Below, piece by piece: positions 1 to 64,000 of a stretch of 64,000 nucleotides of DNA. The position numbers and the translations under genes are program-made. Under the pieces are notes generated by a model. That model ran no database searches. It saw only the letters and a program-made list of their open reading frames with translations, and was not told where the DNA came from. Source of the stretch: Patellaria atrata CBS 101060 (lineage: Eukaryota; Ascomycota; Dothideomycetes; Patellariales; Patellariaceae). Within the stretch, counting starts at the first letter, position 1, and every line of letters starts with the position of its first letter. The stretch covers positions 4,123 to 68,122 of the forward strand of contig MU006102.1 in the NCBI GenBank assembly GCA_010093705.1. Direction: 5' to 3'.

Positions 1-1187
1 ATGGAGTATATGGTTGAACGAGATTTGCCATGTTAGAAGAATAGAGTTCTTAGCTTCGTGGTCTCTTCGAAGACGGCCTCCCTCGTAGTCTAATAAGCTT
101 GTCTTTTTCCTGTCGCTCTTGTAGAACTGGTCTAGATACTGCCGTACTGAACATCTTGGTGCCCGTTGTCGGATGTATGCAGCCGCCTGCACAAGAGCGA
201 GTGGCATGAATTCGAGCGCTGTCGCCAACTCGGCTATACAGTCATCGTCTATTCCCTCCCCAAGTTTCTTTCGTAGGAGACTTTGCGCACCTATATTACC
301 CATCGGCTCGATGGTTATAATATCGGGGTCCTCGACCAACTCCAGCGCCGTACTCCTTGTCCGACTAGTGACCATAACCGCGCCGTTCTTGCTCGGGGGC
401 AAATAGGATACGAGGTGCCGTTGACGAGCGCGATCTCCGCCGCTAGCTTGTATCTTATGACTATTGCTCGCTTGTAGAGAGAGACTAACGGCATCGTCGG
501 CATTATCGAGGACTAGCAGCCACTTGCCGTTCTTCTCGTTGCGAAGCCAGCTAGAAACGAGCTCGAATATATCTGCTTGTGGGTCTTTCCGACCAGCCAG
601 CTTGACTTGGTCCGCGATGGCTCGGTAGCCTTGGTCGACCCGGGCCGCGTTGCTGGCGTGAACCCAAAATACCCACGTCTCCGGCGATCGATCTGCGGTT
701 CGATAGCAGTGCTCGATAGCAAGTTGCGACTTCCTATCCCTGCGTTAGGTGCGAGGACTAGGCCGAGTATTTTCTCCACTTACCCCACGCCACCGAAGCC
801 GACTAACGCTATACGAGATGCCGGCGTAGAGCATTTCTCGTGTATCTGATCGAGTAGCGTGCCACGATCGACGAAGTCTGGGTCACGGCGAAAGGGGACG
901 TTGCAGGAAGGGCTCGGCGGGGTCTCCGGTCTCTCTATTAAGACGGCGGGATGTTAGTAGCCTTTCCGTAGAATATGGAGTTACTAGCAACGACTCACTA
1001 TAATGGATATTATAGGTTTCTGTCACGGAGCCTGACTGAAACTTAGCATGAAAAACATATCGCTGCAAATAAGAGACATACCGATTAGCTGTGCATTGCC
1101 CGAGATATAACCGGCTACAGCGCCACTGTTGCTAGAGATAGGGCCAAACTCGACGCCCGTCGGGATTGCTGTCACGTTGCTGGCCAT
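1..1187 (-). CDS. NB-ARC NOD-like receptor (NLR), 5' part, runs off the left edge
   Basis: Fungal STAND/NLR-type signal-transducing NTPase, the class used in non-self recognition and programmed cell death. I read four exons: 1187-1082, 1031-999, 934-784 and 733 to beyond position 1. The three introns (51, 64, 50 nt) all have GT donors and AG acceptors, and the frame is open throughout (341 residues visible). About 60 N-terminal residues are rich in Gly, Asn and Ser (ISGNAQLIG near residues 29-37). They are followed by the linker PETPPSPSCNVPFRRDPDFV and then NB-ARC. The P-loop is GFGGVGKSQLAIEHCYR, cut by intron 3 just before Lys. The Walker B region is WLLVLDNADD, and further on come VMVTSR and MPLALVQAA. 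The C-terminal repeats (usually TPR or similar) lie outside the window. A pogo transposon begins about 180 bp upstream. The NB-ARC identification is firm; the role of the N-terminal segment is inference. Confidence 0.88.
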
Positions 1188-1440
1188 TACTACCGCAGAG
1201 GGTTATACATACAAGAACTAGACACTATGCTAGCATGTTTAGGCAAGTAAAAAAAACATAGGGTACTTTGAATGAGTCGGCTTAAACATCGTAAGACTGC
1301 GCTCGAGTGCGTGGGTGAATTTCCTTAAGGGTCTTGTTCAGGCTGTGCACGGTTTCAAAGCGTGCACGGTCGCCACCAAAATTTAGTTCTCACGTATCCG
1401 GAGAATAATAAGGACTACTTTTTACTCCACCACCACCAAT

Positions 1441-3613
1441 ATGACTCCTATTGAGGCCGCGCTTGAGAGTCTAAAGCTTCAAGATATCCCTAATATAACA
1501 CAAACTGCAAAAGAGTAAAATTGTGACCGCACGACGTTGTCGCGGCGTTTTCGTAATGTCACTGTTTCCCGCGAGGTAGCAATCGAAAACTCTAAATTAA
1601 TGACCGAGGAGCAGTCTAAAACACTTATTAAATATATCAATCGATTAACTGATCGTGCTTTCCCTCCTACGCCTGCAACTGTACGAAATCTGGCCGGCCA
1701 TATCGTTGGAAAAAGACCTGGAAATAGCTGGGTTACGAGGTAGTATGGGCGCTAAGGAGATCAGCTCAAATCTGGTTATCTCAGTCCTATTGATTTAGCC
1801 CCTCATAAGGTCGATCAGGGACCGTTTTACAAGCTCTATTTCGAGCTCCTTGGGCGTAAGCTCGATAAGTTTAGTATCCTACCAGAAAATACGTACAATA
1901 TGGATGAACAGAGCTTCCTCATAGGTATGCTTAAAAAGTCACGTAGGATTTACAGCAAAGCTGCTTTTGAAGGTGGGAGGGTCAAGGGAATCGCATAGGA
2001 CGGAAATCGGGAGTGGATTACGATCCTAGCTACTGTGAGATTGTGGGTAACTGAATGCAGTCGCTTGATTCTCCGTACAACTACGGATTCTATCTAGTGT
2101 TTATATAATGACAGACCACCTTATTGATTAACCCTTTGACGTCACAAAGCCTAGCTACGTAATCTCCAAATCAAGGCGAACATAACGATACTACCTACGT
2201 CAGATATAAAATAAGAGATGACATCAAAAGAGTGAGCTAATGTTATAGTTTTGATGACACTTAACCGATAAGTCGGAGCCGAGCACTTAGCTCTGAAAAT
2301 CTCCAACACGAACTCCTAAAGATCCTGACGATCTTCCAATATAAGGCTATCGGGGATCAGCCATCTGACAGCTACTATCTGTCCAGATGGAACAGCTATC
2401 CCTCCTGGGATCATCTACCCCTCGATATCAGGAGCGATGCAGGATACGTGGTTAGAGGGCTATCGACCGAAAGAGCAGGAGTGTTTTTTTACTGCTTCAC
2501 CGACAGGATGGACTAATGACGAGCTCGGATTGAGGTGGTTGGAGACCGTTTTTGACCGTTCTACTAAAACCAAAGCTAGTCGAGCTTGGAGGCTTCTTAT
2601 CGTCGATGGCCATGGCTCCCATATCAATATGCCTTTTTTGAAGTATTGTATAAGCAATAAGATCATATTAGCAACTATCCTCCTCACTCTACGTATAGAT
2701 TGCAGTCCCTCAACGTCTCCTTATTCTCTCCTCTCGCCACGTATTAGTCAAAATCTCGACGACTTTTTAAGCCGATCACAGGGCATATCGAATATTACAA
2801 AACGGAACTTTTTTGAGCTATTCTGGCCCGCTTACCAGAAGGCTTTTACAGAGAAAAACATTCTAGGGAGCTTTAAAAAAACAGGTATCTCTCCATATAA
2901 TCCGAGTGAAGTGCTACAAGGATTAGCAAAGCCGGAGAGGCAACCAGTTAGTCAAATAGGCGGTAGACTAAGCTCAAGTGAATCAGCTAAATCAGTGTTA
3001 TCGGAGAAAGATTGGAAACGTATAGAGAAGAAACTAGAGACCGTTGTTTCTGATATAGAACTAATGCACCCTGTCGTCGAAGAACATGAAGGCGAAGTTT
3101 CAATTTCTCTCTACCTCTAATACTATCCCCCAACAACAGAACTTCGGTTTAATTAAGGCTCTTGATGGCGAGAAGAAGCGACGTAAACGGCAGAAGCCTT
3201 TTTTACAACGAATAATTAGCATAGAGGATTGTGGCGCGGTGTTTTGGAGCCCTCAAAAAATTACCCAAGCGCGCGATTTCGTACGGCAAAAGGAGGAGGA
3301 TGAAGCTGCAGAAGAAGCTAGTAAAGTAAATAATAAGCTTCAGGAACAGCTACTTAGAGAGGAGAAAGAAGAACAAGCTAAAGAGCGCAAGATTCAATGA
3401 CAAAAAGATAAGGAGAGGGAGAGGGTAGCTGAGGCAAAAAACGCTCAGCAACATATTACTGTAGAAGCCAAACAAGCTAAACAAATAGCTCAAAAAACAC
3501 GTAGACCCCCTCAACAGCCGAAGCAGAAGAAGCGGATTGTTATACCACCAGCTATAGAACTTTTAGATAACATTATTGAGGTAGTAGAGGTAGAAACGGT
3601 GTTACGGCCATAG
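1441..3613 (+). pseudogene. Pogo/Fot1 DDE transposase remnant
   Basis: Remnant of a transposase with N-terminal psq/CENP-B-like helix-turn-helix DNA binding and a C-terminal DDE catalytic core. From 1441 the HTH part is recognisable (MTPIEAALESLKLQDIP, then TTLSRRF, then LIKYINRLTDRAFPPTPATV). The first catalytic Asp sits in YNMDEQSFLIG (about 1900). The second is in LLIVDGHGSH (about 2595-2625). Where the third Asp is expected (LQxLDVxLFxPL) the sequence reads as LQSLNVSLFSPL in another frame, so it appears to be Asn. The tail contains the family signature GAVFWSPQKI (about 3235-3265) and a charged coiled-coil-like segment. Breaks include a stop in the HTH (about 1516), a frame change after 1741, a stop near 1996, a double shift around 2680-2735 and a stop near 3398. 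A solo LTR interrupts it at 2034-2370. Confidence 0.88.
2034..2370. mobile_element. Solo LTR of an LTR retrotransposon, inserted in the pogo transposase
   Basis: A 337-bp block begins TGTGAGATTG and ends CCATCTGACA, the TG...CA ends and short inverted repeat expected of an LTR. It is flanked on both sides by the 5-bp duplication GCTAC (2029-2033 and 2371-2375). The transposase coding sequence on either side (ILAT before, ICPDGTAIPPG after) is contiguous across the block, which confirms a precise insertion. There is no internal region, so it is a solo LTR left by recombination. Family (copia or gypsy) cannot be decided from the LTR alone. It is younger than the transposon it interrupts; absolute age cannot be estimated without a partner LTR. 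Confidence 0.82.
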
Positions 3614-4333
3614 ATCGTAGGAAGCATGTAGTTGTCAAGTGGGGAGACAGAAGGACCACGCGGCACAACTACGGGAAAAGTAGCAACGTCAGGGTCACGT
3701 GACGTGGACGCAGTGGACGCAGCGGACGCAGGAAGAGATGTTACGTCCAGAACGTCCACTACGTCCAAAAGTATGAAACGACTAAATTGACTGTGAAGGA
3801 TAGAAATATTTAAGGACGGTCTTTCCCTCATGTATTTAGATTCTTCGTAGTTATTCTTACCATCAATCTTACCCATAGATTTGGATGTTACGGTTTTGAA
3901 CTTGACTTCACTTGTTACGCTGTTTCCATACAGTACGTCTTGTCTCATTGCGAGCATCACCTGGAGTCAAGGAGTCAGCAAGTTGTATCGACAACTTGAA
4001 GTGCCTTTGTTATACGTATCCTATCACTTTGCCAAACCTACCCTAGTGGTTGACCACGTTAAGTGAGAAGCCAGGCGCGTTTCTAGACTTATCTTGTTCC
4101 GTCTCGATAAGTATAGACTCCCGTTGTAACAAACGGTCAATCCCACGACTGGTCGGCCCCGACGGCAACCGCGACTGCCATAGAGATTTCAGAGCCCTGA
4201 TATATAGATAGACGGAAATTACAGCTCCTTATTCATAACATCATAAAATTTAGTATAGATATATCCAATATGGAGCGAGTTGTATCATTTTCAAAATCAC
4301 TCTATGGGGCGCGATTTTGGGGGGCGACTGTGC

Positions 4334-5264
4334 GGTTGCCAATACTCAAACACTTGCATAGGTAGTAACGAACCCTCAGGCCATTCTGTGTACGTCAACT
4401 AGATGAAGAGTCAAATCAGAAGGACTTGCGAAACGATAATTGGTCTGCACGTAGGCTTAGTTGGACATATAGCACGATACTTAGACTAGGAGGTAGGGGA
4501 CTGTGCAAAAAGGATTATTAGCTTCATACTAATTCGAATCATAGGTTGTACGAAAGACACACGTTAAAATTGTTGATTTGATTGAATGGGGACGAAGAGG
4601 CAGTGAAGAAAATTCAGACCCTTGACGACGTGACAAAATAGATAGAACTAGCCAAAATCTTTCGCAACATGTTCCACCAAGAAAGCGGCAATGTTGTCTT
4701 GAGACACCTGCTTAGAAGGATCTTTTGAGAGAACTTATAAAAAGGTAAACGCTGACATCTATATTACGGTTGTCATCTGTTATTATACTTCTACTTCACG
4801 CTTCACGCTTCACGCTTTGAATAATGCTGCGCCGGGCCATCATATTATTAACATAACCTAAGACGTGAGTAATTAAACCATTTTCATTTCAACCTTATCT
4901 CAGCAACTTAAGGCGCCCATAAAATCACAATTCATTATTACTATAATGAATACACCTACATTTCCCGAATGCGCTAATTTTGAAGATCCCCTTCTCCATG
5001 ATGTCGTCGCTCTGGCACTGCCTGCTCTTGCTTTTTCTGGCGACCTTCTTAGCCATACAACTCTTTGATGGAAGGCATGGATCCACAATATCCCGCAGGA
5101 CTTCTGTGTTGCATGGTAGAGGATCGAGTAATGCATTAGGTTTTGATAATTTGGTATCTACCCTATCCTGCGTCTCTGTCTGTGTCTTTTCCGTTATATC
5201 TATACGATCCCTAGTCCCATCTTCAAAATCACTCATTCCATGCAATGATGGAATCCGATATCCC
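4334..5264. other. AT-rich intergenic stretch
   Basis: No gene recognised. It holds a short tandem of about three copies of a CTTCACG unit near 4794-4820 and otherwise AT-rich sequence between the transposon and the CVNH gene. Short open frames on both strands near 4925-5347 look like shadows or 3' flank of the CVNH gene. Confidence 0.4.
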
Positions 5265-6519
5265 TTAGGCCCAATTCCATAAGGGTATGATAGCCAGGCC
5301 CTTCGCCTTACCCGCAAAAGTGTGACACTGCGTCGCATTCTGGACACTCATATGCCCAATCGGGGTACCGACGCAGTCCTTGCTCTCGTACGCTGTGACC
5401 TCATATCCAGGATTCCCCCTCCCGTTATCGACCTCCTCAAGAAAGCGTGCCGTCTGCCACTCGAGCCAACCGTCTCGCACGATCTCTAGGTTGAAGCAGG
5501 GCCAGGGACGATTGCTTGTGATTGAGAACCCAGGGCCACATACTGTCTCTGTGCTAGGCTGCAACGTGAACAGTGTGTTGGCTGGAAAAGGGTAAGACTT
5601 GTCGGCGGGAATGGTTGGAGGCCCGGCGAGATCGGAGAGGAGGTGTCCGTTGTAATTGAAGACGTGTTCCTCTTGTGTGCGTTAGCTAAAGAACTTGAAG
5701 TGGGGTGATTAAGACGGGAAATGGAAAGTGGAAAATTGATACGGAGGGAAATGATATAATTGTTAAAAATTAACATACCTAGATCAATGGCCGTCACTCT
5801 TGTTGGGCGAAAGCTTGTTTGGCATGTGCAATTGAGTGTTCCGCTGTTGGGGAGCAGGTTGCAATCAAAACACGACCCTTGAAAGCCACCGCTGTGATTA
5901 AAACCGGTTAGTCATTGTTTAGTTCGTAGGTCAATCAGAGTAGCGGCCTGTAATCCATAATACAAGTTCAGTGTTCTAGGACTGCACTGGACCGTCTTAA
6001 AGAGTTGTAATTTAATTACTTTACTCGGCCTGGTAGGCCGATGCGGGCTGAGCGCTGAACCATCTCAAAGAGTTGTCATTCAATTCCTTTACTCAGCCTG
6101 ATAGGTTGATGCGGGCTGAATTCCATGTATCGAGAATGAAAGATGTAACCTACTTCACCTCCCACTACTCCGAGAAAAGGATAAATGTTAGCACAATTCA
6201 GAATTTTAGAGGTTCTTTCATCCCCTTTCCCAATACACCTTCCGGCCTCCCCGAATCACTTAGAAAGCGAAATATAATAACATACGATCAAGTTGCCCTC
6301 CCTATTCACTAGCGAAGAGCCCAGCCAGATAGAACTTTCTAACGATCTCCCGTTGTCCTTGGGGCAATTTGCCACCAACCACGCTCCATTGAGACGGATG
6401 GAGGAGCATTGAGTTGAGAAGCGGGTGCCGGGACCGCGAGCGTTGAGGTCCACGGGTGATAGTGATGAAGGGAGGGCAGTTACGAGAGAAGAGAAGAGGA
6501 CAGAAAGAAGAAAGCGCAT
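5265..6519 (-). CDS. Secreted cyanovirin-N homology (CVNH) domain protein
   Basis: Small secreted sugar-binding-type protein. Exon 1 (6519-6286) encodes a signal peptide (MRFLLSVLFSSLVTALPSS) and the first CVNH half-repeat, with FSTQCSSIRL, ANCPKDNGR, SSIWLG and NREGNL. Exon 2 (5891-5779) encodes the second half, GGFQGSCFDCNLLPNSGTL followed by CTCQ and AIDL. Exon 3 (5671-5265) finishes the domain (EEHVFNYNGHLL) and adds a C-terminal extension of about 120 residues with four Cys. Paired Cys and the internal two-fold repeat fit CVNH. The exon 2/3 junction is clean. The exon 1/2 junction is not: the obvious donor (GTATGT at 6285) and acceptor (CACAG ending 5892) leave the frame unmatched, so a tiny exon or damage is possible. 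The 394-bp intron there holds a diverged tandem duplication. Confidence 0.68.
5990..6118. repeat. Diverged tandem duplication (period 68 bp, two copies) inside the CVNH intron
   Basis: Two copies, about 5990-6050 and 6058-6118, share AAAGAGTTGT and GATGCGGGCTG blocks in the same order. Their differences are nearly all transitions (CGGCC against CAGCC, GGTAGGCCG against GATAGGTTG), which is the pattern left by repeat-induced point mutation or cytosine deamination. The duplication accounts for much of the unusual intron length. Confidence 0.7.
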
Positions 6520-7016
6520 GGCTGATGTTAGAGATTGAATGGTCGTCAGGGTGAGACGAAATTGTAAACCAGCTTGCAAGAATCGTGTAAAAGGGGTACA
6601 GCAAAGAGATGTGTCAATTTGCGTAGGGGTGAGGTCGTGAATGTGATGTAGGCTACGAGTCCATCTTATACCGCATCCTTAAGAAACGCCCAACGGGGAG
6701 CAAGTGGGGAAGATGATAGCAATCAGGGATGGTTCCGTGACGAGTGATATACCTGGGATTTGATTTGAATTACTTTGTTGGTTCGAGATGGACATGTGAT
6801 GTGGAATTAAAGTTCTGAGGCTCTTTGTGGGAGAGTGAGGTTTTAGTTACATACGAATAGTGTATGGATGTTTGGGACCATGAGGATGGCTGGGACTCCT
6901 TGAAGAAACCAAACCTAGAACAGGTTAATCTTTCAAATTTGCCATGGCCTTCGACAAAAACAATTGCGGGTTTCATTCCACATTCGATCCTCCTCCTCTC
7001 TCGGAGCGTTGACAGA

Positions 7017-7355
7017 CTACCTCCAATCTCCGGTCACTGTGATGTTACAACTCACAGCATCCAAGTGAATAAAAGTTCTATTTTGGTACCAAGTCGATGG
7101 GTCCGCATGGGAAATAATCTAGACAGAGAAATGCGAAATCCTTCAACCATTTTGCACCAAGGATCATTGGAAGCTTGTAGACTTGCAACATACGTATTGT
7201 CCCAGTATGCAGAAACATTGGTCTGAACTGAATACACCATGCCATTAGTACTTGTATTAAACTCAATGAACATGTTGAATGTGACCTGATGTTAAACAGT
7301 AATAGGCAAATGACAGGGATGAAAGAGAGAGTATCAGAAAAAGAATAGAAGCCAT
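7017..7355 (-). CDS. Possible small secreted protein (doubtful)
   Basis: Not recognised. Reading the minus strand from 7355, MASILFLILSLSSLSFAYYC looks like a signal peptide. About 50 nt on, another frame encodes VTFNMFIEFNTSTNGMVYSV, then DNTYVASLQASNDPWC. After a possible intron with acceptor TCTAG near 7110, a last exon ends HLDAVSCNITVTGDWR before a TAG at 7019-7017. Three N-glycosylation-like sites and two Cys suit a secreted protein. I found no donor that joins the signal peptide to the second block in frame, so this is either a gene with an unseen exon or a decaying one. It lies head-to-tail with the CVNH gene on the same strand. Confidence 0.3.
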
Positions 7356-7429
7356 TCCCAGGCCGCACTTTCCCAGAACATTTTGTAGTGACTTGAGTGT
7401 AGGATGACAAATAATGGTTCAAGTGCAAG

Positions 7430-9600
7430 AAACTGGTGAGTGTGTCTTTTTATTCGGCGATCAGAATTTTAGTGTAGAATATATGTTCGCTGGGGAATGA
7501 TTGAGGTTGGATCTAATTGTAGGATTGCGATGGAGGTACCCGACGTCCAAGAGGGGTCCGTATATGGATGCGGGGTAGTGAGGAAGATCGGAGTCGGAAG
7601 GGCTCAGGAGCGATTGGATGCAAACCTAAGACGGGATAGTTCTACCCTCGAGCTGTATCTTATTCTCCATGTAGCAAAATTCCGTATATGTACAGTACCG
7701 TAATGAGAATTGAGGTTCACTTGTTTTTTTAAGGTTATTGTTATGCGCAAGCAGGTATTCCGCCTCCCAGGCTCCATCGGTCGTAGCCGAAAAAGGACGA
7801 CGATGCTGTATTTCTGATATCGAAATCGACCTCATAACAAGCGATTTGGACCTGGCGCTTGGTCGGTGCAGGGATCGAATCAGGCAACTCCAACACTCAA
7901 AACCTCACAACTAATTTCGAGCATATTAGCCGCAATTTAGAGGAACGCATTTCTGGGATAGGATCGCAGCGGACTTCTGAGAGGAGGTTCTACCTAAGAA
8001 AAAGGATTTGGAATTGTCTTTCCCTCGTCTTACATATTTTAATTCGCCGATTGATGAGTTAAAATGTTGCATTCTCCCTTGTTAAAGTCTTGAAGATTGT
8101 CGTGTGATGATCGGAAAATTAAAGATCTCACGATGGTACTCTGACCGTTGGTGTTGAGAGCAGAGGAGCTTAGATATACTGTACTCTACATTGAATTTTA
8201 TATTTGACTGACCTCCCCTCCCTACCTGTATAAGGCGGTAGGAGTGTAGCTCGTAGGAGAGTGGAACTACCGTATTTCAAGTAGATGGAGAGACTAAAAA
8301 ATGGCTAAAACGGAGAAGTACTACCTGATTAATCTCCAACCTTACTTCTTACTTTACCTTACGTTACGTGTACCCCATATGCTGAACAGAACTTTGTTGA
8401 ACGTGCCAGAGGTGTAGACCATAGAAAAGCAGTTACCTCATGTTGCCCAGTTGAGCATGCTGTTGCAATAAGTTTCTAACTTTGCCAGAATTGATTTGCT
8501 CATCTCCGATCATTATACCCAGTCAAGCTATCCATGATGGTGAGGATGATACGGGTTCCAGGGAAGAAGGATACCATGAAGTCCCACTCAACAGATGTCG
8601 ACGACACCTCGCACTATTCCCTCAACTTACGTCGTTTCAAATATGCATTTCTTGATTATTACTGGAGAGCCTGAAGGTATTACTGGACTCGTACTATTCC
8701 ACCTTGCAAAGTCGTGGTCCCACCATTGCGCCATTCAGATTATTTGACCTCTCCTTTATCTGCAACCAAACAGGCCTTCTGTTAAAGTAACACAGAAATA
8801 TTTTGTTATTCATGAAAATGTGAGATCTGTAGCGCGATTCGTCACAAAACGTAAGTAGGATGTTATGGTTACGAAAGAATGCTCTTATAGTATGCGTTAT
8901 CGTCAATCGTCCTCCGGGAAATAGATTCTAGGTTACGATGGGGAGCGAAGGGTATAGCTGAGCAACTATGAGTCCGAGTTAGAACAGTCCGTCCAGCAGA
9001 TCGAAGTTACACGGTAGTAGAATCGGTGATAAGTCCCTAACTTTGGGTTTCAGAGATTTAGTAATGCTAGAACTACTACTATCTCGAAAGAAGGATGATT
9101 TCAATTGCGTTCGAAATTCAATTTTTGAACCACGAAGAACCAGAGCTGATGTGAATCCGCGACCGCAGGAGCTGGATGTGGTCGATTGTAGCTGAGTTCG
9201 ATTCAGCTGAGCATTGAAAGGGGAATAGGGATGTGAAAGTATAAAGGAAATCAGCCAACTATAAGGATTGAGGTGGCCAAAGTATAGATCAGCTTAATGA
9301 TAGCACTTGGAATGGAGAAGTAGGACGATGAAGCTTGGAGCATGGCGTTGTGCTTTTCAGTCGCGTCGCTTTTGTCTAAGTCCCAGGCCACCGAAAAATA
9401 GTTCTACTGCGGAAAGTGCCGCTCCGGTAACCGTAGTTCTAATCCTAGATCCGATTCATAAGAGCTTACTTGACCGGAAAAAAATGTTCCCAGCCAACCC
9501 ACAAGTTCAAAAAGAAATCTCCCAAAAAGGAATGTATAAGTGGCCTTCAAACAAAAGAACAAGAGGAATGATAAAAAGCAAAAAGCAAATTTTAATGTTT
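7430..9600. other. Intergenic stretch without recognised genes
   Basis: About 2.2 kb between the small secreted gene and the tRNA. Short open frames occur on both strands but none shows a domain, good codon continuity or splice support. One minus-strand stretch (about 7875-7745) reads openly as DSIPAPTKRQVQIACYEVDF; it may be a scrap of an unidentified gene. Nothing else stands out. Confidence 0.4.
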
Positions 9601-9687
9601 GGGCTGAGCCGGGGATTGAACCCGGGACCTCTCGCAAATCGTATAAGTAAGCCCAAAGCGAGAATCATACCACTAGACCACTCAGCC
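9601..9687 (-). tRNA. tRNA-Pro (anticodon UGG) with an intron
   Basis: The minus strand reads GGCTGAG at the 5' end (9687) and CTCAGCC plus discriminator C at the 3' end (9601), a perfect 7-bp acceptor stem. The anticodon arm is CTCGC, loop TTTGGG..T, GCGAG, giving anticodon TGG. The loop is interrupted after position 37 by a 15-nt intron (CTTACTTATACGATT), the standard site of nuclear tRNA introns. The T arm, GTCCCGGGTTCAATCCCCGG, contains the B box GGTTCAATCC; the A box is in the D arm (TGGTCTAGTGG). Transcribed by RNA polymerase III and spliced by the tRNA splicing endonuclease. Confidence 0.95.
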
Positions 9688-10042
9688 AATAATGATGTGA
9701 TTGGTTTATTTCTACTTTATATCTAACATTATTTATATCCCAAAATGTGCTTTTTTGAAATCCCCATCTCCAACTTTCACAGTCCAGTAAAAATAACCCG
9801 ACGAACTATTCCACCATCGAAATTATACTCCCCAATATAACATGACTGCAGGATTGGTTGTAGAGTCTTGTTATCCATAGATCTAGATACTTCTCATTTT
9901 CTATGCTTTAAAACTGCAGCCTAGTCGCCGCCACCCACTTCCTTCAAATCCCAACCTTCAGTTTCAGGACCATGGGTTCTTCACTAACAACAGTTATCAT
10001 CGAGTGTACTTCATCGCAACTCATTTGTGATGTTTTGTCGTT

Positions 10043-21923: not shown

Positions 21924-23754
21924 GAATACTCATACGGGATAAGTAATGGCCGAAAGTAAACACTAGGGAGGAAGGCTCCTTTGTAATATACTACGGATGT
22001 GTATCAGTAATAGAAAGAATCTCAACTCCTAGCCTTGAAGCGAACAAATATACCGAGAGTCCAACTTATCGGAATTGTCTAGTGATGTTTCAGATGTGTT
22101 GAAAATAAGCAACTGCATCACAAATAGCGTAAGATAGAGGTATAAAATCTATTCTGGGTAGGTAAGAGCCGTCAAGATCTCCCGTCATGCCTCTCATCTT
22201 CGTCCACGGCATTGTCTCCCATGAAGGCGGCGCTTTGGTAGTGAAGACATTCACCCATTTACTCTGCACTTGCTATTTGTACACCATCCTGCCTCTATCT
22301 CTAGAAGTTAGGAGGAGGACCTGAGAGTATCACCATACACGCGTAAGTGCTCGATATAGACTCAAAAATTCGGAGAATTGGAGCCGGATAATGGGCTATT
22401 CATCTGCCGTAGGGTTAAATCTAAGCTATACCAGAAAGTTACATTCCACTTTCAAATACTTCTCGCTATTGAACCAAGACAGTACGAGAATATGAGGGTG
22501 TACTCTCCATTTGAATCTCTTTCGGCCTTCTATGGATTGGGGAGAAGGTATTTCAGGCATAACTAGTATTGAAGCGACAGAAGTGAAGGATATGAGTATC
22601 CGACGAATAACCTATTGTATGGACGCTAAGGTAGGAGTAGTAGGTTGGTTTCGACCGACAGTAAAGAATATCCACTCTAACAATAAGCATTTTGCAAGTG
22701 ATATCGTGAACTAACATTTTTCCTGTACGGAACGTGCAATAGACGAAATCGAACTATCAGAAAGCTGATAGTTAATCTAATTATTCGGTGGATCCGAGAG
22801 AGGAAGGTTGAAGCGCTTACGATCGATAAACGTTAATGGAAGCTAATTGTCTTCTCGTAAGCCTATATCTGGCCGTCAGCATAAGCTAGTTAGCTACTAC
22901 TTATGCGAGACGTTATACGCCGCTCATAGGAAATAATATTGTCCACCTTTGGGAAAAGCCACCAGGCTCTTTTCTAGGAACCTAAGCGCAGGAATTGCAT
23001 ATCGGCGGCCTGAGGAATTGACAGAAAGATCACTCAGATATAAGAAATCTTGCTAAGGATGTTCTGACGGGTGAGTGAGCAGCAATTCGGGAAATTCGGG
23101 GATTATCGGCTCTACATAGTCCCATATAGCGACAGAGGAAGCATTTTCGTTTTCCGAATCGCAGATGAGCGGATTAGCGACCCCCTAGAAAAGTCTTGAC
23201 GCGTGGGATCAAGTCAGATTTTGGTGTGCATAGCAGGGTGGTGTTAAGTAGGTAACCCTGGGAAGGGTCGCAAAACAATCCTGAATTTGCCGATACTGCA
23301 TAGTTCAAAGACGTTCAAGGAGTTGCACAGGGTTTAAGTCAGCCGGAGAGAGCAGTGTGTAGGGGCATGATTTTGAGAGATGATGAGAACAACCTCCTTG
23401 CTGTAAAAGCATCTCTAGCCTTCCCAAGTGGAACTTTCTCGTATAAGGAAGACCGAGATTTTGAAACAAGAAGTATAGAAAAGGAGTTCGCGCGCGAAAG
23501 CAACTTCACTACCGGCTCTACAGGACTTGGACCGACTTGCTAGCGCATCGGCTTCAGCGCTGAAACAAGTAAACCCCAGAGACAGCGAGTAGTAGATGTA
23601 TCATCGTCTCGGTACCAGTAATCTTTTCAAGGCTAATGGTTGAGAAACAGTTTGAAAGTATTGTTAAGTAGATTGAGCATCACTTGATCCTCTTTTTAAG
23701 AAACTCTCCCCAAGATTGTTGTGATCGACTCTGTTACGACATCAAAACTCACCT

Positions 23755-23962
23755 AATTCCAAAGAGATATTTTTCCATTGGAAGCACTATCAATGATCCT
23801 TTACCGCCTGGCAATGGATCAAGTGGAGTCCCATGATTGATCAATGCCTTCCACATATCCACATTACTGCAAGGAGTTGATGCAAACTGTAGGGCGTTCA
23901 ATCCATCAGTATTCGTTAGCCCGTGATGTGCTAAAATTGCACTACCAGGACCAGATAAACTC
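23755..23962 (-). pseudogene. Ankyrin-repeat gene fragment
   Basis: The minus strand from about 23962 reads PGSAILAHHGLTNTDGLNAL, then QFASTPCSNVDMWKALINHG and TPLDPLPGGKGS. TDGLNALQFA and the helix pair ending LINHGTPLD match the ankyrin repeat pattern. No start codon, partner repeats or flanking exons are evident, so it is probably a leftover of a larger ankyrin protein. Confidence 0.4.
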
Positions 23963-24421
23963 TTTGCACACTGACCACCGTGGAAACGTGTCTACGAAGT
24001 AAGACAACTCATGCAAGTCCGCTACTGAATATGGATTGTTCCTGTCTCAACTCTGCCATACTGGACAAGGTTAAATAGTCCATGTTTCTCTCAGTCATTC
24101 CGTCTACACACAGCTTAATAGCTCACATTATTCAAAGAACGCTATTCATCTGTCAGCAGAAATCGTGCTGTAATTCAAGTTTCAGAAAGGACATACCAAT
24201 TGTGAGATTGAGCGTAAAGCTCGAGCACTAAATGAACCAGGTTAACGGTGCATCATCGTAAGCGTACGTTTATTCTCATGTAAAGATTAGTCTCCTGGGG
24301 CTAACGACCACTAATACTGTACACGAGCGTTGCTTAATGTTCCAGCTCTATGTTTGTCGAGCGTTGAAACCGCTGTGGTTCCGAGAATGACAAAGCAGAC
24401 GGAAGCCTTCCCTCTTCCATT

Positions 24422-24700
24422 TTGAGCAACCCCATGATAAACGAGAACCTTGCCTCTCATAACTTGGTGATGAGTTGGAGTGACAAGCGTCGCAGGAATT
24501 CCAAGGGTAATGCTGTTCGCGTAGCTACTAGAAGCCTTGGAATCGATACTTTCATCAAATGGGAGAATGCTGCAATAGAGCTCTCGGACCTATCGCCTAT
24601 GGAAAGATGGGCACATCTCAAGCAGGACCATGAGAGATTGATGGCCAAATTATATTGTCGAGAACACCGTAAACTATCCCGTGTGGAATCTTACATATAA
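24422..24700 (+). CDS. Hypothetical small protein (92 aa)
   Basis: Not recognised. The frame is open for 92 codons, is rich in charged residues and Trp (MSWSDKRRRNSKG, FIKWENAAIEL, PMERWAHLKQDHERL), and is probably helical. No signal peptide or membrane segment. It ends about 160 bp before the convergent stop of the lipase-like gene. It may be a chance frame or the last exon of something longer. Confidence 0.28.
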   Translation: MSNPMINENLASHNLVMSWSDKRRRNSKGNAVRVATRSLGIDTFIKWENAAIELSDLSPMERWAHLKQDHERLMAKLYCREHRKLSRVESYI

Positions 24701-24857
24701 ATTTTTCTGATATCTACTGATAGTAGTCTCCAGTGTAACCATAACGAGACCAACCAATAATGTTATCTCCATCATCCCCAAAGTGTTTAAGGTTTACGCA
24801 TCCAACGGTCTTTATAGCGCTGGTGAAAGGTTTGCAGTGCTCGAATGTGTGAGCATG

Positions 24858-26200
24858 TCATTTGAACTTCTGTCTCATAACCTTGACGATATTGCAAACA
24901 CCTTTTAGGCGTTCTTCTCTATTTTCGCCTAAATAAAGTGCTGCAACAGGCCAAGCATGTATAGATCCTTGCTCTTCTATGACATCAACCGCTACTTCAG
25001 CTTTTTGTAGCATGTCGATGAGGTTTCGGGTTTCAGGTCCTAGAACCTCCTCAGATCCAAATAAGAAGAGCCATCCAGAAGAGGGGCTAGCAAGTCTCCA
25101 TTTCCTAAGATCTTTGCAATTACCTGGTGAAACCAGAGGGTCATCCTGCTTAACCTTTGTGCCAATATATTGTCTACCATAGCGTCGTAAACTATCAGCA
25201 TTGAGATAATCACTAGGCGTATTGCGATTTTCATCTGAGATGATAGTCACCCAAGGAGAGATCATGATCGACAAAGCGGGACAGCGGGTACGATATTCAG
25301 GATGCTCGCCAATGTAGAGTAGAAGACTTATTATCAGAGTTGCCCCTGCCGAATCACCTCCAACACATATGCGTGAAGGGTCGCCGATAATTGAAAGAAC
25401 ATGCTCGTAACCATTGAAAGCTTCTTGCACTTGTATTGGATAAGTCGCTTCCGGAACGAGCTTGTATTCTAATGCGAAGAGAGCAGGGTTGGTGTAGCCA
25501 GCATTTTGCAGGAGTGTCACCCATGCAAGCAGGAACTCAAGGTAGAAATAACTTGAACCCATAGAAAAGCCACCACCTGTAACGTTGTAGTGAGTATACA
25601 GATTGAACTTCTTAATAAGGGGAACAGACCATGACAGTAGTAGACTACGATATCCGGCATACGTGATTCATCAGTAAAGATCCATAATCCTTTGAAACAG
25701 TCCTTTTTATTGTCAGCGGAGAATATTATATATGTGAAAGTAAAAGGGAAATAAGATTGTATTTACGCTATTCAGCTCTTTCCACGCAAGAGGAGATCTC
25801 AAGTAACCATGTCTAAGCATACGAAATCTGAGAAAAGGAAGTGCCACTGCTTTAGAGAAGAATACTCTGCCAATATATGCTGGCATGAAGGCAAAAGCGT
25901 ATCGAACGCATCGAATTACAAGATCTTGGAAAGCTGTAGACCTTTGGACAAACGGAGTTTGATACGTTTTTTCAGTAAAATACCTCTCCCGCAGAAATTG
26001 ATAGGGTAATTGAAAAACTTAAAGACATTAATATCGAACAGTCCAATCCACATAGGATACCAGATTGACGCACATAAGTAAGGTAAGGCGCCTAGTACCC
26101 AGGTACTTGTCTCAAGAAGCCCAACATGAAGGAGGAGCTGCGGTGATAAAAAGATCATGAAAACTACACAATCCAGGAAGGAAATTTGACTGAGGATCAT
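24858..26200 (-). CDS. Membrane-anchored hormone-sensitive-lipase-like alpha/beta-hydrolase
   Basis: Esterase/lipase of the HSL (alpha/beta-hydrolase_3) family. Four exons (26200-26074, 26017-25767, 25702-25630, 25576-24858) join in frame to 389 residues. The N-terminus has hydrophobic segments (CVVFMIFLSPQLLLHVGLL) likely to anchor it in a membrane. The oxyanion motif HGGGF is built across the exon 3/4 junction. The nucleophile elbow is GGDSAGA, with the rest of the core in YKLVPEATYPIQVQEA and SIMISPW. Acid and His of the triad are likely in the VDVIEEQGSIHAW region. Introns of 47-64 nt have normal ends. Substrate is unknown; relatives act on acylglycerols, sterol esters or mycotoxin acetyl groups. 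The gene is complete and unusually easy to miss because exon 3 is only 73 nt. Confidence 0.9.
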
Positions 26201-26834
26201 TGTAAAAGAATATTAAATTCAAAACTGCATGCAGGTACAGTACTGTACGAGAAGAAGTAAGGTAGACTGAGCTTGTATCATAACATATATAGAGAATAGA
26301 TTTGAAAGGATTGGGATCCAACCCGATGTATGATGACAAGTCGACAACTCTAGCTGCGTCAGACTCCGTGTATGCCGTCCGGACCCTATGCAGCTTATGC
26401 TAATCGGAGAACAATTTAAAACGGCAGCATATTTATGGAGGCACGCAGCGACTGTCTTGAAGATCTTTTGTACGCATGAGGTGTCGTGGAAGGGTACTGT
26501 GCAGAAAGAACTTCGATCCGCGAATTAATTCTATCTTGTCACGTGCATCTTGACTCAGACGTGCAAATCTACCTCAGTTCTACCGTACGGAATACTCCGT
26601 ACTAAAGTTCTACTCCACGCTCGGCAAGGGCAACCTCAATAAAATCAAATACTCAACAACCTGATACCTCAGTAACCACCTTCGCTCTTAATCAGTTCAT
26701 TCCATCTTTCCACGCGCCTTTGGGTACGCGGTTTCTTCATAACTTTCTCTGTATTTCCGAAATGCCCTGAATCTCTCTCTCTCTCTCGAATCTCACGCAA
26801 GTGCTTGAATCCTTTTGGCATCCTCCCTCTTACG
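26201..26834. other. Divergent promoter region
   Basis: About 630 bp between the divergent lipase-like and RING genes, so it should hold both promoters. A short CT run (CTCTCTCTCTCTC, near 26771) lies about 60 bp before the RING start codon, as common in fungal 5' leaders. No gene seen. Confidence 0.5.
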
Positions 26835-29800
26835 ATGGATCTCGCAAGGTACGTTTTTTCGGCGTCAGTACGCTGCAGAGAACTAGTTCTGACTTTTTAC
26901 AGCTCTTTAACACAGGATGAAATTCCAATCAAGCTTCGGTGCGCAACATGTAACAAGCTTGCCGTGAACGCGGTCAAGCTTCCATGCTGTGATCAGTCTA
27001 TCTGCGAGAATTGTAAGTTTCACATTATATTCTCTCGTGCGTTTCCGAGCCTCATCAAATTTCTTACAATTCACAGGTCAAGCTATCTTGTCTGATTCGT
27101 GCCCTGTCTGTCAGCACGCCCCTGTGTCCGTCGAAGATTGCAAACCTCATAAAAACCTTCGTTTGACCGTAAGGGCATTTCTGAAGTCTGAAGAGAAAAA
27201 GAGGGGCAAGGACAAGTCAGAAACGGTCGCAGTTCGCACTCGAGCTACACCTGTGATCGAAACAACGAATGATGCCGCTGTTGAAGTTTCTCGTAATGAG
27301 GCGGCACAGAATGAAGCTGCTGCGAATGACACTGAAGCTGGTGCAAACCGTGAAGCTTCGGAGACCAATACTCCAATGACAGTGCAACCTACAAATGAGG
27401 TTAATATCCCCCCACACGTATTGACCTTTCTTGGCTAACAATTAGAAGGATGCTCCAAACGAGAACGCTAGTGCGCTCCCAGCAGACACTTCCGCAGATT
27501 CTGGAGCTGATCATACGATCAAACAATCGACAACTTCGGGAGAAGGGCAAGATGGAGTCCCGGACTCTAAAACTGAACAGCTAGGCACTCCGGTAGAAGA
27601 GGCGCAGGCTCAAAAGAATGGATGGAATATGAGCGCCGGTCAGGGCCAGATGCTCAATAACCTTGGATTTGACTCAACCCAGGCGGGGTTTTCAAATATG
27701 GATTGGAGTGGAATAAATAGCTATAATCCTATGATGCAAATGCAAAATGGTATGCCAACTGGTGGATGGAATAATTTTGCGGGGATGATGAGTAGGTGCA
27801 TGAGATTTTCGTTTTTGAGCGACCTCGACTGATCTCCTTCATAGACATGCCACAAATGGGTATGGGACAAATGAACATGCCAAACGGGATGTACGGAGGC
27901 TTCGGAGTTGGTATGGGCTTAAGTGGAATGAACAGCGTGAATGGCATGAACATGGGCATGGACTTCAGTGGAGGATATGGAGGGAACTGGAACGGACAGC
28001 AGCAGATGAATGGCGGTGACTTCAGTGGCACACATGCTGGATATTATCCCGGAAGTGGATATAATCAACAATTGCACCAGCAAGGAAATTTTCCTGCGCA
28101 TCAGATGCATCACCAGCAGTACCAGAGAAATAATTTCCAGAATCAGAACCGTTACAGTGGCCCAGGCACGTATCCTCACAAAGGGTACGGTCGTAGTTCA
28201 CAAGGAAACTCTAGCGGTCAAAGCCAATTGCAAAATCCAGGCAATTCACAGTCGCAGCCATACGATACGACAAAGCTCCAAGATCAAGGTCAGAACCAAA
28301 ACCCTGATCAAGCTGGCAAGGGTGATGAAGACGCATCCAAATCTGAAGCTGATGCGTTCTTCCACCAACTTCCAGAAGGACTACAAGAACGCGGAGCCTC
28401 ACAGCAAGCGCCTATTGAACTGTCGCGAACACTAGGAGCTGCAGACACAGTTGACCCCATTGGTGCTGGGGAGCCCAAAACGTTGGATACTTCTGCAACT
28501 GAGCTGACTCGTAATCGTGATGCTGATGTTGACACTAGTAAAGGTGAGGTAAGTACAACAACTAGTCAATCCTACAGCACGTATGATGTCAACAGGACGC
28601 AGAATATCAATGGCGAAGAGAGCCAGGAATACTCCAAGAATTGTGATACACACACTCAAAATACTACCGGACCGGCGCTGCAACCTATCGCGACCTTTGA
28701 ATCTGCTGATCCGGCATCTGAACTTAGTTATGGCGTAGTTTCCAATACCATGGGTGTCCCAATGGAGCAGATTGCTGATACGATGTCGGCTCCGGGAAAC
28801 ATTCCTTTGGGATTGGTGCAAGATTATCATGGCCGCGGTCAGGGTGGGCCGCGTGCCGGCTTCGGACGAGGTGGATTCGGCGGTCGTGGAGGCAAAGGCT
28901 ACGTTTCTGGTGGACATGACGGGGATTTCACCATTCTTACCGGAGCCGAGCCCATAGGCCAAGGGGTTGAAGGTGCGCCAACTGGACCGAAAGCAATGAG
29001 GGAAGGGCTCCCAAATACGGGGTTTAGAGGCCGTGGAGGATTTCCTCACACTGCTCGAGGCGCTCTTGCTCATACATCGGTTGGAGAAGGTGGAGAGAGA
29101 AGAGCAAACAGGTTAGTTAACAAATCTTTCATTTACAGATCCTACAACAGCATCTGATACTTATTCCTCTAGCAAATCACCTGAACGAGCCCAGTCTCGG
29201 AGTAAGTCCAGGGCACGCTCACCTCCTCGTCCCGATTCCCGGGAGCGCCACAAGAGCAATAAACGTCGCCAGCGCTCTGCCAGCGTCTCTGCTGATAATG
29301 AAACACGTGAACGTAGAAAAGAGCGCCCTCACCGTCGCTCCTCACGCAAATATGGGGACGATGAAGAAACGGACGAGAACTGGGAGAGTAAGCCACGAGA
29401 ACCACGTTCACGAGACACCTCTGTCGACGCGGGAACCCGTAACCGCCGAGAGAAAGATAAGGATAGAGACAAGCATCGGTCATCTCGCTCTCGTAGAGAT
29501 CGTAGCCGAGAGTATCGTCGACGGAGGGAACGGTCAAGATCTCCACCCGCCGAGAATGACTTCGCAGGAGAGAAGCCTAAGGCAGGTGATGGTGAGCCCT
29601 ATTCTAGTTCCTCGGGTCGTCGGAGTAAAGCTGAAAAATACCGTGAACGCGATCAAGGTCATGACTACGAACAGGACAGAAACCGAGACAAAGATTGGGT
29701 TAGAGATCGAGAGCACGAGAGTAAAGATAAAGATAGAGACCGGGAACGCAACCGCGATCGGGAGCGGGATCGGGATCGGGATCGAGATCGTGAGCGTAGA

Positions 29801-30790
29801 CATTCTCGGCGTGACCGATCTGCTACACCCGAAGCTGAGTACTCCGAGCTCGACCGGCATCGTTCCTCGCGTCATGCCCACAAGGACCGCACGCGGGAAA
29901 GGGACCATGACCGGCGGCCTTCAAACGCATCTCACGTAGATATCCCTCCTACCACTAATTCCCACGCTACCTCGTCCTTAACCCGAGATCCGAAGAAACC
30001 TCTCGTATCTCCGGCAACGGGTTCCGCGCCAGGGGAAGTCGAGTTCAAAATCCATGGCCGCTCAAAGAGCCGAAACGTCTCCCTTGCTCCTATTAGCACG
30101 ACCACGTCTGAACCTAACAAATCTAAGCCCTCTCCGGTTTCGGCAACCTCGATGCGTCCTCCAACCGGCCCCCGAGGGTCTATCTCCTACCCAATGAACC
30201 CGCCCAAAGGTCCAGCTGCAGACCGTGACCGGGATAGGGGTCGGGACAGGGACAGGGATAGGGACAGGGACAGGGACCGAGACAACCGCGACCACCGCAA
30301 GCGTTCCTCGCAAGCAGCCATCTCCCCCGTCACTCCGGCAACCCCCACGGCTCCGACAGATCCCCATACGCTCGAGCGAGAAGCCCGAAACCGAGAACGC
30401 ATGTTGAAAGAGCAGCAGCGCCGACAATCACTTCAAGGTGGTGGTTTGAGTGAAACGGGATCGAGCAAGAAGCGTACACGTGTGCAAACGTCACCCGATG
30501 CGCCATCCGTCGCTAGTGCTGCAGCAGAGAAGCAGTTTCGACCACCAACAGGCCCGTCGGCTGATCGGGAGCGTGGGGGACGACGTAGGAAGAGGCAGAA
30601 GAGCGGCAGGGGTCTTTTCGAAGGAGTGGATGGCGAAGATGGTGAGGATGAGCGTGGCGCGACTGACAGAAATAAAGGAGGCGATGGAAGCGGTAGGAGA
30701 GGCGGATGGAAGTGGGAGGAAGATGAGGAGAATGATGAGGCGAGGGCTAGGAGGGTGGAGCGAGAGAGAGAGAGAGCCCGCTGGGGCTGA
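26835..30790 (+). CDS. RBBP6/Mpe1-like RING-finger protein with an Arg-Asp repeat tail
   Basis: Six exons (26835-26848, 26903-27012, 27077-27399, 27446-27791, 27845-29111, 29173-30790) join in frame to 1225 residues. Residues about 18-58 form a RING/U-box-like finger: CATCNKLAVNAVKLPCC, ICENCQAILSDSCPVC, then NLRLTVRAFLKSEEKKR. The C-x2-C, PCC, C-x2-C, CPxC spacing and the LR-x-V helix match the RING of RBBP6/Mpe1, a ubiquitin ligase-like subunit of the mRNA 3'-end processing complex. The DWNN ubiquitin-like domain and zinc knuckle of that family are absent here. Next is a Met/Gly/Asn-rich part (MGMGQMNMPNGMYGGFGVG), an RGG-like patch (FGRGGFGGRGGKG) and a long RS/RD region (DRDRDRDRDRD). The protein ends ERERARWG. 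Nuclear RNA-linked role is inference. Confidence 0.82.
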
Positions 30791-32444
30791 AGACAAATTT
30801 CCCGGCGGCGGAGACGCGTATCTCTCTTTCTACAGCTTTTTCTTCTCCGTTTATTGTGGCTATTTCCCTAGAGACGCGCCTAGGACTTGCATACACAGGT
30901 GTTTGTATTTGTGCAATTTTATTCGAGCCGCGGGAGCATCTGGTAGGGGATCTGTTTTTGTTTCGGCGGCGGCATTATTGGGGATTTACACATCTGTTTC
31001 GTGCCCCAATTCTTTCTTGAGGGCATAGCGAGCATGTCATTTGTCTAAGGTGGGCTCTCGCACGGATGTGGCGAGTGCGTATATTGAGGGTTAGAGCAAC
31101 CTGATGACACTCGCCACTTAGATATTGTACTGTAGAACTAGGAGCTAAAATCTGAAAATCAACTTGAACATTGTACATTGTACATTGTACATTGTACATT
31201 TTACATTGTACATTTTACATTGTACATTTTTAGGCCACTACGGTATGGTATATGGTACCTTATCTTACTAAGGTATTCACAAATTAAACATTGATTCGCA
31301 GACGAGAAGGGTAAGCAAAGTTCAACGGTTTCTCAAAAGTACCTTATGGCTCAATGGAAGGGGAAAATGAATCATCATAAATGGATCGTCATGGCGTTGA
31401 TGGCTGGGCTTTTTCCCTGTTATCTTGATGGTGTTATCGAATCTTGGCTGTGGCTCAAGCTCTCCCTTGTTCCTTCCCATCTCATACTGGAACTTCCGTT
31501 TACTTTTTGATAAGGTGATGACATAACCTCTACCTTGCCTTACCGAATTATCACCTCACCACCTCTTTACCTTTCGTTATGGGGTATATTTGAACTTTCC
31601 TGAGGTGTAGCTAAGGTATCGTATGACTGTTAAGTTAATACAGTAAGGTAACTTGGAAGGTACATGAGGTTACTTTGTCAGTATTGGGTACTTCGATTCT
31701 AAGGGTAGTACTACCTTACAGTATTATAGCCACCTCCACCTCAATTCGAGCTACCTTTTATTAAGGTGTCCTCGAGATGTCATGCTAACTCACCGGAAGC
31801 TCAACGAAACGCAATCGAACCATCCATGATGCTACCCGACATCAACTCCCAGTAAGATACTTTGTACCCGAAGGTAGAGCTTCCTTGCAACACAACACCA
31901 GGAAGTTGGTAACCTGAACCCTGATTAATGTACAATATGTCTTGCTTACCTTATTGTCACACCATTTCCCCTCCCGTCCTCCTCTTTCAAGTCGCGTGCA
32001 ACATGTGAAATTCAAACTTCAAACTCTTGACAATACATGACTTTTCATACTTAGGTCTATACAATTCAACATTTACATCCAATTCCATCATCAAGTCATC
32101 TTGTGGCCAGCTACCTTGAGGTAATATAAGGTACCTAAGGTAGAGACCTTCCCAGGTTTGACCTGCGTACAATACGTCTCGACTTCCCCATCAGTACAGA
32201 TCCCATCGGGGAATCTCCGATTGTTTAGGTATGTCTACGGTGTTTCTTTCCTAATTCACCTCCTACCCGGAATTGAGACACTCACCATGTCCCTCCCGTC
32301 ACCTTCTACCTTAACTTCCTCGCCCACTCTACATCGTATCCTCCAACTACCTTACCTTACCTTCACTTCCTTTTCCCCTCTTTAAATATCTTCTCCCAAC
32401 TTCATTGCTTTGATACCTTGCCCTTTGTGCTGCATTCATACAAC
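30791..32444. other. Long 5' region rich in AAGGTA/TACCTT motifs
   Basis: About 1.65 kb upstream of the CBM48-like gene. It starts with the 3' flank of the RING gene, then a short tandem (see 31166-31230). From about 31250 to 32360 the hexamer AAGGTA or its complement TACCTT (or one-base variants) recurs many times, on both strands, for example near 31260, 31342, 31613, 31646, 31712, 31755, 31952, 32111, 32131 and 32350. No coding frame is supported. It may be a regulatory region with a multi-site transcription-factor cluster. Confidence 0.5.
31166..31230. repeat. ACATTGT(A/T) tandem repeat
   Basis: About eight copies of an 8-bp unit (ACATTGTA, with ACATTTTA variants) run head to tail in the 3' flank of the RING gene. 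Confidence 0.9.
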
Positions 32445-34923
32445 ATGCCTCATCATCTACACTTTCACCATTACTGGTCTGGCAAAGGCCAAGGCCATAA
32501 GACAACTGACAACCTCCACTCAGAGCTTTCTCCAAGTAAGCCCACTCCTGCTCCTCCTGATCTCCCACCTCGAGCATCCACACCACCAGCAACAATCTCT
32601 GAGCCAACCATCGGCCCGCGAAGGACTCCCTCTCGCTGGTCTCTCCCACCATCTTACAAGATGTCTACCGACCACTCTCCATCTGGTGATATCACTACGA
32701 GCGTCACATTGAGCTTCACAAATCCAGGTACTCAACCCCCAGTATATGTTGCAACTTCCCTCTCTTCCCCACCATGGGAAGTACTAGAAATGGCCGTCGA
32801 AGAACAGAGGATGCATAACGGTGATCTGATATTCACGAGGACCTTTCATGACGTGAAGGATGGAGATTATCAGTATAAGTTTCGTCTAGGCCCGGGCGAT
32901 TGGTGGGTACTTGATGAAAAGGCTGAGACAGGTACTTTCTTCAGGGTCGTAGTCAGCTTCATCTGTGCTGACAATGTTCGTAGCAACTGATAATGCTGGA
33001 AACCGCAACAATGTAGTTACCGTAAAGTCAAAACCAGATGGGGAGTCTACAGATAAACGGGAGCACAAGAAATCCGAATTAGCAAACTCCACAGTGGCAT
33101 TCCTACAAACTCTCAAGCAGGAATCCGAACCCACGGCAGCCCCGCAACAAGGGGAGACTCCACTACCAATCATGGTTGTTGATAAGGTTCCAGATCAGAA
33201 CCGACCAGTTTACGGTGACGTTGATGCAGAGAGTTTGCACGAGAATGAGGGAAAACGCCAAGCGGATGCTGAACCAGATGTCGAGTACGTTGCTACTGAG
33301 CTGGAAGTACAAGATCCTAAACAGCAACCTCAGATCCCAGTGCCTACTTTGATCGTCGAAAAGACGGACACTAGGCCAGAGCATGGCGATGATATGGGTC
33401 CGAACTCTACTGAAGGCCAGAAGCTCGCTCACAAAATGCGAACGGCTGATGCGGAGCCGGATGAGATTGTCATTTCACCAGAGATCGAACCTGCTAAGTC
33501 AGATACTGCTCCCGATGACGAGTCTGCTGCAGCAGCAAGCATGGACCTTGATGATGGCATTGAGTCACCTATGCTAGAGCGTGTCCCAACTTTCGCATAT
33601 GAAGAAGACTCAAAACCTAACAGATTCTTCGCTCATGAAGATTCGTCGGATGAGCCGGCAAAATCGAGTCCTGACCTTGACGACGAGCTTGCTGCTGCCG
33701 CGGGTATTGGCCCTGACGAAGACGACGAGTCGCCAAGGCTTGAACACACCCCGACTTTCGCGTACGAAGAAGAGGGCAAATCTAGTAGGTTTTTCGCTCA
33801 TGAAGCGTCAGAAGATGAGGTAGATGATTTGAAACCCACCCACGGGCAAGTTGAAAGTACAGACCCACCACGATCACCCAACAAACAAGATCCATTCGAA
33901 GAACCCGATCCTAATGATTCAACTATCGAACCGTTCCCGACCGATAGGGAAGCTATCCTTGCACAGCTTCAGCGTACAGAAACTCTCTTTGCACCAACCG
34001 ATGTTGAGGATAACGCACTGCATCACTCGCCTTCTTCTCGTTCCAGCTCTGTAGTTGAGGTATCTGCGCCTTCATTGAACGTAATCACTGAAGACGAAGA
34101 TGAGGAGTCAGTGGAAGATTCCATGGCTGCGGAAGGTACCCGGGAAATACACGAAGCCCCTGAATCATCGGCTGAGGAGGTACGGAGCACAAGAGTTAGT
34201 ACCGGAACAATGGATGAAGAGGGATCAGTTCAGGAGGATGGAGCAACAGAAGGTAACGCTGAAATAAAAGATAACAGCAGACATGAACTTGCTCATTCGA
34301 CAGATGGTGCTACTAGGGACGTGACCGAGTCGGTTGCGAACCTTGTGGATGATGCCCCTCCCACTCCTCCGCTTACGCCCAAAGAGAATTTGATAGACAC
34401 AAAGAACGACTCCTTCGCTGAAGGATCAGTTGAAGAAGTGGACTCATCGTCTCTAGGCGATGCTGTACGAAATGCAAGGGCGACCACTTCGACGCCGAAG
34501 CCGGAGTCATCAACAACCTTTGAGACAGACATGACAGCACGATCAGAAACACCAGCCTCGATGACAAAACCGGCCCAGACGGAGGGACTTTTTGCTGCCT
34601 TCTGGCGTGTTGTATTTGGTTCTTGGCTCGATCCGCTGGGTAGATGGATTAGTAGGGTCTGTGGTGGAAAGAGAAAAGCGACGTAAGAAATTTCTGTTGC
34701 TTTTGTTTGGTCAGTCTATGATACCACACATAGCTACCGAAGATCTTTTTTTTGTGACTTGGTCGATGTACGATGTGTTGTACAGACCATTCACTGACTG
34801 TTAAGCTACAGGGGACTCCTCACGACAATTGCCGTGACGGCTCTAGCATTCTACCTCTACAGTGAGCCTCAGTTGTTGGAAGGCGTACCGTACATTGAAC
34901 AGCTCAATCAACCTCGGGGTTAA
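32445..34923 (+). CDS. CBM48/AMPK-type glycogen-binding-like domain, acidic, tail-anchored protein
   Basis: Three exons (32445-32931, 32984-34682, 34812-34923) join in frame to 765 residues. Residues about 70-190 form an AMPK beta/CBM48-like E-set domain: VTLSFTNPGTQPPVYVATSL, WEVLEMAVEE, FTRTFHDVKDGDYQYKF, WWVLDEKAETATDNAGN, ending NNVV. The middle 500 residues are acidic and disordered, with a duplicated motif (PTFAYEEDSKPNRFFAHE, then PTFAYEEEGKSSRFFAHE about 50 residues later). The last exon encodes a single membrane span (TTIAVTALAFYLYSE) and a short tail, so the bulk likely faces the cytosol. The second intron follows KRKAT; retaining it would give a form without the anchor. An alternative start nine codons upstream exists (32418). 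Function is not established; binding to glycogen or another glucan at a membrane is inference. Confidence 0.8.
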
Positions 34924-35762
34924 AAGTGAGTAGCATTATCATATTTCGTACTCGGGATGGTTTATGGTGGTAGGTTAGCGATAACGAAGCATGGCGTTGG
35001 ATGGGTTCCTTTCTTTCTCACTGCAGTGTAGTCGCATGCAATAGTTAACGGGAAAATGAATAGCATTAGTTGTCCTCCTTGTCTTTTGTTCCCAGAGGGT
35101 ATTGTCTTCCATTTCCTGAGTATAGTTCTCCTTGCTTACCGAACTATACATTCCTTTATACACAACGGTTCAGATCCGTACGGGGATCTGAACTATGTGG
35201 CTGCTCTATATGGGAAGTGCAAAATAAACACGTGTACGTACAAAACAGGTACAGCAACCGAGGACTGCCTGATGCGAAATACTGTACCGCGTACGAAGTA
35301 CGGAGACCCCTAGCCAGATCAAGCTCTCCCCGGACCCCATCACCATCTTCCTTTTCAACTATCCAATTCGACAAACCCTTGAGCTGGGAGCGCAATATCG
35401 AATGGCTCAAGGATGAATGCCCACCGCGGAGGCTTAGGTCTACGATACCACGACCGGAAAACGCCATCCCCAGTCTCTCACCCGAGAATGACAATTACAG
35501 CGCGCTGGCAACTCTCAACGTTGCAGAAGCCGTGGACGTAGATCCGGCTAAGTGTACAGTCAGATCACTTTGTACGAATATAATAAAGTCGAAGATCATC
35601 ATGCATCAGTCATCCAAACTAAACCGGAATTGACACATCAGGGGTAAAAGATAGTTTCTGATTAAGATCCCATATGGTAAGCGCCACTCAATACCCAATC
35701 ATCCCGTCGCCAGCTGTCCCAAATCCACGACAAAAACGCCATGCCAGTACGTTATCCTAGAT
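34924..35762. other. Convergent 3' intergenic region
   Basis: About 840 bp between the convergent ends of the CBM48-like gene and the CLC gene. A plus-strand frame at 35070-35633 is open for 187 codons but lacks a recognisable domain and a minus-strand frame overlaps it; I do not call either as a gene. Confidence 0.4.
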
Positions 35763-38683
35763 TTATCCCAATTCTCTGCTTTCCCCATCTCTTTCACCGA
35801 TATCAGCCTCCAGCAGAGAGGCATCTTCCCTTAATGCAACCCCTGGTTCCCCTTCGCCGAAATCCTCATCCACTGCGATACCACCGTTTAGAACCGTCCA
35901 AACATCCTTCTTGGTCAACAAGCCCTTCAACATACCCTTCTCCACAAAAATGACATATCTCAACCCGATTTTTTGAAACATGTTGACGGTCAACTGCAAA
36001 CTTGCCTTCGCATTCAGCGTGATGGGCGTCTGATCCATCCACGGTCTGAGATCGAGGGACGTCGTCGGATCCGCGAGCGGTTGGTGAGAGAAATACGCTT
36101 CTGTTTCCGGTGGCATATTCCGAGGCGGCGTTAGGGCAGAGGAGAGCGCAAATGCGAGTTCCGTTCGTGAGATGTATCCTAGTAAAACCGCGTCACGGGG
36201 ATTATCTATGACAGGAAATCCGCGGAAATGGTGCGTTGCTAGCAGATCACGAAGGCTCTGTATCGTGTGTCCCGTCGCCGTGATAACTATCAGATCCTCA
36301 ATCCTCGTCATCACCTGCGCAGCCGCAACATCAGGGATCCGCGCGCTGTTATCCTCAGAATTGTCGAGGAACGGATAGCCGTTGAAATGGATCCAGGACT
36401 CGTAGATTCCGCGTGTGGATATGGCGTCACCGACCCATTTACTAATCATGACAGCGATCATGATGGGGAGAACGTAGGTCAAAGCGCCTGTGAGCTCAAA
36501 CATGATGACTACAATAGATACGGTCATACGTGTTGCCCCGCCCAAGGCTGATGCTGCACCAATGACGGCGTAGATACCTGGGGTGATGCATGGAAGGTCT
36601 GGTTCGCAGTATGTGAATGGGAGGAAACCAGGGTGATCTTTCTGCCAGACCTCGAGGATTAGCCCGACGGCACGACCGTATAGTGCACCGATGGCCATAG
36701 ATGGAAGAATGATTCCTGCTGGTATATGTAGACCAAAGGTTACGGAAGCGAGAAAGAAGCCTAGAAGAGCAGCGAGGATGAGAAGCGTAATGACGCCCGT
36801 ATTCGCCTTGCCGGATTTGCAGAGTCCGAGCTGGTCATCCGCAATATCAACACATTCCGCGAATAGAACATAGACCAATTGTGAAGCCTGGGCGCGCATG
36901 AACTTGATAGGAAAGTTGATGATGGCCGTGGTTATGGTAATAACGATAACTTCCAGTACGGGTCCCTTAAATATAGGCGAGTTGCGGCGCCATTCGGCAA
37001 CCTTCATGTTTAGTTTGATGAACAGTCCACCATAGAGACCACCAAGAACACCGAGGAAAATGAAAGGAATCATCTCGAACCCATGATACCCACGATGGTA
37101 AGTTACCTGATATAAGACCAACTTTCCCGTTCTGAAAGGATTGAAGCTCTGCAGTGTCACTGCGGCAACCATGGCACAAACAAAGCTTTGCCACATCGTC
37201 TTGTCGGGGAAATAGTACGACAGTTGCTACAGGGCTATCAGCGGGGTCTATTTACGATAATGAGCAATAAACATCACCTCTAAACTGAACAAAACCCCAC
37301 CGATGGGAGAGCCGAATGCAACTGATATGCCGGAAGCAGCGGCAGCTGAAAGGATTTCTCTTTTCCGTGCTTCATTATCATTTATATTCTTGAAGAGTTT
37401 CATGAATAGATTGGCGCAGCAACATGCCACATGAACGAGTGGGCCTTCTTTGCCAAGCCAAAGTCCAGATGCTACAGCCATACACTATGCAATTCATGTC
37501 AGTGCAAGCTATTTTGGAGTCTGTAAGAGATATACCAATCCAAGTGACTTTATAGTCAGGGTCCATCCACCCATAAATCGCCGCATAACGAAGCCACCCA
37601 AGACTGTTTTAATCTCAGGGATACCACTGTGCTTTGCGTAGACCGCATATGTTTTTACTAGGATGCTAGCTATAGCAGCAAATGCAGTCTGTAGTCTATT
37701 AGCTTTCTACGGGTATAATAAAGGAATAAAAGACATATCATACTGAGAAGACGATAAAGACAATAAACTCGACTATCCAACTTCCTCCAGCCGATCCTAT
37801 ACCCCAAGCATTGCCCCAAGTACTCCAGTCTTTACATTTTGCGAATTCTGATAAGAAGTGGATTAGCATATGGTTAACAGACGACGTATGGTGATTTACC
37901 CTCATAGCCCCAACAACAGAATGCCCTGTTCAAATAGAATTTACCCCCTCCACCATTATTACTACAGTAGCCTATTTTCAAGTCCCCCAACCAGTCGCTA
38001 ACAATATCGATGAACGCCGCGATACAGCCACTTGCAATACCGGTGGCTATTAGAACAAGCCAGATCTGACTAGCATCTGCGATTTGCCAAAGATTCCCCA
38101 GCAGACCCGTTGCACTTGAGTATAGCGCCCGCAGACGTTGTCTCTCCTTCGCATATTCGAAGATCCAGTCGATAGCCGTGAGATCGTCGTATCCAACACG
38201 CCTTCCAGGTCCCTCCACATACCAATCCAGACCACCCCCGTCTTTAATGTCGTGTAGCCCGGTCCCTGCGTCACCAGGGGTATTGAGGTACGATAAAATG
38301 GCATCTGTGGAATCATTTATTGACTCGCTATTGCGGATATGGCGCGCTCTTGAAGGGGTGAGTCGTGCAATAGGAGAAATGGGGTGGTTGTTGCTTGATA
38401 ATGGTGAGGATAAGAACCTAGGGATAGAAAATCCCTGCGGAGTCTTCTGCTTTCTTTTGAACGATATTCTACCACGAAGTCAGTGGTCACTTTCCTGAAA
38501 TATCTCTGCTATTTTTTACCTCTCCGGTAAACGGGTATCTAAAGGGTCCGCCGCGAGCAAAGCCTCCTCATTGTTCTCGACACCATCCTCATCGGCGACG
38601 GAAGCTTGCCAGGCTCTGGTGCTGCTACTGGACTCGGCCTGCGTGTGGACATTGTCAGAGTGACCGGAGGATGAGCTGGACAT
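35763..38683 (-). CDS. CLC-family chloride transporter (GEF1-like) with two CBS domains
   Basis: Six exons (38683-38520, 38468-37900, 37847-37744, 37688-37536, 37484-37278, 37226-35763) join in frame to 886 residues; introns are 51-56 nt. After a Ser-rich cytosolic N-terminus come about ten membrane segments. CLC signatures present are SGIPEIK (chloride-binding loop), GKEGPLVHV (gating Glu), [12 protein letters not shown] and the late [17 protein letters not shown]. The C-terminus has two CBS modules (from about [20 protein letters not shown] and from [19 protein letters not shown]), ending [15 protein letters not shown]. Yeast Gef1 acts in Golgi/endosome membranes to supply chloride for copper loading and acidification. 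One oddity: after SLE the next residue is Gln (SLEQLSYYF), where exchangers usually have a second Glu. Confidence 0.95.
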
Positions 38684-41053
38684 CCCCTCTAAATATTATC
38701 GTATCATGGGTCGTATCATGTTAAGAAATAAGAACGTAGTTACTGTAAGGAATGGTTTGACTTGTGACCATTCCGCTTCGTTGCCAAGGATAATTCGCCG
38801 CAGCCATCATCACCGCGCCGAGGAACTGGATCTACCATAACCTCCACCTCCAGCTTACAGTCCAAATACAACATGTTGTCAGACTTTCCCCTTGTATACT
38901 CGAAAGCTATGGCCTATTCTACTAGGCTATCAGGATGAAATGTACTGTGCGGAGTAGCTATATATATAAGAAGTACTTCGCACGTCACCCCAAAGGTCTG
39001 TTTCTAGTTTGCTCGATTTCCACCATTCATTAAGACTTCATAGCAGTATACTCTCGTACTTGCATGCAATGCATTCTCATCGATTATCATATCCTTCATA
39101 ATCTCCAATTGTGAAGGAAGGCAGTTAAAGTTAATCATGAATGGTATAATTCATTTCACCCACACACGGGTTACTACTGGATTCATAGTTATTAGTGAAG
39201 AAATTCTACCAAAAAATGTAAAGTAAGGAAAAATTTAGAATCACAACAGTGAAGTGCTTTCGGATGACAAAATAATAACAAAACAAACAAGACATCGTGC
39301 TTGCCCATTAATCGGTCTACTTTTTGCGCATCACCTTCATACAAACGACACCCTAGCCCCTGAAATAGGATGTCATCCTCTCCAATAACGCCCATGGTAG
39401 CAGCTCACCCTCTTACTCCGGCTGAGATCATCTAGTTAATGATACAATATCTTCGATGCACAGATCCTTTTCTCTTCTCTGCAAACTACAATCTGGACAA
39501 TTTCTTCCAAGTCAACTTAGCGGCTATGTCAGATTAGCTGCAGGAGGAGGAAGATCTACACTCGAACACTCTCCTGGACGGGTTGGATTTGGAGCAGAAG
39601 AAACTCCAGGATGACTTTCAGCATCTCCGGGCCTTCTTCAAGAACCATAATATAGCTACCAAAGTACACGAAGAGCTTGATCGTCGGTTAATTTCCGCCA
39701 ATATACCGATTAGCCAACAGTCGATTAGAGACAGAAAACCTAAGGACCCCCTGGCAAAATTAGAGTCACTTTTGGAGAGTCAATTGCCAGAATTAGAACC
39801 TCGAGAGGCCGAGTTTACCATCGGTATTGCGACGTCCATAGATGATGATAGGAAACCTCGAGGACGTTTGTCAGATACTGTTGCCCTATTCAACTACATG
39901 GGAGGATTTCCGATGTGATCTCCAGAAGTACTCAGCAAGCCAGCAAGCCAAAAATGCAGGATATCCTTTGGGTTGTAGCTTGAGAGACGGCCGTTAGATG
40001 TATAAGGTTTCGAAACAGAATACACCAGGGCGGATTAAAGCTTTGAATAAAGGAGAAATGGAAGTAAATTGCAAAGAAACGTATCTTGAACTATTAGACT
40101 TGTTGTGCCAGGGCAGATCGGTAGTATTCTATCATGTAAGCTGTCAAAACTCCGTTCGTATGAATAATCCACTAATCTACCGAACAGGACGTAATTCGTC
40201 GACTGAGTGCAGAAAGACAAGGAGGCTAAAGAGTGGGGACACTTTGGCCGCAACTTTCTAGACCCGAATTCGTACTCAGACTCGTACTTCGAATCGGAGG
40301 AATTCCATGAGTACATGGAGCGCAAGACTGAGAACCCAAATTGGACCTTGGATAAGCATATTGGGAGTATGAGGATTCAAGATCCTGCCGTTTGACCTGA
40401 GAAGAGTCTTTATCATGCATGAATGTTGTTTGGATGGAAGAGGAAGAGATGGTGTCTAAGAATTCTTGTTAATCTGGGTACTCCAGTACAGCACCTCGTA
40501 ATTGTAAAACTTATGCATGAAGTCTGAGTTGGCGATATACTATTTTATTCTTGTCCCGAACCACTACAAGAGATTTCATAAATTGTACCGACTTCGCTGT
40601 AAGGTTGACTAGCTTGTACTAATACGTAGGTCAAAACTTCAAAGGAGAAGCAAATGTTCTACGCGTTTGAAGGAGACTAGGATTAGGGAGGTAGAAGTTG
40701 GCGTACAGGTACGAGTTAATGGAAAGCATAGCAAAGTACGGAGTATTTTCTGAGCAGATTAGAATACTCTTCGTACAGGCTTCATTGTGGTCGTCAAAGT
40801 CTAGACTTAGGAGGCATAGTTCTACTACCAACGAGCGCAGATTGAATAATGTACCTTAAAAATCTTCATTGCGTGTTTATACTAGAAATGCAATTCCCCC
40901 TGAATTAGAATCTCTCCACGGTCGAAGATCGGACGTTTCTTGCCAAGCATCGCTTGATCAAGGCTAGCGTCAAGCACACGTATTTTTGAATCTTCAATTG
41001 TTCAAGCGACCTCATTGTCGACCTCTCAACTTACGCCCACGAATACCGCAACA
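38684..41053. other. Intergenic region with weak gene scraps
   Basis: About 2.4 kb between the CLC and ubiquitin-L40 genes. It must contain the CLC promoter and, at its right end, the L40 promoter and 5' leader. One possible gene fragment is listed at 39583-39918. Another frame at 40207-40395 contains FESEEFHEYMERKTENPNW without known homology. Nothing else is supported. Confidence 0.4.
39583..39918 (+). pseudogene. Unrecognised gene fragment
   Basis: An open stretch of 111 codons reads like real protein, not noise: KKLQDDFQHLRAFFKNHNIA, KVHEELDRRLISANIP and DPLAKLESLLESQLPELEP. It extends upstream in frame (LQEEEDLHSNTLLDGL), but a TAG codon (39535-39537) separates this from a nearby ATG at 39526. 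Predicted helices, no membrane segment. It may be the N-terminus of a decayed larger protein. Family unknown. Confidence 0.35.
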
Positions 41054-41744
<691 letters not shown>

Positions 41745-42276
41745 ATGATACAATACGGAGGGTTTGGTTGTGGGGGAATATTGCAGCGTCTGATGTACCT
41801 ATTTGGGGTCTGATGACTTTGTCACTAGAAGTGGTTCATACGGCGTCGATGTAACAGTCCTGGAATTGCAATGCATACAAATGACTTCATGCGCTCAATA
41901 TTGCCAAGATGTGAAATTTGAAACCGTATTGCAGTGAGTACTTTTGCGCGAATAGGTAGTTGTCCACTACCGATGACAGATGTATGGTCTCCATACTTAT
42001 CCTCAAAGCTTCTTAATTTGGCATACTCCATGAAGGACTCAAAATTACTGTGAATTGAGCTACGGAGATGTATGTATGATAAAAACCGAATCTTAGAGCC
42101 CATCTTTGAACCGAGGAGAGAAGTGTAGAGCCGCAATTTTACCGATATTAGATGTCCAATCCTCACTCCTCTCACCTACGTTCCGGATTTGTATAATCTC
42201 ACACAAGGTCAGTCAGGTACACAGTGATTACTTCAGGTCACACAAAATATGAGATGATATGCGCATCTCGATGTGA
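41745..42276. other. Intergenic region before the Trm732 gene
   Basis: About 530 bp containing the 3' flank of ubiquitin-L40 and the promoter of the Trm732-like gene. A minus-strand frame (42175-41825) is not supported by any domain. Confidence 0.4.
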
Positions 42277-45200
42277 ATGATCTTTCCCAGTTTACGCTTG
42301 ACTAGAACTAACACTCTTAACTTTAACTCCCTCGGGATGGAACGACTCAAAACAACACAGATCCCAATTCCTGAAGATGATTTGCGGCGTATAAGCAAAG
42401 CTGGAATTCGATTGACCGCCAATAATAGTGTAAGAGATTCTCTTTACGCAGTAATAGAGACTGCAAATCTCGTGGAACTTACGCCACGACATCGAGCGGC
42501 GGCTTGTAATCTAACATGCTCCTTTATAGAGCGCTGCCGAACCTCAGCAGTTAAGGATATCAGTAATATTATCTGGACAGATAGAATTTGGGACAAACTT
42601 CTGACCGTCTTTCTCGACCGATCTGAAAATGCTAAACCAAAGTCTATGAGACAAGTTCTATTACTGCTTGTCGCGATACTGTCCGAGGACCGTGAACATA
42701 TTGAAGAGATCAAATTGTCAGTCGTCCGTCGAATATGCGATATACTATACCAGTCCGAATATCGTCCCAAAGTCAAGCCAGCATTACATGCGTTATCTTT
42801 GATGCTTTCTAAACAGCTCGTTGGAATCGAGCAACTCTGCCAGGTTGCATATGAAAGGGACTCTGCCCCCTCAGGAGAGCTCGACCCAGCCAAACTCATA
42901 CCACGGATTCTCTCGAGATTCCTTGAGTGGGTAGGTAATCATGATACGGCGCCTGCGGCTGGTCTCCTTCTGGTCACTCTTTTGAAGCATCTACCGGATT
43001 CACTCAAGCGAAAACCACTTCCAAACGACACGGACTTCATAATATGGGCTATGCCTCTATACGATGCAATGCTCAACTCCGTCGATAAGCTTCACAGTTT
43101 CAAGCAGTATGTGCTCCCGGGAATTTTCAAGCTGGACAGAAATGATTATATAAAATTCCTCTACCATTGTGGTTTTGGACAATATATGAGTCACTCAATG
43201 TCTGACCATATTGACGGGGCTCGTCTTGTGGTAGGGCAGCAAATCCTCTTTACCACACTTCGGACTGGGAAAGAAATTGGGATGATAAAAGAAACTGGTA
43301 AGCACCGTATACTAACCCTTCCCTTGCCACGTTCGGCAGTGCTCGGTTGCTGTACGCTTGCTCTATCCCTCTGGTTGTACGCTAAAAGCCCCAGATTTCA
43401 GTAACTGTTCTGATATAGGTACAGTACAGGTCTTTTCCAGCTTATAGCCTCGTCTACACTCTAATGTCCCACGTAATGTAGAGTTGGGCGCCATTCGCAG
43501 AGCAAGCGTACAGGAACGTAGAACTGTCCCTGGCAGGGAAACAATGTGGGATTAAACAGTTCGAAAGCTAACGATAAACAGAGGCAAGAGTGATAACAAC
43601 AGAAGGTGATGGTACTATTGGGATCCCTACTGTCCTCTTCAGCCGTTTGTTGTTACAAGAAAACCTCTCCTCAAGGTTATCAGCACTCTCTCTCCTGACG
43701 TCTTCTACGTCGATAACGCGACCAGTTGAACAAAGCACTTTTGATTATCTCAAGCGTAGCTTGTACCATCTCCATTGTGAGACAGATGCCAACTTCCGAG
43801 ATGATTTGGTATCCCTTCTCAAACAGTTCTTCATACGCTTAAGAGCTTCAAGCGCAGCCCTCTACCGGATTATAAAACAGTCCAAAGACGTATCTCCTCT
43901 CCTCGTGCAATCCACCAACATGCAGCAAGATTGTGTTGGGGATGTTAGGTCTTTCAATAGCTGTAAAAGGTTCATCCAGTGGTATCTTCGGTTTTTGACC
44001 TTGGAACTAAGACCCACGGCTAGTTACCAAAGACATATCACTGCTTTGAGAGTTCTAGGAAACATTTACACATCTGGCCTTGATTCGCATTTGAAATATA
44101 ATTTCTTATCTAAAGACTCCCAGGGAGAGATCAAATGGCCATACCAGTTCAGTGTCATCCCACTTCGCGTCTGTAGATGCTTATTTGATCTAACAATGAA
44201 TCCTTTTGAAGATATCAGAACCAATGCTTCAATTCTTTTGCGACTTAGAACTTCTGTTACTACTGGTAGTGCGGATCCTAAACTGGCAAATTACCTGGAC
44301 TCATATGGTCAGAATACGTACCAACAGGATGTGTACGAGCATAACTTATACGATCAGCACCTCTACAACCGTTTAATTAAAAGGGCGGAGACAACAATGT
44401 TCCTCTCTGCTCGAGCGGACCATGCAGATGGTGTCGCCCAGTTACACTTTCTTCGCATTTGCGGTCTCGGACCTTCCAGGCGCATATCTAAGCTCACTAA
44501 ACTAGATGCAGTCACGTCTCTTGTGGCAAAGTTAGAAGAGATCATAGCAATAGCGATCGAGGATCTTCCCCTAGCTGTTGCAAAATATCCGCTACATGGA
44601 CTCTTGAGGAGTTTAAGGTAAACAGAAATATACCTAGAAACCATAACATGCTGATTTTATAAGTATTCTCTTCGATGATTCGAACACATATTCTACGATT
44701 TTTCAGTGTGATCCCCAAGATATTAATGAATGGTCAAAGCTCCACCACCGCATATTTGTTAGTCTGCATATTATTTGGCAATGTGTTAAGCCAATATTGT
44801 GTAATGATGCACCCGAAGGATACGTCCCCGAGGATCTTGAACAAGAAGATGCTTTAAGCACCAAAGACATTCTTAGTTACTCCTGGAGGGCTCTTAAAGA
44901 AGCAAGGTAATGTCATTACTCTTACATCGCTGCGTAGATTTTCCTTTATTCACTACATTTGTCCCCTTTTCCCGTTTTAGTCAGCTAGTACAATTCAATC
45001 ATTTACATAAGTTTGTCATTTTATAAAGTGCAATGAGTTTGTATTTTCCACCGAATCTTTGCTAATGAAGAAAGTACTCTCCTCCGCGTTATCGTAATAA
45101 ATGCACCATTGAGTTCCCCTTCGGATCAGGGAATGCTTAATCGAGAAGCCATTGAAGACCTGGGCCAACTTTGCTTCACACAACTGGCTGAATTACGCCA

Positions 45201-48200
45201 TCGTGGAGCATTCTCTACTGTAGCTCAGAGTTTTGCATCCTGCTGTCAACGTTGTCATCGAGCAGCGAATAGCTCGATTCAGGAACTGCCCTTCATTTGG
45301 TATAAAGTATGTGCACTTCATGACCACGAACATTACGCACTTCGCTTATTCAGCCTCTTAGCAAACTCTAGAATGCTTTCATGACCAATCATCGCTCATA
45401 ACTCGCCGGTCCGCAGGTCTTCCTAGTCTAATGGTTGGAGTCTTATCAGCTGATCCTACTGGGCCATTGCTTCAGAGTGCGCTACACGATCTTATTCGAG
45501 AGAGTCTGGGTGAAACGGATAGCAGTATATCTGACCATACGCAGTTATCGCAAGTTCACGCTATGAATTGCATCAAAGATATCTTTAAGAACTCCAAACT
45601 TGGACCACTTTGTGAAAGCTTCATAGGCGAAGCGTTAGACCTCGCGGCCCTTAAACTTGAATCAAATATGTAAGCTTACATGAAAACTATTTTTTATTAC
45701 TCGAGCTAATTTATGTTAAAGCTGGGCAGTCCGTAATTGCGGATTAATGTTGTTTCGAGCTCTCATAGATCGTTTACTTGGTACAAACGAAGCCCACGGT
45801 TTTGAACTACAACGCTGGATCAAGTCTTCAAAACTCTCGTTCGAGAGATACCCAAATCTTCTCCCTATTGTCTTAAAGTTATTACGCTCTAAGTCTACTG
45901 AGATTACTTCTAAAGCGAACTCGTTATCCAGAGAGACACGTCAACATGTTGTCACGGAGGGTGTGTTTCCTGCTCTTCAAATCATTCAGAAGGCACAGCC
46001 TCCTGTAGAATGCTTTCTCGTTTTCAAGGGTCTTGTATTCGACTTGTTAAGAAGTTCTCAATGGCATGTGCGAGACATGGCAGCACGAACTCTTGCGCTG
46101 CTACTCCAGATGGATGATGTAATTACTCCCATAATGGGAGAGCTTGGTTCTGTTGTATGCCAGAATGAGCTTCATGGCCACCTTCTAGCTATTTCTTGCT
46201 TTCTCGAAGGACGGTTACAGCAATTTGAGCATGGCTCACAAGGTACGTTTCTTTTATATGAATTCCATCACCACCATTGGCATCCTTCAGCCCCTGTACA
46301 CTTGCGGGACAACTACTGGGGGACTGCTAGTCTCGCAATACCAACCAACCACTATTGTTTTTACGCTCAGATCATGGGTACAAATAGGGAGATGTCCGTA
46401 CGTTTTCAAAGTTATTTTCATGATATGGAGTCGGAACCACCTTTTGAAGGAGCATACAGCAGATGAGGCATTCCAACGACTATGAGGAAGGGGTAAGCTA
46501 CACATAACGGGGGCTAATAACCGTTTAGGCTCACCTATTGATCAATCGTTTGTCGCAAAAATTTTATCACTACGTTCGATAGTTCTGGAGGATAATAAAT
46601 GCGCTATCACAAAAGCAACCTATCTAAAAATCATCAGGACAGTCCTGAAGTCGTTTCTACTCAACAGTGAATTCAATGGTACGTGAATATACATGAAAAA
46701 ATTTCTTCGTTAATGGGAATAGATACTATAGCAGGTCACTCCAATGAACTATTTACTCCTCAATTCGCAGCAGACATTTGGCCCTCAATTTGTGGGCAGG
46801 ACAGTTTTATAGGGTCCCCAGCCCTCCGTAAAGAGGTCGCTCAACTCTCGATTCTACAATTCTTTTCTCTTAGTGAGCAAGAACGGAAGACGTTAGGGAC
46901 CGTAACTGACGATCAGCTGACCGATATACTTGCTGCATTGGCACGACGAGATCCGGATGAATTCTGCAGCATGTTACAGGAATTCAGCTTCCTGTTTGAA
47001 GGTTCGCTACCCTCAAAATGTGATTATGCACTTCAACAGATGGTATTTACTCTTATGCGGATATTATCTGGGCTAAATGATCGGGAAGTAAAGTCTTCGT
47101 GTCTGCAATTTCTGGCTGATGCAATTGAGAAAACGTCAATTGACTGGTCTGAGTCGGTACAGAACCTACCTCAGGTCTTGGAAAACTGTATGAATCATAT
47201 AACTAAAGCAAGTCCTTCTCTAGTAGAGAACGCCTTAAGGCTCCAGGCTCATCTAATTGATTCTAAAATCCCATCCTCTCCAGCAGAGAGAAAAGATTCA
47301 CCACTGGTAGACGGAAGGCTCATCAATTTCATAAGTGGCCTTCGGATTAAACTGGCGGACACGAATGTTAGTTACTCCCCCCTTCCCTTCCTTGCTATTG
47401 GTACTGTTAGATTACTGTATCTTGCTCTGCAAACGTTCTTTGGGCTTCGCTCGATACAACGGGCCATAAGCTGTTAATTGCGTGCTAGATGCATAAACTC
47501 AGAAAATGGACCGAGGTATTAATCTGGCTATTCACTGAGCACAGTATAGCAAACGCACAGCAATAAGGAGGGCAAAAGATCAGAAGGAAACAGATATTTG
47601 GTCTGAAATTCGCTAACTAGTCAATAGCCGTTTTCCAGTCGCTTTGCGGCTGCTCGGTCCCTTGCAGTGTTCGCTCAACTTTGGAAATATAGAGCTTCGT
47701 CAAATATCGTTGAATCTACATTGACGGTTGCGGGGGTAGCTATCTACGATGTCATGAATGACGATGACGACGAGATCCGTGATCTTGGAGCTTCGATAGC
47801 GACAAAGATAATCGCTGGTTTCAGATATTCCGTAAACCTCAAGAACGCAGTACCCTTGGTTGCAAGTCAACGGTTATCCGAATATCTTGCCAGAAAGTTT
47901 ACCAACTCCCAGGTCCTGTGTGAAGAAGCGCTCCGCCACTTGATCATGACTGATCCATGGTCGAACTTATTCGAGGATTCCGTCGAAGAGCGGCTTCGGA
48001 TCGCGCGCGAAGAGAATTCGGCACTATTTATGCAGGAGAAACAGAATCTCTTCATTGATGAAGCAAGGGAAGCAGTGATTTGGTCTAGAGTCTTGAAGAA
48101 GCTGTCAGCGAAAGCAATACCGAGAAGGCTTGCTGAAGAGTTCACGCAGTGGGTGATGGATGGTCTTGTTGTTTTGACGGAAACGGCACGGACTGAAGAA

Positions 48201-48479
48201 GATGGACCCTTGGGGTGGACCTCAAAGGCTGACGTATACGCTCTCGGTATACAAGTCATCTATGGTGCGGATGTATTGTTGGAGTGGCGGAAGAAGACGA
48301 GGAAAGTGACCGTATCAGGACCGGACATCCGATGTGCATTGAGGAAATTCGCAGATATCGGAGAAAAGAATGAGTTACATGATCTATGGCTGGAGAGGAT
48401 CGAGGAGGTGTTGTCGTCTTCTATACTTGGAAGGTTGATAACCTTAAAGGATAAGATGAAACAAGTAGGTATAGTTTAG
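42277..48479 (+). CDS. Trm732/THADA family (DUF2428) HEAT-repeat protein
   Basis: Partner of the methyltransferase Trm7 in 2'-O-methylation of position 32 in the tRNA anticodon loop (known for yeast Trm732 and human THADA). Nine exons join in frame: 42277-43297, 43582-44617, 44664-44906, 45075-45306, 45362-45669, 45722-46242, 46529-46678, 46723-47366, 47628-48479, giving 1668 residues, near the family size. Most of it is helical HEAT-like repeat. The DUF2428 core includes INEWSKLHHRIFVSLHIIWQ, DILSYSWRALKEAST, CFTQLAELRHRGAFSTVAQ, SLITRRSAGLPSLMVGVLSA and WAVRNCGLMLFRALIDRLLG. Also typical are TIAGHSNELFTPQFAADIW and the C-terminal SRFAAARSLAVFAQLW. The Met at 42337 (MERLKTTQ) is an equally good start. 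Three introns are unusually long (284, 286, 261 nt), two of them with MITE-like inserts. Confidence 0.88.
43346..43517. mobile_element. MITE-like insert in Trm732 intron 1
   Basis: A 172-bp segment has terminal inverted repeats: left GTTGCTGTACGCTTGCTCT (43346-43364) and right AGAGCAAGCGTACAGGAAC (43499-43517), matching in reverse complement at 18 of 19 positions. There is no coding capacity. A clear target duplication is not visible. A near-identical terminal sequence occurs at 62155-62173, which supports a dispersed family. Confidence 0.65.
47411..47564. mobile_element. Diverged MITE-like insert in a late Trm732 intron
   Basis: A 154-bp segment within the intron at 47367-47627 starts ATTACTGTATCTTGCTCT. 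Its right end, read on the minus strand from 47564, is ATTGCTGTGCGTTTGCTAT. Both resemble the terminal repeat of the insert in intron 1 (GTTGCTGTACGCTTGCTCT) with transition differences and one indel. Probably an older copy of the same family. Confidence 0.4.
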
Positions 48480-48966
48480 ACTGTACAGTAGTGTTCAAAA
48501 CAGTACAGTTTCTCTAAAACTTGAGTCTCTAAAATTAATGTTCTTGGACGATAGCGTACAGTGTTCTTCATAACACGAGTGTCACTTGATCAATCCAAAC
48601 GGAGCGGTACCGAACCCCTGACTCTTCACCATTTCTACCTTACGTTTGTGACAATTACCTTCTTCAACCCTTCACTTTGCATATATTTCCATCTTCAGAT
48701 TTTATCAATATTGTCTTACTCATCATTGCTTAGCAACACCCAGCTCACCTCCCGGAAATCTTCATCTACCCGCGCGTCGCGTTTCAACTCAAACCTCAAC
48801 ATCAATGAACCACAACACAAATTTCTCAACAAAGTTCCAGAACAACATACTGCTAGTGGATACCTCAAGCTCTCGATTATCTATAATATGCTGACTGGAA
48901 TAGCTTACAAACCTCACTTCACTCCTTTCTTCTAAGAAGAATTTTCGAAAAAATCAAACCAACATC
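48480..48966. other. Intergenic region
   Basis: About 490 bp. Just after the Trm732 stop there is a short near-palindrome cluster of GTACAG/CTGTAC words (48482-48512). The CT-rich stretch before 48960 resembles a fungal promoter/5' leader for the small membrane protein that follows. Confidence 0.4.
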
Positions 48967-49146
48967 ATGGACAGTAACGTCGGAATCGCGGTCGTTATAC
49001 TATGCGGCCTCACTGTCATTGTATGCCTTTGTGTGTACATGTACCGTAAGTTGATCCGAAACGTTGCGCGTACGATGAACGAGCGGGCCGCGCAGAACAT
49101 CGAACTGGCCGAAGGCACGGCCACTGATAGAAGATCCGGGCCCTAG
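48967..49146 (+). CDS. Small single-span membrane protein (59 aa)
   Basis: Not recognised. A 59-codon frame begins MDSNVGIAVVILCGLTVIVC, continues LCVYMYRKLIRNVARTM and ends GTATDRRSGP. It has a 20-residue hydrophobic span near the N-terminus followed by a basic stretch, which suits a type III single-pass protein with its C-terminus in the cytosol. The codon usage and the CT-rich upstream leader (about 48640-48960) fit a real gene. Next to it, in the same orientation, is another single-span membrane protein gene. No known function. Confidence 0.5.
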   Translation: MDSNVGIAVVILCGLTVIVCLCVYMYRKLIRNVARTMNERAAQNIELAEGTATDRRSGP

Positions 49147-49687
49147 ATTGTCTGAGGAGTGGTAAGGCTATTTTTGATGTTTGATGACACTCATACGCTA
49201 ATAGTAGTAGGACATAGAGACCGAATCTTCGGCGGTTTCCGAAGAGTTATGTTTCGAACCTGCTGTCATAAGCCGCACTAGGAGACTGTGCCGGTTAGCA
49301 ATTTTATGTACAACTACGATGGACATATGCGAGGACTCGAGGTTGGCAAGATTCAATAATTGAACAACTATAAAACATCTGGCCATTACTCGCGGAATAC
49401 GTGACGAAGATGATTTGCTCGAGCTACCAATATTCATTTGACGATATTCGAAGATGTCTTGCACGATTGGGCAGCAAACAAAGGTATCTCCTGTGGCAAA
49501 CTTGTTTGCATGTTCGCAAACAAGCTGGTTGTAATGGAGAACGCCATATAATCCCACCGGCATAAACACAAGATATCAAAGAAAAGAGTGTTGGGATCTT
49601 GATTGTAACGACTGCAGAAAGAATATCTCTGTTGAACGAAATGGATGGGCTTTACCTCAACATGACCTGAAAAGTTGAAGATTCCCC
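49147..49687. other. Intergenic region
   Basis: About 540 bp between two membrane-protein genes in the same orientation. A minus-strand frame (49569-49198) is open but shows no domain; I leave it uncalled. Confidence 0.35.
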
Positions 49688-50745
49688 ATGGCTACATCCA
49701 CAAGATACAGCAACAGCTCTGCGACTACCACCGGAGTCTTGGGCGGTGTTCTCGGAGCGGTAGGGCTGATATTATCATACTCCATCTGGCGATGGGTTGT
49801 GCTTCCCCGACTGTATAACGGATACTACGACCCAGAAAAAGGTAGCGGAAGTCAATTACCTATGATTCTAGACCTTCGAACAGACGACCCAGACATACGA
49901 TGTCGTCCGCAGCGAAAGAAGAAGAACAAAGAGTTTGCGGGAGTGGAGGTCATTTTACCACCTGAGAAATCTCATCATAGAAGAAAACGAAAGATACGGA
50001 GGAGACAAAGCCTCTTCCGGACACAACAGATGCCCAATGGTTTATTTCCAATCCTAGAGAACCTTAGTGATCAAGGACATGACTTACGCCAGCGGTCAAA
50101 TTGCCCAATGCCCAGCATGTCACAAGCACCGCACAATAACCATGCTGCGCGAGACCATTATAGATCAAATATGGGACGCCCCAAATCGAAGCTGACAAGA
50201 CAGGCGGATAGAGCGCGGCTGCAGCTACGCACTCAACAAGATTCGTGGCCTAGGCCCTACAGAAACACTGGTATGTTTGATAGGTACGATTTCAAGCGCC
50301 ATCAGAGCAAAAGTTCTCAGATGGTGGATCGTGGAATATTTCAGCAAATATGGCTAATGAGGTTTTAGAAATGGGAGAATATAGTGTATCAGGGTCCTTG
50401 CCAGAGGCCGAGAAGTCAGACGCCGTTAACCGTCTCGCACCGCGAGCTCTCACTTATCGCTCGAACACAAAGAATATTTCGCAGATGCAGCCTTCTAACG
50501 AAGAGGACGAGGAGAGTGCAGATGTTCCATTTTTTCCCATATCTCCTGAGAGTGGTTATCTTGGAATGGCTCAGTCCGACCCACTTTCAAGTGACGACAA
50601 CGTTGCGATATCCTCTTTCCTCAACAGCCTTTCTCCCTGTAGTTTGTCTGCCGCTGGACATGTCTCATCTGTTATGTTCGGAAGGGATCGAAGCCCACCA
50701 GTAGAGAGTGCGGATTTGGGATCTCTGACAGAAGAGGACATATGA
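49688..50745 (+). CDS. Single-span membrane protein with a basic cytosolic domain
   Basis: Not recognised. Two exons (49688-50270 and 50369-50745) join in phase 1 across a 98-nt intron (donor GTATGT, branch GCTAATG) to 319 residues. Residues 14-42 are hydrophobic (TGVLGGVLGAVGLILSYSIW). After the membrane comes a strongly basic stretch (PQRKKKNKEF, HHRRKRKIRRRQSLFR) and then a Ser/Glu-rich acidic tail ending SADLGSLTEEDI. An N-terminus rich in Ser/Thr before the span suggests a short glycosylated extracellular end, as in fungal sensor-like proteins, but this is inference. If the intron is retained the protein ends early at 50368. Confidence 0.6.
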
Positions 50746-51774
50746 TGATATTGGAGGAGCCGTTAGGAATGCTAGTAGGGTTGGCAGTATTCCTTAGATC
50801 GAATGAACATGGTAAAGATTGCCATTGTACTGTACAGTACAACAAAGAAGGTGGAACGGGTCGTAGGTCTTCACGTAAAAGTCCTGAGAAAGAATTTAAA
50901 TGTAGAACGCCCGACAAGTTTGAGACAGATAGAACAATTTTGACGGTGTAAGGTGGTTTTAAATTAATTAGTCAGCAATGACACTCGCAAAGACACCTTA
51001 CGGAGTCCTAGGTAGAGGTAGAGAGTCAACGATATGTCTGATCATCAAGTCTCTTCTCTATTATTAGAAAACAGGTACATGCTCAGCAATATACATGTAT
51101 TTATCAGTTTGTGGGAGAGGTATTTCAGCTCTGCGCACCAACTTATGCGATTCCGGTTGCTCACTCTTGACGTTTTAGGTGACCGGTGAATGCAACAATA
51201 ACGACAAGGTCACCATGATTCCAAATGTGACTTTTGTATCCCTTAACCACAGCGTGGGGATGGAGTTTGGGATGTAAATTCCCGTACCCGACTGTACCCT
51301 TCGAATTCAGCTGCCCCGACTGCAAATGTATCTCGGCCCCCACCATCATTCAGCCTCATCGATATAAGATAATCCTTCGGAAGTGACAAAAGTATTAAAA
51401 CCATTCTATTAATGCTTGCTGGACCCCTCACACGCGCACCCCTATCTCAGTCTCGTTTCCAACCTCCTAGTAACACATTCAATAATATTCCCCCCCCCAG
51501 TTTTCTCTACCTTTAGTTCTACTCTGCTGAACCAGACCTAGAACTGGTTTGATAAAACTTGTAATCAAGTACACTGTACCGAGCTCAGCTGCTGTTAGCA
51601 CAGTTTTCATCACCCTCCTTTCCTCTGTTACCGCGTTGTTCGTTTCCTGTATAGACGATCAAGTCCTGAATATTTTAAACCAAAGCAGTTTGTCTATCTT
51701 AGCGTGTTCAGTGATCGTATAGAGGCTGAGGGATGCGCTGCCAGCTGTATCAGGAAATAACATAGACCTTCTTC
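50746..51774. other. Intergenic region, promoter of the hydrolase-ankyrin-CorA gene
   Basis: About 1 kb. A short perfect palindrome TTGTACTGTACAGTACAA lies near 50825-50842, in the 3' flank of the preceding gene. A run of nine C (51491-51499) and CT-rich sequence precede the next gene. No gene recognised. Confidence 0.4.
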
Positions 51775-54700
51775 ATGGAGAATCGGAACGCAGTCACAGA
51801 ATCAGTACACGACCCTGAAATATTTTCGAACACCTCCGCCCCTAGGCCTGATGAACAACAGTCCCCGAAGGTGGAAAACTCTTTAGGGTCCGCTCAACAG
51901 ACAGCAAACAATGCTAGACCCGAGGTAAGGAGGCCTATAGCGGGTAGGAGGTTATCTTCAAACCCTGGCTCGAGCAGAAGGCGCTCAACGCAGGGCAGGT
52001 CGCTTAATGATCTATATAACGACGTGAAACAAGGACTTGGAGCAGATGTAAAAGTGAAGAATCGGCTCCGCGTAAGTTTGAAGGACATTCTCAGTCATTT
52101 GCGATTTGTTTACGATAATAGGCGAGCCCAGGGGAATTAGGTCTACGAACTCTCTACCCGAGACAGAGCGCTACTGAAACCGAAGTAGATCTAGTTTTTG
52201 TACATGGATTGGAGGAGAATGCTAGTCAAACCTGGGGAATGGATCCTAATCAACCTGTGGAGGAAGAATCGGTCGTTCCCGAAACTCCAGTTAGAACCTG
52301 GCTTTCATATCATGGCATGCTTCCAAGTGCCATGCCTAAAGCGCGCATATTGCGTTTCGGCTACGATTATCAAGACCTAAAACAACCTACTTTGGCTAGC
52401 ATACGCTCAGTCGTCGCAAGAACCCTTCTTCAAGAGCTTAAAACTTATAGAGCGCGCCCAACACCAGAGTACAGATGGCGACCTATCATATTCATCGGCC
52501 ACGGATTTGGTGGTATCATAATTGAAGGCGTTCTAGCCCTTGCTAATGGCTCTATGTCCCATGTGATCACCCATTCGCCGATAGAAGAGACTTTATCACA
52601 TCAATCCGAAGATGTTGTCAAGTCAGAGTCGAACTTAGACATACTAAGGTCTACGATTGGAGTAATATTCTTAGCCACCCCTTTTATGGCTACAAATGCT
52701 GTCTTGAAGATATGGCGCTCTCGTGAGATTGGATGTGATAGTTCGGATTCACAAATCCGAAAACTGAAAAATAGCCATTTTGCAGCGCTAAGTGATGGGT
52801 CAGGAACGTCTGTACAAGCTAAATCCACGGAGACTCCAAACCCGCAAACGGCCAGAGCAGGGCCTCCATCTGGGAACGTCTTCAAGCATATTCGTTCCAG
52901 CCTCGACTTTTTAGCCTCGCAGTACAACATTGAATTGGTGTGCTTTTTCGAAGAACAGAAGGACATGGATTTAGAGAAGCTTTCTTCTCTTCAGGTATAC
53001 AGATGTTTTCATTCTTAAAAAGTGTCTGATATTAAGCTAACCGGAATTTCAGGTCATCTTAGATAAGAGGTCTAGCACACTTGACAATTACCAACACATC
53101 GGGCTACCTGTAACTCATACAGCTATGTCAAAGTTTTATGGTACAAAAGACCCCAACTATAGAAAATTCCTTAATGTGCTTCAAGACATAGAAAGTAATA
53201 TTCCGACGCGCCGGTTATGGCATAGCATATCTATCAGAGCTAATATTCAGGGCCTGCTAGAAGTCCCGGGAGTGAATGTCAATAAACAAGACAATCAAGG
53301 CGGAACTGCTTTGCACCTAGCTGCGGGATTCGGCGCTTCTCAAGCAATATTTCCGCTGTTACGCAAAGGAGCTGACGTACGTATCAGAGATTTGAACGGA
53401 AACACTGCATTAGACATCGCCAATCTAGTTGGTAATGAGACCGTAATCAAATACCTAACGGAAAATGCGTCGGGCGAATATTACAAATCAATACAGACGA
53501 TACCAGGGCAAGAAGCCGATAATGAGGTGGATTTCAATAAGTGGAATTACGGCCTGAAGGACGTCGAACCATCCGTCGAAGAATGCCGTAAAAAGGCTTG
53601 TATAGGGTTCCATGCCAAAGTCACATGTTTTTCTCCCTCAAGAACTCATCCTCTATTCCGCTATCAATGGAATCCTACCGTTTATGATGCACTATACGAC
53701 CCTTCTCATTCCAATATGCTCCCATTTCGAGATGGCGTCCTTCGTCGAGCAGATACACTAAATCGCGAATCCAAAACTGCAATGCAAGCGTCTCCAGACT
53801 CCGAATCTACTATAGGGTCTATACGTGAAGTTCACAAAGAGAACTTCACATGGTACCATCTCCCAGCTAACAACATCGTTTGGGTTAAAGTAAGCATACA
53901 AGACCAATTTTCCCTTGATTTGACTGTTAATGTGTATAGATTCTACTAAAAAGGATCCTACGAGAAGAGGTATTGCCTTATGAGATGAAGACAATCATAC
54001 ACAAGTTGAGTGGGCAACAACACCGTGGTCATACACCGTTTTCGCACTACATGAGAGCTGGATGTGACGTAGTGGAAATACCATCCTCCATAAAGCTAAA
54101 AGCTACTACTGAGGCGAGTGATCCGAGTCCTCCAGAGGTCAAAATAGCTTTGAATTCGAAGCACACATATGGAAGAAAAGGTGATAGCAAAGTCCCCAAA
54201 CAGCGGGAAACCGACATTGCTCTAAAATTATTCGTGAGTCCCACAGACACATCAATTTTTTCCTTGATTGAAGATCAAATCAACCCCGAGATTGCCTATT
54301 CTGATTAACGAATACGAATGATCTATTCTTCATGTAACCACAACGTTGTCTTCATATATACGATGAATTTCTAACCCAGAATCATAGATGCCATATTTCC
54401 ATTTTGAATCTATGCACGCCAGAGAATATTTGATGGACAGTATCCATTCGGGCGATGCTGAAAGTTTGGTTGATAAACCGAACGAAAACTTTTGCGAGAA
54501 CACCGATTTACTGCACGCTCATGAGACTCTTTTGAAAGGTTATCTAGACCTCGAACAAACTTATTCAAATTCGAAACGTACACACTCGGAGCTCCATATG
54601 CGACGGTCGCTTGACCAGTTTTATTACCATGCACTTGATAAGGACGATATTAGGCGTCGCGACGAAGACCAAGTTATGTACAAATGGTATAAGGAAAATA

Positions 54701-56310
54701 AGTTAGCTGAGTCTTACAGTGCATATAAAGAACAAGGAAAGGATAAAATTGAGGCAAACGATATCATGACTGAAGATGAATTTATTAGAAAAGACTGCAA
54801 AATTGTCATGGTTGACCAGTTATGGTGCTGGATAATTGGTGATCGTAAGTTAATGCTCGAAGAGGAGAATCAGGTCTGCCACTAATTGTTCAGATACCGT
54901 GATAACGAGCTTCCCAGAGGCGGCTGAGGTTACGGACGAGAACATCATAGACAAGATCGAAAAAGAGATTGAACGTTACGACACCAGCTCATTGCTGACG
55001 ATTGGAAATTTTGCTACTGTAATCATGAATTGCGCTGCTGGGTTCTTGGACCGATTTCGTGCGCCAACCATACTGCCAATTCTGGATGCGTTTGATCTCA
55101 TGATAAGCAAAGCAGTATGCGGTCCTTACAATATCACTTAGTCCGGTATAATTATCACTAACTCTTTCTCAAATAGCTGAAGCATGAGATGGATATGTTC
55201 GACGCGTTCAAAGAGCAAATAAAGAAATCGGAAGAAGAACAAGAATCTGGGAAGCGAAACGTCGAGATTCCGTTTAAGTTGTCTGTACGGAGCGAGGTAG
55301 AAAGGCTAAGAGACATCAAAGATATTAAAGACGAGTTGAAGATCATACAACAAGTTCTAAACCAACAACTTGACGTTGGAAACTCCTTTCAATCACTTGG
55401 CGGCGCGAACCTAAGCGCTGTGAAAGCTCTTTACGGCAGGGTTGCTTGTCTGGATAAGGAGGAATTTATCTCGCGAAAACTGACGCACATCGAAGACGAC
55501 GTAGAAGATATCAAGCGTATCACTAACCCACAGAATAGCTTTCCGCTCACTGATAACGTAACGGAGGAGCCGCAAGAGTCGGAGGAGCAACCTGATATTC
55601 AAAGCTTTCATAGTCAGGATGCAGATACGCTATTGAACACTATCAAAGACAATCTCAAGGCGGTGGATCTAATGTTATCTCAGGCCGAGGAAGCACATCA
55701 CGCTTTGAAACTTCTACTCAACTTAAAGCAAAAGCAGGCGAACGTGCAAGAAGCGAGGGCGACACGAGAAGGCGCTGAAGACACTGCTAAACAAGGAAGA
55801 GCTATCATGTTATTCACCATCATCACAATCGTCTTCCTACCCCTGTCTTTCCTCTCGTCCTTCTTTGCGCTGAATGTCCGGCAATTCCCTCATGAAGGTG
55901 CCGACGAGGGTGAACCGTTATTCGATCTCTCATGGGTCGCTGGTTGGATCTTCGGAATCAGCGCCGCTTTCATCTTACCTGCAATCGTCGGAGCGCTCAT
56001 TTTCGTAGATCCACAGCGAGTCGAGCTCTTATTATTGAGGGCTTGGATGCCTCGGTTGCTGACCTTCTACGCTTTTCTTTTGAGCGGTGTTTGGTATGTT
56101 ATTACCTTCGGCCCTTGCAGAACCGCGGGCAGAGGATTGAGGGACCGGAGAGTCCGTAGGAAAAGGGAAAAACGGCGTTACGATTTGGAAGCTGTTTCGG
56201 TGTACGATGAGAACTTCAAGACTGCAATAGAGGAAGTGGAAAGTATGAGGAAGAGTCTTGAGAGTAGAAGGGAGAAAACCGGGGCGTCACAGAATACGGA
56301 TGAAAAATGA
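51775..56310 (+). CDS. Alpha/beta-hydrolase - ankyrin - CorA-like membrane fusion protein
   Basis: Seven exons (51775-52071, 52122-52994, 53053-53889, 53940-54233, 54388-54844, 54894-55114, 55177-56310) join in frame to 1370 residues, all with GT-AG introns. After a disordered N-terminus of about 110 residues comes a DUF676/PGAP1-like hydrolase: DLVFVHGLEENASQTWG, IIFIGHGFGGIIIEGVLALA and TIGVIFLATPF. The elbow is GHGFGG, with Gly where the nucleophile Ser (GHSxGG) would sit. Residues about 420-520 hold ankyrin repeats (DNQGGTALHLAAGFGASQAI, DLNGNTALDIANLVGN). Then come a central domain (MPYFHFESMHAREY, KIVMVDQLWCWIIG), a coiled region, and two C-terminal membrane spans (AIMLFTIITIVFLPLSFLSS, then SWVAGWIFGISAAFILPAIV). 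FFALN replaces the GMN motif of true CorA channels. This suggests a membrane-bound sensor or effector; the activity is unknown. Confidence 0.88.
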
Positions 56311-57908
56311 GGGAGTACTGTTCCCGTCATAAAGATGGGGCGTAATCGGCATCTCTAAGGTACCATTCACTTCGGCTCGTCCTAGAAATATAGGTACCTT
56401 GTTACATTCAACCGATATTTGCATGTGAGATTCTAAATTTCATCGGCCAAGTATCGCCGCCGGAATATGATGGCTAAGAAGCAGAGCAATGCTGCTGTCT
56501 GAACCCCGAACAGGAAGAATGTTGAAAAGTCCAGTTGCCAAAAAAACGGACTACGTGGAAAAAGGTAGTTCAGTTGGCCATGCCAGAAGATAGCTAGAAC
56601 TACATCTCAGTCCTCTCCAGCCTGACCAATTCAGCACTTCCCCCCTCTATAAGATACTGAGGTGTACTTTAGACAGGGGTTTTGAGTCTAGTAATATAGA
56701 AAGCACGTCCAAGGACCTCCCTTGGTACGGAGTATTCGGTCACCTCACCCTTGGACCTTGGGGGGTGATGTTCGCTGAGTCCTTTGTTTGGGCCGGGGTC
56801 TTTTTGACAGGCTACAAGTCGGGGTACCTCTTTCCCTTTCCAATAACGATCACATTCATCTCGCCTTCTACACTGGGAACCGGAAGTGCCGATCATGAGG
56901 GGAAGGGGCGTTTGTTGCATTACCCTTGAGGTGGCTTCTATTTCCGGAGATAAAATATCCTACCTTACCTTAATCACTTCCCAGCGTTGCACCAGGACCA
57001 GCCATCTAAGGTATGAAAAGAGAGAAAATAGAACTGGTGAGATATCAGTGACTTTACATTCCTTTCATCAGATGGAGGAGAGGAAAATTGATTTCTTTTT
57101 TAGACTGGAGCTACGCGAGCAGTCTGTGCGCTCTAGTTCTATCTCCTTAGTTCTACTTTTGCCTCGTCTTCCAGTTTCTTTACCACTTGATCATAGACTT
57201 TGCTACCAATAATCAGTTGGTCTTGATGAATATTAAATGTGCAAGATGTGTTTTCTGCGGAAGGCGATTCTCTATTGGTTTTCATCATGAATTTAGCAGA
57301 ACTAGTTAATAACTAGATGCTATTATTTTTTCTTTACCGACATCGCCACCTCCTTGTCGGCTATCGTCCAGACTTCGTTTCATCACAACAACCAATAGCA
57401 TCATTAAAACCGACTTCAGATTCCCTGTGCTTTCTAAGGTTATCCAACCCCTGAAAGTTTAGAAAGACGTTGCATCAGGATGATCGACCCCACAGCTTGC
57501 AGTTGGCTGCTGTCCTGGCTTCAATCTACCTCTCATCGCATGAACGTGCTATTTGACGCTGCCACATGCTTTTAGCAGCTGATAGGCACCACCATGGAAG
57601 ACATTCAGTGGACCATGTCAAGGTAAACGGTTGGGCCAGTTAGAGAGGGTGTTTCGTGAAGGTATAGATAGATCGAAGGAAAGAGAGTAGGACTTAAAAG
57701 TCCCCATTCCTCTAACATGTCTGTTTTGATTTGGTCATTCATGCGCTTCAATAATTCACTGTTACGTTTGGAGTAGCCTTTTAGAGTCTTTTTACTTTTG
57801 TGATCATACAGTTGTCGATAGTGTATATTCCATATTTTTCGGAATCTTAAACTAAACTCTTGTATCTCCCGGGCCTTTGTTGTATTGATTCCCGGTACTG
57901 TACAAACT
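56311..57908. other. Intergenic region, no gene recognised
   Basis: About 1.6 kb. Short frames at 56669-57212 on both strands have no domain support. The part just before 57909 is the likely promoter and leader of the PI-PLC-like gene. Confidence 0.4.
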
Positions 57909-59473
57909 ATGGGGCTAGGTAAGCGTCTTTCACTATGATTCTTGAAGATATCACAATGTGCTAATGCAGAGAAATCTTAGGTGGATACCTTACATTACTC
58001 AATGCATCACCGTACGACTGGACCTTAACAAATGCACATCAATACCAGATGTCGGCCTGGTCGTGGCCACAAACTGTTTCCGCAGGTTCGTATACCTAGC
58101 CACATCAGATACGGTATGCAGATCTGACCTTGTCTAGGCACATCAACTGCAGTGTACGTAGAATGGGGTTCTAGAGGAAACAGACGCGATGATGCTGGAG
58201 AAGCATACTATACACTGAAAGGGACCCCGGATAAATTCACCGTTCGTGCAAGTAACAAAGATTTCATGGATATTTTTGTCACCCTCGACGGTATCGAGTC
58301 CCAGAACAACCCCAGGGGGAGCAAGATTGATATCGGCTTTGAGCACGACGGGCATAAAAACTTCCTACTTTCGGGTCCTGCGGGGGATTATGTCTCTAGC
58401 AATCCTCCAGTTGATTGGATGCAGCAAAATATTGGTACGCTCGGTAACCGTAAACTCCGACATATATGTATGCCCGGGAGCCACGATGCCGGGATGAGTA
58501 CTTTCGGGAAAGGAACTGCATTTGTTACTAGGCAAAACACGTTGACTCAAGTTCTAAATATATATGATCAACTCAAAGCAGGGTCAAGATACCTTGACAT
58601 CAGGCCAGTCATCAGTGGAGGACAGTTCTTCACCGGGCACTATTCCGAGTTTCAAGACACTTGGTTAGGGGTGAATGGACAATCCATAGCAGACATCATA
58701 AGTCAGATCAATAGGTGAGGACCTTCGGTTCGAGAGCTGTAATGTTGATGCATGACACTGACCTGCTAAGATTTACCAATGAATACAAGGAGTTGGTTAT
58801 ACTGGATCTATCTCATGCTATCAATACGGATCAAGATTACCGGAACTTCAATCAGGGGGAGTGGAATCGGCTCTTTGACCAACTTAAAGGACTTAACAAC
58901 CGCCTTGTTAATGCAGTGACAGATAATACCGATCTTACTCAATGGCCGCTGCACAACTTCATCGGTGGTAACAAAGCATCAGTGCTCATTGTCGCTGACA
59001 TGGCGGACGGTACCAATCCTGGAAATTACAAAAAGGATGGCATCTTCAACAGACCAAATTTTCCTGTGTTTAACAGTTACGCCGACTCGAACAATGCTGG
59101 AGACATGGCTTCCGATCAGTTACGCAAGCTTAAAGACAATCGCAATGTAGTGTCATCCGGAGGGAAAGACGGGTTCTTCCTTCTATCATGGACACTGACA
59201 CAGCAAGAAGCGGACGTTCTCAATCCCGTCATCTGGATCCTAGATTTTGCAGCGAGAGCATTTTCACCTCTGTTCTACCAAGCGTTTAATTCAATATCAC
59301 CGACCTCCTTCCCGAACGTCCTATTCATAGATCTCTTCGGGCTAGATGATAACCCCTATAATCGCCTAGATCCGGAAGCACCACCCCGTACCTACACTGT
59401 CAGCAGAGATGTTGCTGCTATGGCTATGGCTGTGAATCACATCGCAGGAAAGAATTCCTTCGTCACTGGCTAA
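57909..59473 (+). CDS. PI-PLC X-domain (PLC-like phosphodiesterase) protein
   Basis: Four exons (57909-57918, 57972-58085, 58138-58714, 58771-59473) join in frame to 467 residues. The N-terminus (MGLEILGGYLTLLNASPYDW) opens a beta-sandwich-like region. The TIM-barrel X domain runs from about residue 170: ICMPGSHDAGMSTFG with the first catalytic His, SRYLDIRPVI, and FFTGHYSEF with the second His, then LVILDLSHAIN and VLIVADM. Both catalytic His and the RYLDIRP strand are kept. There is no signal peptide, no Y domain and no C2 domain, so it resembles bacterial-type or fungal stand-alone PLC-like phosphodiesterases. Substrate (phosphatidylinositol or GPI) is not certain. The first exon carries only ten coding bases. 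Confidence 0.85.
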
Positions 59474-60012
59474 GATTTTCAATAAACCATGGAATACTAT
59501 TTTCTCCCCCGGCACAAACAGCACTCATCTGTCGCTATACGCTTCCTTACGGTAGCTTCGAGGGCGAACCTGCAAGCGCAGAATGTCGAGAGCCTTCCTG
59601 GATGTATAGATTTATGTGTTAGTACAGCCGTACGTTATCTGTACAATCCAGCTCGCTCTGTGCCGCTGACTCGGAAAGCTTTTCCAGGTGAACTGTACTG
59701 TACAGTAAGCCAGGGGATTGGACCAAGAGCCCTTCAGGACAGGGGATATAACTATATCTTTCGGTCACAATGACTTTTCTTGTATATATCTTGAGCCCTA
59801 TAGATACCCACAATGCGTTTACACCTTCAGTCTCAATATTCGAATCCTTGTTCCTCCACATTAAAGTCACATTGAGCAAACGCCAAGGCTACATTTCATT
59901 GGTTCCTTCTAGCCCATTTCATAACTTCCTCACTTCAGCTCTTCAGCTCTTCCACTTCTACCTTAGGTAGGTCCTCTGGGTAAGTCATAACAACAACAAC
60001 ATCTAAGCGAAT
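59474..60012. other. Intergenic region
   Basis: About 540 bp between the PI-PLC-like gene and the PARG-like gene, both on the plus strand. It contains the palindrome ACTGTACTGTACAGT (near 59691-59705) and no supported gene. Confidence 0.4.
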
Positions 60013-61125
60013 ATGAGGGACACACAGATTACAAAATTCTTCGGACCATATGATCGCAGAAGTGAGAATTCAGGGACAAACTTTCGAGAAGGACATCCAC
60101 ATAAGAAGCGCTTTAGAAGTAAACGTCAAATGGCACTTTCGGAAGTATGCAAAGAAACCTTAGAGATTCTTCCTGGCATCATCGAGCAATTACCCATCGA
60201 CTTTACAACCGCCTCAATACATAGTCTAAAAGGACTTGGGTCTCTAGATCCTAACAAATGCCCGAAATATTCGCCTGTTACCGTGGACTTAGTAGATACA
60301 GATTCGTATGATACTGCTGTAGCTTTGCAGGATTCGCTAAACGAACAGGTCCACGGAAAAGTTGCCGTTGCTAAGAGCCCGTCTAATTTACAACCGGTCA
60401 CAGTCCTTAATCTTGCCTCAGAAGTGAGAGCAGGTGGCGGCTAGCTCAATGGCTCCATGGCGCGGGAAGAGGAGCTTTGCTACCGCTCCTCGCTCTACCT
60501 CTCCTTAACCTCCGCGTCTCATTCTAATTATAAGGAAGATCTATCAGTAAATCAACCGGTGGATGAAGACAACAACGACCACCCCGAACCCTCAGCATCC
60601 ACCTTCGGCGCAAACTCCGCCGAAACCGCAACCCACAACCGCCGTCCCCGCAAACAAAACGGGTTCTTTCCCCTCCCGTCCATCTCCGCCATCTACTCTT
60701 CCGCAGTTCTCATCATCCGTTCCTCCCTCAGCACCAGCCACACGCTCCTCATCCCCCAGACATCTGCGTTCTCCTTCCCCACCGTCTCCGTCATTTCCGT
60801 CGCGGCCCTCCGTCTTGCCCCCATTTCCGCAACCGGCGGATTTGAGAACCCCGACGACCGCTCTGCTGCGAAAGCGAAGATGCGATTGATGCTTCGTGCC
60901 GGGGCGCACGAGGGTCATTCAAAGCTTGTCCTCGGGTCAATGGGCTGCAGAGCGTTTAGGAACCCTGGGAAGGAAGTGGCATTATGTTGGCGGGAGGTAC
61001 TGCTGGAGGAAGAGTTTGCTGGAAGCTGGTGGGAGGCACTGCTGTTTGCGGTCATGGATTCGAGACACCGTGATGGGGAGGTGGGAAATCATGGTATATT
61101 TGCGGAGGAGTTGGAGGGGTCGTGA
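60013..61125 (+). pseudogene. Microbial-type poly(ADP-ribose) glycohydrolase (TIGR02452 family) with an in-frame stop
   Basis: One frame spans 60013-61125 (370 codons) with a single TAG at 60442-60444. N-terminal helical part: RQMALSEVCKETLEILPGII. The macrodomain core follows: VTVLNLASEVRAGGG, directly the TAG, then LNGSMAREEELCYRSSLYLS, FFPLPSISAIYSSAVLIIRS and VSVISVAALRLAP; the tail has RLMLRAGAHEGHSKLVLGSM. In bacterial-type PARG the catalytic loop is GGG...QEE; here it is GGG...REE, so the catalytic Glu stays but the Gln is Arg. The stop sits where the family usually has Trp, so a TGG to TAG change (G to A) is the likely cause. The rest is undamaged, so the loss is recent or tolerated. 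Intact, it would remove ADP-ribose chains from proteins. Confidence 0.8.
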
Positions 61126-63211
61126 TGAATAGGTAGCTGGACCTTAGAGTATACACCGGCAGAGGGCGTAGAAAGGGGAATGGGTCGTCGCGGAGTCCGG
61201 TCAAAGACCATCATCATTTAATCTCCTTGCATCCGTAGCAGTTGGTATCTTTCTTGGGAGTGGCAACTCTACTTCGATATTATCATGCATTGTTATGGGT
61301 AAAAATATCACTAAATAAGTCTCAGTGCATCGTGTCACCAGTGTAGTATTCACTTTTATAATAAGACACCAACTCTCCGGGGTGTTTCTGACTCAAACTT
61401 ACAAGAGAATCGAAAAAGTACGGAGTCTCCCCATAATACGGTATATTGGTCAGGAAGGTCTTAATGTTCGTTCCATCTTTGATTTATTTACCCTAAATAT
61501 TTCCACCTATTCTACCCTTCGCCACGGTGGTTGTCCATCAAGAACTTAACCGTTTATCAGTCAGACATTTGTAGCACAACATAACTAGAGGTCATTCTCA
61601 ATGACTACAAATTGTATATTACCGATCGGGTAGGCACATGCAATATTACTCTATACCGTACCATCATCTAATCAATACAGCCCCAGTCTCGGAAACGAGC
61701 AACCATACCAATCATCTCTCGGTGCTATCACTCTGCCTTAGATTCATATTGGGTTTTCTGGTTGCTACTATATAATAACGAGAGGACCGTAGCTAAGGGT
61801 GAGAAACTAGAGGGAAACGCCGACGTTACCTGGGAAGATATCTAAGACTCCGGTATGGTCACTACTATACACCCCCATATGTCTCTCTGATAAACACAAA
61901 TAGGGGCATGTGAGGGATGTAGGAGGTTGGAATTATTGAGAGATTTTCTCGGGTGTTGATGGATAATTTGTAGCATCCTAGCTCTTCTTCATTTCATGTT
62001 TTGCTCTTTGTTTGTCAAGATAGACTGGAATAAATCTTTAGTGGACAGTATCTTAACACAACATTGGTTTCTGAGGCGCGAGCTGTAGTCATATGAACTG
62101 CAAAACAGAAATGTGAAAGGGTTCGAAGAAGCACTGTGTTTTTAGCATTGCTGGGTTACTGTACGCTTGCTATACACTCACCTGCCGATACTTGACTTTA
62201 ACAGTGAACCAGAAAATATACAATCTACGTGCTCGCACGGCTCGCAGTCATTATACAATCCAGCCTTGATATAGCTTAACCAAAATGTCCCTCTGACGGA
62301 GGGCTAGAGCACAGCTCATCTAGTATATTCTATCCAGAGTTATTGAGAAGAGATAACTAAAGAATGTATAACGTTCAGGGGTAATTGGACGATAACGGTT
62401 TACACTCTTATTATGAAAATTCTAAAGCTGAGAAGTAAAGACACGACAAAATTTACACATATCCTTTGCCTTTGGGACTTTCGCCATGGATCCAATACTG
62501 GTCTAACAGGACGCAAATTTTAGCTTCAAATTACTAGAGCTATCTAAATTGTATTCGGAAGCATCGTTAAGGTGGATGTGGACAGCGAAATCATGACACG
62601 GATGGGACAGTCACTTCGTAAGGCTCCTTAAATGAGAAGTATAGCAAGGACCGAATGGCATTGAATGACACCAGTCCCCGATCAATCTTCAGTCTATTCT
62701 GTCCCGTTAGTGGGGTTTCGCGGGGGTCGATTAAAGAAGTCGACGTACAGTACAATTCAAAAGGGCTCATTATACCAACTTTGAGATTCACGTATCTGCC
62801 TTTATATACTCGTGCTCTTCTAGCATTATTCAATTCCCGTCAAGTAGTACATGAAGCTGGAGATGGGAGCTCGCGCTGTACGGATACGGTTCGGGGGTTG
62901 GAACAACAGTTTTCGGCTGACTAATCGAAATGATAATTCAGATGTTGACTACCTGGGCTTACCTTTAGAACATCCCCCAACTCAAAACCGTAAGAAGATC
63001 ATGACAATTTATCTGCAATTCGACCGCATTTGAATCTTTCATGTCTCTTCCTCCCAGACGCATCATCTTGTCCAGGACAATATCGCATAGCAAGCGCCCC
63101 CCGTGAACATTGAATGCGAACATGCATTGGCAGCTCCAATAACACCAACCTGAGCTCACTTCCCAGATCGTTCGCGCTCCTATCTCCTCATACGGCTACA
63201 GATCTATCAGT
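61126..63211. other. Intergenic region with one MITE-end match
   Basis: About 2.1 kb, AT-rich, with no supported gene. At 62155-62173 it has GTTACTGTACGCTTGCTAT, a 17/19 match to the terminal repeat of the insert in Trm732 intron 1; no inverted partner was found within 300 bp. The last 200 bp are the likely promoter of the mannosyltransferase gene. Confidence 0.45.
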
Positions 63212-64000
63212 ATGCCTTCCCGGAACCAGGAATACGAGCTCGTCGCCCGGAATTCAAACGAATTCGATCGCCCCAGCGATGGTTTTACCGCGTACGAGCA
63301 ACACGGGGCTACAACTTTCCCGATCCTTTCCAGATGGAACAAATTTTGGCGGAAATCACCACACTCATACAAAGAATTGAATGCGTCGCCCTTCCGCCGC
63401 CGACGGGTTTATCGGAGGGTTTGCTCCTGCTTGGCTCTGCTCCCACTGCTGGCAGCTATTCTGGTTACTCTAACCATGATATTCCGTCCTTCTTATACAT
63501 ATCCACCGCAACATTTTACCGAACTACGCAGTCGATGTATGCAACTGAAAGAACCCGGTCGGGGTAATGTAAATAACGAGAAGATATTCATAGCAGCAAG
63601 TCTATATGAGAAAGAGGGATCTCTAGTTGAGGGAGCTTGGGGCAAGGCTCTGGAAAAGCTAGTAGAACTCATAGGTCCCGCAAATGTTTATGTTAGCATA
63701 TATGAAGATAATGCAGATGATATTACGGTAGCAGCACTGCGGTCTCTAGATGAGAGGCTACAATGTAAGCATATGGTCAATGTGTCTATACATATACCTT
63801 GTTAACTGATAAGGATAGGCAACTCTTCGATTGGGAGCGAGAAGCTATCATATAACGAACTACCTCATTTCAAACTGCCCAATGGCAAAGAACGGCTAAA
63901 ACGAATCACTTTCCTTGCAGAAGTACGAAATCGCGCTTTACGCCCACTTGATGAGAGTTCTCAATTACCCCATTTCGACAAGTTATTATACCTTAATGAT
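63212..64000 (+). CDS. GT69 (CAP59/CMT1-type) alpha-1,3-mannosyltransferase, 5' part
   Basis: Type II Golgi membrane glycosyltransferase, cut by the right edge. Exon 1 (63212-63764) and exon 2 (63819 onwards) are joined in phase 1 by a 54-nt intron; the frame is open to the window end (about 245 residues). The cytosolic N-terminus (MPSRNQEYELVARNSNEF) is followed by a signal anchor (SCLALLPLLAAILVTLTMIF at about residues 70-90). The catalytic domain starts at EKIFIAASLYEKEGSLVEGA, then KALEKLVELIGPANVYVSIY and EDNADDITVAALRSL. After the intron it reads LPNGKERLKRITFLAEVRNR and FDKLLYLND, the start of the metal-binding region. This matches the cryptococcal CMT1/CAP59 family that builds mannose-containing capsule or cell-wall glycans. 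The acceptor in this fungus is unknown. Confidence 0.9.

What the first reader, a model, noticed from the sequence alone, without database searches (positions are those of the whole stretch)
51775..56310. Hydrolase-ankyrin-CorA-like fusion that looks like an NLR-free membrane sensor/effector
One intact 1370-residue reading joins a DUF676/PGAP1-like alpha/beta-hydrolase, ankyrin repeats, a conserved central domain and a two-span CorA-like C-terminus. In fungal NLRs the same hydrolase often sits before NB-ARC and repeats. Here the NTPase is absent and the repeats are coupled to a membrane module. Two active-site features are altered: Gly replaces the nucleophile Ser (GHGFGG), and FFALN replaces the GMN ion-selectivity motif. 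This suggests a binding module and a non-canonical channel or pore and not an enzyme plus Mg transporter. The link to self/non-self recognition is inference, helped by the NLR and HET loci in the same window.
Basis: partly seen in the sequence, partly recalled or inferred. Interest (0 to 1): 0.75.

Follow-up and report, generated by a model that had tools for sequence, protein, structure and literature searches.

The report
Fungal hydrolase–ankyrin–CorA membrane fusion protein
A fungus of dead wood carries a gene that joins an apparently disabled lipase-like domain and ankyrin repeats to a complete but non-standard magnesium-channel-type membrane unit; relatives with an immune-receptor motor between these parts suggest a membrane sensor or effector of self/non-self recognition, which is untested.

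Summary

Proteins from Lachnellula and Venustampulla have the same parts with a NACHT-type ATPase between hydrolase and ankyrin repeats. The hydrolase triad is intact in 2 of 9 CorA-fused rows and 21 of 21 others. In Morchella, a CorA-like gene maps to vegetative incompatibility (PMC8940278).

HET linkage inside the window is near chance (about 21%). Best reading: a signal-gated CorA-fold membrane effector with a pseudo-hydrolase sensor. The architecture is well supported; the function is inferred. No expression or transport data were available.

The parts
51775..56310 (+). whole gene, 7 exons: 51775-52071, 52122-52994, 53053-53889, 53940-54233, 54388-54844, 54894-55114, 55177-56310; 1370 aa
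   Evidence: residues 139-1370 identical to P0002
51775..52071 (+). exon 1, residues 1-99, disordered-looking N-terminus; an upstream exon is needed because exon 2 begins with conserved sequence right after an in-frame TAG, but this particular exon has no homology support
   Evidence: sequence; homology starts at residue 103
52122..53217 (+). NLR-type (SesB/DUF676-like) alpha/beta-hydrolase domain, residues about 100-445 (intron 52995-53052 inside)
   Evidence: homology to P0125, P0003 and hydrolases of NACHT-Ank proteins; AlphaFold2 model of exon 2, pTM 0.71; Foldseek and VIA matches to hydrolases
52503..52505 (+). Gly227 codon (GGA) at the nucleophile position (GH-G-FGG)
   Evidence: at least 2 substitutions from every Ser codon
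52950..52952 (+). Glu376, presumed catalytic acid, retained
   Evidence: column assignment by alignment; role inferred
53116..53118 (+). His412, presumed catalytic His, retained
   Evidence: column assignment by alignment; role inferred
53218..53487 (+). short ankyrin-repeat block, residues about 446-535
   Evidence: Pfam Ank_2 457-528, 35.7 bits against cut-off 27.3
53539..56007 (+). complete CorA-fold protomer, residues about 553-1270, with insertions: cytosolic alpha/beta domain, long stalk helix, two membrane helices (introns 3-6 inside)
55798..55860 (+). TM1, residues about 1201-1221
   Evidence: hydropathy peak, end of the long helix in the model
55864..55875 (+). F-A-L-N at the place of the (F/Y)GMN motif, residues 1223-1226
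   Evidence: aligned with GIN of CmaX 7nh9
55927..56007 (+). TM2, residues about 1244-1270
   Evidence: hydropathy, helix in the model

Best explanation
The gene encodes a membrane protein in which a catalytically disabled NLR-type alpha/beta-hydrolase domain and ankyrin repeats are the input side, and a complete CorA-fold protomer with a non-GMN filter is the output side. Proposed mechanism: five copies assemble through the CorA fold (inferred from the fold). A ligand, partner protein or lipid binds the pseudo-hydrolase and ankyrin part (inferred). The strain passes through the CorA cytosolic domain and stalk helix and opens or disturbs the membrane pore (inferred, by analogy with CorA gating and the CRISPR CorA effectors), as a response to non-self or stress. 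Shown here: gene, domains, predicted fold, loss of the nucleophile, subfamily-wide loss of GMN, and homologs with a NACHT-type domain inserted between the same parts. Inferred: pentamer, gating, conductance, ligand, and any role in recognition.
Against: No expression, localisation or transport data. The nearest homologs P0125 and P0003 keep the full triad, so the pseudo-enzyme state is not shared by all proteins of this architecture. The nine hydrolase-CorA proteins are not one clade on the CorA tree (AU p 0.018; long branches are in play), so the NACHT-bearing proteins may come from separate fusions. Counted by rough lineages set by eye, the triad contrast gives only p 0.06. In Morchella, barrages also occur between strains with the same mimpvic32 allele, and whether that protein belongs to this subfamily was not tested. 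Window linkage to HET is at chance level. Models have moderate confidence (pLDDT 70-72), and Foldseek TM-scores are low (hydrolase 0.37/0.40, CorA part 0.20/0.40).
Confidence: 0.4

Rival explanations
1. Membrane-tethered scaffold: the CorA fold is only an oligomerisation and membrane anchor. In homologs with an intact triad (P0125, P0003) the hydrolase is a lipase-type effector held at the membrane; in Patellaria it is a dead version that binds without cutting, or a decoy. No ions flow.
For: Two of nine CorA-fused rows keep the whole triad. The filter motif is degenerate across most of the subfamily, including FAIP forms without the Asn. SesB-like lipase domains of NLRs are proposed to modify the plasma membrane (PMC4986451, passages).
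Against: The stalk end and TM1 (positions 621-678 of the 771 in A2) hold 4 of 8 invariant and 16 of 38 nearly invariant positions, more than an anchor alone would seem to need; 7 of 9 fused hydrolases have lost triad residues.
Confidence: 0.25
2. Ordinary divalent-cation transporter of the fungal CorA expansion: ankyrin and hydrolase parts only regulate or localise it, and ALN still passes Mg2+ or another metal.
For: CorA fold complete. The family handles several divalent cations (PMC6972854, abstract and passages). The solved CmaX has GIN at the aligned place. Genome papers annotate CorA-like genes as Mg transporters and report expansions (PMC3897900, PMC10694956, passages).
Against: The Gly, and in some rows the Asn, of GxN is lost in most of the subfamily. 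Far below the corA equivalog cut-off. The genome has other CorA loci with GMN. NACHT fusions are odd for a transporter.
Confidence: 0.25
3. A decaying gene: the hydrolase has lost its Ser because the gene is on its way out.
For: One copy in one genome; Ser227Gly with otherwise kept surroundings; no close relative at hand to test selection.
Against: 1370 open codons, six good introns, conserved family positions kept; Gly needs at least two base changes from any Ser codon; loss of triad residues recurs in other CorA-fused lineages.
Confidence: 0.1

Closest known systems
Fungal NLR-type proteins with SesB-like/DUF676 hydrolase, NPHP3_N (NACHT-type) and ankyrin repeats (e.g. P0061 Hymenoscyphus fraxineus, P0066 Cylindrodendrum hubeiense)
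   Same: Homologous N-terminal hydrolase and ankyrin repeats, in the same order
   Different: No NTPase in the window's protein; a CorA unit follows the repeats; nucleophile Ser is Gly
Hydrolase-NACHT-Ank-CorA proteins P0004 (Lachnellula arida) and P0005 (Venustampulla echinocandica)
   Same: Hydrolase, ankyrin and CorA parts in the same order and homologous (P0004 compared directly; P0005 collinear with P0004)
   Different: They carry NPHP3_N above cut-off, and P0004 a sub-cut-off winged-helix match; their hydrolase lacks the HG loop and the His column; FAIQ at the filter
Hydrolase-Ank-CorA proteins P0125 (Tricladium varicosporioides) and P0003 (Cadophora sp. M221)
   Same: Same architecture; grouped with the window's protein on the CorA tree (100/100 for P0125, 93/90 with P0003) and on the hydrolase tree (96/92 and 92/96); FFALN
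   Different: Catalytic triad intact, GHSFGG
Fungal Ank-CorA family without hydrolase (P0007, P0011-P0014, P0016, P0126-P0138; own-genome L026 reading)
   Same: Homologous CorA unit, in most rows with WxHLPxNN and VDQLW, and a non-GMN filter
   Different: No match to the hydrolase profile (for L026 no hydrolase in Pfam); more ankyrin repeats in those scanned (L026, P0126, P0137, P0012, P0011)
CorA/Mrs2/ZntB 2-TM-GxN channels (4i0u, 2iub, 7nh9, 5n9y)
   Same: Fold of the protomer
   Different: GxN not met (ALN); large insertions; extra N-terminal domains
CRISPR type III CorA effectors activated by SAM-AMP (PMC10600005, passages)
   Same: CorA-type membrane part fused to a larger signal-receiving soluble part; possible way of working
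   Different: Bacterial; ligand SAM-AMP. Only a weak match to PADLOC's CorA-like model over the TM part (E 9e-4; that this model stands for the CRISPR CorA is my assumption). No evidence of common descent beyond the CorA superfamily

Membership tests
Fungal NLR (STAND NTPase receptor) | NACHT or NB-ARC nucleotide-binding domain | tested here: not met
   No NTPase domain of this kind among Pfam matches up to E 1 in the 1370-aa protein; the only ATP-binding-protein name is a helical-domain chance match at E 0.91
Fungal NLR (STAND NTPase receptor) | N-terminal effector-type domain (here SesB-like hydrolase) homologous to those of NLRs | tested here: met
Fungal NLR (STAND NTPase receptor) | C-terminal superstructure-forming repeats | tested here: inconclusive
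   Ankyrin present, Ank_2 above cut-off, but short and central, not C-terminal
CorA / 2-TM-GxN Mg2+ transporter | CorA protomer fold with stalk helix and two TM helices | tested here: met
CorA / 2-TM-GxN Mg2+ transporter | GMN (GxN) motif after TM1 | tested here: not met
   FALN
CorA / 2-TM-GxN Mg2+ transporter | NCBI corA equivalog cut-off (TIGR00383, 200.75 bits) | tested here: not met
   15.1 bits for P0002; the model is made for prokaryotes
CorA / 2-TM-GxN Mg2+ transporter | homopentamer and divalent-cation transport | not testable with these tools
   needs biochemistry
SesB-like / DUF676 serine esterase | alpha/beta-hydrolase fold | tested here: met
   exon 2 only, pTM 0.71, TM-scores about 0.4; the stretch with His412 is not in the model
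SesB-like / DUF676 serine esterase | nucleophilic Ser in GxSxG | tested here: not met
   Gly227
SesB-like / DUF676 serine esterase | acid and His of the triad | tested here: met
   E376 and H412 by alignment columns under three settings; roles inferred
SesB-like / DUF676 serine esterase | Pfam DUF676 / Abhydrolase_6 / PGAP1 cut-off | tested here: not met
   no match up to E 1; the nearest homologs P0003 and P0125 match weakly, below cut-off
CRISPR type III CorA effector | binds SAM-AMP, linked to type III CRISPR | not tested
   eukaryotic gene; a weak PADLOC CorA-like match over the TM part only

The most novel reading that the evidence does not exclude
Ascomycetes have co-opted a CorA-fold, non-GMN membrane unit as an output module of nonself recognition, fused to NLR-type hydrolase and ankyrin parts with or without the NACHT motor. 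In these fusions the hydrolase tends to lose its catalytic residues and becomes a sensor. This would be a fungal counterpart of the bacterial CRISPR CorA effectors, and the CorA-like vegetative-incompatibility gene of Morchella would be a genetically mapped member.
Probability: 0.33. Interest if true: 0.85.

Novelty: new variant of a known kind. Interest (0 to 1): 0.62.

Why it matters
Genome papers count fungal CorA-like genes as magnesium transporters and explain their expansions by mineral supply (PMC3897900, PMC10694956, passages). If an ankyrin-linked, non-GMN branch is instead a membrane output of recognition receptors, those expansions may need another explanation, and fungal immunity gains a channel-type effector class beside the pore-forming domains already known. 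The NACHT-bearing homologs, the repeated loss of hydrolase residues and the Morchella mapping make the idea directly testable in laboratory fungi.

Tried and rejected
Pfam alone does not detect the hydrolase in this protein; it was reached through homologs and folding. PDB sequence searches with alignments A2 and A3 showed only ankyrin-repeat chains among the 60 rows listed, because full-length rows brought their repeats in; not used. phmmer of exon 2 against the PDB gave no match below E 0.4. A protein search with the hydrolase region alone gave four hits, one of them the protein itself. A single origin of the hydrolase-CorA fusion was tested and rejected on the CorA tree (AU p 0.018; long branches are in play); on the hydrolase tree the CorA label needs two changes. 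The idea that FALN marks this gene as special was rejected. The idea that HET and NLR-like loci in the window support the function was rejected as near chance. Metagenome and viral scans and dN/dS were not done: no close fungal relative was at hand. The homolog survey is bounded by the search tool: one search listed 120 of 129 hits, one search gave 26, and only proteins of 0.55 to 1.75 times the query's length are candidates.

Literature on 'not described': (listings; passages opened) showed no paper in the held library describing an NLR/NACHT-CorA or hydrolase-Ank-CorA protein as such; not every listed paper was opened. The term 'cora' also caught 'coral', so searches were run as whole words. 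A WD-Ank-CorA gene, AN6960, appears as a domain note in PMC5371717.
Full report
WHAT WAS CHECKED. The stretch 51775-56310 reads as seven exons with six GT...AG introns and gives 1370 residues with no internal stop. The protein search returned the same protein from Patellaria atrata CBS 101060 (P0002, M501DRAFT_222725), 1232 residues, identical to residues 139-1370. The public model starts at the first ATG of exon 2 and loses the first hydrolase strand and the HG loop. The longer reading is better: Tricladium P0125 aligns from residue 103, and the triplet before exon 2 is an in-frame TAG, so the conserved start of exon 2 must be reached by splicing. Exon 1 itself has no homology support.

THE TWO ALTERED SITES. 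Position 227 is GGA (Gly). Every Ser codon is at least two changes away, so one sequencing error cannot explain it. In 30 hydrolase rows (25 of them already) the Ser-acid-His triad is intact in 2 of 9 rows that also carry CorA (P0125, P0003) and in 21 of 21 rows that do not, under three MAFFT settings. The losses differ: the window's protein lost only the Ser; four metagenome rows have Gly and lost the HG loop and the acid; P0004 lost the HG loop and the His column; P0005 the same plus Ser to Cys. The four metagenome rows are near-copies and P0004/P0005 are sisters, so this is about three lineages of five against none of about six, Fisher p 0.06: suggestive, not firm. The rows came from searches with the window's protein, and the lineage counts were set by eye.

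At the filter, 41 family rows were examined. Two (P0015, P0017) gave no match and were dropped; of the remaining 39, 5 have GMN (P0139, P0140, P0143, P0145, P0148) and 34 do not (FALN, FALD, FTIN, FAIP and others). Those five carry no ankyrin among their precomputed Pfam domains (three scanned again). The window's FALN is therefore ordinary for its branch. Of the 8 CorA loci fetched from the same genome (one search found 13 matches), L001, L003, L004, L005 and L007 keep GMN, L008 overlaps L003, L002 has GQN, and L006, the ankyrin paralog of L026, has TIN. CmaX 7nh9, a solved CorA-type protein, aligns GIN at the same place.

RELATIVES. Same architecture: P0125 and P0003, grouped with the window's protein on the CorA tree (100/100, then 93/90) and on the hydrolase tree (96/92, then 92/96), and four metagenome proteins P0006 and P0008-P0010. 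With a NACHT-type domain between hydrolase and ankyrin repeats: P0004 (Lachnellula arida) and P0005 (Venustampulla echinocandica). These two are collinear in two blocks (48% identity over 1-764, 69% over 769-1827), which makes a mis-joined gene model unlikely. Both exceed the Pfam cut-offs for NPHP3_N, Ank and CorA; PF05729 NACHT itself passes only in P0004. P0002 matches P0004 on both sides of the NACHT. The nine hydrolase-CorA rows do not form one clade on the CorA tree (three changes; AU p 0.018), so fusion or loss happened more than once, or long branches mislead. I therefore do not claim that the NACHT was lost from this very gene. The genome search found one ankyrin-CorA paralog without hydrolase (L026).

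SETTING. [quoted passage not shown] Of 35 other window readings of 150 codons or more, 22 were scanned with Pfam; none showed a defence family at the threshold used. A HET match lies at window 10242-10718. The window's first 744 bases (minus strand) resemble the start of a reading on contig C3 whose later part carries DUF7779 and TPR; the window's piece has no Pfam match of its own. Both lie more than 40 kb from the gene. With 103 HET matches (exon-wise) in 28.3 Mb, 0.23 are expected per 64 kb, so at least one in about 21% of such windows. This does not support the reading.

OUTSIDE EVIDENCE. In Morchella importuna, bulk segregant analysis mapped vegetative incompatibility to two closely connected scaffolds with 23 genes; the gene mimpvic32, with two alleles 92.6% identical and most variation in the C-terminal regions, encodes a PF01544 CorA-like protein (PMC8940278, section 15). 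The authors also saw barrages between strains with equal alleles, and the second candidate, mimpvic33, has no known domain. In bacteria, CRISPR type III CorA proteins bind SAM-AMP and presumably disrupt the membrane (PMC10600005, passages). SesB-like domains are predicted lipases of fungal NLRs (PMC4986451, passages).

READING. Most likely the protein is a membrane sensor/effector: pseudo-hydrolase and ankyrin input, CorA-fold output. Architecture, predicted fold, loss of Ser and the subfamily's loss of GMN are shown by sequence and models. Pentamer, gating, permeability, ligand and role in recognition are inferred. A plain metal transporter and a non-conducting membrane scaffold remain live rivals.

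Noticed in passing
window 51775-52535: The public gene model M501DRAFT_222725 starts 138 residues late and misses the first hydrolase strand and HG loop.
   Followed up: yes
window 10242-10718 (+): HET domain match with one in-frame TAA inside the aligned stretch, E 3e-21; intron or broken gene not decided.
   Followed up: partly
window 1-1327; L025 692-2016: The start of the window is 91.9% identical to a stretch near the end of contig C3; there the reading goes on into DUF7779 and TPR matches, so this looks like a duplicated piece of an NLR-like gene.
   Followed up: partly
L025:2523-3389 (+): A SesB-like hydrolase reading with AHSLGG and intact triad columns near the end of contig C3.
   Followed up: partly
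L026:1214-4651 (-): Own-genome ankyrin-CorA paralog in one 1146-codon open frame, filter FTIN, no hydrolase in Pfam.
   Followed up: yes
window 2329-3117 and 15103-16350 (+): A DDE_1 transposase match and an Exo_endo_phos match; the second suggests a non-LTR element.
   Followed up: no
P0003 (Cadophora), residues about 1265-1340: Long extra hydrophobic stretches after TM2 by eye, so some relatives may have more than two membrane spans.
   Followed up: no
P0139, P0140, P0143, P0145, P0148: A sub-branch of the family keeps FGMN and has no ankyrin among its precomputed Pfam domains (three rescanned); what their N-termini are is unknown.
   Followed up: partly
P0005 (Venustampulla): Cys instead of Ser at the hydrolase nucleophile place (GHCIGG), in a protein that also lacks the His column.
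   Followed up: no
window 58128-59470 and 60445-61122 (+): Downstream readings with no Pfam family at 0.001 (58128-59470) and a partial PARG_cat_microb match (60445-61122).
   Followed up: no
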